IMG/VR virus record: IMGVR_UViG_3300010397_000044
Span: 1-64,000 of that record
Reading direction: 5' to 3' (one strand)
Length of the DNA stretch: 64,000 nucleotides
Origin: a virus
Part shown: piece by piece, positions 1-64,000 of the stretch
Position numbering within the stretch: the stretch's first letter is position 1
How the letters are laid out: each line of letters starts with the position of its first letter
The notes under the pieces: generated by a model
The model's database searches: none
What the model saw: only the letters and a program-made list of their open reading frames with translations
What the model was told of the DNA's origin: nothing
Translations under genes and position numbers: made by a program

Positions 1-307
<307 letters not shown>

Positions 308-340
308 GAAAGGGGTTTATTTTAAGTAAAGGTAGAAAAT

Positions 341-376
341 TATATTTGGAAATTAAATAAACGTTTACGAATTTAG
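341..376 (+). promoter_or_regulatory. Candidate Bacteroidota-type promoter
   Basis: TTTGGAAA begins at 345 and is followed, 20 bp after TTTG, by GAATTTAG (369-376), four bases before the ATG at 381. The same arrangement (TTTGGAAA, about 21 bp, TACCTTAG, four bases, ATG) recurs at 59755-59792. Alternatively TATATTTG (341-348) is itself a perfect TAnnTTTG -7 box, with TTTA near 316-319 as its -33 element. Either reading gives a promoter for the gene at 381. Confidence 0.4.
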
Positions 377-380
377 TGAA

Positions 381-770
381 ATGAATTTACATTGTCTTGA
401 ATGCAGCAAGCTGGTTCCTCAAACTCCCGGCAAACGAGCAAAAAGCTATTGCAATAATACCTGCCGGGTTAAATATTGGAAAAAGCAAAAAGAGGTGGCC
501 AGCGGCATCGAAAAAAGAAAGCCGGGACGACCCAAAAAAGATGATCAACTTCAAAATACCGAAGTTTTACTCCCCGGCAACTTAGGAAATGTTAAAGTAG
601 GGGGTCGGATTAGTGAAGTAAAAAGCGTTTTTAAAGACAAAAAAGGAGCCGTCACGGTAACACTTGCCCCCGCAGTTGAATCATTTATGGGACATCCCAT
701 ACCTAAAGGGTTAAAGGGTATAGACTTATCTATTTGGAAGGCTGAAATAAAGGAAGCAAACAAGAAATAA
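381..770 (+). CDS. Small zinc-finger-like protein with AT-hook-type motif
   Basis: The 129-residue protein has a CxxC...CxxxC pattern near its N-terminus (C5, C8, then C24 and C28 within SYCNNTCRVKYWKK), typical of a small treble-clef or zinc-ribbon fold. Next comes a basic KRKPGRPKK segment at about residues 45-53 that matches the core GRP of an AT-hook. The rest is a mixed beta-rich segment with no recognised fold. Together these suggest a nucleic-acid-binding protein, possibly an early regulator. It is the first plus-strand gene after the divergent region and is followed by the next gene after one base. The DNA-binding role is inferred from the motifs only. Confidence 0.6.
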   Translation: MNLHCLECSKLVPQTPGKRAKSYCNNTCRVKYWKKQKEVASGIEKRKPGRPKKDDQLQNTEVLLPGNLGNVKVGGRISEVKSVFKDKKGAVTVTLAPAVESFMGHPIPKGLKGIDLSIWKAEIKEANKK

Positions 771-771
771 C

Positions 772-984
772 ATGCGACAAACCAAAACAGAGTTCTATCC
801 AGATGGGTTCGACGAAAGCGGTTGTGCTATTGGACCTAAAACGATGGTTCTTAACTTCTTCATTTCGAATAGCCGGCGCTGGCGTTCAATGTCTGACCAA
901 GAAAAACAACACGCTTGGGACTTGATAGAAACCTTCAAAGGTAGATTGGAAGACATTCAACAAGAACTTTTTCCGGGAGCCTAA
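772..984 (+). CDS. Hypothetical small protein
   Basis: A 70-residue protein whose ATG comes one base after the stop of the upstream gene, so the two are probably co-transcribed. It carries a central FFISNSRRWRSMSDQEKQHA stretch rich in aromatic and basic residues and a helical C-terminal half. There is no signal peptide, membrane segment or recognised motif. I cannot assign a function. The position suggests an early, host-interaction class of phage protein. Confidence 0.5.
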   Translation: MRQTKTEFYPDGFDESGCAIGPKTMVLNFFISNSRRWRSMSDQEKQHAWDLIETFKGRLEDIQQELFPGA

Positions 985-1022
985 TAAGAAATGATCTATT
1001 AAATAATAAATATCAATTAGTT

Positions 1023-1244
1023 ATGAAGATTTCGGAGTACATAAAATTATTGCAAAAGATACAAGAAAAGGACGGCGATGTGGAGGTGTATGAATACACC
1101 GTTAGGGGCGTTAGTATTGCTAAGGAGCCAGAAAGCAAGAATCTTCGCATCTTATCTAAGAGGGAGAGTCGACAAGATTATTGGGAAAAATGGCGATCCG
1201 CTTGTACCGAAGAAAACAAGGGCGAAAAAGTAGTAGCTATCTAA
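1023..1244 (+). CDS. Hypothetical small charged protein
   Basis: A 73-residue protein starting MKISEYIKLLQKIQEKDGDV and ending with a highly charged tail. The opening resembles the small phage proteins that begin with a YI-x-LLQ helix followed by a GDxEV turn, seen in many phages without known function. It lies 38 bases after the previous gene in the same direction. No metal-binding or membrane motif is visible. Confidence 0.55.
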   Translation: MKISEYIKLLQKIQEKDGDVEVYEYTVRGVSIAKEPESKNLRILSKRESRQDYWEKWRSACTEENKGEKVVAI

Positions 1245-1275
1245 TTAACCAATACAGATAAATAAATAATTATAA

Positions 1276-1404
1276 ATGAGGCTTTTATGTTGGATTATTG
1301 GCCATAAGTGGGTACTGAAACGGGTGGTAAATGACTATCTCTTGGGGAATTGTTCGCATTATCGTTGTCCAAGGTGTAAAAAGTGGAAATACACAAAAGA
1401 CTAA
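1276..1404 (+). CDS. Zinc-ribbon microprotein (DUF1660-like)
   Basis: A 42-residue protein, MRLLCWIIGHKWVLK then NCSHYRCPRCKKWKY. The pattern of a short hydrophobic start, GHKW, and a CPRC knuckle near the end is characteristic of the small prophage zinc-ribbon family usually labelled DUF1660. Cys/His ligands at C5, H10, C31 and C34 could hold one zinc. It is in the same direction as its neighbours and ends 20 bases before the next gene. The family match is by eye. The role is unknown, with nucleic-acid or protein binding the usual guess. Confidence 0.55.
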   Translation: MRLLCWIIGHKWVLKRVVNDYLLGNCSHYRCPRCKKWKYTKD

Positions 1405-1424
1405 TCTCTAAACCTTAATAAGTT

Positions 1425-1631
1425 ATGACACCGGCCGAATTCTATGTAAAGTATTGGAAAATAGAAGACGAGAATGGGAATAAGCACACCCCTACGCTGA
1501 CGGAATACGAAAAGTTATGCTGGGATGCGGCGTATAAATTGAACGTGCCGCTTTTTGTAAGGAATCATTCAAGGCGCAGGGGTGGGCATAAAGTAAACCC
1601 AATTGTAATAGAACACTTATCTAAACCTTAA
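1425..1631 (+). CDS. Hypothetical small protein
   Basis: A 68-residue protein beginning MTPAEFYVKYWKIEDENGNK and ending in a basic segment (SRRRGGHK). The opening 'TPxEFYxKYW' occurs in small phage proteins of unknown function. There are no signal or membrane sequences. It is closely packed with the genes on both sides, in the same direction. Confidence 0.55.
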   Translation: MTPAEFYVKYWKIEDENGNKHTPTLTEYEKLCWDAAYKLNVPLFVRNHSRRRGGHKVNPIVIEHLSKP

Positions 1632-1635
1632 TATA

Positions 1636-1809
1636 ATGGATAGTATTGTAGCGTATCAATTTGATGGTTGGTTTTACATATACGCAGAGAAATTCCACGA
1701 AGCATTGTTGTATGAGTTAAATTATATACGGGTAATTGATGAAGGTTTGTCTAAGTACCATTCAATAGTAGCAAAATGGAAAATCAAATTAAAATCAGTT
1801 AAAAAATGA
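1636..1809 (+). CDS. Hypothetical small protein
   Basis: A 57-residue protein (MDSIVAYQFDGWFYI..., ending KLKSVKK). It begins four bases after the upstream stop, and its own stop overlaps the next start as ATGA at 1806-1809. That overlap supports it being a translated gene rather than spacer. It is rich in aromatic residues in the first half and basic at the end. No family is recognised. Confidence 0.5.
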   Translation: MDSIVAYQFDGWFYIYAEKFHEALLYELNYIRVIDEGLSKYHSIVAKWKIKLKSVKK

Positions 1810-2147
1810 ATAGAATACTTATCACCCTCTCTCTTTTAGGGGTAATGCAAATGGTTCAAGGTCAAGAAAGGGACTCAGGAATGATCAGATATTTTGAGCG
1901 TAAAACTGAATTTAAAAAAGCCCATCCACAACAACCGTTAGGAATTTCAAATTGGTACGATACGATACAGATTATAGGGATAGTGTATGAAGTGCGTAAG
2001 TTTTCAGAATTTGAATATACTATGTGTTTTGACAAATCCTTTGGGTGGTTTCAGGAATTTATACCTAAACACTACGAATACCTTTTATTAGATAAAGAAT
2101 CTAAATACATGGGTCAAGTGTGGATGGTAAGAAAAATGAATTGGTAA
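1806..2147 (+). CDS. Exported hypothetical protein
   Basis: A 113-residue protein with a clear signal peptide: Met-Asn-Arg, a hydrophobic core to about residue 17, and a likely cut before Gln in VQGQE, the usual Bacteroidota pattern. The mature part is rich in Tyr, Trp and Lys with no recognised fold. Its start overlaps the previous stop (ATGA), suggesting coupled translation. An exported early protein could act in the periplasm or on the cell surface, for example against superinfection, but that is inference only. Confidence 0.6.
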   Translation: MNRILITLSLLGVMQMVQGQERDSGMIRYFERKTEFKKAHPQQPLGISNWYDTIQIIGIVYEVRKFSEFEYTMCFDKSFGWFQEFIPKHYEYLLLDKESKYMGQVWMVRKMNW

Positions 2148-2163
2148 ATTATAAATAAATAGA

Positions 2164-2376
2164 ATGAGTGCAGATTTCGGAAACGATAGTTTGTGGTTGT
2201 GGGTACTAAAAAACAGTGATGTAAATTACCCCAATAGAAGATATTGGTCAGTTTCAGCAAATTTAGGTGGTATAGATATTATGGGGTCTGGTACCACAAT
2301 TCAAAATGCATACAAAGACCTCTATGAATTAATAGAAAAATCCGAACATCTATTCAAGGCATATGCCAATCTTTAA
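2164..2376 (+). CDS. Hypothetical small protein
   Basis: A 70-residue protein starting MSADFGNDSLWLWVLKN with a GGIDIMGSGTTIQNAYKDLY segment and a helical end. The central pattern of a beta hairpin, an S/T-rich turn and a helix resembles small alpha/beta proteins of the HicB-like or dsRBD-like size class, but I cannot place it in a family. It overlaps the following 32-codon gene by 14 bases. Confidence 0.5.
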   Translation: MSADFGNDSLWLWVLKNSDVNYPNRRYWSVSANLGGIDIMGSGTTIQNAYKDLYELIEKSEHLFKAYANL

Positions 2377-2461
2377 TCAACCCACTTGCACCTGCACATT
2401 ATTTGGAGTAGATGATAAGTGCCCTATTCATTCAGATTATTGGAGATTTCCATGGGAGTAA
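2363..2461 (+). CDS. Cys-rich microprotein
   Basis: A 32-residue frame, MPIFNQPTCTCTLFGVDDK followed by CPIHSDYWRFPWE. The CTC and CPIH spacing could coordinate one zinc ion. It overlaps the previous gene by 14 bases and ends three bases before the next ATG, and that tight packing is the main support for a real gene. Too short to assign. Confidence 0.4.
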   Translation: MPIFNQPTCTCTLFGVDDKCPIHSDYWRFPWE

Positions 2462-2464
2462 ATT

Positions 2465-2743
2465 ATGGCAACACTAAATGAACTTAAAGAAGAATTAGAG
2501 CCGTACAGGGGAACGCTCGTGATTGGTGACTTTGATAGCGTTGTTCTATTAAAAGATGTCATTGAGGGTGACGATGACTACTATTGGGTTTATGTTGGCA
2601 GGATTGGACGTGAAATAAAAGAATATCATGCAACTTGTGTCGGCGGCTGGGTGCCGCTTAAAGGCTTTATACCTGACGAAAAATACCAAAGACTAGTGTG
2701 TGTTTGGAATATGAATCATAACGCGGATAACCAAGCCATCTAA
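2465..2743 (+). CDS. Hypothetical protein
   Basis: A 92-residue acidic protein (MATLNELKEELEPYRGTLVI, then a DDDYYWVYV core). It resembles small phage proteins with an N-terminal helix and an antiparallel sheet, but no family is recognised. It is the last plus-strand gene of the left block. Its stop overlaps by four bases the stop of the convergent minus-strand gene at 2740, and no terminator hairpin is visible between them. Confidence 0.5.
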   Translation: MATLNELKEELEPYRGTLVIGDFDSVVLLKDVIEGDDDYYWVYVGRIGREIKEYHATCVGGWVPLKGFIPDEKYQRLVCVWNMNHNADNQAI

Positions 2744-2886
2744 TACCATTTCTCCGGCTTCCCATGAACATGAGTAATGGGGATTGTGTCTTTCTCCCGG
2801 AAGAATATAAGCAGTAATATAGCTACCATAAAGCACATAACTATTAATAATGGAATAGCTAATATGAGTAGGATTTTTCGTTTCAT
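2740..2886 (-). CDS. Single-span membrane microprotein
   Basis: A 48-residue protein: MKRK followed by about 25 hydrophobic residues (ILLILAIPLLIVMCFMVAIL) and a short charged tail. The start codon overlaps the stop of the upstream glycosyltransferase by one base (TGATG), a typical sign of coupled translation. One transmembrane helix with a short polar tail is expected. The role is unknown. It may help anchor products of the adjacent glycan genes. Confidence 0.5.
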   Translation of the reverse strand: MKRKILLILAIPLLIVMCFMVAILLLIFFREKDTIPITHVHGKPEKWY

Positions 2887-3509
2887 CAGTCTATGCCCTC
2901 CGGATCAATATCTCTTTTTCTGTTTCCACTCATTACGTAGTAGGTGGGGATTATGTCGGCCTTCTTGTATTTAGCTCCTGCCTTTATCATGTTTTTTATT
3001 AAGTCGAAGTCATGGCCATATTCTGGTGAATGGGGCGGCATTTGCTTGAGGAAATTGGTTCGAATTATGAGTGCACTATGGCCTATTCTGGCATACTTTA
3101 ATTTCGTGTTCATTCTTTTGCCGAACGCTAAATAATCGAAGTAGACGAAGTCGTAATGGCTACCTTCTATGGCGTCCAAATAGGTTTGCATGTGAGCGGC
3201 TGATATGCAGTCATCGTTAGCGAAGAAAATGAAATATTTCCCACTAGCTTCTTGAATAGCCGTATTGGTAGCTAAATACCCGCATCCGCCGTAATTAAAA
3301 GGAAGATTCCAATGGTGAATCCTTGGATCATTTAATAGTCCTTCTTGTTGGATAGATTCGAAATGTGGGCAACAATCACCTATTATAAAGGCTTCCCAAT
3401 CTTTAAGAGTTTGATTGAGTATACATTTAATAGCCCTTCTTGTTCTAAGAGGTCTACCATAGCATGGCATTGAAATAGTTATCCGGGGAGATGATGTAGA
3501 TAAAACCAT
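2886..3509 (-). CDS. Family 2 glycosyltransferase (GT-A fold)
   Basis: The 207-residue protein starts with a classic GT2 opening, ITISMPCYGRP, followed by a helix and ILNQTLKDWEAFIIGD. It continues with GKYFIFFANDDCI, where the paired Asp residues stand in for the metal-binding DxD motif, and then a GHDFDLIKNMI segment. It would transfer a sugar from a nucleotide donor in the cytoplasm. I chose the ATG at 3509 because the longer frame starting at 3575 would overlap the upstream gene by 97 bases. The overlap is then 31 bases. It lies with a hexapeptide acyltransferase gene and two membrane-protein genes, which suggests surface-glycan modification. The acceptor is unknown. Confidence 0.75.
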   Translation of the reverse strand: MVLSTSSPRITISMPCYGRPLRTRRAIKCILNQTLKDWEAFIIGDCCPHFESIQQEGLLNDPRIHHWNLPFNYGGCGYLATNTAIQEASGKYFIFFANDDCISAAHMQTYLDAIEGSHYDFVYFDYLAFGKRMNTKLKYARIGHSALIIRTNFLKQMPPHSPEYGHDFDLIKNMIKAGAKYKKADIIPTYYVMSGNRKRDIDPEGID

Positions 3510-3823
3510 TTTGGGACGTAAATGCATAATGCGCAAAGATAAGAAATTATAAGACCTAAGAGGACTTCGACACAAGTGTTGTCAGTAATGTTTTTGAACC
3601 TACGAATGTTTATTGCAATCGTCAATAAGAAGACACCGAATCCAGCCCATCCTATCGTATCGCAATAATCATAAAGTTGTTCTTTGTGTTCCAATTGAAG
3701 TCCGCTTAGATGCTTGACTACTTCCCGATTGGCATCCCCCTCCCAAGCATGCGCATGACAAACAAAATCCGTGAAAATGCCGGTAAAAGAAATTAAAAAT
3801 AGAGCCCTGTTTAAGTATATCAT
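3479..3823 (-). CDS. Hypothetical membrane protein
   Basis: A 114-residue protein with a hydrophobic N-terminus (about residues 3-20), a polar charged middle, and two hydrophobic segments near residues 58-72 and 84-104, so two or three membrane spans are likely. It overlaps the acyltransferase gene upstream by four bases and the glycosyltransferase downstream. The genes are probably translated together. The function is unknown. Confidence 0.55.
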   Translation of the reverse strand: MIYLNRALFLISFTGIFTDFVCHAHAWEGDANREVVKHLSGLQLEHKEQLYDYCDTIGWAGFGVFLLTIAINIRRFKNITDNTCVEVLLGLIISYLCALCIYVPKWFYLHHLPG

Positions 3824-4338
3824 ATACTATCTTTCATGTATATGGTGTAATTATGGTGGCGCTGGTTCTCCTTCAGATATTTAGCTGGATTACCGGCGTA
3901 GACTTTATATGGTTCAGTCTTCAGCCCCTTAGTGACCATAGCTTGCGCGCCTATCATGACGCCTTCGGCGATTGTTTGGCGCTGGTGGATGACTGCATTT
4001 AGGCCAACGTTCACATCATCTCCAATGACTGTATGACCTCCTATAGAGGCGTGGCAGGATATTCTGACGTTGGCTCCAATTTTACAATCATGGCCTATAT
4101 GGGCGTGTGCTAAAATGTAGCAATTGGGGCCGATTACCGTTGGCCCGTCAGCACCGGCGTGAATGGTAACCAAATCAGTTATGCGAGTGCCGTTATGAAT
4201 AATAACCCCCTTCCCGTCTCCTTCTCTCCCCTCCCATTCTGGCGGAGTGCCAATAACGCAATATGGGCCTATACATACATTATCTCCTACTATTACATTG
4301 GGACCTAAAACGGCTGTTGGGTGAATTATTGAACTCAT
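3820..4338 (-). CDS. Left-handed beta-helix acyltransferase (LpxA-like)
   Basis: The 172-residue protein is built from hexapeptide repeats ([IVL]GxxxxI type) from about residue 5 to 140: VIVGDNVCIGPYCVIG, VIGPNCYILAHAHIG, CKIGANVRISCHASIG and VIGDDVNVGLNAVIHQ. HAHIGHDC matches the region of the catalytic His in LpxA-type UDP-GlcNAc acyltransferases. It is shorter than LpxA (about 260) because the C-terminal helical domain is nearly absent, ending after GNPAKYLKENQR, which is more like sugar O- or N-acetyltransferases. Such enzymes are trimers that acylate nucleotide sugars or glycans. Likely role here: altering a surface glycan precursor. Confidence 0.75.
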   Translation of the reverse strand: MSSIIHPTAVLGPNVIVGDNVCIGPYCVIGTPPEWEGREGDGKGVIIHNGTRITDLVTIHAGADGPTVIGPNCYILAHAHIGHDCKIGANVRISCHASIGGHTVIGDDVNVGLNAVIHQRQTIAEGVMIGAQAMVTKGLKTEPYKVYAGNPAKYLKENQRHHNYTIYMKDSI

Positions 4339-4347
4339 TATAGTTTA

Positions 4348-4632
4348 TTATTTACGTGATATGTTGTATGTTTTCATGAAATAATCTGCAACAATTTTAG
4401 GATCGGTATTTTCTTTTATACCAGACCTAAAAGCGTATGCTATTTCGATCCAAAGACCAGCTTGAGGACAATCTTCCAAGTTAACAGGCTGGTAATATTC
4501 TGGCCACATGTCCATTTCCGATTGCTGTTTTAAACGACAATCATCTGCATCTATCCAAGCTTTGGGATCTGTCTCAAACATAGTCCCCTTTTTAGGGCTA
4601 CCGGGGAACTCTTTAATCAATTCGTATTTCAT
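4348..4632 (-). CDS. Hypothetical phage protein (YELIKEFPGSP family)
   Basis: The N-terminus MKYELIKEFPGSPKKGTMFE is a pattern common in unrelated phage proteins, where a short N-terminal beta unit precedes a variable region. The remainder is acidic, with a PEYYQPV segment and a helical end. I start it at the second Met (4632) because the family usually begins MKYELI. It is the first gene of the leftward glycan group, divergent from the plus-strand gene at 4693. Confidence 0.55.
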   Translation of the reverse strand: MKYELIKEFPGSPKKGTMFETDPKAWIDADDCRLKQQSEMDMWPEYYQPVNLEDCPQAGLWIEIAYAFRSGIKENTDPKIVADYFMKTYNISRK

Positions 4633-4666
4633 AAACAAATAATATTTAATAATAAACCAAAATTGG

Positions 4667-4674
4667 TATCTTTA
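4667..4674 (+). promoter_or_regulatory. Candidate -7 promoter box
   Basis: TATCTTTA differs from TAnnTTTG at one base and lies 18 bases before the ATG at 4693. A TTTA about 18 bp upstream could be the -33 element. It sits in the short divergent gap between 4632 and 4693. Weak evidence. Confidence 0.25.
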
Positions 4675-4692
4675 TTGCTCAACCAATTATTT

Positions 4693-5043
4693 ATGGCTAT
4701 AAACGTACACATTCACAACCATACGGATAATAAGGTTCTTCTGGAACTCCTAAAAGCCATAAACAACCAATCGGAATTAATTCTATCAATAAACTCAAAA
4801 ATCTCAAAGCTCATGAGCAACACAGATCAAGCATTACAGGACTTAGCGGGCATTGGCCAGACTCTTACAAAGATCAGCGGCGAAACTACCACCCTTTTGC
4901 AGAAAATTACAGACTTGGAAAACGCTGCCAACAACTCAGACACTCCCCAATCTGTACTTGACGCTATCGCAGCTGTAAAATCTCAGGCCAATACCATTGA
5001 TGGATTAGTACCTGATGCACCTCCCACAGAGCCCCAAGCTTAA
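4693..5043 (+). CDS. Coiled-coil hypothetical protein
   Basis: A 116-residue protein starting MAINVHIHNHTDNK, then a long amphipathic helix region: leucine-rich to about residue 45, LQKITDLENAAN near 78, and a final helix, ending VPDAPPTEPQA. A frame extended upstream would need a TTG start, so I use the ATG at 4693. It sits alone between leftward genes and is closed by the strong hairpin at 5067-5097. The coiled coil suggests self-association. Similar short coiled-coil proteins are common in Bacteroidota phages, with unknown role. Confidence 0.55.
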   Translation: MAINVHIHNHTDNKVLLELLKAINNQSELILSINSKISKLMSNTDQALQDLAGIGQTLTKISGETTTLLQKITDLENAANNSDTPQSVLDAIAAVKSQANTIDGLVPDAPPTEPQA

Positions 5044-5057
5044 TTACCTGAGTCTAC

Positions 5058-5180
5058 CTATTCATTATCCCCGGATTCGTCTGGGGATTTTTTATTTGAT
5101 GCCCACTCTAACAAAGCAAACCCCGCTAGAACCAAAAATACAGCACCACCAATACCGAGTCCAGTCCATAAAACGTCCAT
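5058..5180 (-). CDS. Single-span membrane microprotein
   Basis: A 40-residue frame: MDVLWTGLGIGGAVFLVLAG, more hydrophobic residues, then a charged tail (WASNKKSPDESGDNE). One N-out transmembrane helix is expected. It starts one base before the stop of the minus-strand gene at 5182 in the same direction, so co-transcription is likely. Part of its 3' end also encodes the opposite-strand terminator at 5067-5097. Confidence 0.4.
   Translation of the reverse strand: MDVLWTGLGIGGAVFLVLAGFALLEWASNKKSPDESGDNE
5067..5097 (+). terminator. Rho-independent terminator with TTCG loop
   Basis: Nine-base stem ATCCCCGGA / TCTGGGGAT (one G-U pair) closed by a TTCG tetraloop and followed by TTTTTTATTT. It lies 23 bases after the stop of the 4693 gene and would stop its transcript before it enters the opposing genes. 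Confidence 0.8.
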
Positions 5181-5181
5181 A

Positions 5182-5385
5182 TCATTTCTTGATTGAGTTT
5201 TGAATAATCCTACCACCTTCTTTTATGTATTCGTCAACTGCTGATCGAAACTCTTCTATTGTACTAAAGGATTTATCTCTCCATATCCATTGGTTATTTT
5301 CCTTGCTGGCCCTTTGACCCATATAAAAGCAAAACTGGGACTCCAAAAGCTTACCCCATGATTCTCCTAAATTACCTTTCATCAT
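5182..5385 (-). CDS. Hypothetical protein
   Basis: A 67-residue protein starting MMKGNLGESWGKLLESQFCF and ending with a basic segment. A longer frame exists, but it overlaps the upstream gene by 134 bases. The ATG ATG at 5385 overlaps only its last codons (TATGATGAAAGGTAA), the usual arrangement in this block. It has a Trp-rich centre (NQWIWRDKSF). No family recognised. Confidence 0.5.
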   Translation of the reverse strand: MMKGNLGESWGKLLESQFCFYMGQRASKENNQWIWRDKSFSTIEEFRSAVDEYIKEGGRIIQNSIKK

Positions 5386-5704
5386 ATGTTTGCCTTTTGA
5401 ATTTTTCAATCCAAATATCCAAGCCGGCTCTATCGAATACATTGTATTTATTAGCTTCTTGTAGCACGAATTTCTTGACAAGTTCATCGGTCCATACAAA
5501 ATCAACCACCTTTTGGCGGTTCTCTGGATTTAATTTCTCCCAAGCTGGCCAGCCGCCCATTAAGATGAACATCAGCTGTAAACCGGATTCGTAATCTGGC
5601 GCAGCCCAGCCTTCCGACTCCATAAGTGTCTTCCGGCGGCGATCCGTGGCATCCAATCTTTTTTGGATGGGCTCTGGATATTTCATGTTGTTATCGATGC
5701 TCAT
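5372..5704 (-). CDS. Hypothetical protein
   Basis: A 110-residue, mainly helical protein with MKYPEPIQKRLDATDRRRKT at the start and a Trp-rich centre (MGGWPAWEKLNPENRQKVVD). No membrane or signal segment. Its stop overlaps the next start, so the pair is translationally coupled. No family recognised. Confidence 0.5.
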   Translation of the reverse strand: MSIDNNMKYPEPIQKRLDATDRRRKTLMESEGWAAPDYESGLQLMFILMGGWPAWEKLNPENRQKVVDFVWTDELVKKFVLQEANKYNVFDRAGLDIWIEKFKRQTYDER

Positions 5705-5724
5705 TATTAGGTGTTTTGCTGTTG

Positions 5725-6009
5725 TTATATAAGGGGTTGCCCGGTTACGAATTGAAATCCATTAAGAAGGTCATCCAGCCATATCATCTGACCTATGCCC
5801 ACCATGGCATACATTCTTTGGGCAAAATGCCACGATCCGTTCTTATAGTCTACAAGAATGAGATTAAACGGGTCAAGTTTAGGATGGCTATAGCCGATTT
5901 CAAAAGACTGATGAATCGTTCCATTTCGATCATCTAAAATTCTCGTGAATCCCAAGTCCTCCAACATATCGAATGATATATATTCAAGTTTGTTTTTACT
6001 TGTACTCAT
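5725..6009 (-). CDS. Hypothetical protein
   Basis: A 94-residue protein with DMLEDLGFTRI, SFEIGYSHPKLD and MIWLDDLLNGF segments. The pattern (LG-F ... F-IG ... L-LIL-D) resembles small alpha/beta phage proteins found in many Bacteroidota phages and prophages, without assigned function. It is part of the minus-strand run, 20 bases from the upstream stop. Confidence 0.5.
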   Translation of the reverse strand: MSTSKNKLEYISFDMLEDLGFTRILDDRNGTIHQSFEIGYSHPKLDPFNLILVDYKNGSWHFAQRMYAMVGIGQMIWLDDLLNGFQFVTGQPLI

Positions 6010-6022
6010 TGTTTTTATTTAT

Positions 6023-6238
6023 TTACTGATGGGTGTATTTATATCTAGGGTCTTCTTCAATATCTCTTATTCCTACTAATTCACCACAAGAGTATTCTCC
6101 GGTAGCTTGGTAATGGGCTCCATCTTTTTCGGCTACCATAATGTAAAACTTTGACTTATCTTCTGAATATAAGAAAGCGTCTTGTTCCCATTCTAATTCA
6201 GGGAAATCGGCAGTGGCGGCAGTTATTTTGCATATCAT
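6023..6238 (-). CDS. Hypothetical small protein
   Basis: A 71-residue acidic protein beginning MICKITAATADFPELEWEQD. Its start overlaps the stop of the upstream gene by four bases (ATGA-type), indicating coupled translation. It looks like a small all-beta protein. No recognised family. Confidence 0.5.
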   Translation of the reverse strand: MICKITAATADFPELEWEQDAFLYSEDKSKFYIMVAEKDGAHYQATGEYSCGELVGIRDIEEDPRYKYTHQ

Positions 6239-6456
6239 AACTCAATAATTGTAAGTTCTGAATTATCTGTACTTTTCATTTCTGAGTCTATCATGTCTAA
6301 CCATTCTTGTGCGTTATCTTTGTCTTTAAATTTATGCCCATTACCTATTAATCCGTTCCATTCTACAAAGTGTGTCATGGCATGGTGGTTTAAATAAAGT
6401 TTAGCCCAATATTTAAAGCCTCCTTTAGATATGGTCTTTTGAATAAGGTAGCTCAT
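6235..6456 (-). CDS. Hypothetical small protein
   Basis: A 73-residue protein (MSYLIQKTISKGGFKYWAKL ... AQEWLDMIDSEMKS) with a beta-rich first half and a helical second half. It overlaps its neighbours by four bases on both sides, so it is translated as part of the same run as the NinG-like gene. No family recognised. Confidence 0.5.
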   Translation of the reverse strand: MSYLIQKTISKGGFKYWAKLYLNHHAMTHFVEWNGLIGNGHKFKDKDNAQEWLDMIDSEMKSTDNSELTIIEL

Positions 6457-6971
6457 GTAAGCATTTTTAACTTCCCTTCATATTCCAATATAATCTGCTT
6501 AATTTCTTCTCTTGTTGGTCGCCAAATGATATAGGACTCTTCTTGTAAAATATCTGGCAATCCGGGAGATTCGATGTTTAGCCTTTTTCGGTATTCTGGT
6601 ATATTCCCCGATTTTAGGCAGTTGCAGGTATTACATTGATTTTTGGCATTTCGATTGTCCCAGCGAAGATAAAGAGCCGATCTACTGATAAAATGGCCGC
6701 ATTGAGCATCATGAAAAGCCATTTCCTTTCCGCATGTATAGCATCTTATCACTTTATTGGCATCCTCTCCTGATCTTCTTATGTACTTAGAAAAGGCTAT
6801 ATCTGCTAGTTTAATTAATTCCTGCAAATCCTCCTCAGCGGCTTTTTCTAATCTTACATGAACCGATTGAGCACGAGCGCATTCCTGACATCTTTTTTTA
6901 GAGAACCAGTAACATTCTTTTCCGCAAGAAATGCAAATCTTTTTTTTAGAAATTATTGTACTATTTCTCAT
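6453..6971 (-). CDS. ninG: NinG-like recombination protein
   Basis: A 172-residue protein with an N-terminal CxxC zinc knuckle pair (CISCGKEC ... KRCQEC), a helix, and then a second Cys/His block: CYTCGKEM, DAQCGHFISRSALYLRWD, KNQCNTCNCLKSGN and YRKRL. This matches the lambda NinG (Rap) family, which carries an HNH-like metal site and resolves recombination intermediates in the Red pathway. The start at 6971 is favoured because it overlaps the upstream RHH stop as ATGA and the frame before it is the RHH gene in another frame. No Red alpha/beta genes are visible nearby, so its partner is unknown. Confidence 0.75.
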   Translation of the reverse strand: MRNSTIISKKKICISCGKECYWFSKKRCQECARAQSVHVRLEKAAEEDLQELIKLADIAFSKYIRRSGEDANKVIRCYTCGKEMAFHDAQCGHFISRSALYLRWDNRNAKNQCNTCNCLKSGNIPEYRKRLNIESPGLPDILQEESYIIWRPTREEIKQIILEYEGKLKMLT

Positions 6972-7138
6972 CCTTCTTCCTCCGCATCCGCCATTAGTTG
7001 ATTGTTTAAAGCAAGCGAAACGTAGGCGTAGAGTAAAATGCCCTTGTCCCGACAATACTGTTTTGCTTGATGAAGAATATCTGGATTTACCTTTACCGAG
7101 CCAGATTCCCCCTTTTTAATTTTCTTCTTTTTATTCAT
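6968..7138 (-). CDS. Ribbon-helix-helix-like regulator
   Basis: A 56-residue protein: a basic N-terminus (MNKKKKIKKGES), a predicted strand SVKVNPD, then two helices (ILHQAKQYCRDKGI and YVSLALNNQLMADA). The size and the strand-helix-helix order are those of MetJ/Arc dimers, which bind DNA with the paired strands. It is the first gene of the leftward block, facing the sigma-like gene across a repeat-bearing control region, so it may regulate both units or itself. It overlaps ninG by four bases. Confidence 0.5.
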   Translation of the reverse strand: MNKKKKIKKGESGSVKVNPDILHQAKQYCRDKGILLYAYVSLALNNQLMADAEEEG

Positions 7139-7160
7139 TTGACAATATTACGAAATTGTA

Positions 7161-7206
7161 TTTGGAAAGTAAAATAATATTTTCTTTGGAGATTAGAAAT
7201 AATATT
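7161..7206. promoter_or_regulatory. Divergent control region with tandem repeat
   Basis: Two near-copies lie head to tail, 7161-7181 (TTTGGAAAGT... AATAATATT) and 7185-7206 (TTTGGAGATT... AATAATATT), offset by about 24 bp. The TTTGGA and AATAATATT ends are identical. The second TTTG is followed after 21 bp by TACTTCAC at 7210-7217, a poor -7 box for the sigma-like gene. An inverted repeat ACAAT / ATTGT (7142-7146 and 7155-7159) lies nearer the RHH gene. Tandem sites of this size suit an RHH operator. Confidence 0.4.
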
Positions 7207-7246
7207 CCGTACTTCACATTATCGATTCACAAAAAAATTAAACCTT

Positions 7247-7483
7247 ATGAGTAGGATAGGATTATTAAGAGAAGCTTATGATGCTAACTGGGCTGATCTG
7301 TATGTGAATGGGGTTCTTTTAGTAAAAGACGGAGATGTGGCGATGGATTTAGTAGCACAAACATTTCTTTATTACTTCCGTAAAATAGAATCTATCAAGG
7401 GAGAAGTTAATATAAAATCCTTTCTACTTACAACCTTAAGAGACTTAGCTGTTAATCATCTAAGGTTTAATCAATCTATTTAA
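7247..7483 (+). CDS. Sigma-70 region 2-only protein (ECF-like)
   Basis: The 78 residues match region 2 of an ECF sigma factor: an opening helix (LLREAYDANWADLYV), the core-RNAP-binding helix DVAMDLVAQTFLYYFRKI where classical factors read 'AEDLVQETFL', and a closing NIKSFLLTTLRDLAVNHLRF (the usual 'wLyriarNlaid.lR'). The protein ends right after region 2.4, so region 4, which reads the -35 type element, is missing. It may recruit RNAP together with another DNA-binding protein, or block the host sigma by occupying the core. Its start is the first ATG after the divergent control region, and the winged-helix gene follows after two bases. Confidence 0.6.
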   Translation: MSRIGLLREAYDANWADLYVNGVLLVKDGDVAMDLVAQTFLYYFRKIESIKGEVNIKSFLLTTLRDLAVNHLRFNQSI

Positions 7484-7485
7484 TA

Positions 7486-7878
7486 ATGGCAAAAAGAGAT
7501 ATGAGACAACCAGAAACGAGTTTGGAGGCTTATAGGTCTCTTGACCCAGAAAAATTAAGGAAATCGTATAAGGATATACAAGGAGCTGTCCAGTCCTTAG
7601 GGAAGGCTCACTTTGAGCAAATCGCATCTTTCTTAAAAGTTGAGCCCGTTAAAATATGGAAGAGAATGTCGGAGGCGAGGAAGCTGGGACTTATACACCT
7701 TACTGATTCTAAGGAAAAAACATCTAGCGGTAGATTTGCTTTTCAATATGCTCCAGGGCCTGCTCCTGAATCTGTAGAAAGAAAGAAAAAGGTCATGAAG
7801 GGTAAAACTATAGCCGACTACTCCAAAGCACTTATTCAACCGAAATTAAATACTCACAACACAGAACGTCTATTCTAA
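7486..7878 (+). CDS. Winged-helix DNA-binding protein
   Basis: A 130-residue protein. Residues 20-85 show a helix-helix-wing pattern: SYKDIQGAVQSLG, then HFEQIASFLKVEPVKIWKRM (recognition helix region), then ARKLGLIHLTDS and a strand pair with GRFAFQYA. The C-terminal 40 residues are basic and probably disordered. It sits two bases after the sigma region-2 protein and overlaps the clamp-like gene by one base, so all three are one operon. It could bring promoter or origin specificity. It does not look like a sigma region 4. Confidence 0.5.
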   Translation: MAKRDMRQPETSLEAYRSLDPEKLRKSYKDIQGAVQSLGKAHFEQIASFLKVEPVKIWKRMSEARKLGLIHLTDSKEKTSSGRFAFQYAPGPAPESVERKKKVMKGKTIADYSKALIQPKLNTHNTERLF

Positions 7879-8870
7879 TGAACATTCCCGTAAACAAACT
7901 AAAAAAGTTTCAGAAATTAGCGGCCAATATCAAGACAAATGGCATACTTCCTATTTATAGCTATTTGAAATTTGGAGGTGGATGCATTTGTAAAAATGTT
8001 GGTACATCTTTTCTTGAATATAAAATGGAAGAGTCTGACGAAGAGTTACTTGTAGATGAACACGATTTGTTTAGCCTTTTGAATCATACAAGCTCTCCGT
8101 TTATAACTATTACGCTTAAAAAAGGCAAAGTAGAGTTGAATGATGGAAGGGATAAACTTCTCTTAAATACGGTTAAATATTCAGATTTTAATTCCCCGAA
8201 TACTTCGGCAAAAGAGCCGGTTCCCGTATCTGCTGAATTTATGGACGCTATTTTAAAAGCCTCCAACTTCGCTCAAGTTGTGAAAGACATGCCTACTTAC
8301 TACGCTTTTGTCCATATTGGAGAAAATGCAGTATGCGCTGGCGATGGCCTTATGATCTTTCATTGCCCGGTAGAGGAAAACTTGTCCATTGTATTGGAAG
8401 GTAAGATTGCTCAATTTGTAGCCAAACAAGGCGTTACTGCATTCGCAGACACCGGAAATTATCACCTATTTTTTACTCCTGACGCTGTTCTTGGGTTTGC
8501 TAAGTCAGAACTCAGTTGGTTCAATATTAAAAAGGTATTTGAACGACCAAGAGAGTACTCGTTTACTTTGGGAGCATCTGATATTATTTCGTTCAATTCC
8601 CTTTCGCTTCAACTGACAAGAGACCCAATGGTTACTCTTTCAAACGGCAAGTTTGAAATGAATGACATGCTATTGGATAAATGCCACGAGAGAGCAGCAG
8701 AAAATATAAAGGTAACCGAACCTTTCTCCTACAACCCAGAAAAAATGAATGTCGTAGTCAACGGGTTGGATTGCGAGGAAATAGATTTCTCAGACGGCGG
8801 CCCCTGCTACTTTTTATCAAATAAAGACGTAAAAGCAACTACTATTATAGCTAAAATTAAAAACCAATAA
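7878..8870 (+). CDS. Sliding-clamp-like protein (DnaN fold)
   Basis: The 330 residues show the repeated architecture expected of a DNA polymerase beta clamp. An N-terminal helix (LKKFQKLAANI) leads to NGILPIYSYLKF, equivalent to the 'LPILsnv' start of the first clamp strand. LLVDEHDLFSLLNHT and FITITLKKGKVELNDGRDKLLL match the 'v.a..l..ilk...' and 'l.i.sgr..f.l' steps, followed by a PVSAEFMDAILKASNFA second-domain opening. Identity to DnaN would be low and the usual length is about 365. A clamp ties polymerase to DNA and can dock other factors, yet no polymerase is seen in this window. Medium confidence, by pattern only. Confidence 0.45.
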   Translation: MNIPVNKLKKFQKLAANIKTNGILPIYSYLKFGGGCICKNVGTSFLEYKMEESDEELLVDEHDLFSLLNHTSSPFITITLKKGKVELNDGRDKLLLNTVKYSDFNSPNTSAKEPVPVSAEFMDAILKASNFAQVVKDMPTYYAFVHIGENAVCAGDGLMIFHCPVEENLSIVLEGKIAQFVAKQGVTAFADTGNYHLFFTPDAVLGFAKSELSWFNIKKVFERPREYSFTLGASDIISFNSLSLQLTRDPMVTLSNGKFEMNDMLLDKCHERAAENIKVTEPFSYNPEKMNVVVNGLDCEEIDFSDGGPCYFLSNKDVKATTIIAKIKNQ

Positions 8871-8871
8871 T

Positions 8872-9072
8872 ATGGATAAGATATTAAAAATTGAAACGAC
8901 AGGGACAAAACTCATTTCCTACATCGGATATCATAAGGAAAAGGAAGTAGAAAAGGTATTGAAGAACATAAAAAATCAATATATTTTTCTTAAAAAAAGG
9001 CATTTTGGGGATCATGGAAAACTAAAAGTAAGCATATCTACATATAATCCGGAACTTCCTTATAGGTTCTAA
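8872..9072 (+). CDS. Hypothetical small basic protein
   Basis: A 66-residue Lys-rich protein (MDKILKIETTGTKLISYIGY, then KEKEVEKVLKNIKNQYIFLK). It starts one base after the clamp-like stop, so it belongs to the same transcript. The high Lys content hints at nucleic-acid contact, but there is no recognised fold. Confidence 0.5.
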   Translation: MDKILKIETTGTKLISYIGYHKEKEVEKVLKNIKNQYIFLKKRHFGDHGKLKVSISTYNPELPYRF

Positions 9073-9096
9073 TGCAGTGTATGATAAACTAAATAT

Positions 9097-9300
9097 ATGA
9101 ATAAATTTTATTTGCGAGGTTTATTGTTTTCCTTTTTTGGAATTGTGATTTGCTTTAAGCAAAAAAATTACGGACTTTCAGATGACTTGTGCGTTATTTT
9201 TTCCTTTGCTTTTGCGTGGATTTGGGAACCTGCATTAATGTCAGTCATCGAAGAGTACAAAGAAAAAAGAAAAGCCAAACCAACTAAAACCCCCTTGTAG
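9097..9300 (+). CDS. Small membrane protein
   Basis: A 67-residue protein with two hydrophobic stretches (about residues 6-21 and 30-47) and a basic C-terminal tail ending KTPL. Two membrane spans with both ends in the cytoplasm are likely. The base composition is more AT-rich than its neighbours. The role is unknown. Confidence 0.5.
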   Translation: MNKFYLRGLLFSFFGIVICFKQKNYGLSDDLCVIFSFAFAWIWEPALMSVIEEYKEKRKAKPTKTPL

Positions 9301-9304
9301 ATAT

Positions 9305-9592
9305 ATGGAAGCTGAACTTTTATCAGAATTAATAGAAAATGATTACAGAAATATTAAAGAAGTGCCGGGAAGGGGGATTTGTGCATTAAAGCGAATGGCC
9401 TTTACTGTAGGCTTATGTTATGGGTTGGACGAAACCGGATATCAAGGACGGTATTGTTTTCATACGTGGTCGGACGCCGACAAAGCCTTTAACAACTGGA
9501 ATGGTCTTGGCGACCCTTCGGAAGATTGGATTAAACACAAAGGAATTGCAGGCGAATGGTCGAATCCTAATGTGGAAAATAATTCCCTATAA
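9305..9592 (+). CDS. Hypothetical protein
   Basis: A 95-residue protein (MEAELLSELIENDYRNIKEV ... GICALKRMAFTVGLCYGLDE ... RYCFHTWSDADKAFNNWNG). The GLCYGL/GRYCF pattern with the acidic WEDWIKHKG-like end recurs in small proteins of Bacteroidota mobile elements and phages, with no known function. It is the last gene before the ORF-free unit at 9596-9784. Confidence 0.5.
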   Translation: MEAELLSELIENDYRNIKEVPGRGICALKRMAFTVGLCYGLDETGYQGRYCFHTWSDADKAFNNWNGLGDPSEDWIKHKGIAGEWSNPNVENNSL

Positions 9593-9595
9593 ATA

Positions 9596-9627
9596 TTTGG
9601 AAGCAATAACCAGACCCCGTATCTTAG
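9596..9627 (+). promoter_or_regulatory. Candidate promoter of an ORF-free unit
   Basis: TTTG at 9596-9599, a 20-bp spacer, then TATCTTAG at 9620-9627. The same spacing and -7 word (TAnCTTAG) occur before the gene at 59792. No gene starts downstream until 9820, past a strong terminator, so this promoter would make a short RNA. Confidence 0.45.
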
Positions 9628-9632
9628 TCGTC

Positions 9633-9784
9633 CAATGCTAAAATTCATCGATCCATGTTAATGGGCATTAATTATACATAATTGCGGTTTCGTGTAATGA
9701 GTGAAGGCAATACACGGGACTGAATTAAGGGGATTAAAACACCCCTTAACCCACCCAGACGTCCTTCACCGTCTGGGTTTTTTT
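9633..9784 (+). ncRNA. Candidate small structured RNA
   Basis: Between a promoter-like element and a strong terminator lie about 150 bases with no frame longer than about eight codons. Three hairpins follow one another: CGTGTA / TACACG (9691-9696 with 9711-9716), AAGGGG / CCCCTT (9727-9732 with 9742-9747) and the terminator stem (9753-9778). The unit lies between the clamp operon and the HNH and primase-helicase genes. It could be a trans-acting small RNA or a leader that controls the replication genes downstream. The 5' end is estimated from the promoter position. Confidence 0.45.
9753..9784 (+). terminator. Rho-independent terminator
   Basis: Perfect nine-base stem ACCCAGACG / CGTCTGGGT around an eight-base loop, followed by TTTTTT and ATTT. 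It ends the ORF-free unit upstream of the HNH gene. Confidence 0.85.
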
Positions 9785-9819
9785 ATTTACTTATCCTACC
9801 TTTTTAAAATTAATTATTG

Positions 9820-10254
9820 ATGACCTACACGGAAAAATTGCAAGACCCAAGGTGGCAAAAGAAAAGATTACAAATTCTTGAAAGAGATGAGTTTAAGTGT
9901 AAAATGTGTAAAGATGACACTACCACATTGCATGTGCATCACAAAAAATATTCTGGTGATCCTTGGGAGGCGGATAATAATGATTTAATCACATATTGCA
10001 AACATTGCCATGCCGTGGTTGAGCATAATAAAAAAGAAGATTTTTGGCCAATGGCTGTTATCAAAGCCGAATCGAATAATGACATAATTAAAATTATTGT
10101 TATATATATTGATAAAGATTTTGAACTTAGTATTGACTTTTACTTGTATTTTAATGATACCATAAAGTATCAAACTACAATTTCTAAAAGTTGTGCCGAA
10201 CGTATAGTATCTGTTATTAATTCGGTAGAAACATTGATCTACAAAAATGGCTAA
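9820..10254 (+). CDS. HNH endonuclease
   Basis: A 144-residue protein. The first 70 residues hold an HNH module: a helix ending QILERDEFKCKMCKDD (first CxxC), LHVHHKKYSGDPWEADNN with the HH pair, and DLITYCKHCHAVVEH (second CxxC). This is the typical phage HNH with structural zinc. The C-terminal half is AT-rich and beta-like, without a known fold. The frame extends to a TTG at 9817, but the ATG at 9820 is the natural start. It may be a homing-type nuclease or act in packaging or recombination. It stands at the head of the replication genes and overlaps the next by eight bases. Confidence 0.75.
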   Translation: MTYTEKLQDPRWQKKRLQILERDEFKCKMCKDDTTTLHVHHKKYSGDPWEADNNDLITYCKHCHAVVEHNKKEDFWPMAVIKAESNNDIIKIIVIYIDKDFELSIDFYLYFNDTIKYQTTISKSCAERIVSVINSVETLIYKNG

Positions 10255-10747
10255 AGATCCAGCATTTTTATTCTACCCCGGCGATTTTGTAGCAGGCACT
10301 ATGCATTTAGATTTTGAATGTACTGGCGCATATATTAAACTTCTTATGCTACAATTTCAGAAAGATCGCATGACGCTACATATGATACAACAAGTGTTGG
10401 GACATAGGTTCGAACATATCTGGTGTCAAATAAAGGATAAGTTTGTTGAAGACGGAGGTCTGTTCTGGAACGAAAGATTGCAGTTAGAGAAAGAAAAACG
10501 CGCAAACTTCTGTAAATCAAGGAGAGATAATAAAAATTCAAAAAAACAAAATCAACATATGTTATCACATATGGAAAATGAAAATGAAAATATAAATGCA
10601 ATTGGAAATGTAAATAGGTTTAATGAAGACAAAACCGCAATTATTTTCCCCAATGGCAAAATTCAAGAATTAGGGAAAAGTCAAAAATTTAGAGCCCAAT
10701 TTGGCGAATTGAGACCCGAAAGCGTAAAATGGGGGGAGATAAACTAA
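10247..10747 (+). CDS. DUF1376 / YdaU-like replication protein
   Basis: The 166-residue protein starts with the hallmark 'KDPAFLFYPGDFVAGTMHLD' and continues with GAYIKLLMLQFQKDR, the DUF1376 signature of a winged-helix domain found at the N-terminus of phage and prophage replication initiators. The C-terminus is a charged, Asn-rich low-complexity stretch (residues 90-120) and a short tail. It lies immediately before the primase-helicase and after the HNH gene, which supports a role in starting phage replication. DNA binding is known for the family only by inference. Confidence 0.7.
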   Translation: MAKDPAFLFYPGDFVAGTMHLDFECTGAYIKLLMLQFQKDRMTLHMIQQVLGHRFEHIWCQIKDKFVEDGGLFWNERLQLEKEKRANFCKSRRDNKNSKKQNQHMLSHMENENENINAIGNVNRFNEDKTAIIFPNGKIQELGKSQKFRAQFGELRPESVKWGEIN

Positions 10748-10757
10748 AACTTTAGCA

Positions 10758-12647
10758 ATGTACTACGACCGGCTCAGAGATTTGGACATAAAAGTCACAA
10801 GACGTTCAGGGAATGAGAAAACACTTTGCCCTCAATGCAGCAATAGTCGAAAAAACAAGAACGACAGATGCTTGTCAATTAACGTCACTACTGGGGAGTA
10901 CAATTGCCATAATTGCGGCTGGAAAGGAAATGTTAGGACACACGAAAGGAAGAGAGAGCAGAAGGAGTACGTAAAGCCAACAGCAGACTATTTGGCGGGT
11001 ATCAGCCTGAAAGAACGCACGAGCCAATATTTTAGAGAAAAGCGCGGGATTAGCCAAGAAACGTTGGATCATTTCATGATATTCAGCCGGGAAGAATATA
11101 TGCCTCAGACTTCCCAAAAAGAGAATTGCATTTGTTTCCCATATTTCAGAGACGGCGAATTGGTCAATATCAAGTTCCGGGACGCAAGGAAGAACTTCAA
11201 AATGGTTTCTGGTGCGGAACTTATTTTCTACAACTTGGGATCAATAGGAGAACGAAAAAAAGCCATTGTTACGGAGGGTGAAATAGATTGCCTAAGCCTT
11301 TATGAATGTGGATTCAGTAAGGAAGGAGTTGAGCCGCTGTCGGAATACGCTATCCTTTCAGTACCTAACGGGGCAAGTAAGGGAAATCAAAGACTGGATT
11401 ATTTGGATAATTGCGCGGAGTGGTTTTTAGGTCTTGAAGAGGTGATTATAGCCACGGATGGAGATGAAGCTGGGAAGATGCTTCGGGATGAATTAGTACG
11501 GCGGTTAGGTGTGGAAAGATGCCGGGTAGTCAATTACCCCCAAGAAAGCATAGTGAACCAGAATGGGCAAATTTCAAGACCCTGTAAAGACTTAAACGAA
11601 GTCCTTTTATATTTTGGGGCTGGGAAAGTAATTGAGTGCGTAATGTCTTCTCCATCGATACCAGTAGAGGGTATATATTTCGTAGAAGATATTTTTGCGG
11701 CCATGTTTGATAATTTCAAGCGCGGTATTCAATTAGCTCCAACAACACATTTTAAACAACTTGATGAATATTTCAGATGGAAGAAGGGCGAGCAGAATCT
11801 TTTCATTGGATATGGTAATCATGGCAAAACGACATTTGCTATCCAATTAATGATGGTTAAGAGTATGTACGATGGTTGGAAGTGGGGTATATTCTCACCT
11901 GAGAACTATCCTGCAAATGACTTCTTTGACGACATGATAGAAATGTACAACGGGAAATTTCTATCTCAAATGACGGATGAAGAATATGTGGCTGCGTGTG
12001 AATTTTTGAACGAACACTTTTTTTACGTATACCCTGAAGATGCACATGATCTGTTATCTATACATGATAAGTTTAGATATTTGATTCTTAAAAAGGGATT
12101 GGACGGAGTTATGATTGATCCATTCAATCAATTAGATCATATCAACAAACCGTATCAAAGAGATGACCAAATGCTTTCAGATTGTCTAAAAGATACAAAA
12201 CGCTTTGCTTTGCTGAATAACGTTTCATACAATATCGTAGCGCATCCAAAGAATCCCAAGTACGATGAAAACAAACAATTGCCGGTGGTTGATATGTACG
12301 ATGTAGCTGGCGGAGCAATGTGGGGTAATAAAATGGATAATATAATTTCTTACTATAGACCTAGATTTCATGAAGACAAAAACAGCACTGAGGTTCAAAT
12401 ACACATTCAGAAATGTAAAAGGAAAAGAACGGGAGGGAAATTAGGCGATACTGATATGCAATTTATTTGGAGCAAAAAAAGGTTTATTGAAGGCTTTTCG
12501 GACATATTCGTATGTGATCCAAACCGGGCTGCCAGTTTCAAAAAAGGAGAGTTAAACTTAGATATTAGGCCACGGCTCATAGATAATTACAAACCTGCTA
12601 ATTTCTACGAAACAGATAAAGATGAACCCGAAACATCACCTTTTTAA
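10758..12647 (+). CDS. Primase-helicase (T7 gp4/Twinkle type)
   Basis: A 629-residue protein with the three expected parts. Residues about 24-56 form a zinc-binding module (CPQC ... CHNCGWKG). Residues about 165-260 form a Toprim domain: the Glu motif in VTEGEIDCLSLY and the acidic pair in IIATDGDEAGK. Residues about 315-600 form a RecA-like helicase core: Walker A GYGNHGKTTFAIQ near 351, Walker B in GVMIDPFNQLD near 450, and a YNIVAHPKN sensor segment. It would unwind DNA and lay primers at the phage fork. It is close to the usual length of about 560-680. The start at 10758 follows the DUF1376 gene by ten bases. Confidence 0.88.
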   Translation: MYYDRLRDLDIKVTRRSGNEKTLCPQCSNSRKNKNDRCLSINVTTGEYNCHNCGWKGNVRTHERKREQKEYVKPTADYLAGISLKERTSQYFREKRGISQETLDHFMIFSREEYMPQTSQKENCICFPYFRDGELVNIKFRDARKNFKMVSGAELIFYNLGSIGERKKAIVTEGEIDCLSLYECGFSKEGVEPLSEYAILSVPNGASKGNQRLDYLDNCAEWFLGLEEVIIATDGDEAGKMLRDELVRRLGVERCRVVNYPQESIVNQNGQISRPCKDLNEVLLYFGAGKVIECVMSSPSIPVEGIYFVEDIFAAMFDNFKRGIQLAPTTHFKQLDEYFRWKKGEQNLFIGYGNHGKTTFAIQLMMVKSMYDGWKWGIFSPENYPANDFFDDMIEMYNGKFLSQMTDEEYVAACEFLNEHFFYVYPEDAHDLLSIHDKFRYLILKKGLDGVMIDPFNQLDHINKPYQRDDQMLSDCLKDTKRFALLNNVSYNIVAHPKNPKYDENKQLPVVDMYDVAGGAMWGNKMDNIISYYRPRFHEDKNSTEVQIHIQKCKRKRTGGKLGDTDMQFIWSKKRFIEGFSDIFVCDPNRAASFKKGELNLDIRPRLIDNYKPANFYETDKDEPETSPF

Positions 12648-12656
12648 TTTCATTTT

Positions 12657-12986
12657 ATGACAAAGCACCCTAATGCCCCGGCTGAGGACCGGGCTAAAAG
12701 ACAAAAGCAGATTCCTGTTACTCTTGAAGAGTATGATAAAATACATGAATTATGGGAGAAAGGAATGAAGAAGTGTGATATATCTATTCTTATGGATAGA
12801 ACGTCTGGTGCGATAGCACATTGTTTAACTAGATTGACTAGGGAAACTGTTGTAAGAAGAGAAGCGAGAAGAGCCAAAAGAACAGCAAGTACCTATAAGT
12901 ATGCGTACATTGAATTAGAAGAAAAGGATTTATCTTCACTGCCCGATACGGAATTATTTGAACATTCAAAAGATTATATTTTATAA
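12657..12986 (+). CDS. Helix-turn-helix-like protein
   Basis: A 109-residue basic protein. Residues 20-65 read as helices with a turn: VTLEEYDKIHELWEKGM, then KKCDISILMDRTSGAIAHCL, like a sigma-4 or resolvase-type helix-turn-helix. The C-terminus is acidic and ends LFEHSKDYIL. It sits just after the primase-helicase, in the same direction. It may be a transcription or replication regulator. The HTH call rests on pattern only. Confidence 0.45.
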   Translation: MTKHPNAPAEDRAKRQKQIPVTLEEYDKIHELWEKGMKKCDISILMDRTSGAIAHCLTRLTRETVVRREARRAKRTASTYKYAYIELEEKDLSSLPDTELFEHSKDYIL

Positions 12987-12989
12987 GTT

Positions 12990-13193
12990 ATGTGTGAAAA
13001 TAACAACCACTCCTATGTTCATCTTCGGACTGAAAAATATGCAAGATGGACACATTCGGAAGGCAGACAGATTTTTGCCAAAATGATAGATACATTCTTT
13101 TGTGACAAATGCCTAGATCAGAAAGAGGTTAAAAAAGAATATTCTGGTCATTTCAAAGAAAGGCCTGATTGGGTTAATGACATTCAATTCTAA
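12990..13193 (+). CDS. Small zinc-knuckle-like protein
   Basis: A 67-residue protein with two possible metal ligands near each end: C2/H7 at the N-terminus (MCENNNHSYVH) and FFCDKCLDQ at about residues 39-45. The end is aromatic and acidic. It starts three bases after the previous stop. No family is assigned. Confidence 0.45.
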   Translation: MCENNNHSYVHLRTEKYARWTHSEGRQIFAKMIDTFFCDKCLDQKEVKKEYSGHFKERPDWVNDIQF

Positions 13194-13212
13194 ATCAAAA
13201 CAATAAAAAAAC

Positions 13213-13584
13213 ATGAAAATTGGAATTATCGCATCAGTAGTATTATTCTTAGTTAGTTGTTCTACCGAAAAGAAAGATAAGTTTAAGCCTATAACAGATA
13301 GTAGTGTGTTTGTTATTTATAGGGCTTATCCAGCAGGTTTAACAGGAGCAAGGGGAAGGTATTCTACGCAATTAGTTAAGGCCGTAGACAGCAACGACAA
13401 GGTGATTACAAAGGTGGATACTACATGGACATTGGAAATAGTCAACTATAAAGATACCATTAAGGATGCTAAAGGTGTTCCTGTAAAAGACTCCATCACC
13501 CATCAATACAAATTCAACTTCCAATGGTATAAGTTAACACCAGAAGAAAATAAGACTGTTCGTGTACAGATTATAAATATTTAA
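13213..13584 (+). CDS. Lipoprotein
   Basis: A 123-residue protein with a type II signal peptide: MKIGIIASVVLFLVSCSTEK, where LVSC is the lipobox and Cys16 would be lipidated. The mature part is a beta-rich domain with conserved-looking SSVFVIYRAYP and NFQWYKLTPEEN segments. It would sit in the inner or outer membrane of the host during infection. Possible roles include superinfection exclusion or envelope change. No family recognised. Confidence 0.65.
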   Translation: MKIGIIASVVLFLVSCSTEKKDKFKPITDSSVFVIYRAYPAGLTGARGRYSTQLVKAVDSNDKVITKVDTTWTLEIVNYKDTIKDAKGVPVKDSITHQYKFNFQWYKLTPEENKTVRVQIINI

Positions 13585-13587
13585 TTT

Positions 13588-13893
13588 ATGGAAAGAGGTA
13601 AAATAACGGACGAACTAATAAAGATTGGTGTAGGACCGGATACCAATACGGACGAATGTTGGGAGCTTCTTTTGAGTACCATACAAGATTTATGTAATGA
13701 TGAAGCCATCCTAACGGAAGCTCGTTTAAATGCAGTCAACCCAACAAAAAATGTTAAAGAAATAGCATTAGATGCAGTAGTTAGAATCTATGCAGCACGG
13801 CCTGATTGGCGCATTGGTTGGGATGATAATGGAGGAGGCAGTCATTTTCTGTTGAGTTGCGACAAAATATACCAATGGCTCATTAAAGAATAA
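13588..13893 (+). CDS. Hypothetical protein
   Basis: A 101-residue acidic, mostly helical protein (MERGKITDELIKIGVGPDTN ... DECWELLLSTIQDLCND ... VRIYAARPDWRIGWDDNGGG). It begins three bases after the lipoprotein gene and ends five bases before the MazG-like gene. It has no signal or membrane segment. No family recognised. Confidence 0.5.
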   Translation: MERGKITDELIKIGVGPDTNTDECWELLLSTIQDLCNDEAILTEARLNAVNPTKNVKEIALDAVVRIYAARPDWRIGWDDNGGGSHFLLSCDKIYQWLIKE

Positions 13894-13898
13894 ATACT

Positions 13899-14270
13899 AT
13901 GAATATTTACGATATATCAAAGGAAATTAATGAAAACGCTCATGCCAAGGGTTTTTGGGAAAAAGGAATGAATATTCCAGAAAAACTAATGCTGACGGTG
14001 GGCGAACTATCTGAAGCTATGGAAGCCGATAGAGATAGCAAATTCTGTACTTATAACATGGATGCAATAAATGGATGGGTGCAAGACAGTGATTTTATTG
14101 AGGCGTATAAAGATTGGGTCAAAGGTACTTTTGAGGAAGAAATTGCTGATGCTGTAATACGGTTGTTTGATCTGGCGACCGAACTTAAAATCGATCTACC
14201 AGCGCACATAGAAGCTAAAGTTAGATTCAATAAAAGCCGCCCACATATGCATGGTGGTAAAAAATATTAA
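13899..14270 (+). CDS. MazG-like nucleotide pyrophosphohydrolase
   Basis: A 123-residue all-helical protein with the MazG metal-binding pattern: GELSEAMEADRD in the second helix and FEEEIADAVIRLFDLATEL in the fourth, giving the ExxE...ExxD set of acidic ligands. MazG-type enzymes hydrolyse NTPs or related nucleotides to monophosphates. In phages they are thought to adjust nucleotide pools or (p)ppGpp signals. The C-terminal KVRFNKSRPHMHGGKKY is the standard family end. The length fits. Confidence 0.75.
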   Translation: MNIYDISKEINENAHAKGFWEKGMNIPEKLMLTVGELSEAMEADRDSKFCTYNMDAINGWVQDSDFIEAYKDWVKGTFEEEIADAVIRLFDLATELKIDLPAHIEAKVRFNKSRPHMHGGKKY

Positions 14271-14272
14271 CA

Positions 14273-14764
14273 ATGATTCACCTACTATTTTTACTCCCCT
14301 TCATCCATCAGCTTAGTTGGTCAGACTATAAAGGTCCACAACAAATAAGATGGGAGAATTTTAAAGGCCTACCAAAAAATAATGGATATGCCGCAAGTGT
14401 TAATACCCGTTGGATATTGACAGACTCTTGCGAAGATGGTAAATGTTATTTTAAAGTAGACTGCGGAATAGATGAGGATAGTTCATGGACAACAACCAAT
14501 TCAGAAATCGCTTTAAGACACGAGCAAACTCACGTTAATTTGTCTTATATTGTTTGTAGAGACTTTAAAAGGGTGTTATCCAAATATCAAGGAATCTCCG
14601 AATCTAAAGCCTATAAAGTACATAACCTATTTAATAATTGGTGGGCTAAAGAAAGAAGAGTTAATGCTCTTTTCGATAGAGAAACAAAGCATTCTGTAGT
14701 CACAGTTATAGAAAAACAATGGGAGGACCAAATAAACAAAGCACTATGCGAAGGTTCACATTAA
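14273..14764 (+). CDS. Exported DUF922-family zinc protease
   Basis: A 163-residue protein with a short hydrophobic start (MIHLLFLLPFIHQ) followed by LSWSDYKG and IRWENFKGLP, the repeated 'LsW.DFkG' motif of DUF922. The centre has ALRHEQTHVNLSYIVCRDFK: HEQTH is an HExxH zinc site followed by the family helix. A third ligand likely lies further on. This is a secreted, zinc-dependent peptidase fold. The substrate could be a host periplasmic protein. The start lies two bases after the MazG-like stop. Confidence 0.7.
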   Translation: MIHLLFLLPFIHQLSWSDYKGPQQIRWENFKGLPKNNGYAASVNTRWILTDSCEDGKCYFKVDCGIDEDSSWTTTNSEIALRHEQTHVNLSYIVCRDFKRVLSKYQGISESKAYKVHNLFNNWWAKERRVNALFDRETKHSVVTVIEKQWEDQINKALCEGSH

Positions 14765-14955
14765 AACAAGATTATCAGGGATTCTATAAAGGAACTATCT
14801 TTGTCGGCCCAATATTCGCCACCGATACTCAACGACCAGCTTTTTACAGAGAGCAAGACGTAGAAGACCGAAAGGATAAAATCTACTATTACGCCTCTCA
14901 TGTAACAGATAACCCACTTATTTTTGAAGAAATTAAAACAGAAGAGAAACAATGA
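14746..14955 (+). CDS. Hypothetical small protein
   Basis: A 69-residue protein (MRRFTLKQDYQGFYKGTIFV ... YYYASHVTDNPLIF). The frame could start at 14719, but the ATG at 14746 begins at the conserved-looking part and shortens the overlap with the protease gene to 19 bases. The pattern 'L-x-D-Y-x-G-x-Y-KGT-x-F' resembles the small 'YELIKEFPGSPKKGT' beta module at 4348. It overlaps the methyltransferase gene by four bases. Confidence 0.5.
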   Translation: MRRFTLKQDYQGFYKGTIFVGPIFATDTQRPAFYREQDVEDRKDKIYYYASHVTDNPLIFEEIKTEEKQ

Positions 14956-15590
14956 TTTGTGCCATCTGCAATAATGCCGCTCTCCCAAGGCTTAAAAAAG
15001 GGAATGTTCAATATTTTCAATGCACGAACTGTAAGACTTTATTTTCTGGCCCATTGGATCAGGATGGAATGGTAGGTGGGGGGGCTGAACTGGAAAGAAA
15101 TACACAGCAAAACCATGAACGAGTAACGCGTGTGGAGGCTTTGACCAAATCCATAAAAAAAGAACACGTTTCCGTACTAGACTTCGGGGCCGGTCATGGG
15201 TTGTTGGTTAATGATTTAAAGGCCGCTGGATTCGGAACAGTAGTAGGATATGATCCCTATAATGAAGAGTTTTTAAAACTACCGGAAAGCGAAAAATTTG
15301 ATGTTATTTCTTGCGTGGAATGCTGCGAGCATTGGTCAAGCCCGTACGTAGAGGTAAGCGTAATAAGACGCGCTTTAAAACCGGGGGGAATTATAATGTT
15401 TGAAACCAGCTTCGTACAGGTAGCGGAGGAAGAGGGAATAGAGTTGGAGGATTTCTTCTATATCGATCCACGAGTGGGTCATAGTACAATCTTCTCTTAC
15501 CATGGCTTAGACCTTCTTATGGCTTTAAACGGATTTATTCCACAGACTCACTACAACCGACACGTTAGGCTTTATAGAAAATACGCATGA
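14952..15590 (+). CDS. SAM-dependent methyltransferase with zinc ribbon
   Basis: A 212-residue protein. Residues 3-26 form a zinc ribbon (CAIC ... CTNCKTLF). The methyltransferase core follows, with motif I VLDFGAGHGLLVNDL at about 75-89, motif II VVGYDPYNEE, and motif IV FDVISCVECCEHW, then the LKPGGIIMFET strand. This is the class often found in surface-sugar gene clusters (Methyltransf_23 type). It overlaps the next glycosyltransferase gene by four bases (ATGA), so the two are translated together. Likely substrate: a sugar or a glycan end. Confidence 0.8.
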   Translation: MICAICNNAALPRLKKGNVQYFQCTNCKTLFSGPLDQDGMVGGGAELERNTQQNHERVTRVEALTKSIKKEHVSVLDFGAGHGLLVNDLKAAGFGTVVGYDPYNEEFLKLPESEKFDVISCVECCEHWSSPYVEVSVIRRALKPGGIIMFETSFVQVAEEEGIELEDFFYIDPRVGHSTIFSYHGLDLLMALNGFIPQTHYNRHVRLYRKYA

Positions 15591-16399
15591 ACAGAAAAAT
15601 ATCTTTTGTTACCTTAACCCAAGGTAACCCAATAGCTCTTAGAAGAACAATGGATAGTTTGCGGGGTATATGCGACAACTATGTGGTTGGGGATTTATGT
15701 GTATTTCGTGAAGATTCGGAAGCTATATCCGAATTGAAGAACGACTACCCATTGCATCATGCAAGGACAAACTTCAACAGCCTTTATCAGCATGGCTTCT
15801 CTCATAACCTTAACTGTCTTGCGTCATTGGCCAAAAACGATATAGTCGTATATCTTAACGTTGGAGAGGTTATTGAATCTAATGAAAAGGACATATTGGC
15901 CACTATTTCGGATGAATACAATTGTTACTACATAGATCACGCTACAGAAAAACATAGATGGTTTCGTGTGTGGAATAGAACTGAAATGAAATGGAGCGGA
16001 TTAATACATGAAGAAATAGTGGGGGATTATCGTCCATATCACAAGCCATTGTTCAGATTTGCAGATACAGAAAAGGACATGGTGGACCCTTTTAAGGCGG
16101 CAGTTTACAATGATATAAAAGAGATTGTTTATTGGCGGAATCTTATGCGAATAGTAGACGAACCAGAAGTATTAGGTGCAACTGCCGAAGGATGGGTTCA
16201 TTTTGCTAAAGACAACTATTCTACGATGCAGGAGCGGTTGCTTAAAAAAGGGGTGAGGCCAAAAGCATTCGAGCCGTGGCTTGGAGACTTGAATATGTAC
16301 TTGAATGACGTATACTCCAATCCAGAATTTGAAAAAGAAAGGTTTGAATCTAATCACATAATTGAGTTTCAGGGAGACCCCAAATATTTAGGAAAATGA
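15587..16399 (+). CDS. GT2-like glycosyltransferase lacking a clear DxD
   Basis: A 270-residue protein starting ISFVTLTQGNPIALRRTMDS, the usual first strand and helix of GT-A enzymes. VVGDLCVFRED follows, and FRVWNRTEMKWSGLIHEEIV matches the acceptor-side 'f.r....w.g.vHE' block of SunS-like GT2 enzymes. Where those enzymes have a LDxDE-type metal site, this one reads VYLNVGEVI, so the first acidic residues are absent. It may be inactive, use another metal ligand, or be a binding protein. It overlaps genes on both sides by four bases. Confidence 0.6.
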   Translation: MNRKISFVTLTQGNPIALRRTMDSLRGICDNYVVGDLCVFREDSEAISELKNDYPLHHARTNFNSLYQHGFSHNLNCLASLAKNDIVVYLNVGEVIESNEKDILATISDEYNCYYIDHATEKHRWFRVWNRTEMKWSGLIHEEIVGDYRPYHKPLFRFADTEKDMVDPFKAAVYNDIKEIVYWRNLMRIVDEPEVLGATAEGWVHFAKDNYSTMQERLLKKGVRPKAFEPWLGDLNMYLNDVYSNPEFEKERFESNHIIEFQGDPKYLGK

Positions 16400-17415
16400 A
16401 ATTCACAATATTGATCCCTCATTGGAAAAGTAAAATAACGGTCTACGCCGTCTCTCAATTCCTTAGATATAGAGGGAAGCATGAAATAGATATTTGGATT
16501 ATTGATAATTCATATCCAGATGAAAGTATTGAATTGTTAAATCCTTTCCGGTTTGAAATTAGAATTATTAAAGCCAGACAAAATAACAAAATAACATCTC
16601 ACGGGGTAGCTTTAGATTGGGGGATGTTTCATAGTAGGAATGAATGGGTAATTTGCGCTGAGTCTGATTCGTTCCCAACAGAAGACGGGTATTTAGACAC
16701 ATATGAGAATATTATAAAAATGGGATATGATGGCGCTGGAAGTTTATTGCAATTAAGCGGAGGACTATATAAACATCCTTGTGGTGCGTTGTATAAACGA
16801 AGCGTATGGAAAGAGGCGATGGAATATTTTACTACTATTCCATATAATTATTATCCCAACTTCATGATGAGGGATAATTTCCCAGTACACGCAATGATTC
16901 ATCATTCTTTGGTGGATCAGGTTGGAGAAAATCCAGAGGATTGGGTCGAATTGTCTGCTGAATACAAGGGGAATACGAAACAAATCATGAAAGAGAAAAT
17001 GGAATATTATAAACCCGTTTGTGGGGCATTCCATTCAGGAGCGGGAGGACGGCAGGAGTCCTTGAGGACATATGGACAACGAACCCACGAAACGGATGCC
17101 CCTCACATCATAGTTGGCAATAAAAACTCTAAAATAATAGGTCGTTTGGGGATGGAGCCGGGGCAAGCTCTTCATTATTACGAAGTGGCTACCGGTAGAA
17201 AACTATGCTACATAGACACCAAGACAACTTGGATGCCTAACAGAGAAAACGAACAACAAGAAAGGACGGTCATGTCCAATGGATTTACTCATTTATGGGC
17301 TGGGTCGTCATATTTAAGTATGAAAGGAACGGCACTTAACGACGTATGGGAGCATAAAAACAAAATAGTAGAAGATTTATACAACACATTACCTAAACAT
17401 CAAAGAATAGATTAA
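16396..17415 (+). CDS. Glycosyltransferase-like protein (GT-A)
   Basis: A 339-residue protein starting MKFTILIPHWKSKITVYAVS, with DIWIIDNSYPDES as second strand and NNEWVICAESDSFPTED-like acidic motif (ESDS, residues about 90-97), which fits a GT-A DxD region. GALYKRSVW and MRDNFPVHAMIHH follow in the expected place for acceptor binding. The C-terminal 130 residues, with several Trp/His segments, are not recognised. It is flanked by two other glycan genes with overlapping or adjacent stops and starts, so it probably adds one sugar of the same product. Confidence 0.6.
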   Translation: MKFTILIPHWKSKITVYAVSQFLRYRGKHEIDIWIIDNSYPDESIELLNPFRFEIRIIKARQNNKITSHGVALDWGMFHSRNEWVICAESDSFPTEDGYLDTYENIIKMGYDGAGSLLQLSGGLYKHPCGALYKRSVWKEAMEYFTTIPYNYYPNFMMRDNFPVHAMIHHSLVDQVGENPEDWVELSAEYKGNTKQIMKEKMEYYKPVCGAFHSGAGGRQESLRTYGQRTHETDAPHIIVGNKNSKIIGRLGMEPGQALHYYEVATGRKLCYIDTKTTWMPNRENEQQERTVMSNGFTHLWAGSSYLSMKGTALNDVWEHKNKIVEDLYNTLPKHQRID

Positions 17416-18231
17416 ATGGGAATTAATAGCAATTTTTTAAGCAGCGGAAACGCTGGTGACGCTATCGGAGCTTTGCCGGCCATAAGAGAATTTTACAGAA
17501 AAACAGGTATTAAGCCAACCCTCTACCTTAGAAAAGGGGTAGAAGCCTTCTATTACGAAGGCGCTGTTCATCCCGTTAAAGACCCAGAAACACAAAAAAA
17601 TGTAATGCTCAATCAGAAAATGATTGACATGCTAATTCCTTTGTTGAAATCACAATCGTTTTTGGAGGATGTAAAGACATATGCCGATGAAGAGATAGGG
17701 TGTGATTTGGACCAAATTCGGGAAACCAACGTAGGAATGCCCGGATTGAGCCTGAACCGTTGGTATTTTTATGTATATCCTGATTTGGCTTGTGATCTTT
17801 CAAAACCATGGCTAGAAGTACCTGATGCCGAAAAAGACTTAGCCAAAGGAAAGATTATCATTACCCGAACAGAACGTTATACGAATCCAAATATAGACTA
17901 CTCTTTCCTCAAACCCTACGAAGATGAATTGATCTTTTCCGGAACCATGCGAGAGTATAACAACTTCTGTATGGGCTACGATCTCAATATAAAAAAACTG
18001 ACGGTTGATAACTTTCTAACGTTGGCCCAAGCCATAAAACAGTCCCGATTTCACGTGACTAACCAAACCATGGCCAACCAAATTTCGACCGGATTATGTC
18101 ATCCATCCATATTGGAAGTGTGTACGTTTGCCCCTAATTGTATCCCAATTGGGGAAGATAGATACGACTTTCTCGCACAGAAGGGGCTTGAATATTATTT
18201 CGATGTATTGCATAAAAAAACCGCCCAATAA
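17416..18231 (+). CDS. GT-B-like glycosyltransferase (GT9-like)
   Basis: A 271-residue protein beginning MGINSNFLSSGNAGDAIGAL with PAIREFYRKTGIKPTLYL, the GDxxxxLPAIR opening found in ADP-heptose and related GT-B transferases. A second half with KIIITRTERYTNP, YEDELIFSGTMREY and TLAQAIKQSRFHVTNQTMAN would form the donor-binding domain ('...a..is.ad..ig.dsg..hla'). It is shorter than the usual 320-350. It is the last gene of the glycan operon, ending inside the hairpin at 18214-18240. Confidence 0.55.
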   Translation: MGINSNFLSSGNAGDAIGALPAIREFYRKTGIKPTLYLRKGVEAFYYEGAVHPVKDPETQKNVMLNQKMIDMLIPLLKSQSFLEDVKTYADEEIGCDLDQIRETNVGMPGLSLNRWYFYVYPDLACDLSKPWLEVPDAEKDLAKGKIIITRTERYTNPNIDYSFLKPYEDELIFSGTMREYNNFCMGYDLNIKKLTVDNFLTLAQAIKQSRFHVTNQTMANQISTGLCHPSILEVCTFAPNCIPIGEDRYDFLAQKGLEYYFDVLHKKTAQ

Positions 18232-18240
18232 GAGCGGTTT
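18214..18240 (-). terminator. Bidirectional terminator hairpin
   Basis: AAACCGC / GCGGTTT stem (18218-18224 with 18234-18240) with a nine-base loop. On the minus strand the stem is followed by seven T's, so it is strongest for the gene at 18264. On the plus strand it lies at the end of the glycan operon, with only three T's after the GCGG arm (18238-18240). Confidence 0.7.
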
Positions 18241-18263
18241 CGAGGTAAATACTAACCAATTGA

Positions 18264-18518
18264 CTACGCAAAGATTGTGGCAATAGAGGCTACTGTCTCT
18301 TGCACATAATACTTTGTGCCATTAGAGTCAGCAGCAGCACCAGAGGGGATGATAATAACCCCATATACATTGTAGCCGGAAGATAAGCTACGTGTGGGAG
18401 ATGTAATACAATCCTGTACAATACACCCCTGAGTAGGAAAGCCTATTCTTTGGGATTGATCTCTTGCGAGAGTGGTCTGGTTAATCGCGTATACGTTGAA
18501 GAATGCTAAATTTGCCAT
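18264..18518 (-). CDS. Hypothetical protein
   Basis: An 84-residue protein (MANLAFFNVYAINQTTLARD ... GYNVYGVIIIPSGAAADSNG ... TVASIATIFA). It is rich in small and beta-forming residues, like a compact beta-sandwich or a small capsid-decorating protein, but no family is recognised. It is a single minus-strand gene between the glycan and chaperonin operons, with its own terminator hairpin, so it is transcribed independently. Confidence 0.5.
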   Translation of the reverse strand: MANLAFFNVYAINQTTLARDQSQRIGFPTQGCIVQDCITSPTRSLSSGYNVYGVIIIPSGAAADSNGTKYYVQETVASIATIFA

Positions 18519-18548
18519 GGCTAAAAATTTCCATGAAAATAAAAAGGT

Positions 18549-18580
18549 TTTGGGCCAAATAGTAAGTTATCCTATCTTCG
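18549..18580 (+). promoter_or_regulatory. Candidate promoter for the chaperonin operon
   Basis: TTTG at 18549-18552, a 20-bp spacer, then TATCTTCG at 18573-18580, one base from TAnnTTTG. The first ATG of the operon is at 18590, so the leader would be only a few bases. Confidence 0.5.
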
Positions 18581-18589
18581 AGGGGCAAG

Positions 18590-18757
18590 ATGGATGCAAA
18601 AAGTACACCTAAAAAAGAAATGAAACGATTAAACGTGGATTTCCCCCTTCTCACAATTCAGAAGTTGGAAGTGTTCCGTCTGCAAAAAGGACTCTCTATG
18701 AGAGCCGCTATCCGGATGATTGTAAATGATTTTGTAAAAGATAAACCCCTCTATTAA
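18590..18757 (+). CDS. Ribbon-helix-helix-like protein
   Basis: A 55-residue protein: basic start, strand KRLNVDFPLLT, helix IQKLEVFRLQKGLS, helix MRAAIRMIVNDFVKD. The strand with alternating residues and the two helices fit the CopG/Arc dimer fold, which binds DNA through the strand. The stop is followed directly by the chaperonin ATG, so it heads the chaperonin operon and might control it. Confidence 0.5.
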   Translation: MDAKSTPKKEMKRLNVDFPLLTIQKLEVFRLQKGLSMRAAIRMIVNDFVKDKPLY

Positions 18758-20320
18758 ATGCGAAAAGCATCACTTTACGGCTCAGAAGCTAGGACTAAAC
18801 TTGTAACCGGGATTGAGAAAATAGTCAAGGCCGTAGCCGTCACACTTGGCCCGTCAGGTAAGAATGTCATGATTGGCGGCAGCATGTGGACCGATACCGG
18901 AACAATTGCGCTGCCTAATATCTCCACAAAAGACGGCTATCGTACAGCCAGATCGTTTGATGTTGATTGTCATTTTGAGCGTGTGGGAGTGGTGGCGGTA
19001 AAAGAAACCGCACAAAAGACTGTAGATGAGGCCGGAGATGGGACAAGCACAAGTTGTATTCTTGTAGAAGCTATTCTAAAAGAGGGACTTAAGCAAATAG
19101 AAGCAGGGGTAAATCCCATAGAAGTGAAGCGGAATATCGACAAGGCGGTTGATATTTTTGTCACCAAATTAAGGAGTTTGGCTACACAAATAGGACAAGA
19201 CTTCGATAAAATATTCAATGTAGCGACCGTTTCAGCCAATAACGATCCCGTAATAGGAAAATTAATCTCGGATGCTTTTAGGCAAATTGGTACGGAAGGG
19301 GTAGTGGATATTCAGGCAGGTGTTTCAAATGAAACAGTAGTTAAGATTGCCAATGGGTACAAAATAAACAATGGTTATCTGAACAACATCTTTGTCAATA
19401 ATGGCAGCAAGCAGAACTGCGAATTAGAGAACCCACTTATTCTCTTATATCAAAATAAGATTACGCACCATACTCAGTTGGAAAGATCGTTACATATCGC
19501 TGCTGGGGCCGGACGCCCCATTTTAATAATTTGCGAAGATGCGGAAGGAGAGGGATTGGCTTATTTGGCAATTAATACAAAACAAGGGAAGATAAAAAGC
19601 TGCATCATCAAGGCCCCGGCTATCGGCGATGAACGCAGGATTGAGATGGAAGATTTGGCCATTCTAACCGGTGGTAGTTATGTGTCCGACATTAGGGGTA
19701 TAAACATCAAAGAAATTGAACCCAATAACCTTGGACAGGCCGCCAAGATTATCGTCACCAAAGACGATACGGTTATTGTTTCTCCCGACACCGACAAAAG
19801 AGCATTGGAAGACCTGCTTAATGACCTTCGAATGAATCTGGCCCAATGCAAGAACGAGGATGAACGATACCCCATAGAAAAGAGAATAGCTAGATTACAA
19901 GGAGGGATAGCGGTCATTGAAGTAGGAGCGCCGACAGAAACCGAAATGAAGGAGAAAATGGACCGGTTTGACGACGCCATTAGAGCCACAAAATCGGCTA
20001 TTTCAGAGGGTTTCATAGTTGGAGGGGGCATGGCCTTTTTGAAGATAGATACGGGAAACGAGGTCATAGATAAGGCCAAAGAGAAGATTTTCGATCAGGT
20101 GTGTGAAAACGCCGGGGTAACGTCCGGGCCGTACAAAGCTCAACTTAAAGAAGACAAGAACTTTAACTTAGGGTATAATGCCAAATCCGGGCTAGTGGAA
20201 GATTTAGTCGAAGCGGGAGTTATTGATCCGGTGAAAGTTATCCGTTGCGCTCTCCAAAATGCAGCCAGCAGCGCCGGAACAATCCTTACAACAGAAGCCC
20301 TTATTGTAGACGCCCCTTAA
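18758..20320 (+). CDS. groEL: Chaperonin GroEL (Cpn60), phage-encoded
   Basis: The 520 residues align along most of a group I chaperonin. VTLGPSGKNVMIGG and STKDGYRTARSF are the first nucleotide-binding segments, DEAGDGTSTSCIL near residue 95 is the ATPase GDGT(T/S) motif, and the apical domain has GYLNNIFVNN and ICEDAEGEGLAYLAINT. The return through the intermediate domain (RLQGGIAVIEVGAPTETEMK, then FDDAIRATKSAISEGFIVGG) keeps the Asp of DDA that triggers hydrolysis. An extra WTDTGTIALPN stretch interrupts the region near residue 45. The usual GGM tail is absent. Together with the GroES and third gene next to portal and terminase, it probably folds virion proteins. Confidence 0.9.
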   Translation: MRKASLYGSEARTKLVTGIEKIVKAVAVTLGPSGKNVMIGGSMWTDTGTIALPNISTKDGYRTARSFDVDCHFERVGVVAVKETAQKTVDEAGDGTSTSCILVEAILKEGLKQIEAGVNPIEVKRNIDKAVDIFVTKLRSLATQIGQDFDKIFNVATVSANNDPVIGKLISDAFRQIGTEGVVDIQAGVSNETVVKIANGYKINNGYLNNIFVNNGSKQNCELENPLILLYQNKITHHTQLERSLHIAAGAGRPILIICEDAEGEGLAYLAINTKQGKIKSCIIKAPAIGDERRIEMEDLAILTGGSYVSDIRGINIKEIEPNNLGQAAKIIVTKDDTVIVSPDTDKRALEDLLNDLRMNLAQCKNEDERYPIEKRIARLQGGIAVIEVGAPTETEMKEKMDRFDDAIRATKSAISEGFIVGGGMAFLKIDTGNEVIDKAKEKIFDQVCENAGVTSGPYKAQLKEDKNFNLGYNAKSGLVEDLVEAGVIDPVKVIRCALQNAASSAGTILTTEALIVDAP

Positions 20321-20329
20321 AATTTAACA

Positions 20330-20599
20330 ATGGCAACTATCAAAGCTACCAATGATTGGGTATTTATAGAACAGGATAAGAAAACAACAGAGTCTCATGG
20401 ATTTACATTGCCGGATGCCTCAAAAGAAAAGCCAAGCGCCGGGATAATTGTTTCCATAGGCAGGCTTGTCAAAGACCCAGACATTAAGGCGGGGAAGGGG
20501 AAAAGGGCTTTATTTCATAAAGGAACCGGCTTTTCGATAAACTTTGAAGGCAAAGACTACCTTGTCATTCAGTCTGGGAATATAATCGGTGTTTCATGA
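20330..20599 (+). CDS. groES: Co-chaperonin GroES (Cpn10)
   Basis: An 89-residue protein with the Cpn10 outline: the opening strand ATNDWVFIEQDKK, a mobile loop with TTESHGFTLPDASKEKP, the AGIIVSIGRL strand (family 'G.VlavG'), GKGKRALFHKGTGF and the closing YLVIQSGNIIGVS ('ylil.e.DilAv'). It caps the GroEL ring. It is close in length to the usual 95. It lies nine bases after the GroEL stop. Confidence 0.85.
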   Translation: MATIKATNDWVFIEQDKKTTESHGFTLPDASKEKPSAGIIVSIGRLVKDPDIKAGKGKRALFHKGTGFSINFEGKDYLVIQSGNIIGVS

Positions 20600-21129
20600 A
20601 GGCAGTGAACAATAAGATTTTGGTTACCTGCGACATGAAGCAAAAGGACCAAATAACCATAAACGGGTTTACCCTAAAGTGCGCTAATTCATATAACACC
20701 AACTATAGAGAGCGGAGCCCCGTGGTTTGTTCAAGAGTGGATACGGGGGAAATACTTATTGTTCACCACAATACGCTCTACACGCCATCCCCCTATCATT
20801 TAGGCGATAACCTATTTTCCATTCCATCCAATAGCAAAATACTATTTGCCAAGCTGGAAGAAGATTTAAGCCTTACTCCCCTTTTGGGACACTTCTTTTG
20901 TGAGCGGGTGGAAATACCTTCCGACTTTCCCTTGCCGCCAGAATACATTAAACACTACGACGACCGTGTTCGGGTAACTGATCCCGGGCAAACCCGCTAT
21001 AAAACCGGCCAACTTCTCTTCACGAGACCATTTTCTTACTACGAAATAGTCTACATAATTAACAACCAGCAAAAACGGGTAATTCGATGCCACGAAGATA
21101 TGGTTGTAGGGTATTTGATTGATAAATAA
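20596..21129 (+). CDS. Third chaperonin-operon protein, enlarged Cpn10-like
   Basis: A 177-residue protein starting four bases inside the GroES stop. Its beginning (MKAVNNKILVTCDMKQKD) looks like the first strand of Cpn10 followed by a possible mobile loop (QITINGFTLKCANSYNTNY), then SPVVCSRVDTG. The end, YYEIVYIINNQQKRVIRCHE then MVVGYLID, matches the last strands of Cpn10. The middle (residues 60-140) is extra and may be a second copy or an insertion. It may be a phage-specific cap that lets a larger substrate fit, as gp31 does in T4. This is a pattern-based proposal. Confidence 0.4.
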   Translation: MKAVNNKILVTCDMKQKDQITINGFTLKCANSYNTNYRERSPVVCSRVDTGEILIVHHNTLYTPSPYHLGDNLFSIPSNSKILFAKLEEDLSLTPLLGHFFCERVEIPSDFPLPPEYIKHYDDRVRVTDPGQTRYKTGQLLFTRPFSYYEIVYIINNQQKRVIRCHEDMVVGYLIDK

Positions 21130-21165
21130 GGATTTTTCTTATTTTTAGGTTAAAATATCCTCATT

Positions 21166-23607
21166 ATGGCCGAATTAACGCCGGGACAATCCCCTATTAC
21201 TAATCCATTAGTAGAACGCTTCTTTTTGTCTCCGGCAGAGAAAGCCAGTCTTGAAAAGGGGAAAGCCATCGTTAAGGAATTTTACAGGCTCCAAACCTCC
21301 AATTCTGATAATAACAACTTCTTCAATCTCCGCAATAAGCGGCAGGTGGAATTGCTTTTGTGGGCCAAGGGTAGCCAAAAAATGACCGAGTTCTTAGATT
21401 ACATGAACGTGTCGGACGCAAACAAGGCTTGGAGCAATATAGACATGACCCAATCCAGGATTGGAGCCGAATTCGTTGGAACGCTGGTGGAAAGCATGGC
21501 AAAGAATAGAATCTACCCATGCGTTAAAGCGATAGATCAAGGCTCCTTAGATGAAAAAGAACAAAGGCTATTCGACGCACTCTTCAGGATGCACGAGGCG
21601 GAGACGGTAAATGCATTGCAGCAAGCGGCGGGAATACAATTGGAGCCTACGACAGGATTTGTCCCAGATGATGAAATGGCGGCAAAGGTATATTTCGAAA
21701 TGGAGGACCAATTGCCAAAGGAAATACGATTTGAGGCTATGCTAAAGCGCGTAATGGCAGATATAAGTTTTGAAACTGTCGCCAATCGAAAGACTTTGTT
21801 CGATCTAGTCGTTTTAAATGGCGGCTTTACCAAAATAGAAAGATGCGGCCCCGGACAATATACCGTTCGAAAATGTATTACCCCCAACATGGTGTATAAT
21901 TTCTTTCTCAGCGACAGCGGGAAGTTTGAAATAACAGAGATTGGGGAATTTTACAATATCAAAGTAAAGGAGTTCAGACAGAAATTCCTAAAAACGGCAG
22001 ACAACCCCAATGGTCTAACGGAAAAAGAGATTTACGAACTAGCCAAACTGTCCACTAACAAAAACATAGGCCAATTTAATTATCAATGGAATGATGTATG
22101 GGCGCTCACTACTTATACATGGGAACGACCATACGACGACTGTTCCATCCTTGTTTTGGACGTCGAAATAGATTGCGGCGAGGATGTATACTACGTTGAA
22201 AAGACTGATCCATATGGCCGCTCAAACATTACCCAGAAAAAGGGCATTCCATATCAGGAAAAAAGAAAAGACGGATCAGTTGTTCCCCAACCTGTCCCAG
22301 AAGGGACGCAAATCATAAAGAGGCGAAGGAATAGCTGGATGCGTGGGGTATATGCTCCATATGGGGATAAGATGCTATATTGGGGAGCGCCAGATATAAT
22401 CATAACTCCTTTTACAAATACCTCCAAGCCACTATCTTCTTATACAGCTAATATCTGTAATAATGACGGTGATTATGTTCCATCTCTCTTTGAAAGAGGC
22501 ATGGAAATTCTGCGTGAATACCAATTGGCGAAGCTTAAAAGAAAGCAGCTAATAGCCAAGATAAAGCCATCGGGGATTAGGATTGACGTAGAGAGTGCCC
22601 GTAATATAGATTTGGGTAATGGGGATTCTATTGCATGGGAAGAGGTCATGCGTATATACGATCAGACCGGTAACGAGGTGTGGTCCAGCCGTGGCATTGA
22701 TCCATTGTCAAGAGAAGCGCCACCATTGAGCAATACTGTCCGGACGCCAGCCATTGAGGACGTAATAGGATTGACAAACATAATGGGCGGCATGATGCAG
22801 GAGCTTAGGCAGATTTGGGGCGTCCCATCCTATAGAGATGGCAGCGATGTGGGAGATAGAACACCGGCAAAATTGGCTGAAGGTCAAAACGAAAGCTCTT
22901 TCAATGTAACGGATTTCGTACAAAACGCCAATAACCAACTTTGGCAAGAAACATTCTACAAACTTTGCCTACTTCATTGGAATGACATAGTAAAGGAAGA
23001 GCCGGAGTCAAAAGCGGACATGATCAATACAAGGTTTGACGTATCGGTAAGAATGAAATCCACAGACTATGAAAAACAATTGATAGAAAGAGATATTGAC
23101 CGATATAGTCAAATGCCAGATGCAACTGGTAATCCTTCTCTTACTCTAAAGGACGCCATGATGATCCGGCAGATAGACGACTACAAACTAGCCTGTTATT
23201 ATTTGGCGTCAACGGTTGAAAAGAACCAAAAACGTGCCCAGCAGGAAAAGGAACGACTCCAACAGCAAAATGCGAACGATCAACAGCAAAGCGCCATTGT
23301 AGCTGCCAAAGCCCAAGCGCAGGTAGATCAGCAAAAGAATGCTCAGCAAATGCAAATGGAGCAGGCTAAGTTTAAGCACGAAAAAGAAGTCGCTCTATTA
23401 AATGGAGTATTGGGGCTCATGCAAAAAACAGGCGGTGAAATACCGGACATTTTACAGCCGCTGGCCCAACAAATATTCCAAAACGTATCTATGGACGTAG
23501 TAATGGATAACATGGTTACAAAAATGGAGATTGGTCAAACCATGCAGGCCATGCAGCAATCACAACAGTCTCAGCAGCAAGAAGCGTCAGAACCTCAAAT
23601 GCAGTAA
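21166..23607 (+). CDS. Portal protein
   Basis: The 813 residues begin with a helical segment (NPLVERFFLSPAEKASLEKG), then NKRQVELLLWAKG and a long wing and stem region with ALTTYTWERPYDD and YGDKMLYWGAPD. RSWMRGVY-like, Gly-rich loops and a helix-rich segment with GGMMQELRQIWGVPSYRDGS are typical of portal stem regions. The C-terminal 130 residues are Gln-rich helices, a barrel-like tail seen in large podovirus portals. It lies directly before the terminase (0-base gap), the usual portal-terminase neighbourhood. The overall length (about 800) fits crAss-like portals. Confidence 0.75.
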   Translation: MAELTPGQSPITNPLVERFFLSPAEKASLEKGKAIVKEFYRLQTSNSDNNNFFNLRNKRQVELLLWAKGSQKMTEFLDYMNVSDANKAWSNIDMTQSRIGAEFVGTLVESMAKNRIYPCVKAIDQGSLDEKEQRLFDALFRMHEAETVNALQQAAGIQLEPTTGFVPDDEMAAKVYFEMEDQLPKEIRFEAMLKRVMADISFETVANRKTLFDLVVLNGGFTKIERCGPGQYTVRKCITPNMVYNFFLSDSGKFEITEIGEFYNIKVKEFRQKFLKTADNPNGLTEKEIYELAKLSTNKNIGQFNYQWNDVWALTTYTWERPYDDCSILVLDVEIDCGEDVYYVEKTDPYGRSNITQKKGIPYQEKRKDGSVVPQPVPEGTQIIKRRRNSWMRGVYAPYGDKMLYWGAPDIIITPFTNTSKPLSSYTANICNNDGDYVPSLFERGMEILREYQLAKLKRKQLIAKIKPSGIRIDVESARNIDLGNGDSIAWEEVMRIYDQTGNEVWSSRGIDPLSREAPPLSNTVRTPAIEDVIGLTNIMGGMMQELRQIWGVPSYRDGSDVGDRTPAKLAEGQNESSFNVTDFVQNANNQLWQETFYKLCLLHWNDIVKEEPESKADMINTRFDVSVRMKSTDYEKQLIERDIDRYSQMPDATGNPSLTLKDAMMIRQIDDYKLACYYLASTVEKNQKRAQQEKERLQQQNANDQQQSAIVAAKAQAQVDQQKNAQQMQMEQAKFKHEKEVALLNGVLGLMQKTGGEIPDILQPLAQQIFQNVSMDVVMDNMVTKMEIGQTMQAMQQSQQSQQQEASEPQMQ

Positions 23608-25680
23608 ATGGCAGTCGTAGAAATTCAAGGAATACAAGTACATTATAGAGATTTAAAGGACGGCGAAACTGTTCTGTTTTCTGACTTGCCAAAAGAGGAA
23701 CAGTATTATAGGAGGCCACAACACCCGTTTACCGATAGCGACCTAATAGCAATTGCTAATAAAGAGCATAATTATACCTCCATTCAACTCAAATGGAAGG
23801 AAACGCAAGAGGAAATATTTGAAAACGGTATTTACGCCAGCATAAATGGGGACGTAACTTTTATTCCCGGAGCCTACTATTGCTATGTTAATGAGTGGAC
23901 GCTTGAACACGGAGAGAAGCCGGAATACAGAGAAGATGACCGGCAGTTCTTTCTGTTACATGAATATCTAAGATTAGAAACAAATGTGCTAGGGCTGGTG
24001 CGTCTTAAAGGAAGACGTCAAGGGGCTACATCTATAGCTATGTTCTTCATGTGGTTCATAGCAGGAAGAAAAGAACATAAACTTTGCGGATTAACATCCT
24101 TTAGTGATACTGCTGCCCAAGATGCATTTCAAAAAATGTTCATGTACGGATTCAAGGCGATGCTCCCTTGCTTCCAGGCTGATTTCGATAGCGCGTCAGA
24201 AAATTTTATACGGTTCGTAAAGCCTATTGATAAAAAGGCCAAAAGCGTTTTAGCTGTTAAGAGAGAAGGGCTTAACAGCTATTGTGATTACAAATCAAAT
24301 GTTATTAGTAGTTACGATTCCGGTAGGCAGTCGTATAACGTGCCGGACGAAGGCGGTAAGAGGAATAAACTTAATATAAATTCTTATTGGTCTCGTTTAT
24401 ACAAGACACTTCTTATTGGTGTAAATAAAGTTGGGTTCGCCTACTTACCAACAACAGTAGGGATGAAAACAGAGGGAGGCGAAAACTTTAAAGAGTTTTA
24501 TAAAAACGCTAACCAGTTTGAAATAGACAAGAAGACGGGGAATCCCGTAGGATTAGATACGACGAATAGGGTTGTCAGATATTTTGTACCTGCGACACAT
24601 TGCTATGCAGGGTATATAGATAAATTCGGCAAGAGTATTGTAGAGGACCCGATAGAACCGGTGCTTACCAATGAAGGTAAATTAGTTTCTATAGGCAGCA
24701 AAAGTGTTATCCTTAAAGAAAGGGAAAGACTTTCAGGAGAACAGTTAATGGAGCATAGAAGGGACTATCCTTTAACAGAACATGATGCCTTTAGCTTTGA
24801 ATTAGGTCAATGCGAGTTTAATGAAGAGCGCCTTTTGGCTCAAATACAAGAATTAGAGGATAATCCAGTCTTTCTTAGGAAGTGCCGTTTGTATAGAGTA
24901 AAAGTCACAAAGAAAAACATATTCACCGATAGGGAAGAAAGTCACGATGAAATAAAATTCATGGATGACGACAAAGGGGAATGGTTGTTATATGAACCTC
25001 CTAACAAACAGAATCACTATGATTGGAAGGGGGCGATGATGCCATTAAACGACCTCATGTATTCTATCGGAGTGGATACAAAGAAGACTGGATTTGCGGT
25101 CGGCGGCTCAACTGCGACAATTTGTGTATTCAAGAAATCACATTTAGTTGATGGTGAAGAGATGGGATTAAAGCCCGTTGCTATTTATATGGGTAAACCG
25201 CGCCTTCTTAATCACTTTTTCGAAAACGTCTTAATGGCCTGCATGTGGTACGGCTGTAAAGCAAACTTTGAAATTGACGCTGGAAGTGCCTATTACGATT
25301 ACTTTTTAGAACACGACGCCCGTTTGTTTATATCTTGGACTCCTCGTAGAGCAATTGATATTACAAAAAAGAATCCGGTTATTAAGCCCGGTACAGAGAG
25401 TGCGTCCCCCTTCCAGCTCCAAGCACAATTAGAAACGGCCAAACTTTATGTGGATGGCAATCTAATTGATGGATATAATGGGAACGTACATAGGATTGTA
25501 TATCCAATGCTATTAGAACAATTATTAGCTTATCAGCATGCCGAGAGGACGCCCTATGACATAGTGATCTCCCTTATGATGGCTTTGTTGCCATGTTTTG
25601 GGGTTGCTGAATATAGAGATGAAAAGATAGCCAAGCCCAAACAAATACTGCCTTACAAAAAGATCAAAATGCCCGCCTAA
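23608..25680 (+). CDS. terL: Terminase large subunit
   Basis: A 690-residue packaging motor. LKGRRQGATSIAMFFMWF at about 133-150 is the terminase-type Walker A (KxRRQGxTS). FCGLTSF-like strands follow, then the C-terminal RNase H-like nuclease, with acidic residues in SIGVDTKKTG (about 490), FEIDAGSAYYDYF (about 557) and YDIVISLMMAL (about 651). It cuts and pumps DNA into the procapsid through the portal encoded just upstream. A small-subunit gene is not obvious nearby. The ATG at 23608 directly follows the portal stop. Confidence 0.9.
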   Translation: MAVVEIQGIQVHYRDLKDGETVLFSDLPKEEQYYRRPQHPFTDSDLIAIANKEHNYTSIQLKWKETQEEIFENGIYASINGDVTFIPGAYYCYVNEWTLEHGEKPEYREDDRQFFLLHEYLRLETNVLGLVRLKGRRQGATSIAMFFMWFIAGRKEHKLCGLTSFSDTAAQDAFQKMFMYGFKAMLPCFQADFDSASENFIRFVKPIDKKAKSVLAVKREGLNSYCDYKSNVISSYDSGRQSYNVPDEGGKRNKLNINSYWSRLYKTLLIGVNKVGFAYLPTTVGMKTEGGENFKEFYKNANQFEIDKKTGNPVGLDTTNRVVRYFVPATHCYAGYIDKFGKSIVEDPIEPVLTNEGKLVSIGSKSVILKERERLSGEQLMEHRRDYPLTEHDAFSFELGQCEFNEERLLAQIQELEDNPVFLRKCRLYRVKVTKKNIFTDREESHDEIKFMDDDKGEWLLYEPPNKQNHYDWKGAMMPLNDLMYSIGVDTKKTGFAVGGSTATICVFKKSHLVDGEEMGLKPVAIYMGKPRLLNHFFENVLMACMWYGCKANFEIDAGSAYYDYFLEHDARLFISWTPRRAIDITKKNPVIKPGTESASPFQLQAQLETAKLYVDGNLIDGYNGNVHRIVYPMLLEQLLAYQHAERTPYDIVISLMMALLPCFGVAEYRDEKIAKPKQILPYKKIKMPA

Positions 25681-25713
25681 GCCAATATCAAACTGGCTTC
25701 TTTTTATTTTTTT
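25679..25713 (+). terminator. Rho-independent terminator
   Basis: Stem AAGCCA / TGGCTT (25679-25684 with 25694-25699) and nine-base loop, followed by a T-rich run (TTTTTATTTTTTT). It ends the portal-terminase transcript and overlaps the 3' end of the convergent RHH gene. Confidence 0.7.
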
Positions 25714-25840
25714 CAATATATTCTCTTATTGCCCTTTCTGCTATCTTAGTTATTTTCCCGTCAATAGATTGGGCATATTCCACAAGGATTTTGTGGATTT
25801 CCTTGCTCAAGGCGACATTTTTAGAGGTTAAATTGTTCAT
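25688..25840 (-). CDS. Ribbon-helix-helix-like repressor
   Basis: A 50-residue protein: strand SKNVALS, helix KEIHKILVEYAQSIDGK, helix ITKIAERAIREYIEKNKKK. This is the classical small RHH outline, near-identical in layout to the proteins at 6968 and 59792. It points away from the capsid operon and an inverted repeat lies just upstream of its start, so it may repress itself and the scaffold/capsid genes. The frame ends inside the terminator of the terminase gene. Confidence 0.55.
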   Translation of the reverse strand: MNNLTSKNVALSKEIHKILVEYAQSIDGKITKIAERAIREYIEKNKKKPV

Positions 25841-25844
25841 TACT

Positions 25845-25866
25845 GTTAAAAATAACATTATTTAAC
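25845..25866. promoter_or_regulatory. Inverted repeat, possible operator
   Basis: GTTAAA (25845-25850) and TTTAAC (25861-25866) are perfect inverted half-sites ten bases apart, lying between the RHH gene and the capsid operon. The spacing (half-site centres 16 bp apart) and the palindromic form suit an RHH dimer pair. Autoregulation is inferred. Confidence 0.35.
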
Positions 25867-25891
25867 AATATAATGAAATTTTTCAACTGCT

Positions 25892-25899
25892 TATATTTG
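25892..25899 (+). promoter_or_regulatory. Candidate -7 box of the capsid operon
   Basis: TATATTTG is a perfect match to TAnnTTTG and lies 23 bases before the ATG at 25923. A clear -33 TTTG is missing at the usual distance. TTATATTTGG also occurs at 340-349, again upstream of a gene start. Confidence 0.35.
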
Positions 25900-25922
25900 G
25901 TTAAATATTCCCATTTTTAATT

Positions 25923-27101
25923 ATGGCAGACAATATTGTGGATCAACAAGTAGAGACAACGCAGCCCGATGCGGGGCAGGCGGAATTACATCGGCAAATG
26001 CAGATGAGCCTAGGTATAGCGCCCGTGGAACAAGTACAGCAGCAACAAGAAGGTTCCACGGGGAACGTTTCTGCTGACGGAGCCGCAGCGCCGAATAATA
26101 GTACTGCAAATGCTACGCCAGCCGACCCTTTCTCTCTTTTTAAAGAAAAATTCGGGTACGAAACCCCGGAGGCGGCAGTAACGGAAATAGAATCCCTTCG
26201 CGCTCTTAGAGATAACCCGGTCAAGCCAGAATATAAATTTGAAAATGAGGAAAGCGAAAAACTATTCAAGGCTTTCCAGTCCGGTAAAAAGTCAGAGGTT
26301 TACGCCTTTTTGGAACAAGATCAAAGGATTGACAAATACCTCACTACCGACGTAAGCAAAGAAAATGCGGCAGAAATCGTAAAGATGGGGATGCAGCTTA
26401 GGTATAAGGACCTTTCTTCGGATGAGATAAACTATCTCTTTAACAAAGAATTCGCCATCCCAGCCAAGCCGGTTCAGCAATCGGACGAAATGGCCGAAGA
26501 ATATCAAACTCGTTTATCCGATTGGGAAAGTGTAGTGCAGGACAAGCAAATGGGCCTCATGATTGAGGCAAAAAAGTCCCGGCCAGAAATAGCCAACGCA
26601 AAAACAAAACTCGTATTACCTGAAATAGCGGCGCAAGTTGAGCCTGAATACCTTGAATGGAAGAAATCTGTCGAGGAGAATCAGCGACTTTCTGCCGCAA
26701 CCACAGATGCTTATAAGGTATTTACGCCCAAGCAGTTTGAAATTAAAATTCCGTTCAAAGATGAACAGAATAAAATTGATTTCGAATTTCAGCATGAACC
26801 AGATTCTAAATCGTTCACTCAGGCAGTAGAGCTGGTTTCGGATATTGATAAATTCTGGAAGCACTTTACTGATCAGGCCGGTAATCCTGATCGTCAGAAG
26901 TTTTTAAGATTTATCTATAACGGGCTTAACCATGATTCACATGTTCATAATGCCATGAACCAAGCCAAAAATGCTACGATCAAGGCAAGTCTGCCCGATA
27001 ATAGCCAAGGAGGTATGGTAAGGCAAATGGCACAAACACAAGAGCCAAGTGAATTAGATAAGAAAATGCGGGAATCATTGAGGGGATACGGTGGATTTTA
27101 A
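25923..27101 (+). CDS. Scaffold-like or head assembly protein
   Basis: A 392-residue protein with an acidic, Gln-rich N-terminus (residues 1-60) and a helical, charged body (FKEKFGYETPEAAVTEIESL ... NYLFNKEFAIPAKP ... RLSDWESVVQDKQMGLMIEA). It ends in a region rich in Gln/Met/Ser with MREIAQTQEPSELDKKMRES-like low complexity. The position directly before the major capsid gene and the acidic helical composition are those of phage scaffolding proteins. No protease motif is seen. Called by position and composition. Confidence 0.55.
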   Translation: MADNIVDQQVETTQPDAGQAELHRQMQMSLGIAPVEQVQQQQEGSTGNVSADGAAAPNNSTANATPADPFSLFKEKFGYETPEAAVTEIESLRALRDNPVKPEYKFENEESEKLFKAFQSGKKSEVYAFLEQDQRIDKYLTTDVSKENAAEIVKMGMQLRYKDLSSDEINYLFNKEFAIPAKPVQQSDEMAEEYQTRLSDWESVVQDKQMGLMIEAKKSRPEIANAKTKLVLPEIAAQVEPEYLEWKKSVEENQRLSAATTDAYKVFTPKQFEIKIPFKDEQNKIDFEFQHEPDSKSFTQAVELVSDIDKFWKHFTDQAGNPDRQKFLRFIYNGLNHDSHVHNAMNQAKNATIKASLPDNSQGGMVRQMAQTQEPSELDKKMRESLRGYGGF

Positions 27102-27113
27102 CCTATTAAAAGT
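27100..27113 (+). repeat. 14-bp repeat shared with 45735-45748
   Basis: AACCTATTAAAAGT lies 17 bases before the capsid ATG. The identical word lies two bases before the ATG at 45750. Both copies sit directly upstream of virion genes. A single 14-mer match could be chance in AT-rich DNA, but the positions make a leader element or translation-enhancing sequence possible. Confidence 0.35.
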
Positions 27114-27130
27114 ATTTAAAACAGAAAAAA

Positions 27131-28543
27131 ATGCCTTCAGCAATAGTTAGAGGCGCTACTGGACAACCGGGTCCAATAGCATATCCCAGTGGCCTCACGA
27201 CCGGTATTTTCAATGATCTCAACTTCGTAATTCCTGATTATATTCCGGGCCTGATTTCAAAGTACGGCAATAGTTCATACATGCTTGCCGCTGAAATATT
27301 AGGTAGCTCCGTTATCGAACAAGCGAACACTACGACCAATACCTATTCTCACTTTGAGAAGGGCCGTATCTATGGTTCTGGCTTGGTCAAAACAGCCGTT
27401 ACGGGTGTTACTTCCGGCGCGGATGTGCAAGTTGCCTTAAAGAGTCCCGAATCTTACAATAACTCCGCCTTTACCCAATCGCCATTCCTGCTTAATCAGA
27501 CCATTAAAATTCGATCCAATGGTCGGAAGGCGAAAGTAACAGCGATTGACCGGACTACAGCCGGAAACTTCTTGGTAACACTGCATCCGCTGGGTAACTA
27601 TGCTCTTATCACCGGCACAACGGGTACAACCCTGAATGCAAATGAAGGTCTGGAAACGTTCGGTAACCAATTGGCGGGCGAATCTTCGGACTCTCAGGGT
27701 ACTCAGCAGCCCAAACTTTACCGTTACGACAATACGGCTACTGTAGCACGTGCTTCCGTTAAGGCAAGTGACCTTTCCAGCATGAATAAGACACAGATCG
27801 ATTTCGGCAATGGTAATAACTACCTGCCCTATCTGGCTGTCAAAACCATGAACATTCAGATGTTGACCTCAATTGAAGACATCGTAATGGAAGGTGTTCC
27901 TTACTCCAATGCCACCAACGGAGAAATCGGTACAACTGGCGCGCTGGTTGATATCGGTGCCCGGGGCTCAGAAGTGGATTATATCACTAATTCCTTCGCT
28001 GTAGGTGATTTCCAGAACGTAACGAACGTATTGGATGCCAATGGCGGTCCTCGTGAGTACCATGGTCTTCAGGATTTAGGCCAACGTCAGGACATTAACG
28101 ATCTCCTTTTTGGTATTTACCGGAATGGGGCCATCAGCTACGCTTCAGTTGGTATGAGTCAGGAAGCTGCCGTTTCTTACGGTTTCCGTGGATTCTCGAC
28201 AGATACATTCGACTTCCACTTCCACCGGTATAAGGGTTTTACCGCTCCCGCCGTGTTTGGCTATGTGCCTACTCAAGGCGATTACCGGGCAAACTTTGGC
28301 CTGTTTGTACCCCAAGGTATGACGCAGGATGCCAAAGATGATACTACCCGTCCTTATCTCCAATTCGTCTATCAACAGAATCCGGATATCCCCGCAGGCA
28401 TGCGTATCTATAGCTGGGAACTGGGTTACACAAAAGGAACCAAAACTACGGAAGCCAGCAATAAGTACGAGCAGATCGCATATGTCGGATCGCGCGTAAC
28501 GGCTGCTGAACAATTCGTAATTCTACGTGGTTTGAATTCTTAG
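27131..28543 (+). CDS. Major capsid protein
   Basis: A 470-residue protein with no signal or membrane segment, starting with a flexible Gly/Pro-rich arm (MPSAIVRGATGQPGPIAYPS). IPDYIPGLISKYGNSSYML, a long Gly/Thr-rich sheet region (about 60-200) and a helical stretch with TMNIQMLTSIEDIVMEG follow. This order (N-arm, E-loop, spine, P-domain) and the length match HK97-fold capsid proteins of crAss-like phages. Codon usage is clearly different from its neighbours, richer in C/G-ending codons such as ATC, GGC and CTG, as expected for the most highly expressed phage gene. It is followed by a strong terminator. Confidence 0.75.
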   Translation: MPSAIVRGATGQPGPIAYPSGLTTGIFNDLNFVIPDYIPGLISKYGNSSYMLAAEILGSSVIEQANTTTNTYSHFEKGRIYGSGLVKTAVTGVTSGADVQVALKSPESYNNSAFTQSPFLLNQTIKIRSNGRKAKVTAIDRTTAGNFLVTLHPLGNYALITGTTGTTLNANEGLETFGNQLAGESSDSQGTQQPKLYRYDNTATVARASVKASDLSSMNKTQIDFGNGNNYLPYLAVKTMNIQMLTSIEDIVMEGVPYSNATNGEIGTTGALVDIGARGSEVDYITNSFAVGDFQNVTNVLDANGGPREYHGLQDLGQRQDINDLLFGIYRNGAISYASVGMSQEAAVSYGFRGFSTDTFDFHFHRYKGFTAPAVFGYVPTQGDYRANFGLFVPQGMTQDAKDDTTRPYLQFVYQQNPDIPAGMRIYSWELGYTKGTKTTEASNKYEQIAYVGSRVTAAEQFVILRGLNS

Positions 28544-28558
28544 TGTTTAAATCATAAC

Positions 28559-28590
28559 GGGGAAGAGAATAACTCTTCCCCCTATTTTTC
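28559..28590 (+). terminator. Rho-independent terminator after the capsid gene
   Basis: Perfect nine-base stem GGGGAAGAG / CTCTTCCCC with a five-base loop, followed by CTATTTTTC. It would reduce read-through into the connector genes and raise capsid expression relative to them. Confidence 0.85.
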
Positions 28591-28608
28591 ATTCATAAAA
28601 AATAAACA

Positions 28609-29538
28609 ATGGCAGACGCCTTAACAACAGAGGCCCCATTAAAAAAGAAAGGGGCAGAGAAGAGCAATGAAGACCGCTATTTGGAAATGCAATTCGATAC
28701 TTATAAGAAGTACGTATTTCAATTAGCGGAAGAAAATCCAGAACGAGAATTGCCGGTCATAGATGTGGCTTCAAGACGACCACTACCCCACAAAAAGTTC
28801 AAACCCTATCAGAACGTTGTATTTACCTCTCAGATCATTTGGAAGGGACAAAGAAGAGTAATTAGGTATTATGATGGGTGCTCCTCTATATTCGTAGACG
28901 AACAGCCAAAGGAAAAAGAAACCATAGATCAATTTATTGCTCAAACCAAACGTAGACAGTTTTTAGATGGGAAGTTGGTTGTAGAAGGTAATGAACGCAT
29001 GCTGCTTTTATATCTGTATATATGCGGATGGAATGCAGAAAGCCCGTTCAGAACCAAATCGGCTAACATGATATTCGTAGCTATGGACGGTTTGAAAATA
29101 GCCACCAAGGAATCTGAAAAGCTGGACGAAACTGAAAAGGCGTTGAAATTCGCTAAGGAGGCATCTGAGCAAAAAATGAGGATTCATGCGGAATACTTAG
29201 GTATACCGGTTAAAGATGAGGATAGCGACAATGACCTGACCGAAGAAGAAATCCGGCCTATTTACCGTAAAGAGGCACTAAGAAATTCGGCTGAGTTCAT
29301 ACGTAGTTATGGAGACAAGTCAATTGAGGTAAAAATATATATCCAGAAGGCCGTTCAAACCGGACAAATAATTCGCCCTAAAGGCTCCAATAAAGTAGCG
29401 TGGAAGAACGGGAATGAGATATTGGATGTGTCTGGGGTGGCGAGTATGTCAGGAGTGGAAGAAAAATTACTTGAATTTTCACAACTGCCAGAAGGTGAAG
29501 AGTTTTTAATCCAATTGAAAGCTATCTATAGCGAATAA
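28609..29538 (+). CDS. Structural protein downstream of capsid
   Basis: A 309-residue charged protein: a Lys/Glu-rich start (PLKKKGAEKSNEDRYLEMQF), then VIRYYDGCSSIFVDEQPKEK and a helical middle and end with LEFSQLPEGEEFLIQLKAIY. A gene of this size immediately follows the capsid gene in many crAss-like genomes and is called a structural protein. It might be a decoration or head-completion protein. Assigned by position only. Confidence 0.45.
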   Translation: MADALTTEAPLKKKGAEKSNEDRYLEMQFDTYKKYVFQLAEENPERELPVIDVASRRPLPHKKFKPYQNVVFTSQIIWKGQRRVIRYYDGCSSIFVDEQPKEKETIDQFIAQTKRRQFLDGKLVVEGNERMLLLYLYICGWNAESPFRTKSANMIFVAMDGLKIATKESEKLDETEKALKFAKEASEQKMRIHAEYLGIPVKDEDSDNDLTEEEIRPIYRKEALRNSAEFIRSYGDKSIEVKIYIQKAVQTGQIIRPKGSNKVAWKNGNEILDVSGVASMSGVEEKLLEFSQLPEGEEFLIQLKAIYSE

Positions 29539-29564
29539 AGCTCTTTAAATAAAATTTTAAATCC

Positions 29565-29595
29565 AAGTCCTTGCTAAATTGGCAGGGACTTTTTT
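29565..29595 (+). terminator. Rho-independent terminator
   Basis: AAGTCCTTGC / GCAGGGACTT stem (29565-29574 with 29582-29591, one G-U pair), seven-base loop, then TTTTTC. It separates the capsid-proximal gene from the connector operon. Confidence 0.75.
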
Positions 29596-29604
29596 CGATA
29601 AATT

Positions 29605-30279
29605 ATGGCATGGTCGGTTGATGATATATACAGATTCACTAGGTTCTTATGCAATAAGAATCAGGCTGGCGGCATATCCGCAACAGACCTTTTTTATGCG
29701 TGGAACGGCGAACAAGCCTCATATCACGAAGACTTATTAGGCAGATGGCAAGCTAGGGCTGCTGACAAAACGGGTCCAAACATTGGGATGATTCAGGACG
29801 AGACCGTATTGCTTAAATTAGCCCCGTTCACTATTTTGGTTAATATTCCAATTGTTTCTGGCTATGCTCCATGGCCGTCTGATTTCATATACGGAGCCGC
29901 TCTAAGGATCAATGGGCAAAAAGTTTACCATTTCAATAAGGATGAGAGGTGGTCCATTGAAGAGGACGTTATTGATCCTCCTTCGATTGCAGAAAATTCG
30001 TACTATTACACTGAGTACGATAAAAAATTCCTAATCTTACCAACAAACGCTCCAAGTATTGATTTAGACTATATAGCCTCTCCGCAAGACATACAATGGG
30101 CATATACCTTGGATGGGAATAATAGGCAGATTTACAATCCGGCGACAAGCATTCAGCCCAAGTGGACAGCTAATACTATTATAGAAATAACAAAAAGAAC
30201 TTTAAAGGGGTTTGGCTTACATTTTTCAGACAAATCATTTGAAGAATTTGGCAATTCCAATATTATAACTGGAAACTAA
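29605..30279 (+). CDS. Head-tail connector or tail structural protein
   Basis: A 224-residue protein beginning with a helical segment (MAWSVDDIYRFTRFLCNKNQ) and then a beta-rich body with FNKDERWSIEEDVIDPP and SYYYTEYDKKFLILPTNAPS. The start 'DDIYRFTRFLCNKNQ.G.is' is a conserved-looking opening of short structural proteins placed between capsid and tail genes in Bacteroidota podoviruses. The last base of its stop is the first base of the next start. Likely a ring or adaptor subunit, inferred from order. Confidence 0.5.
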   Translation: MAWSVDDIYRFTRFLCNKNQAGGISATDLFYAWNGEQASYHEDLLGRWQARAADKTGPNIGMIQDETVLLKLAPFTILVNIPIVSGYAPWPSDFIYGAALRINGQKVYHFNKDERWSIEEDVIDPPSIAENSYYYTEYDKKFLILPTNAPSIDLDYIASPQDIQWAYTLDGNNRQIYNPATSIQPKWTANTIIEITKRTLKGFGLHFSDKSFEEFGNSNIITGN

Positions 30280-30932
30280 TGGCAATACCATACTCTAAAC
30301 GGATGTTGGTGCAACGCATTAGGAAGCATATGGCGGATGGATATCCGAATGACGACTTCTCTGCGTCGACCAATGAGATAATGCTATATGTCGATCAGGC
30401 GTTGGCCATGCAAATACGAGCAGCAGCATATGAAAATGCCAAGGTTGAAGGAGTGTTGGAAGTTCCAGAAGCATTCTTGGTCACCTTTCAATTGGATGCG
30501 CCAGTCTATGATGACTTTACCAATGAATGGGTGAGTACATTGCCCCAAACTCCAATTTCTCTTCCTATTGGGTATAGCATAAATAGCGGATATATCGCAG
30601 ATGTATCCAATGGAAGGTCTCAGGATATAATTTGGATCAAGGGAAAGCGTATTGGATACCGTAGGAACTTGCCTAAAATGGATGGCATATATGGACGTGT
30701 TGAGAATAATACAGTTCGGCTACAAGCAAGTAACTATATGTCTTTGCTGGGGTTGAATATTTTCATCCAGATGCCCTTCAGCAGAACAAAGGATTTGGAC
30801 GAACCAATGGCTCTCCCTGATGACGTTATAGATGCCATATTTATGCGAGTAGTTACGATGTTGAAAGATAGAATGTCTATACCGAAGGATATAATTCTGG
30901 ATGATTTGCCGGCTGGTAATAAATCAAGCTAA
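30279..30932 (+). CDS. Head-tail connector or tail structural protein
   Basis: A 217-residue protein starting MAIPYSKRMLVQRIRKHMAD, with NEIMLYVDQALAMQIRAAAY as a second helix and a beta-rich middle (VTFQLDAPVYDDFTNEWVST). A C-terminal helix (DDVIDAIFMRVVTMLKDRM) ends in a flexible tail. Proteins with this helix-sheet-helix outline act as connector ring subunits. Assigned by position between capsid and the large tail gene. Confidence 0.5.
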   Translation: MAIPYSKRMLVQRIRKHMADGYPNDDFSASTNEIMLYVDQALAMQIRAAAYENAKVEGVLEVPEAFLVTFQLDAPVYDDFTNEWVSTLPQTPISLPIGYSINSGYIADVSNGRSQDIIWIKGKRIGYRRNLPKMDGIYGRVENNTVRLQASNYMSLLGLNIFIQMPFSRTKDLDEPMALPDDVIDAIFMRVVTMLKDRMSIPKDIILDDLPAGNKSS

Positions 30933-30934
30933 CT

Positions 30935-31675
30935 ATGACGACAGATATAAATTCACATATGCCGCTGAAAGAGATAGTAAGCTTTGCCATGGATGAAGTC
31001 CAATCATCTGAAGCGGCTTTTGATAGATATTGGCTATTGGCGTTCAGGGCACTTGTTAAATTGAAGATAAGTATGGCTGCCGAACCTGCCACGGTTAGGA
31101 TGCCGGTAAGTCCAAATAAGACTGTTCCTTTCCCTCCCGGATCAATTACATGGACGAAGATAGGTGTCTTGAATGACCATGGAGAACTTTCATCTTTAAA
31201 GATAAACAGGGGTTTAACTACATGGAAAGACACGAACCCTAATAGGTTGTCTCAGATTGGGAATGCAGATATTCAAAGTGGTTTACCATTTTTGCTGGAT
31301 AGTCCATATTTTTTCAATTATTATCAAAATGGCGTTTTTCAGCCTTTATTTGGCGTTGGTGGCGGACTCATTCAATATGGAAGTTGTACGGTCGATGAAG
31401 AAAACAGAGTAGTGGTTTTGGAGCCTGATTTTAGATATGATCACATATTTTTTGAAGGCATTTTCGCACCAGAAAAGAACGGAGATTATACGGTGCCTAT
31501 TACCTTGTTAGAACCTATTGTTGCATTTATTAAATGGAAGGACAAAAAGGGGACGAGGGAAGAGTTTATTTCTGAAAGTATAGAAGCTAGACGAAGCATG
31601 CCTAAGAAGAGAATGTCCTTACAGGTTATAAATCAAGTTTTAAGAGAGTCTGAAGCAATGAAGCTACGGTCATGA
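30935..31675 (+). CDS. Head-tail connector or tail structural protein
   Basis: A 246-residue protein. SHMPLKEIVSFAMDEVQSSE and FDRYWLLAFRALVKLKISMA are N-terminal helices, followed by a beta-rich centre (VPFPPGSITWTKIGVLNDHG) and a C-terminal helix (KGTREEFISESIEARRSMPK). It starts two bases after the previous stop and overlaps the 1339-residue gene by four bases. It belongs to the same connector set and resembles the tail-tube-adaptor size class. No sequence family is named. Confidence 0.5.
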   Translation: MTTDINSHMPLKEIVSFAMDEVQSSEAAFDRYWLLAFRALVKLKISMAAEPATVRMPVSPNKTVPFPPGSITWTKIGVLNDHGELSSLKINRGLTTWKDTNPNRLSQIGNADIQSGLPFLLDSPYFFNYYQNGVFQPLFGVGGGLIQYGSCTVDEENRVVVLEPDFRYDHIFFEGIFAPEKNGDYTVPITLLEPIVAFIKWKDKKGTREEFISESIEARRSMPKKRMSLQVINQVLRESEAMKLRS

Positions 31676-34600
31676 TAGATATCAAGCAATTCATAGGAGG
31701 CATGGATCAGGATAGCCCTAACGAGGATATTCCAAAAGGCTTGGTAAGAGAAGCCCGGAATATCTTTTGGCGTGGACTGCCGCCCAATATGCGTGCTGAG
31801 GGGATGCCGGGGACGAACATCATATCAAACCCATATTTGCCTGTAACCGGAAGTAATGTAGCCATAAAAGGATACTACGATGCGGTAAATAACAGAATCT
31901 TTCAATTCAACTACAATACTGCCGGGTTTCATGGAATTTACATTTTCTACACTTTATTAGACTCATGGCAGAGGTTGATGGAAGAGGGTATTAATGCAGA
32001 TAGTGGAGTTCTTGGGTTTAATAATACCATACGAATACATAGCGTAGATATAATCTATGGAGACGACGATAGTGGGGATTTGTTATTTTATGTAGACGCG
32101 CAAAAACGACCACGTAAATTAAACATCAATAGGATTCTGGCAGGTACATATCCTACTGTAAAAGACAGCTATATAAAGGTAATTAAGGCACCTCCCATTC
32201 CACCGCCTTATTGCGTTTATGAGAACGACGCAAACGTTACTTCCAATAACCTTGTCAATAAGCTTTTTAATTTCTCATGTTCTCATATATATGACGACTT
32301 TGAAGAGTCTGTTTTGGGTAGTGGGGCTAGACAGCCTTTGCCGCCAGACCCATTCGACCCTACCAATAACAGCCCTCAAACAAGATGCGCAAGAATTTCA
32401 ATCTATGTCCCAACGGGCGATGCCAATGTAAAAAAAATACGGATATATGGGAAACAGGTAAAAGATGGCACAACATCTGATTGGTTTGTAATTGATACGC
32501 TTATAAAGAGCGACTTAGGTATAGGAGATAATACAGTTTACAGATATTGGTTTTATAACAATGCGAGATATGTGCCTGCTGCTGCAAGCATATATGCCAA
32601 TAATAATCCGGTTGACGGTCAGTTGGACTATGACTATGTACCTTTGAAAGCTAATACACAGTCCTTGTTAAATGGAGACGTTGTGGCGTATGGTGGATTA
32701 ACTGAAGGGTATGATTATTTGAATCCATCTTTCGGTATTACAACTTCCAATATTGTTGCTCCTCAATTTTCGGCGAATGGCCTTTTGTTTTTTGCCGCTC
32801 CAAATGGACAATTCACAAGCGGACAGCCACAAATAACCATGTATCTTGTCGGCGCTGGCATTAATAATGGTTCTGGGGAAGTAACAGACCTTGAAAAAGC
32901 GCCAGCTAATTTAAACGTCCATGCCAAGTCAAACGGGACTAGCATAAATTTCACTTATAATAATCCGGGAGGGAATAGAAATATACCCACTTTACTATTT
33001 AATTTGAGAGGAGCTGCACAAAGTGCGGGGTGGATATTCGTGTCTAATACCGTGAACACACTAACCATGTATTATCCAACGGGTAATATAGTCCTTCAGT
33101 CATCTTATTACCAGGGTATATCAGCCAATGTTTCACCCTATGCCGCCCCCGTTTCTACTCATTTCCCGGAAGCTAATTACGCATATGGCGTTTTATATAG
33201 AGATATAGACGGTCGAACAAATGGCGTTATATCGAATGTGACTGGTAATGTCAGAACGCAATTGCGTGGAAGTGCTGGTCAGATACCGTACTTCCAAATT
33301 GGATTGGGAGGATTTACGCCTCCACTTTGGGCGGCTTATTATGAAATAGTCAGAACAGACAATCTTACATATGACTACCGATTGGATTGGGTCAGCGCAT
33401 CAGCATTTAGTGGCCTTGGTTCATTTAATAACTTGCAGTACGCCTACATAGGTGTTAACAATATAGCTGACTATAATTCTCAGATAAAGGCCAGCGAAGG
33501 CGTAGTAAGTTATGGCTTCAAACAAGGAGATAGAATTAGAATAACGGGCAGATATACCGCATCTGGCTCTTTTGTATCCTTAAATTACGATTATGCTGTT
33601 CTGGGGACTCAAACTCAAATTGTGGTAAACGGAGAAACCAAGACAGGCCTATTTGTGCAAATAAATTACCCAGCAGGAGATATTAGTGGTGATCCAAATT
33701 TGAAATTTGATGGAACCGATGACTTTCAGAACTATCAGATAATGCTATATAATTACAAAGCATACTCTTCTGATAGTCAAAACGTCTATTGGCAAATAGG
33801 GCAGCAATATGGTATAGGGAATCCCGCCACTCTTTCCGCCTATCACATGGGTAACGCTGGTGATAATCAGGTTAATCTGACAGACGGGGATGTGTTCTAT
33901 AGAGTTAGAAACGTGCCCATCATAAACTCGTATAGGGTACCTTGTGGGGCTTATACTCAGGGGACTACTTATGGGACAGAGTGGGTAGCTCCTAATTTAG
34001 AAGGATTTTTATTTGCAGATAATGCCATTTGGAGGATACGGGGGGGGGTGAATAGAAACGGAGGGCTGCTCCCTGCGCAAACACCATTTTATAGTGATGC
34101 AGATCAGACTGTTTGGAATAAATCAGGAACTCCTTTCAGTGTTAGGCTGAGGCAAACGGTATTTATAACCGATGTGAATGATCCGAATGGTCAATGGGCT
34201 ATGTATGTGAAGATTGTAGATTCGGGGGGAGCCGTAACAACTTACAATATATTACCTCTTAAATCAGGACTTGCAGAAAACATACAGAATGAATATTCAT
34301 TTGACTTCACTTTCTCTTTGCCGGGGAATAGTAAGTTGTGGATAATGGGTTATGCGGTGAATCAAATGCTGGTAGGCTTAGGAGAATTACAGATAGATAT
34401 CATAAGAACACGCACAATTAATGTTTTTGACTTCTCCTTTAGCGACATTTTTGATTTAAAGACTAATTCTGACAACAAGCCTAACGTCATCCAAACATAT
34501 TCTAGACAAACATTCTATGGGACTAAATATAGATGGGGACAAGTATACCAATTAGGGACATCCATAAACAATAGCAATCGTTTTTTCCCTTTGGATTTTG

Positions 34601-35691
34601 ATGAAATTGATAAGTCGGCAGGTCAAATACAACGGATGTATGCTTGGAAAAGAGAGCTTAGGTTTTTTCAAGAGCTAAAAACGGGCCATACAGGGATATA
34701 TGCCAAATTTATAAAGGACAACAATGGTGACAATACTTTAATCACAACTGATTCGATTATATCAAAAAATAATGTTGAGTATTTTGAAGGTCAATTTGGT
34801 ATAGGTAACCAGCCTTGTAGCCTTGTGTGTTCTGGATATCAAAACTATTTCCCAGACCCAATTAAAGGTCGAATATTACGTGTATCACTGGATGGAGTTA
34901 AAGATATAAGCGAGGAGTTTCGGTTGCTATCTTTTACAGGGCCAAACCTGCCTAATTACCTTAACCCATATAACTACCAGTTTGCAGGAACTTCCTGTAT
35001 AGTTGGAGCTTATGTATTTAATGAGGATAAAGAAGGGGAAGTGGTTTTTGGATTTCAGGGAGGCGTTAACCAAAGACTGGATTTTGTAGGCCCAGGCAGC
35101 AGCACTTTAACCTTTCCGGCTCACTTATTTTTCGGCACATCTTCTATATCCGGAACATCATTATCATTCAATGAAAAAAATAATTCATTTCAATCTTTCT
35201 ATGATTTTGTCCCTGATGAATTAGTTTGTGCGGGAAATCAACTATACTCCTTCTATAATGGTGTAATGTACCGACATGACAATACAAGCCAATATTGCAA
35301 TTTCTATGGGACTCAGTATTATCCTTCCATTAAAATGATCTTTAATGACCAGATGCCGATAAAGAAGACTTTCGAAACGATAGCCTATAAGGGTAACCAA
35401 TTTTGGGAAGCTTTTAATGTTGGAGATATAGTGACCAGCCAGCCCAACCCCCAAACTGGTTTGCCACAAATCAGCCAACTATTGTCCGTGGATACTGAAA
35501 TAAACGAAGGCGACTATTTTGCGGCCCTTAATAGGGACGCTAATAGTATGTCTAATCCGGCTATTGCCATAAACGAAGGCGACTATCTTAAAGGCTCTTG
35601 GATTTCGGTTAAATTGACATATAGAGGCAGCCAATTCGCTTGGATTTATTTACCTTTAATAAAGAACAATCTTTCGCCTAAAACACCATAA
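31672..35691 (+). CDS. Large tail or stabilisation protein
   Basis: A 1339-residue beta-rich protein starting MIDIKQFIGGMDQDSPNEDI, then PKGLVREARNIFWRGLPPNM. The opening 'F.GGm..D.....l..n.y..a.N..w....g' is found at the start of tail-stabilisation proteins of crAss-like podoviruses. The rest is repeated sheets rich in Gly, Asn and Tyr with 'YYEIVRTDNLTYDYRLDW'-type strands. It is the largest protein of the connector operon and likely forms the tail hub. The translation start overlaps the previous gene. Confidence 0.6.
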   Translation: MIDIKQFIGGMDQDSPNEDIPKGLVREARNIFWRGLPPNMRAEGMPGTNIISNPYLPVTGSNVAIKGYYDAVNNRIFQFNYNTAGFHGIYIFYTLLDSWQRLMEEGINADSGVLGFNNTIRIHSVDIIYGDDDSGDLLFYVDAQKRPRKLNINRILAGTYPTVKDSYIKVIKAPPIPPPYCVYENDANVTSNNLVNKLFNFSCSHIYDDFEESVLGSGARQPLPPDPFDPTNNSPQTRCARISIYVPTGDANVKKIRIYGKQVKDGTTSDWFVIDTLIKSDLGIGDNTVYRYWFYNNARYVPAAASIYANNNPVDGQLDYDYVPLKANTQSLLNGDVVAYGGLTEGYDYLNPSFGITTSNIVAPQFSANGLLFFAAPNGQFTSGQPQITMYLVGAGINNGSGEVTDLEKAPANLNVHAKSNGTSINFTYNNPGGNRNIPTLLFNLRGAAQSAGWIFVSNTVNTLTMYYPTGNIVLQSSYYQGISANVSPYAAPVSTHFPEANYAYGVLYRDIDGRTNGVISNVTGNVRTQLRGSAGQIPYFQIGLGGFTPPLWAAYYEIVRTDNLTYDYRLDWVSASAFSGLGSFNNLQYAYIGVNNIADYNSQIKASEGVVSYGFKQGDRIRITGRYTASGSFVSLNYDYAVLGTQTQIVVNGETKTGLFVQINYPAGDISGDPNLKFDGTDDFQNYQIMLYNYKAYSSDSQNVYWQIGQQYGIGNPATLSAYHMGNAGDNQVNLTDGDVFYRVRNVPIINSYRVPCGAYTQGTTYGTEWVAPNLEGFLFADNAIWRIRGGVNRNGGLLPAQTPFYSDADQTVWNKSGTPFSVRLRQTVFITDVNDPNGQWAMYVKIVDSGGAVTTYNILPLKSGLAENIQNEYSFDFTFSLPGNSKLWIMGYAVNQMLVGLGELQIDIIRTRTINVFDFSFSDIFDLKTNSDNKPNVIQTYSRQTFYGTKYRWGQVYQLGTSINNSNRFFPLDFDEIDKSAGQIQRMYAWKRELRFFQELKTGHTGIYAKFIKDNNGDNTLITTDSIISKNNVEYFEGQFGIGNQPCSLVCSGYQNYFPDPIKGRILRVSLDGVKDISEEFRLLSFTGPNLPNYLNPYNYQFAGTSCIVGAYVFNEDKEGEVVFGFQGGVNQRLDFVGPGSSTLTFPAHLFFGTSSISGTSLSFNEKNNSFQSFYDFVPDELVCAGNQLYSFYNGVMYRHDNTSQYCNFYGTQYYPSIKMIFNDQMPIKKTFETIAYKGNQFWEAFNVGDIVTSQPNPQTGLPQISQLLSVDTEINEGDYFAALNRDANSMSNPAIAINEGDYLKGSWISVKLTYRGSQFAWIYLPLIKNNLSPKTP

Positions 35692-35693
35692 TT

Positions 35694-36443
35694 ATGTTTG
35701 GAGAAATAAGAAAATTCTATGATTTGGGGGATGGCCTAAGTGGTCTTTTGGGAGGTGCGGGTGCTGGCTCTGCGTTGGGGCCGTTAGGCGCTGTTGCTGG
35801 GGGATTGATCGGTGGAATTACTGGACTATTCCAGAAAAAGAAAGGCAATAAGCTATTAGATCAAAATGTACGGCCAAATCAAACCCTCCCAGCCGAATTG
35901 TTGGCTAACCAAGAGGATGCTAAGCAAATGGCCAATGAAGGACTCCCATCCCAGCAATATGATAATGCAAATAAAAACATACAAAGGCAGCAAGTAGCAG
36001 CAATAGGAAATGCTCAGGATAGGCGGCTAGGCGGAGCATTGGTGGGGGGCATACAGCAAAGAACTAATGATGCTACGGCTAACTTAGATGCAGCAGACGC
36101 AGACAACAGAAAGCAAGGGAGAATTAATTTGCAGAACGTGAATAATCAAGTGGCCAGCTGGCGTGATAAACTCTTTGACTGGAATCAAAAGCAGAAATAT
36201 ATAGAAAGGCAGAACTACGGGATGAGTTTATTGGGGGCTGGGAATGCCAACTTTTATGGTGGATTGGATAAGGTAACGAGTGGGTTGTTAGGAGGATTGA
36301 ACTATCTTAATGTGGGACGACAAGGACAACCTCAATCTCCTTATCAGAGTGAGGGTACTGGATTAGCGACTACCTCTGCTGGATATGTTCCCGGCAGTAA
36401 CACAGATGTAGTGCTAGACCCAAATGCATATTCAAGATTTTAA
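35694..36443 (+). CDS. Gly-rich internal virion (ejection) protein candidate
   Basis: A 249-residue protein with a Gly-zipper hydrophobic segment near the N-terminus (LSGLLGGAGAGSALGPLGAV, then AGGLIGGITGLF), followed by a basic stretch (QKKKG), a Gln/Asn-rich helical body, and a Gly/Ser/Tyr-rich end. Short Gly-rich amphipathic segments of this type are seen in phage ejection proteins that insert in the host membrane. The position before two large helical proteins is typical of internal-protein genes. Confidence 0.5.
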   Translation: MFGEIRKFYDLGDGLSGLLGGAGAGSALGPLGAVAGGLIGGITGLFQKKKGNKLLDQNVRPNQTLPAELLANQEDAKQMANEGLPSQQYDNANKNIQRQQVAAIGNAQDRRLGGALVGGIQQRTNDATANLDAADADNRKQGRINLQNVNNQVASWRDKLFDWNQKQKYIERQNYGMSLLGAGNANFYGGLDKVTSGLLGGLNYLNVGRQGQPQSPYQSEGTGLATTSAGYVPGSNTDVVLDPNAYSRF

Positions 36444-36452
36444 AAATAAACA

Positions 36453-37943
36453 ATGGCAGAAGTAGGAGAAATTCCGGGTGGCGGAAGGCCTTGGGGAGAC
36501 GCTTTCTTAGTTCAGACACCGGCCTTGGACAGGTTCGCTGAACGCCAGCAGCAGCAGATGCAGCAACTAAATATGCAGCGTCAGCAAAGCGCTGTCCGGG
36601 AATCTCAGCAATTGGATGGATTGATGAATAAAGAATTGGCTAAAGTTAGAAGTGTTGATATCCCTTCTGTCTTTGATGCTTATGGCAAATATAAAAGTCT
36701 TAAGCAAGCAACTTTATTTGACAAGAGATTAACGTCCAATCCACGAGAATTAGCCAAGGCTCAAATGCAGGCTAATGCAGCCATGGGAGATTTGCAAGCA
36801 CTTATAAATAAAAGCACTCAATTGAATGATTTTCAAAAACAACTAGTTGGAGAAAGAAAAACTAAGTTTAATCTTTTTGCCGATGATTTTGGAGATAAAG
36901 TAAATACATTGAACAATACCCCTATTGACAAACTAGGAGAAGATTACACTAATCCAGATTTTTATAGATACAAAGGAGCCAATACAGACTTCGGTAAAAT
37001 GGAATTGACCGCAGCAGGTCAGCCTAAACCAACATTCGAAAAGGTAGAGCGGATAAATAACCTTCAAACCAGAAGAACACCTATTTTATTTGGGAATACA
37101 CCTACGCAGTTTTTTGAGACGTTCAAGGGGAATTTGTCACAAAGAATACCCAACAGAGACGCAGCAGCAGCATGGGAGAATATACCAGATGAACAAAAGA
37201 TAGCAGTAGATAAACAATTCGCCGCTATTTCGCCAGATAAATGGAAGCAATGGGGATTGGAAGATGCTCCAAATATACAAGCATCCAATCCAAATGACCC
37301 CGCTGAAAACTATGCAGCCTATCGGGCCAAATTGTACGCCATCAATGCTACCCCAAAACAAGGTAGATATAGGGACGAAACGGATCAGCAGGCTAAGTTA
37401 AATATGCAGTTTAATCAAAAATCTGCATTGGAAGCTATTAGGCAAAATAACAGGGTAGCACTCAAGCAGCTTAGTCACACGTTTAAACAAATGGATCAGG
37501 AGCAACAAGGCTCTAAACTAGATGAATTAGTTTCGGGTATGGTAGAGGATGCCAGAAAGTCTACTACAAAGGCATTTTATAAAACAGAGGATGGTAAAGT
37601 AGAAAGACGGCATATTATTAAATTAAGTCCTCTCCTTAAGAATCAATTCAAATTTAAAGATGATAAAGGGCATGATATTTATCCGGATCAGCTTCAAATG
37701 AATGAGGACGGCACCGAGTTTACGCCAGTATTCTACAATAGCGAAGGAAAAGAAATGAGAGGAGTAAATAAAAATCTAAGTCAGGCTATGACTGGACCGG
37801 AATTTAAAGCTATTATAGGTAAAGCTTTATTGGGAGTAAAAGAGGCAAGTAAAGGCGGTGTTAATATAGACAATAGCGATGATGATGAGCCATCTAAGTC
37901 AGCGGCTCCCACTCAAACTAAAAAGAAAATAGCAGGATGGTAG
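36453..37943 (+). CDS. Internal virion protein candidate
   Basis: A 496-residue Gln-rich helical protein (QQQMQQLNMQRQQSAVRESQ, near 30-50), with LKQATLFDKRLTSNPRELAK and a Lys-rich C-terminal third ending in a charged, low-complexity tail. No membrane segment or enzyme motif. It overlaps the 1893-residue gene by seven bases, so the two are translated together, as with the ejection proteins of P22-like phages. The role is inferred from order and composition. Confidence 0.5.
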   Translation: MAEVGEIPGGGRPWGDAFLVQTPALDRFAERQQQQMQQLNMQRQQSAVRESQQLDGLMNKELAKVRSVDIPSVFDAYGKYKSLKQATLFDKRLTSNPRELAKAQMQANAAMGDLQALINKSTQLNDFQKQLVGERKTKFNLFADDFGDKVNTLNNTPIDKLGEDYTNPDFYRYKGANTDFGKMELTAAGQPKPTFEKVERINNLQTRRTPILFGNTPTQFFETFKGNLSQRIPNRDAAAAWENIPDEQKIAVDKQFAAISPDKWKQWGLEDAPNIQASNPNDPAENYAAYRAKLYAINATPKQGRYRDETDQQAKLNMQFNQKSALEAIRQNNRVALKQLSHTFKQMDQEQQGSKLDELVSGMVEDARKSTTKAFYKTEDGKVERRHIIKLSPLLKNQFKFKDDKGHDIYPDQLQMNEDGTEFTPVFYNSEGKEMRGVNKNLSQAMTGPEFKAIIGKALLGVKEASKGGVNIDNSDDDEPSKSAAPTQTKKKIAGW

Positions 37944-40900
37944 AGGAAGATGTTATAGAAGCTCCGCCTATAGGGGACGAACAAGCCCCACCAACCCCGC
38001 CACAAGATGCGGATGAAAAGTTACGTGCATTACATTCGGCTGTTTCGCATGATTATGATATTGGCGACTTTGATACTTTCAAGAAAAAACTACAAGACGC
38101 TTCCAAAAGAAAGGCTTTCTATGACGGTATTGGTAATGAATATCAATTAGGTAGCTATGATGATTTTGAGAAGAAAATAGGATTCGTAACACCGCCAGAA
38201 CATCACGTTCAACATAGTTCATTGCAGGATATACGGCATTTGAACGATATAGCAACCGCTCCAATAGATCTTCCGCAAGGAACGGCTGCGCCTATAAATA
38301 CAGACGAACTATATGCTACCAAAAAGAAAGAAAAAGATGCATTCGCCAGTCAATTAAATGCACAATCCAAGATGCTTGGCGATCAATGGGGCATTGATCC
38401 TAAAATAGCCAAACAAGCTGTAATTGACTTCCCAGATGAGAACGATGAGGAAAAGGTAAAGGGGTTTGCTCAATTGTATAAAGACAATCCGATTTATTAT
38501 AGGAGATTAAAGGATGAAAATGATATCAGAACTGCTATAGCAAAAAGCCCAACCGGAGGGATCAACGACGCTAATATCTACAATCATTTGCAAGATGCGC
38601 AGAACTACGATCAATTGCAGCACAATATCGGCATTCAGCAAGAACTAATGACTAAAAGTGGTCTAGGTCAGGAGTATTGGGAAAAGATGAAGCAAGCCAA
38701 GGCTCCATTGATAAATACGCTTGATCCGGGTCTCCTTCATCAATATTGGAATAGCCAAGATCATAAATTAGGGTTAACCGACTTTCAGTATGCCGGGCTT
38801 GAGACACTAAAAATGTTTCAGCCGGAGTTATATAAGCAATACAAGTCCATCATAATGGAGAATAAGGGATTGGATGAAGGCGGTAATCCAAGGCCGGAAG
38901 GACAAGGTAAAAAAGGGTATGAATATGATAGAGGGGTAGAAAATGTACTATACAGCATTGAAAGACAAGGGAGACAGAATACGGCTCAATATATATCCCA
39001 GCATCAAGTTGAGTTAGGGAAGCAATTGGAGAAGGTCAAAAATGATTATCAAACTAGGATAAATAATAGCAAAGACCCAGAAGAGCAAAAGGCATTAGTG
39101 GAAGAGTTTAAAGCCAATCCCCTTATAGCAGAAGCCGGTAAATTAGAAGAGGGCCAACAGGCAATAGACTACGCCCAAAGTGAAGATCAAAGGCGGTTCC
39201 CTTTGAATTATTCCGACATGTCCACTAAGTTGGTAAAGGATGCCATGGATGGCACAACCGGGTTGATAGGGAACACCGGAAAGTTCTTTGAGGGTGTCCT
39301 GACGGGAGCTGGCCAAGCTTCGGATAATACCATTCGGTTTATAAAAAACACGTTTGTTAATATATTGGGTTCGGAAAGTTCAAAAGCCGCCCAACATGCG
39401 AAGGATATAGGTCACCAATCTTTAACAGAATTAGCCAATTACGAGCCATCTTCTTATACAGGAACTCAAAGCCCCTTGCTGATACCCGATGACCTCAAGA
39501 AGTCGGTACAGACCATAATGGATGATAGCTCTTTGTCAAATGCAGAGAAGGAGCAAAATGCCATATCATTAGTCCGGGATAACTTTGATAACATAAAAAT
39601 CAATCCTAAGGCTGGTCAGCAAAACTTGACCGGGAAAGCGGCTTTATTCACTGCTGCGAACACTTTGGGTCAGATCATAGGCATAGCCGATCAGTCGTTA
39701 TTGATGGGGGGATTATTGGGTAATGTAACGAAGGTTCAACAATTGACGAATGCCTTAGTTCCTATGTATGCTTCAACGCAAAATCAACTATACGAACAGG
39801 CATTGGCTAGGGGGGATGAGAAACCGTTGCTAAAATCCAGTATTGACGCGGCAATTATCTCCCTAGCCTCACTTATCAATCCGGACTATAAAGTAATAAA
39901 AGGAATGGTAGGGGCGGAAACCGGTTTGGGTAAAGTTATCGCTGGTGTAGATGAGGCTACTTGGAATAAAGTGTTGTCCGAAAATTCCCCCATCGTAAGC
40001 AAGTTGATGGCCGGGACTAAGGCAACCGCGCGTCAGTTAGGACTTGCCAATCTACAATATGGTCTTATTGTGCCAACCGCCCAATACGTTGTCCATAAGA
40101 ACGTCTTAAACGAAAACGCTAATTTGGGCGACATGATATTGGACGGCATGAAACAAGCTACGATATCAATGGCTATCCCAGCGTTAGCGCATGGTATTTG
40201 GGGGGGCATCAGAGCTAATCAAGTTAATCCACAGCAGAAATATGCCTTAGTCGAAGCCGGATTGCATCCACAAGAAAATATTGACCTTATTAATGGCCAG
40301 ATTGAGCGTGGTCAAATCATGCCATCCGAAGCCGATAAAATAAAGGAAACCATAAAGCAGACAGGAGAAATCCTTAAAAATGGCGAGTTTATAAAGACGG
40401 ACGGCACTCCTATGAATGAAAATGAGGTAGCGGATGTAGTTTATAACCAGCTTCGTAAAAGAGCCTTAGATGGTAAGCTACGCAATGCGGCAGACCCCAA
40501 TAAGCCCCTAATTGAAGCCAAAATACATGAGATAAATCAGGATATATCTGACCTGCATACCTCCGACGAACAAAAGCATAAGACGGAACTAAATAAGTTG
40601 CTGACCGACAATTTGGATAGGATCAAAAAGAACATGCCTGCATTCGAAGGACCTATTAGAGATGCTATTGCAGAGAATCGGCCAGAAGAAGTCATGCAGA
40701 TGATAGCCGATCAAGCAACCGAAACGACCAAAGTTGATGGAAAGGAAGTTAGTTCAAGATCGGCCACAGAAGAAATATTCGGGAAAGAATTGGTTGCGAA
40801 GGCTATTGAAATATCAAAGAAAAAGCCTGAAAAACCAGCGAATATAGAGCCGGAGGCGAAACCGGCTTCTATATCCGTTATCCGTCCCGAACAAATCAAT

Positions 40901-43618
40901 AAACCTGAAACAATAACCATAAAACCACAAGAAGATGCCCTACAAATCAATGGCCCAAGCGGCCTACTTCAATATCCACAAGAAGGAATTGGAGGCGAAG
41001 GGAGTGGACGTGGAGGAGTGGAACCAAGCCAGCAAGGGGAAATCCCTACCGGAGAAGGTGGACAACAAGGACCACAAGCAGAAGGTGGCAGCAATGTTAG
41101 CAGCCAAGAAACGCCAATCGGGCCTCCTGGGAAAGAAGTAGCAAACGATGAGCTCCCTTTTGGTCATTTGCCAGTCGGTATTTCCCATGAACGGTTTTCC
41201 GATAGGGCGAATGCCGAATTAGGGCTTGCCCCTCCTGAACGCGGTGAAGGGGTAACCTTAGAGCAGGCTATTAACAAGGGAAGAGAATTGATAAAAGAAG
41301 GGGTAAATCCGGATGATGTAGTGGCGCAATTCAAAAAGGATGGGCGGATTGATTCGTCTGCCATGAGCGTAGTACGGGCTAAATACGAGCAATTGGTAAA
41401 AGAAACCAATTATGCAGAGGATAGATATGGGAAAGATAGTCCAGAATACAAAGACGCAGTAAACGAAGAATTGAAATGGAGGGATGAGGTCATTAAACCT
41501 ATGCAGACTGAATGGCATAAAATAGGCATGACCCAACAAGGCGTATCCGATTTGGATGCCGGAACGATCACGGGGATTCGTCGTGCCGTAAAAGAGGTAT
41601 CGGGTAAAGAGTTAACCCCCGAACAGGAAAAGAAGGCTAAGGAACTATCCGACAAGGTTAAATCCCTCACAGACAGAGACAAGCAATTGCAAGCCAAAAT
41701 AGACAAACTATTGTCGGAAAATGAGAAGCTAAAAGACGATAAGACTATAAAAGAAAAAGCTAAAAGTTTAGCAGATAAAATACGCAAAGGGAAGACCAAT
41801 CGCCCGGATTCTTTTTCGGCTGCTACGCCAGCGTCATTAATTTGGGATGCGGCGGTAGAAATAGTCGCAAGTACGGTAGAGGCAGGCGGCACGTTGGCGC
41901 AAGCTGTAGCCGATGGAGTAGCTCATATTAAAGAATCCGAATGGTATAAAGGACTGAATGATGAAGAAAAGAAGGTGGCCGAAAGTGAATTTACGGATGC
42001 CCATTTGGATGTTGAGCGACCAGAAAAGAATATGGCAGAAAGATTTGTGGCTAAAAAGGACAACAAATTTACTGCTGATGAAGCCAAAGATATATGGAGT
42101 TACATCAAAGACAATTATTTGGATAAGGGAACAGAAATCCCAGATGCTATAAAAAATACGGCTAATGATTTGGGCCTTAGCGCAGAACAAGTGATCCATG
42201 CAATGAGCACTCCTAAAGGCGCAAGAGAGATTACAACCGAAATGTTCAAAACGCAATACGAAAGGAGGAAGGCTATAAATTCAGCAAAATATTTTGTAGC
42301 CAATGCTGATAAATCTGCGGTGTCGAAAGCCTTGAACAAACTGCCGTCCATCTTCTTTAACCTGAAAACATGGGGCCACGGTACGGTAGGTAACATTACC
42401 CATGCCGGGCCTAATATCTTCCGCCCATCCACTTGGAAAGCATATTGGCCTAATGTAATGAAGTCGTTTGGTTTGGCATATGGGTCAACAGCCAATTATG
42501 AGAAAGCTATAACTATTTTAAAGGCAAGCCCAAATTTTACTGAGTGGTTGCAAGCTGGATTAGCCGCTGATCCGCAGAAGACATATGATGAATATCAATT
42601 ATTAGGCAAGCCAAAGAAGGACACAAAAACCGGGCAAGCTATCCAGTGGATGAACGAAACCGGTACCCGTGGTTTTGCTGGCCTCAATTTCATGCGGTAC
42701 GACATGGCCCAAATGCTATATAATAAGGCTTCGGATGCCGCAAAAGCTGATCCTGAATTTAGGCAATATGTCGCCGAATTGGTTAACCATGCAACCGGGC
42801 ATAGCGAATGGTCACACAAAGTACCCAAAGCCATAAAGGTCATAACCTTTGCACCGGGGTTGGAGTTGTCAAGATGGCAGCGTATGATAACCGACCCGGT
42901 AAAAGCAGGGAAAACGTTCCTTTCGTGGGATAAGTCTACAGATGCAGAAAAGGCAGCGGCTAAAATTGTGGCAGCTTCTGCCGGGGAAAAAATAGCAGTA
43001 TATGGGACTCTTCTGGCTGCCAATGCTGGACTATTGGCGGCAACTGGTTCAAAACAAAGCGTCAACGTATCCGATCCTACCAAAAGTGATTGGATGCGTT
43101 TCAAATTTGCCAATAAAACGTTAGACGTGAGCGGAAACGTATTATCGCCATATAGATTATTGGCTGTATTGGTGGGGCAGGCTTATTTAGCGAACACAGC
43201 AGACGCTAAAGATATTAAGGGAAAACCGGGCGATAAAGACGCCAATACTTTAACGCAACAAGCTAGATATAAGCTTTCCCCTATAGCTGGTACAGTGACC
43301 GATATTGGAACCGGAACAGATGCAATGGGTAACGTGCTGCCATGGTCAAATGTAAAACCGTCTGCTGGACGGCATAAGTTGACATGGAAGGAATTAATAG
43401 CTAAGGAAGCTCTTCCTATTCCTGTTGCGGCTGGTTTAGAAGCATACTGGCATTCAATGGAAGAAAATGGTATGTCGGAAAGTCAAATCAGTTCAATCAT
43501 GAATGGATTATTATTGTTTGGGGTGGAAGGATTGACTGGGGCTAAATTACAGCCAGATTATTCATTGGATAAGGACAAAGAAAAATCAAAAGCAAGAACA
43601 ACTTCAAGAGCTAAATGA
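37937..43618 (+). CDS. Giant internal (polyvalent) virion protein
   Basis: The 1893 residues start with an acidic, Pro-rich stretch, then two copies of a short module, YDIGDFDTFKKKLQDASKRK and YQLGSYDDFEKKIGF (residues 36-77). Such paired 'Y..Gs..dF.kkl' units occur at the start of Bacteroidota phage internal proteins. A long helical, charged body follows, with a Gly/Gln-rich linker near 1010-1080. The C-terminal third holds hydrophobic helices (AGEKIAVYGTLLAANAGLLA) and WMRFKFANKTLDVSGN, which resemble late domains of polyvalent phage proteins ejected with DNA. No polymerase DxDxD-type motif was seen. A second ORF is overprinted at 40935-41141. Confidence 0.5.
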   Translation: MVEEDVIEAPPIGDEQAPPTPPQDADEKLRALHSAVSHDYDIGDFDTFKKKLQDASKRKAFYDGIGNEYQLGSYDDFEKKIGFVTPPEHHVQHSSLQDIRHLNDIATAPIDLPQGTAAPINTDELYATKKKEKDAFASQLNAQSKMLGDQWGIDPKIAKQAVIDFPDENDEEKVKGFAQLYKDNPIYYRRLKDENDIRTAIAKSPTGGINDANIYNHLQDAQNYDQLQHNIGIQQELMTKSGLGQEYWEKMKQAKAPLINTLDPGLLHQYWNSQDHKLGLTDFQYAGLETLKMFQPELYKQYKSIIMENKGLDEGGNPRPEGQGKKGYEYDRGVENVLYSIERQGRQNTAQYISQHQVELGKQLEKVKNDYQTRINNSKDPEEQKALVEEFKANPLIAEAGKLEEGQQAIDYAQSEDQRRFPLNYSDMSTKLVKDAMDGTTGLIGNTGKFFEGVLTGAGQASDNTIRFIKNTFVNILGSESSKAAQHAKDIGHQSLTELANYEPSSYTGTQSPLLIPDDLKKSVQTIMDDSSLSNAEKEQNAISLVRDNFDNIKINPKAGQQNLTGKAALFTAANTLGQIIGIADQSLLMGGLLGNVTKVQQLTNALVPMYASTQNQLYEQALARGDEKPLLKSSIDAAIISLASLINPDYKVIKGMVGAETGLGKVIAGVDEATWNKVLSENSPIVSKLMAGTKATARQLGLANLQYGLIVPTAQYVVHKNVLNENANLGDMILDGMKQATISMAIPALAHGIWGGIRANQVNPQQKYALVEAGLHPQENIDLINGQIERGQIMPSEADKIKETIKQTGEILKNGEFIKTDGTPMNENEVADVVYNQLRKRALDGKLRNAADPNKPLIEAKIHEINQDISDLHTSDEQKHKTELNKLLTDNLDRIKKNMPAFEGPIRDAIAENRPEEVMQMIADQATETTKVDGKEVSSRSATEEIFGKELVAKAIEISKKKPEKPANIEPEAKPASISVIRPEQINKPETITIKPQEDALQINGPSGLLQYPQEGIGGEGSGRGGVEPSQQGEIPTGEGGQQGPQAEGGSNVSSQETPIGPPGKEVANDELPFGHLPVGISHERFSDRANAELGLAPPERGEGVTLEQAINKGRELIKEGVNPDDVVAQFKKDGRIDSSAMSVVRAKYEQLVKETNYAEDRYGKDSPEYKDAVNEELKWRDEVIKPMQTEWHKIGMTQQGVSDLDAGTITGIRRAVKEVSGKELTPEQEKKAKELSDKVKSLTDRDKQLQAKIDKLLSENEKLKDDKTIKEKAKSLADKIRKGKTNRPDSFSAATPASLIWDAAVEIVASTVEAGGTLAQAVADGVAHIKESEWYKGLNDEEKKVAESEFTDAHLDVERPEKNMAERFVAKKDNKFTADEAKDIWSYIKDNYLDKGTEIPDAIKNTANDLGLSAEQVIHAMSTPKGAREITTEMFKTQYERRKAINSAKYFVANADKSAVSKALNKLPSIFFNLKTWGHGTVGNITHAGPNIFRPSTWKAYWPNVMKSFGLAYGSTANYEKAITILKASPNFTEWLQAGLAADPQKTYDEYQLLGKPKKDTKTGQAIQWMNETGTRGFAGLNFMRYDMAQMLYNKASDAAKADPEFRQYVAELVNHATGHSEWSHKVPKAIKVITFAPGLELSRWQRMITDPVKAGKTFLSWDKSTDAEKAAAKIVAASAGEKIAVYGTLLAANAGLLAATGSKQSVNVSDPTKSDWMRFKFANKTLDVSGNVLSPYRLLAVLVGQAYLANTADAKDIKGKPGDKDANTLTQQARYKLSPIAGTVTDIGTGTDAMGNVLPWSNVKPSAGRHKLTWKELIAKEALPIPVAAGLEAYWHSMEENGMSESQISSIMNGLLLFGVEGLTGAKLQPDYSLDKDKEKSKARTTSRAK
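40935..41141 (+). CDS. Overprinted ORF inside the giant virion protein
   Basis: A 68-residue frame in another reading frame of the giant gene: MPYKSMAQAAYFNIHKKELE, then AKGVDVEEWNQASKGKSLPE and a basic tail. The pattern 'KSxAQAAYFxIHKxELExxGVDxxEWxxASKGxxLPE' looks like a conserved small phage protein family. In the same stretch the giant protein encodes only a low-complexity Gly/Gln/Glu linker, as expected if the small gene constrains the DNA. An ATG with a weak AAGAAG upstream starts it. Alternatively two compensating frameshifts (true or sequencing) have split the domain out of the large protein. Confidence 0.5.
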   Translation: MPYKSMAQAAYFNIHKKELEAKGVDVEEWNQASKGKSLPEKVDNKDHKQKVAAMLAAKKRQSGLLGKK

Positions 43619-45702
43619 TAAAGATATATTATATATTAGACGGAGGCGGTGGGGGCGGAGAGGAGCCGGAACAGCCCAAGAACTACAAACCATTGACAAC
43701 TGCCCAACGTGGCGAATGGAATACATTTCTGGACTATTTGGGAAGTCAGGGTAATATAAATCTGGCTGATCCACAAGTAGGGACCAATTTCTTAAATCAA
43801 TACAAAAAAAACAATCCGAATTTCTCTATAACGCCTGACTTGTTGCCATCTATCCAATACGAACAATACCAATTCAGAAAGGGCAAAAAATTCGGAAATC
43901 TTGACGAAAATCAATTAAAATACATTCGTCAAGGTCTTCCACAGACATATTTGGCGAAGCCAGTAAGCCCCATAAATGGCATTATAAACCCTGAAACCGC
44001 CAAGCTTTATTATCCGCAAGTAGGTCAATATGGGACCGACTTAGAAGCTTATTATGATGCAAAAGTGGGTAAAAGTCCCGCAGTAGCACCCGTGACAACG
44101 AATGCTACTTTAGTAACCCCCATGGTCTATCCAGACAAGGACACACTAAGAAAGAAATATGGCGGTAATCCTTATCTGGCAGATCAAAATAGATACAATT
44201 GGGGCAATAAATTACAGAATGAATTTCCACTTACGGGGGGTAAAGTTAAAGATGCCGTGGTAGATGCGGCAAAATTTAATGGAGTAGACCCTGCATTGCT
44301 ATATAGTTCAGCGATGGAAGAGGGAATGTCAGGGTCGGTAGATGCAAAATATTCAGGGAACGCCAGCGAGGCATATGTAGATTGGGCCAAAAAAAATAAT
44401 GACATAGCGGAAGAGTACCCGGTAGATAGCTTTTATAATTATGGGTTAGACCAATTTTCCGGAATGGCCTCGGGTCTTGAAAAGAAGGGATATTTACCCA
44501 AAGGCTTTAAGGAAAGATTCACGACATTCCCAGCTGAAAATGAAAAAGGAGAGCAGATAAAAGCCTCTGCCTTTAAGAAAGACTCCGATGCCCTCATAGC
44601 TAAAAGCGCAATGATGAGGCTCGCTAAAGACCAGCTTAATGACCACTTATCCACAAATAACGTAAAACTAACCCCTAAACAACAAGAGTTTTTTCTTTTA
44701 GCTAATTATAATGGCGGGGAAGGACTTATGAAAAAAATGCTTCAGTCTTACAAAGAGAAAGGGTATCTGAAGGATGATAAGTTTCTAGACCCTAAATTTA
44801 AACCGGCATCCTATGGAGAAGTTTATAAACACGTTTTGGCCCGGTTGGAAAGTGCCAAACAACTTAAAGAGGAAAAATATTTTGAAGATGATAAAAAGCA
44901 AAGTGATTTCAAAAGTTACAAAATTGCAGACAACAATAACTCTAGTGATATAAGGAATGATGAGACTGTAAATAATTCAGAAAACGAAAGTCAGTCCGAC
45001 ATTGGCCCTATTTCATTTCTTAATTCATATTATGAAAGCCCTGAATTTAAAAGAAAATCGGGGGGAAATTATGAAGCTAACAAGTCTATATATAAAAAAG
45101 GGGCTCAAATGTATGTTCCAAAAATAGTTGAAAGTGATAAAGAAGGCAGTCATTCCGTAGGCCCTGACGAACTTTTTTATTCTAAAAGATTTGAAGAAAA
45201 AGGGAGTCCCACGGTAGTTTTAGATAAAAAACAAGCCAAGGATTTAAAATATGACCTTTTTAATGATGTGCTTCCGCATGAGTATGCACACACTACAAGA
45301 CGACTTAGTCCCAATGACGAACAAAAATTTATTTTAAAAAATAAAAACAATCTGGTAAAGACCCTTTTTGAATCTTATAAACAGGATTCCAGCGGGATGC
45401 AATCAGGTAAAACCTTTTCAGATTGGGCGCATACAATTGCGGACCATACACAACTGCCGGGGGAGAATTATTCTGATCTCAATTCATTAAGGTGGAATTT
45501 GTACAAAGCTGGTATTTATGACGCTAGAAAAGGGCAAATGAATGTCGAGCACCTTAAAAAGGCTATGTCCGACCCTAAATTAAAAGATAACGAATTGTTT
45601 AATAGGCTTTTAAAGTCTTTTTCTCCGGAAGATATAGTGGAGCTAAATAACACTGTAGCATCGACTAAACCGGAAAAAGACAAGGAAGGTTCGAACTCTT
45701 AA
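43615..45702 (+). CDS. Virion-associated lytic protein with C-terminal zincin
   Basis: A 695-residue protein overlapping the previous stop by four bases. N-terminus: a Gly-rich, disordered segment, then Tyr-rich repeats. Residues about 215-400 resemble a lysozyme-like/transglycosylase fold: KVKDAVVDAAKFNGVDPALLYSSAMEEGMSG, split at loops, then the FFLLANYNGGEGLMKKML block ('aaYN.G.....' motif). Residues about 545-580 carry LPHEYAHTTRRL: H555-E556-x-x-H559 is a metallopeptidase zinc site. The fusion would open peptidoglycan by two activities during DNA entry. Domain calls are by motif. Confidence 0.55.
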   Translation: MIKIYYILDGGGGGGEEPEQPKNYKPLTTAQRGEWNTFLDYLGSQGNINLADPQVGTNFLNQYKKNNPNFSITPDLLPSIQYEQYQFRKGKKFGNLDENQLKYIRQGLPQTYLAKPVSPINGIINPETAKLYYPQVGQYGTDLEAYYDAKVGKSPAVAPVTTNATLVTPMVYPDKDTLRKKYGGNPYLADQNRYNWGNKLQNEFPLTGGKVKDAVVDAAKFNGVDPALLYSSAMEEGMSGSVDAKYSGNASEAYVDWAKKNNDIAEEYPVDSFYNYGLDQFSGMASGLEKKGYLPKGFKERFTTFPAENEKGEQIKASAFKKDSDALIAKSAMMRLAKDQLNDHLSTNNVKLTPKQQEFFLLANYNGGEGLMKKMLQSYKEKGYLKDDKFLDPKFKPASYGEVYKHVLARLESAKQLKEEKYFEDDKKQSDFKSYKIADNNNSSDIRNDETVNNSENESQSDIGPISFLNSYYESPEFKRKSGGNYEANKSIYKKGAQMYVPKIVESDKEGSHSVGPDELFYSKRFEEKGSPTVVLDKKQAKDLKYDLFNDVLPHEYAHTTRRLSPNDEQKFILKNKNNLVKTLFESYKQDSSGMQSGKTFSDWAHTIADHTQLPGENYSDLNSLRWNLYKAGIYDARKGQMNVEHLKKAMSDPKLKDNELFNRLLKSFSPEDIVELNNTVASTKPEKDKEGSNS

Positions 45703-45734
45703 AGATTTGTAAATAAAAAACATTAATTTCGATA

Positions 45735-45748
45735 AACCTATTAAAAGT
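45735..45748 (+). repeat. 14-bp repeat shared with 27100-27113
   Basis: AACCTATTAAAAGT, identical to the copy before the capsid gene, here two bases before the ATG at 45750. See the first copy for the argument. Confidence 0.35.
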
Positions 45749-45749
45749 C

Positions 45750-46256
45750 ATGGCGTTAAGCCCCTCATTTACTCTTTCCGGGACATCTGATCCAAGTTCC
45801 CTGACCCTGACCGATACTAGTACCGGAACGGATGGCGCGGTCGTCGGCAGAAAGATAAATCTTTACGACGTTTCAAATAATTTATTTGGATCATCTCCCT
45901 ACGATTTCCCCAACTTCCCTGGCACGACCTCAATTACCATAAATCCTTTTTTAAAGGATAAATCCATTAACGTTGTTGTTACATGGGTTGACAATGTGGG
46001 AACCGTATTATATACCGCGTCTAAAATCTATGCTTCAACTGGATATGGGGAACAATTTTATTCCGGGCTCACAAGAAATTTAACCTCTCAGCCGGGTATA
46101 GCCAATGATCAACAATTCAGGGAGAACTTTAGTTGGTTGAGAACGCTGTTAGATTCAACCGTACTAGCCATCAATAACATGCAGGATATTATAGCAGCCC
46201 AAAACTGTATAGATCAATATAACGGAATGATTCAAAATCAAAACGATTTCTTCTAA
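45750..46256 (+). CDS. Beta-sandwich tail protein candidate
   Basis: A 168-residue protein: a beta-rich first 100 residues (LSPSFTLSGTSDPSSLTLTD ... TTSITINPFLKDKSINVVVT) of the Ig-like or fibronectin-like type, followed by a helical tail with MQDIIAAQNCIDQYNGMIQN. A beta-sandwich plus helix is a typical attachment module of tail fibres. The last base of its stop is the first base of the next start. Position after the lytic gene and before the tail-spike gene supports a tail role. Confidence 0.5.
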   Translation: MALSPSFTLSGTSDPSSLTLTDTSTGTDGAVVGRKINLYDVSNNLFGSSPYDFPNFPGTTSITINPFLKDKSINVVVTWVDNVGTVLYTASKIYASTGYGEQFYSGLTRNLTSQPGIANDQQFRENFSWLRTLLDSTVLAINNMQDIIAAQNCIDQYNGMIQNQNDFF

Positions 46257-47125
46257 TGGCATCTGAAAGAACACCAGCACAAATTTCATTAATTGCAGCC
46301 ATCTGTCAAACGTTGGCCGTTAATGATCGTGCATTTCAGAATGCCGTAAAAGGGTTTGCTTTGGATCAACGGTTAGCTCGTTACATCTACATGAACAGAA
46401 GGTCTTTGGATTATGTTCTTTCTGTAAATCCGTCCGACACAACCTTGCAGGCAATAGCTAATTACGTTTATGCCCTATGTTCACCATATATAGCGAGAGC
46501 GCAGCAAATTATAAATAACCTGCAAGTGGGATTGCCCGTATTAACGGGACCGACAGACCAAAGTACAACGGTTGGCAATAGCGCAACGTTTTCAGTTAGT
46601 GTGTCCGGAACAGGTCCGTTTATGTACCAATGGTATGTAGGCGGAGTGGTTATTGCCGGAGCAACAAGTGCATCATATATAAAAAGTAATGCACAGTTGT
46701 CGGATGACGGTAAATTATATTCGGTGCAAGTTACTAATGTCGCTGGTTCAGTGTTTAGTGGAACGGCAAAATTAAATGTTACATCTGCATATGTGGCCTT
46801 CTATTACTATGGTGATGTAGATTATAGTAGTGATTTAATGTCTGGCAATGATAGCGTACCCTATTTGGGAACATTCCCGGTCACGGCTGGGCAACCATTG
46901 AGCTTTACATGGCCTTCAGGAGCGGCGAACAATAAATACATAGTTGTAAAATATCCGGGGGCAGAATCCGTTAAAACGCAATACTCTAATCTGCCTTTGA
47001 ATAACGGGCTTATACCCAGTATAGCCTTTGAAAATGTCTCAACAATAGGATCATTTAAATACATATTCAGTCGAGGAGGAAATCCTTTCTCGATGAATAC
47101 GGCAAATGCATTAATTTTTAGTTGA
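46256..47125 (+). CDS. Ig-domain tail protein
   Basis: A 289-residue protein. Residues 1-95 are helical (SLIAAICQTLAVNDRAFQNA ... LSVNPSDTTLQAIANYVYAL). Residues about 100-175 are a clear immunoglobulin-like (I-set) domain: VGNSATFSVSVSGTGPFMYQ with the conserved 'f.v.vsG...p.yqWy' and SDDGKLYSVQVTNVAGS with 'DsG.Y.c.v.N.aG'. The final 110 residues are a Tyr-rich beta-sandwich. Ig-like domains on phage virions bind carbohydrates. Position next to the tail-spike suggests the same here. Confidence 0.7.
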   Translation: MASERTPAQISLIAAICQTLAVNDRAFQNAVKGFALDQRLARYIYMNRRSLDYVLSVNPSDTTLQAIANYVYALCSPYIARAQQIINNLQVGLPVLTGPTDQSTTVGNSATFSVSVSGTGPFMYQWYVGGVVIAGATSASYIKSNAQLSDDGKLYSVQVTNVAGSVFSGTAKLNVTSAYVAFYYYGDVDYSSDLMSGNDSVPYLGTFPVTAGQPLSFTWPSGAANNKYIVVKYPGAESVKTQYSNLPLNNGLIPSIAFENVSTIGSFKYIFSRGGNPFSMNTANALIFS

Positions 47126-47142
47126 GCTAAAATGTAAACGAT

Positions 47143-50100
47143 ATGGCCCAAGCAGAAGGAAGGAGGTTGAAGAATAAATATCTTCCCCTCTTTCTGACAA
47201 TAATTCTAGTATTTATATATACGGTTTCGTTTTCACAAACGTTTAACCCATCTCTTCACGTCGTCGTTAATTCAGCAATAGGGGAAGCTCAAGCAGCGCC
47301 ACTGGATGCTCGTAGTATGTTTTATGATACGTCAAATTTTAGGTACCGCGCCTACCAAAATACTTCAGAAGTAAAATCATACTTAAATCTACCCAAATAC
47401 AGATTCGGCAACTTTCTTATCGTTGTAGACTCAGGGGGAATATTGCAGCCAAATGGAACATATGTCGGTGGAGTTAATACATTTTGGATGTTTAGGGATT
47501 CCACCGCAGATGCTAATTTAGTTAAACTCAACCTGACGGGAAGTTCGGGACCTTGTGTGGGCTGTCTTTTAGCTGCTAATAACCTAAATGATGTTGCTAA
47601 TAAACCGACAGCATTATCTAATTTAGGAATTGGGAGCATGGGTTTATTAAGTTCAACCGCAAGTGGAGATTTGAATGGCATTTGGCCCAATATTACAGTT
47701 CAGCGTTTTAATAATCAATTGCCGGCCTATTATCTAAATTATAATAACCTAACCAATCAACCCGTAATCCCTGCTCAAATAAACATTACAGACGCTGGTC
47801 TTTTCACGCATACCGGCACCTACCCTAACCTTACCTTTAATTCCAGGACTCCCGGATTCGAGGAGACTATAATTCAAAATAATGCATTATCGGGAGATAG
47901 AACTATAAACGGGGGAGCTTTTAATCTTTTGATTAGTGGCACGGGGGCGTTGGGAATTCCTGTTGGCACAACTGCGCAACGTCCATCATCCCCAGTTACT
48001 GGAATGTTGCGTTTTAATACAGACTCTCTGAAAAAGGAAACTTACAATGGGAGCACATGGGTAAGCGATGGAACGGGCGGCGGAGGCGGGGGTAGCGGGA
48101 TTACCGCCTTAACAGGAGATGGAACAGCTTCAGGAACGGGATCGGTTCCCTTTACGTTGGCAACTGTTAATAGTAACGTATTCGGGTCTAATACATTTTT
48201 GAAATTTGGAGTAAATGGGAAGGGCCTCGTTACTTCGGCGACTGCTGTAGTGAGCGGAGACATTACCAGTGCATTAGGGTATACCCCGTATAATTCAACA
48301 AACCCAGCTGGTTACATAACCGGTAATCAGTCTATTTCTTTTACCCCCAATGCAGGCGGAGACGTTACGGGATCGTCTTCGGGAACAACTTCTTTAACCC
48401 CTACACTTACGATAGGTAATAACAAGGTGACTTATGCTAAGATTCAAGCAGCTTCCGGAGCAGCCTTATTAGGAGCAACAGGAGCAGGTAATTATCAAGA
48501 AATAACATTAGGAACGGGCCTCTCTTTTGCGGGATCGGTTCTTAATGCAGCACCCGGCGGGGCAACAAACTCAAATATTGGTGCTGGTTTCCGTTGGGCC
48601 GTTCCCTCAACAAACAATATCAAGACTGCTTTCGGAAGCGCATTTATAGCATACGACTCAACCACTAACACTAATGCTTTAACAGCAAAGATAGCCAATG
48701 GAACGCCTAATTATCTTTTAGGGTGGGATGGGTCTGGCAATCCAGCAGCATTAAAACCAGATACACTTTTTTATGCCCAGTTAGGTCAACCCGGAGATTC
48801 TGTTGGATGGATAAACTCTCTTGGAGTGATTAATTTTAGATTAATGCGAGATTCGCTATCATTTCATCACATAACAAATCCAGATGGGAGCTGGACTTTT
48901 TATTCTGCTGCAACTGGTGATTCTGGTATTGTAGCCGGATATGGTATTTCTGTAAGTAGAATAGCCGCTAATAATAGAATTGTATTTGCAGATACTTCTA
49001 TTCCAAATGGAATAGCGCCGCGTCACGTTGTGATAGATACCGCATTTAATAGATTTGTGCGTACAGATTCTGTCAATATAAGATTCAGAAACCCTGACTT
49101 TAATACACAGCAAATATATTTAGATGCTGGAGTAGTAGCTGGGGTGTTTTACTATGACAACACGGATATAACCACAGCGGATGACAGCGTAATGACCTTC
49201 GTTACAAATCAAGGCAAAAGATGGAAGAGGTTAATCACTACGCCGTATATAAATGTAAAGTGGTTTGGTGCGCTGGGTAACGGGGCGCATAACGATATAC
49301 CCAATATTACCAAAGCTATAGCATGGTTAAATAACAATACTAATAGCCCTACAAGAGTATTGTATTTCCCGTCTGGCAATTATGTTATTAATAGTCCAAT
49401 CATTGTGGCTAGATTTAATGGCACAACATATTCTCAGGTTAATATGACATTGATGGGTCAGGCAAACGCTAAAAATTCCCCATCTCAATATACATCTGTA
49501 ATTACTCCTACATTCAATAATACATTTGCAATAGGTATTCAATTAGGAAAGGGGTGTAATATAGAAAACTTTAAAATATCCGGGCAATTCTCTTTCCCGA
49601 ATACTCTAAGTAATATTAGTGTTGATACATTAACTGAAGCTCAATGGACAGACGGATCGGCACGACAAAATACAGTTACTCCATATGCCGGTATCGCTAT
49701 TGATCCATTTTCCGACTCTTTATCTTATACCTCAAATTCGGATTTATATCCGGGACTTCATTCTTATTGCCCTGCTGGATTACCAAGGGCTGGTAGTACA
49801 GATATAAACATCAAAAACTGCAATATAACTCAATTCATAGTTGGGGTCATATTGTCTCCATCCAATCAGCAAAATGCTGACGAAATAAACATGGATCAAG
49901 TTAATATAGGGGGCAATAAAGTAGGATTCGCATTTTGTCAATCTCAATCTAAAGATTGTAATGTAACAAGGTTTATGGCTTGGGCACCAGTCTATAGCAT
50001 ATTTGATAATGCTACCTACGGGATTAGACATGGTGATGGTGCTGGTTCGCCAAATATAAATGGCGGCAACATAGCTTCTCAGGTATATCAGCTGGGTTAT

Positions 50101-53100
50101 ATGAATGGGCAATCGTTTAGGGGAGGAATATATAATGTATATGCGGAGGGGTTATTCAAATTGGGGTCATGGGTTGGTCAAGCCGGCTATATATTCGAAA
50201 ATTGTGATTTCAACTTTGCGACTAATGCATCAAATATCCCCTATCCTGACTTCTTTATATTTGCTGATAATGTAGAAATGGTAAATTGTCAAAATAGATT
50301 CTATGGCAATGTGCCTACGCGTATGATATTTACTGGAAGCCAAGTTAAATTTAGAGGTGGCACCCTAAATGCAGCGCCTTTCGTGGCGTCAATGAGCTGT
50401 TGCAATACTTCTCAAACTCCCACATTTGATAACGTTAGACTTTTTTATTCTCCGGGAGGGGTAATAGGTAGAAATAGGCCCACAAATCCATTTAATACGA
50501 ATGGCGTAATGAATGGATTAATGTCTGCCGTGGCGGGTGGAACCGATCCAATATATCCTCAGAGTAATCAATCTGATATATATACTTTCAAGTATAGTGG
50601 ATCATGGGATAGAACGGTCCCATTGGGAACCAAAGCTATTACAACTAATAGAACTACATGGAGTGGTTATTTTGTTTCAACTGCTGGCGATAGTACAAAA
50701 ATAAGAGTGGGTGATTTTCTGGTAACCAATAATGCAAAGCCGGTCGGTCAATCAAGCACCGTTGCGACTACATCAATGCCTATAGGCTTCATATCAAAAA
50801 TATCTAATGATACGGTTTACTTTAATAATCTGGCAACAGAAATAAAAGATAGTGCATATACTATTTGGGCTGGATACGCAGTCAATAATAAAGATGCATT
50901 TACAGGAAGCATGGTAAGCGGCCAAAAGTATATTACCAAAGTAATTACAGCCAATGGTAATTCTTTGGCAACTTTCTTTTCAATTGGAGAACGATTTGAT
51001 TTGCCACAATTTGCATTAGGTACTTATGTAACAGGGGTCGGTAACGATACTGTCTATCTTTCAAATGTCGCCAATGCTACAAATCCGGAATATACATGGA
51101 TGAATGGATTCCCATCTATTGAAATATGGAGTCCGTCTACCCCGGAGACTTTTACGCAGTCAAGTCAAAAATTGCCACTATATGGAGGAGCAATATATCA
51201 CAAATCAATCGCAACTTGTTGTTCTTTTTTATATGCCGCCCATTATGGGGACGCGTATAAATCATATAAAATATTAAATTCAAACTTTTTTGGAGATACC
51301 ATCATTCACAAAGTGAAATATTCTCCAATAATAGAGGATGTTGGCGGTATGACAATTGCTAAAGGAACTACAGCTCAATTGTTCAACCCTAATTATACTA
51401 CGCCATTAATAAGGATTAATAGTGATAGTACTTTGAACGGGTTTTCACATGCAACTATTACGGACGGAAGTATAACCAGACAGCTTGCCTATCTGAATGA
51501 TTTAACAATTGCTACTGATACGACTATACTATCCACAAGAAATAATGTAAATAGGGTTAGAGACTCCCTATTAGGTGTTTTGGTTAAAAATTTAGGGGGA
51601 GCCGTTGGGATATCCAGTGGTCCTTACTTATCGAGGCCCTCGGCTTCTAATTCGCAAAGATTCTATTGGTCTACTGATTCTGTATTTTACTCCTACGATA
51701 ACGGGACTTGGAATGATATCCGAACCGCCGCAGGAGGCAATAATTCTTTTTTAAATATTCAGGCAAATAGTTTAGGTACTACCCAAGACCCTTCAAAAGG
51801 TATTTTAATAAACAACTTAACTGCTGCTGCTGCTGGCGCACAGCAAATATCTCCGGGTCTTGTATTAGAGGGGCAAGGATGGAAAACGAATGCCACAGCT
51901 GCATCCCAATCAGTTAAATTCAGAATGGATGTTACACCTATACAAGGAGCAGCTGCGCCTACGGGACAATTTAAAATAGGCTCCTCTATAAATGGTGGCG
52001 CATATGCCGATAAAATAACCATTAATTCGGATGCGATTGGCGGCATATTTACATCCGCCGGATTACAAATGAATGGAGCGGGCCTAAATTTTTCAGGCGG
52101 AGGTACTGTTGCCCAGCAAATGACAGTTGGGGGTGCATGGACATTCAACTATTCCAGCGGACTGGCTTCAAATGCGAACGCATGGACAATGACTCATGCA
52201 ACCGGCGTGTATACCTCCGGCACTTCCAGCAATCTGAGAGTCTTAGGTACATATAACCCGCCGTCTGGTACTGGTGAATACAATGCCGCCTTTATTACAC
52301 CTACTATCAATCAGACGGGGGGGGCAAATGGAATTACCAGAGGATTATATATCTCCCCTACTCTCACATCCGCTGCTGACTTTAGAGCGTTAGAAATTAC
52401 GACTGGCCAATCTATTCTTGGGGGCTCACTTACTGTCAAGTCAATCTCTACAGGCTCCGGAACGGACTCTGTTTTAGTTGAAAATGGAGGCCTTATAAAA
52501 ATGGTAGCTCAATCATCCTTGGGAGGGTCTAATATCTACAATGCAGACGGAGCCTTGACGGCCAATAGGACACTTTCCGGTGCAACATTTTCTCTTGCAT
52601 TAGGCACAAGTGGCAGTAAGATTGGTGGTTTATCCATTAATTCGAATGGAACGACCATAAGCAGTGGTATATACAATAGCGCAGGGGGATCACAATTATT
52701 ACTGGCCGCCAGCACTATTAATAATGCGATAACTACAGGCGGGGGAACAGTTAGCGACTTCTCTGCATATTTTTTCAGGACGCCAACAGTCACTAGTACA
52801 AATGCTGTAAACTATTCTCACGCAGCAACGGTAAGGATTGAAAATTCCCCCACAATGGGAACCAACTCCACGGGGACTAATCAATTATATGCATTAGATG
52901 TTGCTGCCGGTATATCCCACTTTGGGGTAGGTAATTCCAACATATCAGCTTGGTTCGATGGAGTAATAGGGGTTAGTGCGCCACCAAATAGCACAATACT
53001 ACTTGGGATAGGGGCATCTTCTTCTAGTGTAACTTCTATGTACCTTACACCGGGAGCAGATGTAACAGGAAGCCTTTTGACACAAAGCGGAGACTTGTGG

Positions 53101-53448
53101 AATAACGGGACTAATTTATATTTTGTCGATGGGTCTTCTTCAGGTGTGAAAAGAGATTTATTGAATGAAGGAACGTCTATAACAGAGAGCTCTGCGGGTA
53201 CCTTAACCTTAACTCAACAATACACTGATTTCATATTTACTGGCACCACTACTACATGGACTTTGGGGGCATTAGCGTCTAATTTCAATAGAACTATTCA
53301 TATTAAAAATGCAGGCAGCGGAAACATCACTTTGAACAGAGCAGGGAGTGACCAAATTTACGACGTAAGTGCTGTCACAAGTATAACAATAACGCCGGGA
53401 ACAGCAAGAACCTTAAAGGGTGGTGCAGCTTTTTGGTATGTAGAGTAA
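47143..53448 (+). CDS. Giant tail spike/fibre with pectate-lyase fold
   Basis: A 2101-residue protein. Residues about 11-32 are a hydrophobic segment with a VSFSQTF-type cut site, unusual for a virion protein. A Gly-Asn-Ser-rich, repetitive region follows. Near residue 705 the typical opening of pectate-lyase-superfamily spikes appears (VKWFGALGNGAHNDIPNITK, then AIAWLNNN ... VLYFPSGNYVINSPI), with a right-handed beta-helix of about 400 residues. The C-terminal 700 residues are again Gly/Thr-rich repeats ('NGTTISSGIYNSAGGSQLLL'). It would bind and may depolymerise a host polysaccharide. A C-terminal chaperone module is not visible. Confidence 0.75.
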   Translation: MAQAEGRRLKNKYLPLFLTIILVFIYTVSFSQTFNPSLHVVVNSAIGEAQAAPLDARSMFYDTSNFRYRAYQNTSEVKSYLNLPKYRFGNFLIVVDSGGILQPNGTYVGGVNTFWMFRDSTADANLVKLNLTGSSGPCVGCLLAANNLNDVANKPTALSNLGIGSMGLLSSTASGDLNGIWPNITVQRFNNQLPAYYLNYNNLTNQPVIPAQINITDAGLFTHTGTYPNLTFNSRTPGFEETIIQNNALSGDRTINGGAFNLLISGTGALGIPVGTTAQRPSSPVTGMLRFNTDSLKKETYNGSTWVSDGTGGGGGGSGITALTGDGTASGTGSVPFTLATVNSNVFGSNTFLKFGVNGKGLVTSATAVVSGDITSALGYTPYNSTNPAGYITGNQSISFTPNAGGDVTGSSSGTTSLTPTLTIGNNKVTYAKIQAASGAALLGATGAGNYQEITLGTGLSFAGSVLNAAPGGATNSNIGAGFRWAVPSTNNIKTAFGSAFIAYDSTTNTNALTAKIANGTPNYLLGWDGSGNPAALKPDTLFYAQLGQPGDSVGWINSLGVINFRLMRDSLSFHHITNPDGSWTFYSAATGDSGIVAGYGISVSRIAANNRIVFADTSIPNGIAPRHVVIDTAFNRFVRTDSVNIRFRNPDFNTQQIYLDAGVVAGVFYYDNTDITTADDSVMTFVTNQGKRWKRLITTPYINVKWFGALGNGAHNDIPNITKAIAWLNNNTNSPTRVLYFPSGNYVINSPIIVARFNGTTYSQVNMTLMGQANAKNSPSQYTSVITPTFNNTFAIGIQLGKGCNIENFKISGQFSFPNTLSNISVDTLTEAQWTDGSARQNTVTPYAGIAIDPFSDSLSYTSNSDLYPGLHSYCPAGLPRAGSTDINIKNCNITQFIVGVILSPSNQQNADEINMDQVNIGGNKVGFAFCQSQSKDCNVTRFMAWAPVYSIFDNATYGIRHGDGAGSPNINGGNIASQVYQLGYMNGQSFRGGIYNVYAEGLFKLGSWVGQAGYIFENCDFNFATNASNIPYPDFFIFADNVEMVNCQNRFYGNVPTRMIFTGSQVKFRGGTLNAAPFVASMSCCNTSQTPTFDNVRLFYSPGGVIGRNRPTNPFNTNGVMNGLMSAVAGGTDPIYPQSNQSDIYTFKYSGSWDRTVPLGTKAITTNRTTWSGYFVSTAGDSTKIRVGDFLVTNNAKPVGQSSTVATTSMPIGFISKISNDTVYFNNLATEIKDSAYTIWAGYAVNNKDAFTGSMVSGQKYITKVITANGNSLATFFSIGERFDLPQFALGTYVTGVGNDTVYLSNVANATNPEYTWMNGFPSIEIWSPSTPETFTQSSQKLPLYGGAIYHKSIATCCSFLYAAHYGDAYKSYKILNSNFFGDTIIHKVKYSPIIEDVGGMTIAKGTTAQLFNPNYTTPLIRINSDSTLNGFSHATITDGSITRQLAYLNDLTIATDTTILSTRNNVNRVRDSLLGVLVKNLGGAVGISSGPYLSRPSASNSQRFYWSTDSVFYSYDNGTWNDIRTAAGGNNSFLNIQANSLGTTQDPSKGILINNLTAAAAGAQQISPGLVLEGQGWKTNATAASQSVKFRMDVTPIQGAAAPTGQFKIGSSINGGAYADKITINSDAIGGIFTSAGLQMNGAGLNFSGGGTVAQQMTVGGAWTFNYSSGLASNANAWTMTHATGVYTSGTSSNLRVLGTYNPPSGTGEYNAAFITPTINQTGGANGITRGLYISPTLTSAADFRALEITTGQSILGGSLTVKSISTGSGTDSVLVENGGLIKMVAQSSLGGSNIYNADGALTANRTLSGATFSLALGTSGSKIGGLSINSNGTTISSGIYNSAGGSQLLLAASTINNAITTGGGTVSDFSAYFFRTPTVTSTNAVNYSHAATVRIENSPTMGTNSTGTNQLYALDVAAGISHFGVGNSNISAWFDGVIGVSAPPNSTILLGIGASSSSVTSMYLTPGADVTGSLLTQSGDLWNNGTNLYFVDGSSSGVKRDLLNEGTSITESSAGTLTLTQQYTDFIFTGTTTTWTLGALASNFNRTIHIKNAGSGNITLNRAGSDQIYDVSAVTSITITPGTARTLKGGAAFWYVE

Positions 53449-53461
53449 GAAATTTATAAAC

Positions 53462-53893
53462 ATGAAATATATATTTGGAGCCATATTAGCATTGGGGGTT
53501 GTTTTTGCAAGCTGGTTTGCATATGATCCTTCTGTTAGGATGACAATGAATAATGCCCCGGGGCGTACATTGTCAACCACGGGAAGCAATAACACATTCA
53601 CTATAAGTACCACAAAGTGTACATCGGTTGCTTATACTGTTAATTTCAGTGCTGCGCTTACTTTGGGAACTAGTAATGGGCGTGTTCAATTGGATGTGAG
53701 TTTAGATGGGGGATCAAATTGGATAACTATTTCAAGCGTGTCTCAGGTATTCGGTGTTTCAGTAACCATTACAACCAATCAAGATTTAGTCCTTGCCGGC
53801 ATGGTGCCAGCTAACGCTTTAGTTCGAATATACAGAATAAACAATGCAGGAGTTACCGTTACGTTAGGTTCACAGCAGGAATGCACAATGTAA
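53462..53893 (+). CDS. Exported hypothetical beta protein
   Basis: A 143-residue protein with a hydrophobic N-terminus (IFGAILALGVVFASWFAY) acting as a signal peptide or anchor, then a beta-sandwich-like body: VAYTVNFSAALTLGTSNGRV, then LDVSLDGGSNWITISS. The 'DGGxxWxxxSS' motif resembles the BNR-type or tail-tip accessory repeats. It lies 13 bases after the giant spike gene. Confidence 0.5.
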   Translation: MKYIFGAILALGVVFASWFAYDPSVRMTMNNAPGRTLSTTGSNNTFTISTTKCTSVAYTVNFSAALTLGTSNGRVQLDVSLDGGSNWITISSVSQVFGVSVTITTNQDLVLAGMVPANALVRIYRINNAGVTVTLGSQQECTM

Positions 53894-53906
53894 AAAATAG
53901 ATTCAC

Positions 53907-54884
53907 ATGATAAAATACATTTTAGGTCTTTGTTTGCTCGTAAAAGGATTTATAGGGGAGAGTCAAACTTTTGTCAAAAAGGTGGGTGATATAGTGGGAA
54001 ATCAAACCGTCATAAGCGTTCCTGTTGCGACCGGTAGCCCAACAAAGCAAGCACTTATTTACTACCCGGATGATTATTTTAAAGACACTACAAAAACCTT
54101 CCCCGTATATTTTTTCTTACACGGCGCTGGGGAGGCAGGTACAGATATAACAAAAGTTACGAACACCTCGTTGCCTAGTCTTATTAAGGCAGGATTGAAG
54201 CCGTATAATATCGTAGGAAAAGATACAATAAAATGGATAGTTATTAGCCCGCAGTGTAGTGAACCCGGGGGGAATTGTAGTTATTCGTGGCCTCAACTTA
54301 GGTACACCATCCCATATTGCTTGCAGAAATTCAGGATAAATAAGAACTGTGTTTGGGGCGGTGGCTTGTCTATGGGGGGCTCAGCTACTTTCTCTTTAGG
54401 AATGGCAGATACAGGATGGACTATGACTTACATGACTGGGTTAATGCCATTTTCTAATGCCGGATGGGATGATAATTTAGCCAAGTATGGCCCCAATCTT
54501 GCCTATTGTTTGAAGAAAGGATTGGCTGTGCTATATGTTATCGGAGATCAGGATCCCGGCTGGAACCCTAATGCATTTGGGGCGTATGATAAATTGATGA
54601 GCGCAAATGCCCTCCCCGGTCTTTATAGAGATAGCGTAATAAAAGGTGGTACACATAGCGCTAATGTTTGGAATACACCGTTCCCTTTTACGTCTCGCCT
54701 TTGGTCTAAAACCCAAAATTCATGGGATTTAATGTGGTCTTTCCGAAAAAACGCCAATGTGGTTGCGCCTCCGCCGGTCGTGATACCGCCCCCAACTAAC
54801 CCACCTGCATCATTGCCTTATCCGGTTCGTATTGTAGTGAAGTACAGTGATAGTTCTTGTCAAATAATTTACATGAAACCATGA
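53907..54884 (+). CDS. Exported alpha/beta-hydrolase esterase
   Basis: A 325-residue protein. Residues 1-20 look like a signal peptide (cut near ESQT). VYFFLHGAGEAGTDITK (HG motif near 72) forms the oxyanion loop, WGGGLSMGGSATFS holds the nucleophile Ser155 in GLSMG, VIGDQDPGW (Asp214 or 216) the acid, and GGTHSANVW His250. It resembles the feruloyl/polyhydroxyalkanoate-type esterases of the secreted alpha/beta-hydrolase family. The Pro-rich end (residues 286-305) links to a short beta tail. It may strip acyl groups from the host glycan that the spike binds. Confidence 0.75.
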   Translation: MIKYILGLCLLVKGFIGESQTFVKKVGDIVGNQTVISVPVATGSPTKQALIYYPDDYFKDTTKTFPVYFFLHGAGEAGTDITKVTNTSLPSLIKAGLKPYNIVGKDTIKWIVISPQCSEPGGNCSYSWPQLRYTIPYCLQKFRINKNCVWGGGLSMGGSATFSLGMADTGWTMTYMTGLMPFSNAGWDDNLAKYGPNLAYCLKKGLAVLYVIGDQDPGWNPNAFGAYDKLMSANALPGLYRDSVIKGGTHSANVWNTPFPFTSRLWSKTQNSWDLMWSFRKNANVVAPPPVVIPPPTNPPASLPYPVRIVVKYSDSSCQIIYMKP

Positions 54885-56518
54885 GGGTACTAATATTCCT
54901 GCTAATATGCATTGGGATTCTAAGCTTCAAGATAGCTAAGGATAGGTATGTAGAATATAGAGATTTTAAGCGCATGTACGCCGGTATATACGTTACCAAA
55001 GTTGCAGCGGCAGAATATTTGGTTGCTTATCTTTATAGCGATAGTACGGTAAGAGCCTATATAAATGACGTTGGGGCATCAGTGCATTTCATTCCTTATG
55101 TATTTGGAGGTAGAAAGGCTATAGATGTTGCCCCAGCTTTCAACCATGTCATGATTTTGGATGATCAGCATTACGTTTGGAGAAATACCCCGTCCGGGAC
55201 GCCAGCAGGACCAGCATGTACAAGATATGATACAGATACAGCAGGAAATCAATTCAATTATTCTTATAAACTATATGCGTATTTCGATTGCTACCTAACA
55301 ACAACGCAAAATAACGATTCATTAATTTATTGGGCCACTACCGATGGTCTTAGATGGATAGACGGTACCGGCACAAGAACCTGCAAGCCCTTCCTTATTT
55401 GGCAACCCCCGTCCGGAAGAACGATTAAGAAAGTGGCAATGGGGTTGACCGTGTCTGTATTGCTGGATAATGGGGATGTATACGAAAGGGGAACTGGCGG
55501 TAGCTCTTTTGCTAAAGTAACGCTTCCGGCTGGATCATATTGTACAGACGTGTATTGTTCATACAAAGATTTTAGGACATACATTCTACATAATTACGCT
55601 GGTGGGGACCCTACCTTGGGGGTTCTCGCTTGGGCTGGTTCTCGATCAGGATTCTTTGGAGATAACCAATCAAGATCAAGTCCTTTCATTCTGTCATGGC
55701 CTTTCCCTAATCACCTAAAGATGTTAGGTGGTGATGATAACACGGCAATTATGATAGATTCAGCCGGAAGGATGTGGGGAAATGGGGACAATCCACAAGG
55801 AGAAGTAGGTAACGGATCAGAGATAGTAAATAGGTATGATTATCATAACTTTTGCTGTTATACGCCCTATGCATGGTCAACTGATGAAGGACAGAACCCT
55901 GTTGCTCCGGCTGTTGAAATAGGAATTGGACAGACGTGGAAATATATAGCTGATGAAAAAGGATTTGCCTTCCATCACTTCGCCATTACAACTAACGATT
56001 CATTGTATAGATGGGGGCGTAGTAAAAGCTTCGACTTATGGCCATACGCCTCCAATAATGAAGCCACATATCCAAATAATTGGGACATTCTATCTCCCAC
56101 TCAATACACTCTTTTAGCTACTCCAACTGGGTCGTATATCACATTCATTTTACCAAGAGTTCATTGTGTGGCAGGACAGCCAACCAATTCAACCGTATCG
56201 ACTAGTACAAGCAGCATAAGCCTTGGGGGGCTGGATACGGCTAATTTTTCTGGCCCCGTAGGTTATTCAATCTCATCCTATCAATGGAGTCTGAAAACCA
56301 AACCGGGCAGTGCGCCAAATCCTACCTATACATCTGCCACATCCCAGACTACTACGATAAACGGATTACAGAATGGTCAATACCAATTTTATAAGAAAAT
56401 GACAGATAATAACACCGGTATTTGGGCCGACAGCGTTACCGTAAATGTGAATATCGTATCTGGTTGCGGGGGATGTACGGTTTTAAAACAAGTGAGAACC
56501 TTCAAAAGAGTGCCCTAG
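54881..56518 (+). CDS. Exported RCC1-like propeller with PKD-type domain
   Basis: A 545-residue protein. The ATG at 54881 overlaps the esterase stop (ATGA) and begins a signal anchor (MRVLIFLLICIGILSFKIAK). An upstream frame of eight codons is less likely. The body shows repeated 'W..G.....G.n' blocks as in RCC1/PH-type propellers: SVLLDNGDVYERG, LAWAGSRSGFFGDNQS, MWGNGDNPQGEVGNG and LYRWGRSKSFD. The C-terminal 110 residues form a PKD/Ig-like sandwich (SYQWSLKTKPGSAPNPTYTS). Such propellers bind proteins or glycans. It is the last gene of the tail-tip cassette. Confidence 0.55.
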   Translation: MRVLIFLLICIGILSFKIAKDRYVEYRDFKRMYAGIYVTKVAAAEYLVAYLYSDSTVRAYINDVGASVHFIPYVFGGRKAIDVAPAFNHVMILDDQHYVWRNTPSGTPAGPACTRYDTDTAGNQFNYSYKLYAYFDCYLTTTQNNDSLIYWATTDGLRWIDGTGTRTCKPFLIWQPPSGRTIKKVAMGLTVSVLLDNGDVYERGTGGSSFAKVTLPAGSYCTDVYCSYKDFRTYILHNYAGGDPTLGVLAWAGSRSGFFGDNQSRSSPFILSWPFPNHLKMLGGDDNTAIMIDSAGRMWGNGDNPQGEVGNGSEIVNRYDYHNFCCYTPYAWSTDEGQNPVAPAVEIGIGQTWKYIADEKGFAFHHFAITTNDSLYRWGRSKSFDLWPYASNNEATYPNNWDILSPTQYTLLATPTGSYITFILPRVHCVAGQPTNSTVSTSTSSISLGGLDTANFSGPVGYSISSYQWSLKTKPGSAPNPTYTSATSQTTTINGLQNGQYQFYKKMTDNNTGIWADSVTVNVNIVSGCGGCTVLKQVRTFKRVP

Positions 56519-56749
56519 ATGGAAAAGGAATTTCTTCAATACGGAGTATTGGGAATGGTGGCAGTGGGGTTAAGTTGGTTCATTATGTATCTTATAAAGG
56601 ATCATAGAAAAGAGAGAAAAGAATGGAGGGAATTTCAGGAAAAGCAAATGGATAGAATAATGGAACAAGGAGATGAGAGTAACAAAGTAATAAGAGAACA
56701 TTCTAATCTATTATCAGGAATAAAAGCCTTACTCGAAAACCGTAATTGA
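56519..56749 (+). CDS. Holin-like membrane protein
   Basis: A 76-residue protein with one N-terminal membrane helix (YGVLGMVAVGLSWFIMYLI) followed by a charged coiled coil (KDHRKERKEWREFQEKQMDR). Its ATG follows the previous stop at once. The layout is that of small phage holin or bacteriocin-like (BhlA-type) proteins. It stands at the start of the membrane and lysis cluster. The other membrane proteins next to it could equally be the holin. Confidence 0.5.
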   Translation: MEKEFLQYGVLGMVAVGLSWFIMYLIKDHRKERKEWREFQEKQMDRIMEQGDESNKVIREHSNLLSGIKALLENRN

Positions 56750-56750
56750 A

Positions 56751-57053
56751 ATGGGTAATTTTATAGTTACTGAAATCCTATTTGGCATTGTATGGATCAT
56801 TGGAGCCTTGGTATTAAGGGAGTTTGTTATCTCCAAGGATGGAATGCTTAGAAAGATCATGATTGCCTATTTCGCCGTGGAAGTATTCACCTATTTGGGA
56901 GCGGCTATTTACTTTCTGGCCATAGAAGAAAAGTGGTCGGATATGTCGATTAACACATTCAGAATAGTTGTAATTACTCCAAAAGTTTTTGTTAAATTGT
57001 GGTTACTTTGGTATCTTAAATCCGGTAGAAAAAAGCTAAAATCCTCAATATGA
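56751..57053 (+). CDS. Membrane protein of the lysis region
   Basis: A 100-residue protein with three hydrophobic stretches (about residues 5-22, 38-58 and 74-90) and a Lys-rich end. It is tightly packed between two other membrane-protein genes (one base gap upstream, four-base overlap downstream). Possible holin, antiholin or accessory. No family assigned. Confidence 0.5.
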   Translation: MGNFIVTEILFGIVWIIGALVLREFVISKDGMLRKIMIAYFAVEVFTYLGAAIYFLAIEEKWSDMSINTFRIVVITPKVFVKLWLLWYLKSGRKKLKSSI

Positions 57054-57400
57054 GCCCCTTCTTGGAAGAATTATTGGGCAAAAACAACCAGCCGGGTGTT
57101 ATGCTGGCTGCATTCGTTTTCGCCCTCATTGGTCATGCTATCGTATTATTGGGTGGAACCATGCTTAGGGTACCTAAGTCGCCCGATAGCCCCGAAAAGT
57201 TTTCCCTCTCTTATCTTCTCTACGACAACGCTAAACGTATTCTTTATGTCCTGCTGCTTATAGTGGTAGGCATTCGCTTTTTACCAGATTTCACAGGGAT
57301 GCAGGTAACCGGATGGGGAGGTTTTTTAGTTGGGTCTGGTTTGGACATCATCGCACTTGTAATTAAGCAACGGACCAAACTGTTAGACCCCAAATCTTGA
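57050..57400 (+). CDS. Membrane protein of the lysis region
   Basis: A 116-residue protein with hydrophobic segments near residues 17-38, 62-80 and 90-106 and a basic end (KQRTKLLDPKS). It overlaps the previous gene by four bases and the next by four (TTGA). Candidate holin. The number of spans cannot be fixed by eye. Confidence 0.5.
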   Translation: MSPFLEELLGKNNQPGVMLAAFVFALIGHAIVLLGGTMLRVPKSPDSPEKFSLSYLLYDNAKRILYVLLLIVVGIRFLPDFTGMQVTGWGGFLVGSGLDIIALVIKQRTKLLDPKS

Positions 57401-58068
57401 AAACTTTTGCACGATATGGTATTGTAACGGTTGTGGCTCTTCTATGCTTTTGGTTTTGGCTTCAGAAGTGCAATAACGTTCCCGGGCCAGATCATACCCA
57501 AGACAAGGTATTTGTAGATAGTGTCACCAATATGGTAAAGGGGAAGTTGGCCGAATTTCAGCACGTCTATGATTCGGTGAAGGCCGCCAATGTGGTATTG
57601 CAGAAAGATAAGGATAGCCTTGTAGGAGTAGTAGCCGCATATAAAATAGACCTCAAATCCAAAGGCAACGATATTCAGGATTTAATAAACTCATTAGACG
57701 AATCAGAGGACGCCAAGGACACGCTCCGACAGCTTACCTTATGTGATAGCCTCAAAGGCCAATTCGCTTCAGCCAAGGGGCTAGTAGGGGCCTATATCCA
57801 CGCAAACGATAGCCTTTCAGCCCTCAATAACCAGATCATAACTTCAAAGGATGCCATCATAGGCCGGTTAAACGGTATGTTCACGGATGCCAATAATTCC
57901 CTATTTCAGGTAGGGTTAAAATATGACCAATTATACGCAGATTATAAACGATTAAACGTCAAGCCAAAAAGATTTGGTATTGGGCCTTCAATTGGGTATT
58001 ATGCTACCCCGAACGGATTAAAACCGGGCCTTGGCATATCTTTTACGTTTAGTATAATTAAATTCTGA
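57397..58068 (+). CDS. Spanin-like protein with TTG start
   Basis: A 223-residue protein. An N-terminal membrane helix (YGIVTVVALLCFWFWL) is followed by a long coiled coil (about residues 35-175, rich in Lys, Asp and Leu heptads). The end is a short beta-rich segment (KRFGIGPSIGYYATPNGLKP), closing GISFTFSIIKF with terminal Phe, as in outer-membrane insertion signals. This fits a single-protein spanin that links the two membranes. The start is TTG, overlapping the previous stop as TTGA. No in-frame ATG precedes the membrane helix. Confidence 0.6.
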   Translation: MKTFARYGIVTVVALLCFWFWLQKCNNVPGPDHTQDKVFVDSVTNMVKGKLAEFQHVYDSVKAANVVLQKDKDSLVGVVAAYKIDLKSKGNDIQDLINSLDESEDAKDTLRQLTLCDSLKGQFASAKGLVGAYIHANDSLSALNNQIITSKDAIIGRLNGMFTDANNSLFQVGLKYDQLYADYKRLNVKPKRFGIGPSIGYYATPNGLKPGLGISFTFSIIKF

Positions 58069-58070
58069 TT

Positions 58071-58268
58071 ATGCAGCACGAAACACACTCTGAAACTATT
58101 CAAAGCCAATATATTCAGCCATGGAACCCTCCTATTTTGACCGATTTTTCCAATTTGCGAAAGGCTGCATTCAAGAAAAGTTTACTACGGCTTTCAAAGG
58201 ATGTTGCCTTGGCCTTATTGGAAGTCTTAATATTTTCTGGAATGGGGCGTTTGCTTCATCTGTGGTGA
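58071..58268 (+). CDS. Possible N-terminal part of a frameshifted gene
   Basis: A 65-residue frame that begins two bases after the previous stop (MQHETHSETIQSQYIQPWNP). After about residue 18 it overlaps the better-looking frame at 58121. Read with a one-base shift near 58125-58135, 'YIQPWNP' would continue as 'SYFDRFFQFAKG', giving one protein with a natural start. A sequencing indel, a programmed frameshift or two overlapping genes cannot be separated here. Confidence 0.35.
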   Translation: MQHETHSETIQSQYIQPWNPPILTDFSNLRKAAFKKSLLRLSKDVALALLEVLIFSGMGRLLHLW

Positions 58269-58414
58269 TTTATATCCTTAAAGGATTTGGAACAATAATG
58301 TTAACGGCGGGGACTACTTTAACGACTTGCTATATATCTCATAAATTTGACCAATGGAAAGAGAAAAAAAGCCAAAGTCAAAAAAGAACAAAAAGAAAGA
58401 ATAAAGCAGCTTAA
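58121..58414 (+). CDS. Membrane protein with basic tail
   Basis: A 97-residue protein with two hydrophobic segments (CLGLIGSLNIFWNGAFASSV, residues about 29-48, and LKGFGTIMLTAGTTLTTCYI, about 53-72) and a strongly basic tail (KKSQSQKRTKRKNKAA). It overlaps the frame at 58071. It could be a further holin candidate or an inner membrane anchor. See the previous entry for a possible frameshift. Confidence 0.5.
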   Translation: MEPSYFDRFFQFAKGCIQEKFTTAFKGCCLGLIGSLNIFWNGAFASSVVIYILKGFGTIMLTAGTTLTTCYISHKFDQWKEKKSQSQKRTKRKNKAA

Positions 58415-58429
58415 CAAAAATTACCTCAT

Positions 58430-58567
58430 ATGAATTATCACAAAGGGAAGAGAATTAAGGGCGAAAAGCCAATCCCTAAACCAAAGCCAGATGATGGAGC
58501 TACTACGCAAGATGAAGGAAGTAATCCAAATCCGCCACCACCCAAGCCACCACCGCCGGGACACTAA
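58430..58567 (+). CDS. Pro-rich microprotein
   Basis: A 45-residue protein: basic start (MNYHKGKRIKGEKPIPKPKP), acidic middle, and a PPPPKPPPP end. It overlaps the gene at 58491 by 77 bases in another frame, so at least one of the two starts is uncertain. Pro-rich tails can act as flexible linkers or bind SH3-like domains. The reading is weak. Confidence 0.35.
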   Translation: MNYHKGKRIKGEKPIPKPKPDDGATTQDEGSNPNPPPPKPPPPGH

Positions 58568-58991
58568 TAAGAGGCGTGTAATATGGATCGTGGCGCTCTT
58601 ATTGATCTCGATAGAGATTACTGAAATTCCTACGTACCTTAGCTACTGGCGGCCTGAGGTAATGAAGAACGAAGTGGATTGGTTTTGGCTCAGTTCATTT
58701 CACTACAAAATGGCCGAATACTGGTATTGGAAAGAAACGGCTTGCGGATTGGCTTGGATTATACGAATGATCGCATTTACTAAGACGGCAGTACAATATA
58801 GTACCACCGTCTTTTTGGCGTCTCTTCTTATATTGGGGCACATGATATTCAACTTGATAGCTTTTTGGGTAAATTACAATGCGTGTGCGTGGGTGTATGA
58901 ATTCATGATATTGTTTATTTACATCGTTGGGAGATCGTTAGTGAGACCATTCAAGCCAGATGCTTTTTGTAAAGTAAAGTCATTGTTCTGA
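58491..58991 (+). CDS. Multi-span membrane protein
   Basis: A 166-residue protein with a basic, His-rich start (RHHPSHHRRDTNKRR) and hydrophobic segments near residues 30-45, 82-93, 100-120 and 130-148. Several Trp-rich stretches (FWLSSFHYKMAEYWYWKETA) lie between them. The true start is unclear because the first 25 residues overlap the Pro-rich frame at 58430. A start near 58578-58590 is possible but has no ATG. The cluster position suggests envelope function. Confidence 0.5.
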   Translation: MMELLRKMKEVIQIRHHPSHHRRDTNKRRVIWIVALLLISIEITEIPTYLSYWRPEVMKNEVDWFWLSSFHYKMAEYWYWKETACGLAWIIRMIAFTKTAVQYSTTVFLASLLILGHMIFNLIAFWVNYNACAWVYEFMILFIYIVGRSLVRPFKPDAFCKVKSLF

Positions 58992-59032
58992 CACGTTGGG
59001 AAAACTATATTACTTCATTTAAACACTTAGTT

Positions 59033-59170
59033 ATGTTGTATTACATTGGGGGATTGATTATAGTATTCGGGGTTGGATTTTTTATAGGCGCAAATAACCC
59101 TCCGCGCCAAATCTTGCAAAAATTATTGAACAAGCACAAAGATTCCATTGATAAAATAATGAAAAGCTAA
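59033..59170 (+). CDS. Single-span membrane microprotein
   Basis: A 45-residue protein: MLYYIGGLIIVFGVGFFIGA as membrane helix and a basic tail (LLNKHKDSIDKIMKS). The stop and the next start share one base (TAATG), so it is coupled to the endolysin gene. It may be a small holin or regulator of lysis. Confidence 0.5.
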   Translation: MLYYIGGLIIVFGVGFFIGANNPPRQILQKLLNKHKDSIDKIMKS

Positions 59171-59634
59171 TGGACGAAAGATCATTAAAGGAACTTAATA
59201 CACTCCATCCTAAATTTAGGCAATCAGCTATAGATGCATGGACAGAGGCCCAAGCCGCAATGCCAGACAATGTGAAGATTGTAGTAACTCAAGGATTGAG
59301 AACATTTGAGGAAAGCGATAAGTTATACGCTCAAGGAAGAACAGCGCCGGGGCCAAAAGTTACTAATTCCGCTGCTGGGCAATCTTACCATAATTATGGG
59401 CTGGCCTTCGATTTTTCAATGATAACCAATGGAAAAACAGATTGGGTGCTTGGGCCTAATTGGATGAAAGTAGTTGAAATCATGAAAAAGCATGGAATGG
59501 CGTGGGGTGGTGATTTCAAATCAATAGTTGATAATCCACACTTTGAAAATCGGTTTGGCTTTAATTGGCGACAATTGCTGGCTAAACACAAAGCGGGAGA
59601 CTTTATCACCGGCACACAATACGTTAATATTTAA
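59170..59634 (+). CDS. M15 endolysin (L-alanyl-D-glutamate peptidase type)
   Basis: A 154-residue peptidase of the LAS/VanY type. QSYHNYGLAFDFSM carries the zinc ligands His74 and Asp81, AWGGDFKS gives the WGGDF motif with the catalytic acid region, and DNPHFENRF holds the third ligand His124. FEESDKLYAQGRTAPG matches the substrate-binding 'qa.LyaqGRt.pG' segment of T5- and Ply-type endolysins. No signal peptide, so export needs the membrane proteins upstream. The length is that of single-domain lysins. Confidence 0.9.
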   Translation: MDERSLKELNTLHPKFRQSAIDAWTEAQAAMPDNVKIVVTQGLRTFEESDKLYAQGRTAPGPKVTNSAAGQSYHNYGLAFDFSMITNGKTDWVLGPNWMKVVEIMKKHGMAWGGDFKSIVDNPHFENRFGFNWRQLLAKHKAGDFITGTQYVNI

Positions 59635-59668
59635 TACTGTTCATAGGGATACAAAAGGGTTATTGAAA

Positions 59669-59704
59669 AGGCCGTAGTCTATTTAGATTATGGCCTCATT
59701 TTTT
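59669..59704 (+). terminator. Rho-independent terminator after the endolysin gene
   Basis: Twelve-base stem AGGCCGTAGTCT / AGATTATGGCCT (two G-U pairs) with loop ATTT, followed by CATTTTTT. It closes the lysis operon. Confidence 0.85.
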
Positions 59705-59754
59705 AGGGGGAAGTGGGTAATTATGGGATTTGGTGGAAGTTTTCTGAAAATAAA

Positions 59755-59787
59755 TTTGGAAAAAGGGAAAAGAATATTGTACCTTAG
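59755..59787 (+). promoter_or_regulatory. Candidate near-leaderless promoter
   Basis: TTTGGAAA starting 59755, a 21-bp spacer after TTTG, and TACCTTAG at 59780-59787, four bases before the ATG at 59792. Same layout as at 345-381. The transcription start would fall at or very close to the ATG. Confidence 0.5.
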
Positions 59788-59791
59788 ATTC

Positions 59792-59950
59792 ATGAAAGGG
59801 AAAGAGAAATTAAAGTCGGTCAAAATAAGCGAATCGGTTCACGAGTCCCTAAAGAATCAGGCTATATATGAAAAAACCACTGTAACAAAAATTGCAGATC
59901 GCATATTGTCACATAATCTTGAAAATATAAAATTAGTGCGCAAAAATTAA
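59792..59950 (+). CDS. Ribbon-helix-helix-like protein
   Basis: A 52-residue protein: strand LKSVKISES, helix VHESLKNQAIYEKT, helix TVTKIADRILSHNLENIKL. Same outline as the proteins at 6968 and 25688. A longer frame starts at 59690, but the promoter lies inside it and the RHH unit begins at 59792. Likely a small DNA-binding regulator of the accessory end. Confidence 0.55.
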   Translation: MKGKEKLKSVKISESVHESLKNQAIYEKTTVTKIADRILSHNLENIKLVRKN

Positions 59951-59957
59951 TCGCATC

Positions 59958-60323
59958 ATGGACTACAAAACCGTCTACGACAAGATTATACAAACTTATT
60001 ATAGAGATGAAATAAAGCCAATGGACCCGGAATTCTGTTTTTGTGGAACGATAGCCGATGGGGCTGGATGGTATGTTGGTGATGTGAATTATTCATTAAA
60101 TGAATACGAACAAATGGAGCACGCTCTTTTCGTCGGTATCAAGGAAATCGATGGGCGGTATTGGAGCGTCCGAGACGAATTAGAGAACTACCCAAATATG
60201 ACGGAGAGTGGAATATTTAATGGTATGGTTAAAGCACTGGAAGTGTTGAGGGGAATACACATATCAAGAGGAGAGAAGATAGATGAGGAGGTGACGTTTA
60301 AGAAAAGAGAATTACAATTGTAG
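59958..60323 (+). CDS. Hypothetical protein
   Basis: A 121-residue protein with a Cys pair (EFCFCGTIADGAGWYVGD) and an acidic, Tyr-rich body (DVNYSLNEYEQMEHALFVGI), ending charged. Proteins with 'FCGTIADGxGWY' occur as small Bacteroidota phage proteins of unknown role. Possibly metal-binding, but only two Cys are present. Confidence 0.5.
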   Translation: MDYKTVYDKIIQTYYRDEIKPMDPEFCFCGTIADGAGWYVGDVNYSLNEYEQMEHALFVGIKEIDGRYWSVRDELENYPNMTESGIFNGMVKALEVLRGIHISRGEKIDEEVTFKKRELQL

Positions 60324-60326
60324 GGT

Positions 60327-60659
60327 ATGAAAAGAAGTATAGCATTAGCAATCTTTGTTTTTGGTGTATTTTCGACTTATTCCCAAGAAATAAGAAAGAA
60401 GTATATACTTCCGGGCCATTATAAAAGTCAAGGGGAGTATTACAGAACAATAGTATATTGTGACAGAAGGGATACGGTGCAGGTTAAAATATTCTATACA
60501 AATGGCGATGTTGAAGAGGGGTACAAAGAAGTGTGTAAAATGAAGGGGCGTATCTATGATGGGAAGAATATCCTCGACGCATGGAAAAGAGGATGGATAT
60601 TCTATGATAAGTATGGAAGAAAAGTCACACAGAAAGTAAAATGTTATCAGCTTATTTAA
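60327..60659 (+). CDS. Exported hypothetical protein
   Basis: A 110-residue protein with a signal peptide (MKRSIALAIFVFGVFSTYSQ, cut before Gln) and a basic, Tyr-rich beta body (KIFYTNGDVEEGYKEVCKMK). Its ATG is three bases after the previous stop. It resembles the exported protein at 1806 in layout. The function is unknown, probably periplasmic. Confidence 0.55.
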   Translation: MKRSIALAIFVFGVFSTYSQEIRKKYILPGHYKSQGEYYRTIVYCDRRDTVQVKIFYTNGDVEEGYKEVCKMKGRIYDGKNILDAWKRGWIFYDKYGRKVTQKVKCYQLI

Positions 60660-60816
60660 GCTAATTGCAATAAGGAGGAGATTAGGATGATTAAGACGCA
60701 AATCTTGTGTTACTCAAGACCCTTTTTGACCGAATTATTGCAAAACTCATTCATATGGCAACGCAATCGTTAAACGCCGGATTTATTCTTATTTCTGGCC
60801 ATTTTTTAAAGTTCTT

Positions 60817-61060
60817 TATTGGCTGTAATAGGCCGTCAAATATTTGCAAATGGTAACGTTAGGGGACGAGGCATCGAAACCTTTCGCAAAATTGTATGCT
60901 GCCCGTGGTCGAGGCCAACGGGATGGAGCTGGCTCTCGGAGGCGAATACAAACAATGTTGGCTGTAATAGTAGGATGAGGCCCCGCGAGGTAAACCTTCA
61001 CTGCGATTTTAAAACTGTGGCCCTGTATTACATTATGGTAAATCAGTTCTACAGCCAATA
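60817..61060 (+). ncRNA. Stem-closed structured RNA candidate
   Basis: The 157 bases before it (60660-60816) hold no gene. This domain is bounded by a perfect 11-base stem, TATTGGCTGTA at 60817-60827 pairing with TACAGCCAATA at 61050-61060. The interior is visibly richer in G and C than its surroundings and holds a CCCGT / ACGGG hairpin (60902-60906, 60918-60922) and a CGAA / TTCG hairpin near 60880. A second copy of TTGGCTGTAATAG (60958-60970, identical to 60819-60831) could replace the outer strand, so the RNA may switch folds. Overlapping frames of 80-89 codons on both strands need non-ATG starts and look random. Transcription is inferred. Confidence 0.5.
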
Positions 61061-61102
61061 TTGTTATTTGCTTTCAAAATGTTTTTAATTCCGTACTTTA
61101 TT

Positions 61103-61176
61103 TGGAGGTCGGAGGGTTGATCTCCTCATTGGCAAGCGGGGTAATAGCCGTACTGGTTCGATTCCAGCACCTCCAC
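61103..61176 (+). tRNA. tRNA-like element, anticodon not assignable
   Basis: TGGAGGT (61103-61109) pairs perfectly with ACCTCCA (61169-61175), giving a seven-base acceptor stem. The T-arm is canonical: CTGG, TTCGATT, CCAG (61153-61167). A GAGG / CCTC stem fits the D-arm position. The length (74) is normal. However the anticodon region (61129-61145) forms no five-base stem and has no U before a triplet, and the base at position 8 is C. CCA is not encoded. A weak promoter-like TACTTTAT ends two bases before it, and a terminator follows at 61197. It may be a decayed tRNA or a tRNA mimic. Confidence 0.45.
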
Positions 61177-61196
61177 AAATCTTTATGTGGCCTACA

Positions 61197-61222
61197 CCGG
61201 GGATAGGCTCCCGGATTTTTTT
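61197..61222 (+). terminator. Rho-independent terminator
   Basis: Stem CCGGG(G)A / TCCCGG with a one-base bulge and loop TAGGC, followed by TTTTTTT. It lies 21 bases after the tRNA-like element and before the gene at 61242, so it would end the non-coding transcript. Confidence 0.75.
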
Positions 61223-61241
61223 ACGCTAAAATCCTAAAGCC

Positions 61242-61424
61242 ATGCATACATTATACCATATTGGTGCTGTATTAATAGTTATAGCAACCGGCTTATTTCT
61301 AATGGGGAAGTTCAGTGTAAAGAAAGACCCAACAGAAGAAGAAGCTAAAGTCATTCAATTGGATGAACACGAATCTAAAATAGGAGGAGATTATCCGCCT
61401 TTAAAAAAGGCACAAAATAACTAG
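61242..61424 (+). CDS. Small membrane protein
   Basis: A 60-residue protein with one N-terminal membrane helix (YHIGAVLIVIATGLFLMGKF) and an acidic-then-basic tail (DPTEEEAKVIQLDEHESKIG). It is flanked by terminators at 61197 and 61455, so it is a single-gene unit. The function is unknown. Confidence 0.5.
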   Translation: MHTLYHIGAVLIVIATGLFLMGKFSVKKDPTEEEAKVIQLDEHESKIGGDYPPLKKAQNN

Positions 61425-61454
61425 CTAAGTAGGACGGTTGTTTTTTAAAGGGTC

Positions 61455-61488
61455 GGGAGCCGTTATTAATCCGGCGGCTCCCATTTTT
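61455..61488 (+). terminator. Rho-independent terminator
   Basis: Stem GGGAGCCG / CGGCTCCC (61455-61462 with 61475-61482) and TTTTT at 61484-61488. It ends the transcript of the small membrane gene. The 191 bases from 61425 to 61615 hold only this hairpin and the next. Confidence 0.8.
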
Positions 61489-61551
61489 AAACAATCCCCT
61501 TAAAGAGTCTAATAGGATAAGGTAAAATGGTCAATGGCTTTTGATTAGCGC

Positions 61552-61584
61552 GGGGGGAGGGAATGGACGCCTTCCCCCTTATTT
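61552..61584 (+). terminator. Second GC-rich hairpin before 61616
   Basis: Nine-base stem GGGGGGAGG / CCTTCCCCC (one G-U pair) with a nine-base loop, followed by TTATTT. The T-run is weak, so it may be a terminator or a 5' leader structure of the gene at 61616. Confidence 0.5.
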
Positions 61585-61615
61585 AATACGCAATAACTTT
61601 AAAAATTACTAGTCA

Positions 61616-61969
61616 ATGAAGAAAATATTTTTTACTATCTCAGTAGCGCTTATTTCGATGGCATCCAAGGCTCAGGTATATGTCCAGTTCGTGAATACCA
61701 CTTCTAAAAGAATAGTAGTGGATTTACACCTGAAGGGGGTAAAAGACACTATTCAGCCTGCTGAATCTGGTAAAAGGTTAGGCCCGTTTCGATTAATAAA
61801 GGAGAAAGAAGAGCTTTTAATTAACGACGCCTTCCCCTACAATCCGGATGTATCAAAGGATGGAGCCTATTATACCTCGGGAACATTTGTCATGCTTATC
61901 AAATGGTACCCCAAACATGGATTTATAGCCGATCTTATTAGAGTGTCGAACCAATCTCGCATGGAATAA
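61616..61969 (+). CDS. Exported hypothetical protein
   Basis: A 117-residue protein with a signal peptide (MKKIFFTISVALISMASKAQ, cut before Gln) and a beta-rich mature part (YVQFVNTTSKRIVVDLHLKG). It ends with a basic segment. No family recognised. Likely periplasmic or surface. Confidence 0.55.
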   Translation: MKKIFFTISVALISMASKAQVYVQFVNTTSKRIVVDLHLKGVKDTIQPAESGKRLGPFRLIKEKEELLINDAFPYNPDVSKDGAYYTSGTFVMLIKWYPKHGFIADLIRVSNQSRME

Positions 61970-62002
61970 ATTTTATAACTTTTCAATAAAACCCCCTAAT
62001 GT

Positions 62003-62113
62003 ATGAAAAAGGTATTTTTTTGGATTTGTATCGTTGCTATGCTAGCTATTAGCGCTTGTGCCAGCTCCAAATCTGGATGCTATATGAGCCGAAATTTCAG
62101 TGGTACGCACTAA
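62003..62113 (+). CDS. Small lipoprotein
   Basis: A 36-residue protein, MKKVFFWICIVAMLAISACA then SSKSGCYMSRNFSGTH. ISAC is a lipobox with Cys19 as the acylated residue. Tiny lipoproteins of this 'ASSK.GC....F.G' type are frequent in Bacteroidota. A possible partner of the spanin-like protein or an exclusion factor, neither shown by the sequence. Confidence 0.55.
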   Translation: MKKVFFWICIVAMLAISACASSKSGCYMSRNFSGTH

Positions 62114-62167
62114 ACTTATTGCCCCCTTCCTTAACAGATGTGGGGCCTTTGGTTATGGACTACGCGC

Positions 62168-62195
62168 GTCCTGGTATTCTTGCCGGGACTTTTTT
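62168..62195 (+). terminator. Rho-independent terminator
   Basis: Stem GTCCTGG / CCGGGAC (one G-U pair) with loop TATTCTTG, followed by TTTTTT. The same loop is used at 62572-62604. It ends the lipoprotein unit. Confidence 0.8.
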
Positions 62196-62215
62196 AACAG
62201 TTAAAGTATAATATA

Positions 62216-62467
62216 ATGAATGCTCAATCAATTAAAGAAATAGTCACAGAAGGAGAATTAGATGCCGTATGGGGAAGTGCAGACTTTGGGTCGCTTTCAA
62301 AACGAGAGGTGATCTACGATGGACTTTTACATTGCTTAGGTGGGTATAGGACTGGGCATACTTTGAAAGAAATATTAATCCAACTAGGCCTTGTTTATGC
62401 CAATAAATGGGACTTGACTAAAAAAGGTCGTGAATATTTGTATTTGGCTATTACAACCAGATTATGA
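62216..62467 (+). CDS. Hypothetical protein
   Basis: An 83-residue protein, mostly helical (QSIKEIVTEGELDAVWGSAD ... REVIYDGLLHCLGGYRTGHT). The GGYRTGHTLKEILIQLGL segment ('G.rtG.T....L..LGL') resembles small phage proteins of unknown function with a helical winged-helix-like outline. Its stop overlaps the next start. Confidence 0.5.
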   Translation: MNAQSIKEIVTEGELDAVWGSADFGSLSKREVIYDGLLHCLGGYRTGHTLKEILIQLGLVYANKWDLTKKGREYLYLAITTRL

Positions 62468-62547
62468 TCGATAAGCCTACATCTCCTTTTCCTCAAATAA
62501 GAGGTCTTATAATACTTGGATTTATTTTATATTTGTTATTTGCATAA
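62464..62547 (+). CDS. Single-span membrane microprotein
   Basis: A 27-residue frame, MIDKPTSPFPQIRG followed by LIILGFILYLLFA. It overlaps the previous stop by four bases (ATGA) and is followed by a terminator. One membrane span is likely. The size limits confidence. Confidence 0.4.
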   Translation: MIDKPTSPFPQIRGLIILGFILYLLFA

Positions 62548-62571
62548 TGATTCAACAGTTAGTTTTTGGGT

Positions 62572-62604
62572 AATCCCGGCTATTCTTGGCTGGGATTCTT
62601 TTTT
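62572..62604 (+). terminator. Rho-independent terminator
   Basis: Nine-base stem AATCCCGGC / GCTGGGATT with loop TATTCTTG and CTTTTTT after it. It closes the last plus-strand unit of the window. Confidence 0.8.
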
Positions 62605-62613
62605 AAATGAATA

Positions 62614-62643
62614 AAGGGAGCCGATATAATATCGAACTCCCTT
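62614..62643 (-). terminator. Long palindromic terminator of the minus-strand genes
   Basis: AAGGGAG / CTCCCTT (62614-62620 with 62637-62643) with an inner CGATAT / ATATCG stem at 62622-62634. On the minus strand it follows the stop of the gene at 62675 and is followed by TTTATTCATTT. It could act in both directions. Confidence 0.6.
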
Positions 62644-62674
62644 AGTGAGTACGCTAGTACCTCCTTATGAAACA

Positions 62675-62845
62675 TTATTTATGCGTCAAACAATAGACAA
62701 CCACTAGCAACACCAATACAACCAATCCTAAAGCACACATAGCAAGAATAAATAGCTTCTGTATGCTCCTTCTAGTCGTCTCCATGTCTGATAAGCCTTT
62801 TTCAAATTCCTTTTTAGAAGGCCAATATTGAATTTCCTTTCTCAT
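62675..62845 (-). CDS. Small membrane protein
   Basis: A 56-residue protein: MRKEIQYWPSKKEFEKGLSD, a polar stretch, then a C-terminal membrane helix (LFILAMCALGLVVLVLLVVV). The ATG at 62845 follows the previous stop by one base. A longer frame starting at 62893 is less likely. Tail-anchored layout. Unknown role. Confidence 0.5.
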   Translation of the reverse strand: MRKEIQYWPSKKEFEKGLSDMETTRRSIQKLFILAMCALGLVVLVLLVVVYCLTHK

Positions 62846-62846
62846 A

Positions 62847-63041
62847 TTAATCAATTTCAATTGGTTCCACACGAGTATCAAATAACTCCTCATCCAATAC
62901 TACTGACTCTGCTGATTCCATTGTAAGAAAGGTGTGAGCCTTGGATAGATCATCTGTCCAACCCCAATCCCCCCAATATAAAAAGGTAGTCGCTAATGGT
63001 TCTTTTTGAGGGGAAACAATGCAATATAGGGTATGTAACAT
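62847..63041 (-). CDS. Hypothetical small protein
   Basis: A 64-residue acidic protein (MLHTLYCIVSPQKEPLATTF ... FLYWGDWGWTDDLSKAHTFL). The start 'LYCIVSP' and 'W.dD...A..F.t...A' layout is shared by small phage proteins of unknown function. It lies in a minus-strand run with short spacers. Confidence 0.5.
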   Translation of the reverse strand: MLHTLYCIVSPQKEPLATTFLYWGDWGWTDDLSKAHTFLTMESAESVVLDEELFDTRVEPIEID

Positions 63042-63050
63042 AAGATAGAA

Positions 63051-63242
63051 TTATAATTCATTAAATTTGTCAATAGCTGCGGTAGGACTATTGGTAATCA
63101 ATTTTACCACTCCTTCGTATGACACCTCAAAATTACCAGCCCCCGTGAAATATAGTCTTCTTTTGCCATCGCTGGCGTACAATAATTTAGATTCATTAAG
63201 CCATTGGAGCAGGTCTATGATGTCTAATTCTAATCGTTTCAT
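63051..63242 (-). CDS. Hypothetical small protein
   Basis: A 63-residue protein (MKRLELDIIDLLQWLNESKL ... RRLYFTGAGNFEVSYEGVVK). Its start overlaps the stop of the upstream gene by four bases. Helix then beta hairpin then helix is expected. No family recognised. Confidence 0.5.
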   Translation of the reverse strand: MKRLELDIIDLLQWLNESKLLYASDGKRRLYFTGAGNFEVSYEGVVKLITNSPTAAIDKFNEL

Positions 63243-63496
63243 TTGTGGTGATTTTCTTTATTTGCTTCTTCTAAAATTGACATTGCAAAAGATAATGATT
63301 TAGCGGCTATCTGTTGACCTGTATGAGAGTGGTAGATTGGATTAGAAACCATTCCTTGACCGATCATAAGAGCGGCATATTCAAGTTTAGTAAAGCCTTC
63401 AGCCCCCTCTACCATTTGTCCAGCCGCAAAAGGTTTATTGTCAATTGGGTGGAGTATGATTTGCTGTGCGAAGGCCGGTGATTTTAAGTTATCCAT
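63239..63496 (-). CDS. Hypothetical protein
   Basis: An 85-residue protein with 'MVEGAEGFTKLEYAALMIGQ' and 'AAKSLSFAMSILEEANKENH' segments. The 'gftk.EyaA..I.qgl..' pattern occurs in small phage proteins of unknown role. It is coupled to the downstream gene by overlap. Confidence 0.55.
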   Translation of the reverse strand: MDNLKSPAFAQQIILHPIDNKPFAAGQMVEGAEGFTKLEYAALMIGQGMVSNPIYHSHTGQQIAAKSLSFAMSILEEANKENHHK

Positions 63497-63500
63497 TTAT

Positions 63501-63635
63501 TTACTTTTTAGTTAAATGAATTAATGATACCGGTGCTCCAATAGATTCATGATAAAATCCTATGTATAGAGTATGATCCTTTATTTGCCCGTGAATTTGT
63601 CTCCGTCTTTTGCCAGCGGCATTTCTTCCGGCCAA
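63501..63635 (-). CDS. TTG-start microprotein
   Basis: A 44-residue frame read from TTG: AGRNAAGKRRRQIHGQIKDH, then TLYIGFYHESIGAPVSLIHL. It overlaps the 3' end of the exported-protein gene at 63581 by 55 bases in another frame and ends four bases before the start of the next. The composition looks coding and the gap would otherwise be empty, but there is no ATG start. Confidence 0.4.
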   Translation of the reverse strand: MAGRNAAGKRRRQIHGQIKDHTLYIGFYHESIGAPVSLIHLTKK

Positions 63636-63757
63636 TCGATAGCTTCAACATTACATGACGGTGCTAATCTGTCTATCTCTTTACTCATTACATGCTGGTT
63701 ATAAAAAGATAAGCCTAGCATAAGGAATAAAACGGCGATTAAAAGGTTCTTTTTCAT
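63581..63757 (-). CDS. Small membrane-anchored or exported protein
   Basis: A 58-residue protein: MKKNLLIAVLFLMLGLSFYN as signal anchor, then a polar part with one Cys (RLAPSCNVEAIDWPEEMPLA). No lipobox. It may be periplasmic with an N-terminal anchor. Unknown role. Confidence 0.5.
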   Translation of the reverse strand: MKKNLLIAVLFLMLGLSFYNQHVMSKEIDRLAPSCNVEAIDWPEEMPLAKDGDKFTGK

Positions 63758-63763
63758 AAGAGG

Positions 63764-63943
63764 TTATTTAAACACTTTGATATCTTTACCTAATTCACAT
63801 CCATTGGGGCATTTATAATGCCTTTCGGTTTTCACAATTAGGACCTTATACGATATTGTAGTCGTATTGCCTTCTTTCTTTCTGGCTGGCGAAAGTCTTT
63901 GTGATTTAAGATACATCCCGCAGTGACACATATATTTTGCCAT
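63764..63943 (-). CDS. Small zinc-ribbon protein
   Basis: A 59-residue protein starting MAKYMCHCGMYLKSQ, with a second knuckle YKCPNGCELG near residue 45. Two CxC/CxxxC pairs would bind one zinc. The frame extends to 63967, but the ATG at 63943 is just before the first Cys and gives a natural zinc-ribbon size. It is the last complete gene before the right edge. 63968-64000 holds only AT-rich sequence, probably its promoter. Confidence 0.55.
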   Translation of the reverse strand: MAKYMCHCGMYLKSQRLSPARKKEGNTTTISYKVLIVKTERHYKCPNGCELGKDIKVFK

Positions 63944-64000
63944 AAGATAATTTTTTAAAATGAACAATGTATTTATACCTATTTATTGAACTATGGAATA

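Follow-up and report, generated by a model that had tools for sequence, protein, structure and literature searches.

In this study, we analyzed a window of 64,000 nucleotides (positions 1 to 64,000 of IMG/VR record IMGVR_UViG_3300010397_000044, a virus record of 78.7 kb), in which a giant gene very likely carries a second, small gene in another reading frame. The features at the locus are as follows.

37937..43618, + strand: giant gene, an ORF of 1893 aa encoding a probable virion/polyvalent-type protein and hosting the nested gene
37991..38182, + strand: N-terminal domain of the giant (residues 19-82), also present in other Bacteroidota phages
40915..40934, + strand: A-rich leader AACCATAAAACCACAAGAAG (60% A) preceding the internal start of the nested gene
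40934..41137, + strand: giant-frame linker over the nested gene, 68 codons, Gly/Gln/Glu/Pro-rich and disordered
40935..41141, + strand: nested small gene of 68 aa, in the +1 frame relative to the giant
41078..43615, + strand: C-terminal module of the giant, whose homology to locus L060 and to the giant of locus L076 starts at the nested gene

The nested ORF begins 999 codons into the giant, with its ATG at 40935 and its stop at 41139-41141, and the giant frame stays open throughout. Over the nested gene the giant frame reads DALQINGPSGLLQYPQEGIGGEGSGRGGVEPSQQGE..., of which 74% is G/Q/S/P/E/K, and by composition this is the most extreme and most disorder-like segment of the whole giant. A sequence-only reading of the window had proposed a protein-coding frame of 68 codons at 40935-41141 opposite a Gly/Gln/Glu-rich linker in the large frame; both parts held, the first being confirmed by its position and by the homologues described below. 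As for the giant itself, residues 19-82 match phrog_24532 and Cellulophaga phage proteins annotated as structural, and its C-terminal half is homologous to giants from other phages. A Pfam search of the window giant gave no domain of its own, and querying with the giant protein for close relatives returned only two, both distant, C-terminal and located on short contigs without the small gene. AlphaFold modeling of the C-terminal module with 7 sequences reached a mean pLDDT of only 49, and the model was not used. The next gene (43615-45702) overlaps the end of the giant by 4 nt. It carries a glycine run early in its sequence and, in its C-terminal part, a match to a tail protein family.

The small frame belongs to a protein family with the pattern MPYKSxAQxxYFN...GVxVxEWNxxSKGKxLP and a conserved core of about 40 residues counted from Met1, of which the window ORF is an intact member (E 3e-29 against the family HMM). 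Relatives of this frame are encoded at 50 IMG/VR loci with 46-93% identity, and most of them are stand-alone genes of around 45-65 codons whose other frames contain stops. Stand-alone copies begin at the same ATG as nested ones, and this ATG is kept in 103 of 103 loci. No significant match to the small protein was obtained in Pfam, PHROGs or PDB sequences, tblastn against the INPHARED isolate phage genomes detected no relative, and the literature searched contained no account of the family or its nested arrangement. An AlphaFold2 model built from 80 sequences is helical (mean pLDDT 83), and Foldseek of this model against PDB and BFVD gave nothing significant. The family is undescribed, yet common in IMG/VR. 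It could be objected that the 68 codons are a chance ORF, protein-like by accident, as the composition of a linker can keep a second frame free of stops; the dozens of homologous stand-alone genes all but exclude this. Separately, we observed four loci at which a longer protein of unknown function has the small domain at its N-terminus, fused in frame.

L078, 10001-10693: in-frame fusion, just upstream of a weakly ejection-like protein
L100, 10001-12190: in-frame fusion, just upstream of a weakly ejection-like protein
L071, 2213-3883: in-frame fusion, longer protein of unknown function
L114, 10001-10933: in-frame fusion, longer protein of unknown function

Nesting is recurrent in uncultivated phages rather than peculiar to this record. 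Among the first loci, 25 distinct copies were enclosed by giant ORFs, 427-4407 aa long and in some cases truncated by contig ends, and further searches raised the number to 29. A DNA pattern scan matched 81 IMG/VR contigs, with the gene nested in 76 (one of them, L171, truncated at 191 codons), and once duplicates were taken out, 70-71 distinct nested loci were left, which group into 44 clusters at 90% DNA identity. The scan pattern is typical of nested copies and favors one copy type. These counts bear on the proposal, also made in the sequence-only reading, that the domain is fused in frame in relatives and was separated here by two frameshifts, whether real or introduced during assembly. 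The small frame is indeed open and protein-like, as that explanation would have it, but around 70 distinct loci, drawn from different samples, have the same out-of-frame layout, the giant stays open through the segment with a downstream side homologous to other giants, and no relative carries the domain in frame within a giant, the in-frame fusions all being to other proteins. The proposal has therefore failed, and an artefact is all but excluded.

The giant occupied the +2 frame of the small gene in all nested copies, the window included. We attribute this constancy to coding content, because the frame used gives a Gly/Gln/Glu/Pro/Ser linker and the unused third frame over the small gene would read as Trp/Arg/Cys-rich. 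In addition, exactly one copy was present in 46 of the 48 whole records searched, the other two being short contigs with none, and the gene is single-copy in the window's own record as well. As records were picked for holding the gene, the 46 of 46 informs copy number and not presence.

Two kinds of start signal were recognized before the internal ATG. First, seven nested copies, mostly from GC-rich phages, have a Shine-Dalgarno sequence of 5-7 nt (L083, L131, L085, L057, L053, L059, and L045), and of the ATGs within the same giants only 3.6% or fewer have an equal match. Second, in AT-rich nested copies, including that of the window, the 20 nt before the ATG are A-rich. The A content of the window leader ranks in the top 2.3% of positions in the giant, and the combined test of A content before nested ATGs gave a Fisher p of 6e-15, a nominal value given that the copies are related. 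The window copy has no Shine-Dalgarno sequence (SD score 3, which is ordinary). A-rich leaders act as initiation signals in Bacteroidota, and the window leader is likely an initiation region independent of Shine-Dalgarno pairing, as inferred from sequence alone. An alternative would be programmed frameshifting from the giant into the small frame, producing fusions of the N-terminal giant to the small domain with no internal start. The constant frame relation is compatible with it; however, that constancy is accounted for by the linker-like content, the internal ATG with its Shine-Dalgarno sequence or A-rich leader is conserved, and stand-alone copies share the ATG. We regard frameshifting as very unlikely, with the reservation that slippery sites were not systematically tested.

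Codon-level analysis revealed constraint on both reading frames. With the small protein fixed, synonymous codons were redrawn and the openness of the giant frame was scored: for the window copy the giant frame was open in 0.15% of cases, and for the 25 nested copies with a probability of 0-0.11 each. Their product, 10^-71.5, is nominal because the nested copies are related. Among stand-alone copies, only 2 of 63 are open in the giant-equivalent frame. An omega-like ratio of 0.27 (95% 0.21-0.34) was obtained for the small frame from 32 independent nested pairs, against 0.15 in stand-alones, and for the +2 frame the value was 2.38 in nested copies compared with a phantom 3.33 in stand-alones. 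The third position of small-gene codons, which is the first position of giant codons, took 54% of changes in nested copies and 70% in stand-alones. These values are approximate, as the scan pattern fixes some codons in the tested set; a set gathered without the pattern showed the same direction of constraint. The small frame is thus under purifying selection while the giant frame is held open.

These results also bear on whether the captured small gene is an untranslated relic, surviving only since the giant needs a linker. In its favor, there are no direct translation data (ribosome profiling or proteomics) and the giant frame is held open. Against it stand the purifying selection on the small frame, the invariant ATG with its initiation signals and the absence of a second copy in any one record; furthermore, searches with the linker frame turned up no giant in which the small frame is broken, so no linker has been seen without an intact small frame. 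A relic is accordingly very unlikely. We conclude that 40935-41141 is very likely (probability about 0.87) a real nested protein-coding gene and that the giant mRNA is read in two frames, translation being inferred. The suggestion that the phage makes a second small protein from within the gene is supported by the stand-alone homologues, the conserved ATG and initiation signals, and the codon constraint.

Four arrangements of the locus were distinguished among related phages. In the first, ORF1, a gene of about 165 aa and ORF3 are followed by the small gene (L068, L079, L107). In the second, there is one giant and the small gene lies 3-22 nt after its stop (L064, L076, L093, L102). In the third, ORF1 and the 165-aa gene precede an ORF3 that hosts the nested small gene about 45 codons past its own ATG (L088, L095, L097, L130), and in the fourth the small gene is nested in a fused giant (the window, L118, L109, L061). 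Compared with the first arrangement, ORF3 in the third and fourth has around 60-70 extra codons at the nested gene. In L118, the sequence upstream of the nested gene resembles the end of ORF1 of L107, and that downstream resembles the start of ORF3 of L107. The C-terminal module of the window giant and the end of the L076 giant are homologous, and in L076 the small gene stands alone 14 nt past the stop. As relatives without the insert carry the gene behind the giant, the small gene evidently relocates into and out of the giant. We also noted that the gene of about 165 aa (phrog_16594; L068:6438-6935 and similar) lies between split giant halves and is absent where they are fused.

The number of origins of nesting was not resolved. 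A DNA tree of the small gene groups nested copies, requiring 2-3 changes compared with about 24 when shuffled, and this grouping may partly reflect convergent codon choice. Trees from codon positions 1+2 and from protein neither reject nor show a single origin, and trees of the 41 codons left it unresolved (AU p 0.29-0.52). At Ser5 (window 40947-40949) the window has the codon TCA and L162 has TCG, whereas 27 of 29 nested copies have AGC; this difference possibly hints at more than one origin, though only 41 codons are available. The DNA tree places four stand-alone copies (L119, L037, L120, L127) within the nested ones, and the +2 frame of the L119 copy is open for 123 codons. It is conceivable that these four are escapees from the nested state.

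The nested gene marks sites of domain shuffling. Across 60 loci, its upstream flanks sorted into 28 homology groups and its downstream flanks into 28 as well, and 38 pairings of the two occurred. Where there is homology on one side of the nested site, it extends to the other side in 41%/52% of comparisons; for random sites in these giants the figures are 82%/72%, so that homology between giants breaks about twice as often at the nested gene as elsewhere. For example, L118 and L128 share 342 bp around the gene at 94% identity and are unrelated downstream, whereas between L118 and L124 similarity continues downstream at 87%. In some giants, cargo-type domains lie directly beside the gene, namely a His phosphatase in L054, GGACT in L083 and L131, and a weak RelA/SpoT match in L057. 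Any linker may gather breakpoints, not solely this one, and it is unsettled whether the gene drives shuffling or sits in a tolerant linker; a role as an anchor is no more than possible.

Several of the host giants are multidomain, with LPD1, ddrB-ParB, SLT, Acb1-like, GGACT and His phosphatase domains distributed among them; LPD1 was found in the L085 and L045 giants. The nested gene of L085 lies in a giant of 4407 aa (L085:3190-16410) with sigma-70 regions 2 and 4, ddrB-ParB and LPD1, which, judged from sequence alone, may represent a sigma factor-like unit within a phage polyvalent protein. The host giants at L045:3038-10150 and L057:8225-14881 contain Acb1-like anti-CBASS / 2'-5' RNA ligase domains, and that of L045 additionally has an SLT transglycosylase. 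Stand-alone small genes adjoin the terminase large subunit or portal in L067, L098, L120, L133, and L134. From this neighborhood one might guess that the small protein is an accessory of packaging or ejection, a guess on which we lean slightly toward doubt.

The closest precedent is lambda Rz1 in Rz, where a larger phage gene encloses the whole of a small one, which is read in the +1 frame from a start of its own. Spanin genes may be embedded, overlapped or separated, and the overlap lies in a flexible linker (PMC6139136). The likeness thus extends to an overlap placed in a flexible host-protein linker and to the separated pairs of other phages. The differences are that the present family mixes nested, adjacent and stand-alone members, with insert-free relatives showing relocation, whereas no spanin family is reported to mix embedded members with overlapped or separated ones (PMC6139136), and that here a giant virion/polyvalent protein acts as host, with the nested gene at a domain-shuffling breakpoint. 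Membership of the spanins themselves was considered and rejected: the 68-aa protein is non-homologous, has no cysteine/lipobox and no hydrophobic signal, and is not a lysis gene. Several of the host giants are multidomain and modular, as are the large polyvalent proteins (Iyer et al., 2017; PMC5512222), and a term search of that paper returned nothing on an out-of-frame nested gene. Out-of-frame nested genes with internal initiation also occur in microviruses (phiX174 E in D and B in A), where they are fixed in a tiny genome; to our knowledge they do not exist as stand-alone genes moving in and out of the host gene.

We propose that ribosomes on the giant frame would cross the segment and produce a disordered linker, and that other ribosomes would start at the internal ATG and produce a 68-aa protein in its own right, basic and helical. 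The family would be an old one. Its members occur once per genome and are nested, or stand alone beside terminase/portal or just behind the giant. Nesting would have arisen when the small gene came to be traversed by the giant frame in the sole register giving a hydrophilic linker, and the dual-coding segment would then have moved as a cassette between giants, with modules swapped on either side; cassette transfer is an inference. The earlier idea of an embedded gene constraining its host frame thus probably has the direction of overprinting reversed, the small gene being the older and widespread partner. That an old small gene was overrun by the giant frame, the linker being the newer reading, is likely, again by inference. 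A bolder reading is a mobile dual-coding cassette that supplies a protein and a ready-made linker, and whose DNA serves as a homology anchor for domain swaps; we offer this tentatively, since in our judgement it falls a little short of being favored.

Nested genes are usually put down to overprinting, with a new protein created within an old gene. In this family it is the nested gene that looks old and the host linker that looks like the new reading. As the family occurs stand-alone, adjacent and nested in related phages, the route into nesting can be traced stepwise within one family, which was not possible in the spanin survey. These findings suggest that in many genomes a conserved single-copy phage protein is overlooked by gene callers. 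They also direct attention to a particular site at which giant virion/polyvalent proteins exchange domains, and some of these proteins have counter-defence-type domains.

Follow-up and report, generated by a model that had tools for sequence, protein, structure and literature searches.

We suggest that a non-coding block of phage DNA, at 60811–61222 of the 64,000-nucleotide stretch analysed here (the window, itself part of a 78,734-base virus record), is on balance a real, fast-evolving phage non-coding RNA locus with a layout like that of a ribosomal RNA leader, its transcription and any function being presumptive. Supporting this reading are open reading frames that lack a significant family match, the stability of one inner domain (domain II), the synteny of a related phage (L001), a degenerate tRNA gene in another (L058), the pairing found downstream of a boxA-like word, the presence of that word in host rRNA leaders and the lysis-side RNA of phage ICP1. 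Counting against it are the lack of any homologue of the domain in the records searched, the ordinary stability of the block as a whole, the absence of a TAnnTTTG box near the RNA start, where one was looked for, and two loci (L034 and L030) that lack the expected pairing.

Results and discussion

Genomic setting of the block

Among the genes are those for an endolysin (59170–59634), a terminase, a portal protein, a primase-helicase and GroEL, and the block lies between the lysis module, marked by the endolysin, and a small gene at 61242–61424, with an intrinsic terminator at each end (Table 1). As an earlier note on this DNA had stated, the GC content exceeds that of the neighbouring sequence, at 0.52–0.54 across 60820–60999 versus about 0.33 in the left flank, and convincing open reading frames are absent: the two frames in the block, of 89 and 80 amino acids, have no match in PHROGs, and Pfam returns a single sub-threshold match (E 0.14). 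The right-hand terminator described there was likewise recovered. What survives of that note's overall claim is a structured, non-coding block that neighbours the lysis genes and includes both a terminator and a tRNA-like part; the 244-nt domain and an evenly balanced fold switch do not survive, and the late expression and end protection that it raised are conjectural. Elsewhere in the window, a GroEL-type chaperonin is encoded at 18758–20320 (PHROG match, E 4.5e-123), and positions 1–57 are a long run of G that may be an assembly or sequencing artefact.

Table 1. Features of the non-coding block, its left boundary and a small RNA family of other phages. Positions are those of the window unless a locus is named.
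Feature	Position	Strand	Remarks
Conserved motif, left boundary	60752-60772	+	CATATGGCAACGCAATCGTTA; part of element 60752-60807
Hairpin, left boundary	60776-60781 / 60794-60799	+	GCCGGA/TCTGGC
T6, left boundary	60802-60807	+	
boxA-like word	60811-60817	+	GTTCTTT; directly 5' of closing-stem arm; putative NusB/S10 site
Outer 5' arm A	60817-60827	+	TATTGGCTGTA
Domain I	60828-60937	+	local hairpins; stability not above shuffles
Domain II	60938-61075	+	imperfect 26-bp stem, ~80-nt branched loop; best-supported fold in block
Inner copy A' of 13-mer	60958-60970	+	TTGGCTGTAATAG
3' arm B	61050-61065	+	TACAGCCAATATTGTT; pairs with A' (preferred) or A
tRNA-like element	61103-61176	+	probably a degenerate tRNA gene
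Intrinsic terminator	61197-61222	+	CCGGGGATAGGCTCCCGG + T7
Small phage RNA family	L001 6027-6213; L002 6333-6532; L048 4730-4877		

A covarying RNA element at the left boundary

The terminator that precedes the block in the window, at 60752–60807, belongs to an unlisted, strongly covarying RNA element common to the Chitinophagaceae and their phages. The element consists of a CATATGGCAAGCAATCGTTA motif, a covarying hairpin and a T-run, a combination that is present in Chitinophagaceae genomes and also in the window copy, where the motif is longer by one base and the loop measures 12 nt. Allowing at most one mismatch, the motif core has 3 to 13 matches per genome in seven host genomes; of nine phage records checked, eight contain it once, and the ninth (L001) carries a variant with one extra base. 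In Niastella the element is tandemly repeated, each unit being about 460 nt long. All nine pairs of the hairpin vary on both sides among 30 aligned copies, and the covariation score is 0.748 versus 0.241 in shuffles, none of 500 of which matched it. The element loci are L079–L158 and L223–L226 from hosts and L030–L075 and L205–L217 from phages. Nothing in Rfam matched the element at gathering level (four loci, twelve copies), and a text search for the motif core found no paper. The block's left boundary thus leads to a strongly covarying RNA element that occurs in several copies in each host genome examined.

The idea that the motif is a promoter leader was dropped, because the host copies lie at 3' ends and are accompanied by the covarying hairpin and a T-run. 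As the motif occurs in Chitinophagaceae, the phage probably infects soil or water bacteria of that family. The motif, as CATATGGCAAGCAATCGTTAG, is accompanied by a hairpin whose loop is often TTTCTA, with several copies per Chitinophagaceae genome. Near one host copy (L226, 1138–1244, minus strand) there is a sub-threshold match to the Rhizobiales sRNA Atu_C9 (24 bits, E 0.004).

Stems, repeat and fold of the block

The earlier note had drawn a 244-nt domain closed by a perfect 11-bp stem, with a second copy of a 13-mer inside it able to compete for the same partner. Stem and repeat are both present: TATTGGCTGTA is perfectly complementary to TACAGCCAATA at 61050–61060, and the 13-mer occurs exactly at both 60819 and 60958. 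Taken alone, the 11-bp inverted repeat is unremarkable, since perfect inverted 11-mers within 260 nt occur six times in the window and also turn up in 7 of 500 shuffled versions of the region; a 13-mer direct repeat, here with its copies 139 nt apart, arises in none of 500 shuffles. The domain as first drawn folds no better than shuffled sequence (z −0.06), and the inner copy of the 13-mer pairs far better than the outer one. The inner arms (60951–60966 and 61050–61065) are 94% complementary, their 16-nt pairing including a single G-U, and the helix extends to about 26 bp in the predicted fold. The inner unit 60938–61077 has a z of −4.64, none of 200 shuffles being equally stable, a value somewhat flattered because the unit was picked after the fold had been inspected. 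Stability is otherwise ordinary, both for 60817–60937 (z +0.87) and for the 416-nt block as a whole (z −0.34). With the outer pairing forced, the predicted energy is −69.5 kcal/mol, versus −77.5 kcal/mol for the inner pairing; since the latter is better by about 8 kcal/mol, an evenly balanced fold switch through the competing 13-mers is unsupported, and we have abandoned it.

A boxA-like word ahead of the outer arm

GTTCTTT runs directly into the outer stem arm. The word in the window, GTTCTTTA at 60811–60818, is of the rRNA type and stands where the RNA would start, its ninth base deviating from GTTCTTTRA, and the 16S rRNA leaders of two host genomes carry GTTCTTTAA downstream of the promoter. 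GTTCTTT is also found ahead of structured domains in L001, L002, L048 and L023. The 27 nt after the word were compared with the sequence 60–260 nt downstream for perfect pairing, with shuffles as the control. Pairing reached 11 bp in the window (p 0.002) and 12 bp in L023 (p 0.002); it was weaker in L002 (8 bp, p 0.06), and in L034 and L030 it was no longer than in shuffles. Combined over six loci, with L048 excluded, the pairing gives p 2e-4; over six loci that include L048 and leave out the window, p is 0.006. The word follows 4 of 28 phage copies of the left motif versus 4 of 106 host copies (p 0.06), so that its enrichment behind phage terminator elements is only suggestive. Because the word lies after a terminator, a transcript that contains it requires read-through or an unseen promoter.

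A tRNA-like element without a usable anticodon arm

The tRNA-like element reported earlier at 61103–61176 stands in its acceptor and T arms, while a usable anticodon arm, a default ARAGORN call and an Rfam score at gathering level are lacking. The acceptor stem (TGGAGGT/ACCTCCA) and T arm (CTGG-TTCGATT-CCAG) are intact and a D-like arm is present, but where a tRNA has a 5-bp anticodon stem and a 7-nt loop, the best fold beside the T arm is 4 bp with an 8-nt loop, which is not a usable anticodon arm. ARAGORN at default settings finds no tRNA in the whole window; it calls this element only once the threshold is relaxed, and then assigns a four-letter 'anticodon'. The Infernal/Rfam search that the earlier note had recommended placed no family above its gathering score and gave a sub-threshold tRNA-Sec match at 61103–61175 (19.8 bits; gathering 47); the tRNA family RF00005 does not attain its gathering score in the window. 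An exact scan of viral contigs for the 3' end of the element found no copies elsewhere. A tmRNA was rejected, ARAGORN finding none in the window at default or in 61001–61300 when relaxed, and the relaxed output that would suggest a tmRNA or an intron-bearing tRNA was judged to be noise. Given the degenerate tRNA that occupies the equivalent position in L058, the element is most simply read as a degenerate tRNA gene.

Related loci

The block's own domain gave no blastn match in the phage records and has no homologue among the related loci compared. The records of terminase relatives contained no homologue of the domain at a useful E-value, and three such relatives (G027, G028 and G030) no similar block in the stretches read or searched. 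Rfam scans of the window, at gathering level and relaxed, returned nothing above threshold, and those of the related loci returned ordinary tRNAs alone.

A related phage does carry a non-coding structured block at the equivalent locus. This is L001, an endolysin relative that is syntenic with the window: the two share 77.5% identity over 80 nt of the left flank, a similar small gene with matching upstream sequence (CGCTAAAATC..TAAAGCCATG) lies downstream, and the non-coding gap of about 340 nt between these shared flanks holds a different structured RNA. Alignment of the window's domain with those of L001 and L002 revealed no credible sequence homology. In L058, whose terminase is 49% identical to that of the window, the left motif is followed by about 90 nt and then by the degenerate tRNA, which ARAGORN cannot assign, with no large domain; the window's domain is absent there and from the endolysin-bearing relative L253. 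The test for compensatory changes in the 11-bp stem, which the earlier note had named as able to refute its reading, is therefore mostly negative: no homologue of the stem was found, that of L001 is unrelated, L058 lacks the domain, and no change could be counted. In L058 the motif and degenerate tRNA are immediately preceded by an ORF (6409–6939, minus strand) that resembles a GIY-YIG endonuclease by eye.

The RNA of L001 is one of a small phage family. L001, L002 and L048 share the pattern boxA-ATATTGCGGG(G)TGGCGGA..ACGC ... CTGCCCC(C)GCAA, whose segments form a closing stem, and L001 and L048 match by BLAST at E 4.5e-8. The family has no Rfam match at gathering level, and its pattern is absent from the 396 host-family genomes searched. 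The L001 domain has a closing pairing similar to that of manA RNA (RF01745), and it scores 25.8 bits (E 0.0037) where gathering is 55.2; L048, L002 and the window gave no manA match, and membership of that family was rejected because L001 alone matches, below gathering.

Alternative readings

The main rival is that the block is a non-functional remnant, an old tRNA or ncRNA cassette in decay in which a 13-mer became duplicated, and in which the absence of selection would explain the absence of conservation. We regard this as possible, if rather unlikely. It would account for the degenerate tRNA with its lost anticodon arm, for a domain without a conserved homologue, for a whole block that folds like shuffles, and for L058, which lacks the domain and has a degenerate tRNA too. 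It sits poorly with the z score and imperfect 26-bp stem of domain II, with the acceptor and T arms that are still paired, and with L001, where the syntenic interval is also non-coding and has the conserved pattern of the small RNA family. Phage genomes, moreover, seldom retain 400 nt of unused DNA.

It is quite improbable that the block is instead a cis-acting leader, the 5' untranslated region of the gene at 61242, in which the choice of A or A' as partner for B would act with the terminator to attenuate that gene. Two competing arms, a terminator directly ahead of the gene, and a similar gene in L001 with the same upstream sequence would all fit such a leader. The terminator stem (61197–61214), however, overlaps none of A, A' and B, so that the choice between A and A' cannot directly remove it; the inner pairing is favoured by the energy difference given above; and the sequence before the L001 gene shows, by eye, a T-run without a comparable G+C-rich hairpin.

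That the 126 nt between the 13-mers are a small inserted repeat element with a 13-bp target duplication is very improbable, for although the exact direct repeat, not reproduced in shuffles, and the lack of the domain in L058 would suit it, inverted repeats did not turn up between the 13-mers, the segment did not recur among the related loci compared, and both 13-mers can pair with one and the same distant arm, something not expected of a target duplication.

A possible mechanism and known systems

On the reading that we favour, that of a phage non-coding RNA locus, the RNA would open with the boxA-like word and the adjoining 5' half of a long-range stem, continue through a large stem-closed domain, and finish with the degenerate tRNA and the terminator. 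By analogy, the most likely mechanism is that host NusB/S10 would bind boxA and stay with the polymerase, as in rRNA operons; this might allow the untranslated RNA to be completed to its end and keep the early arm close to the partner that is made later. Once mature, the RNA would settle on the inner 26-bp stem, tRNA enzymes may trim the RNA at its tRNA-like end, and the product could be a stable RNA that acts late in infection.

Stable non-coding RNAs encoded with phage tRNAs are known from T4 (RNAs C and D), a different phage with a different sequence. For E. coli it has been proposed that boxA-associated Nus factors keep the rRNA leader near the polymerase and so aid closure of the 16S stem (PMC4807359). 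The window resembles bacterial rRNA leaders in that a long-range helix has the boxA-like word immediately 5' of its upstream arm, but the block contains no rRNA, and a role for boxA in it is drawn by analogy. GOLLD and ROOL are large, ornate RNAs of phages and prophages, non-coding, structured, often near tRNAs and of unknown function (PMC12286853). The window block is likewise phage-borne, non-coding and structured, with a tRNA-like part; it differs in its size, about 400 nt where many GOLLD RNAs exceed 800 nt, and in that its domain is not conserved across phages, and the Rfam covariance models of GOLLD and ROOL have no match in the window. Phage ICP1 makes, as its most abundant transcript, a non-coding RNA encoded where its lysis cluster begins (PMC7567579), a placement in a lytic phage similar to that seen here; the ICP1 RNA is about 800 nt, ICP1 has no tRNAs, and expression was shown there, where that of the window block is presumed.

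In some infections large non-coding RNAs of phages, which have no known function, reach high abundance. A broader proposal, which we consider unlikely though worth stating, is that Chitinophagaceae phages possess a class of non-coding RNAs, stem-closed and fast-evolving, which imitate the rRNA-leader layout and enlist host Nus factors for their synthesis and folding, the layout outlasting the sequence. If unrelated phage RNAs do share boxA plus a stem, this offers a testable idea of how long untranslated RNAs are made and folded.

Several other phage loci deserve mention. L030 has at about 2740–3320 a long non-coding stretch with a tRNA-Met inside and a boxA-like GTTCATTGA ahead, ending in a closing stem (GCAGGTTG/CAACCTGC) and a T-run. 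About 500 nt past the motif, L034 (minus strand) has some 480 nt that are poor in ORFs and include a boxA-like word; L049 has an identical stretch. The perfect 12-bp stem of L023 (minus strand, 2690–3030; TGTGTTGATAAA/TTTATCAACACA) closes a domain of about 100 nt after boxA, with a z of −3.8. A second repeated motif, GGTACGATCAAYAA, followed by a hairpin and a T-rich end, is found in L033, L035 and L002 (about 6282–6325).
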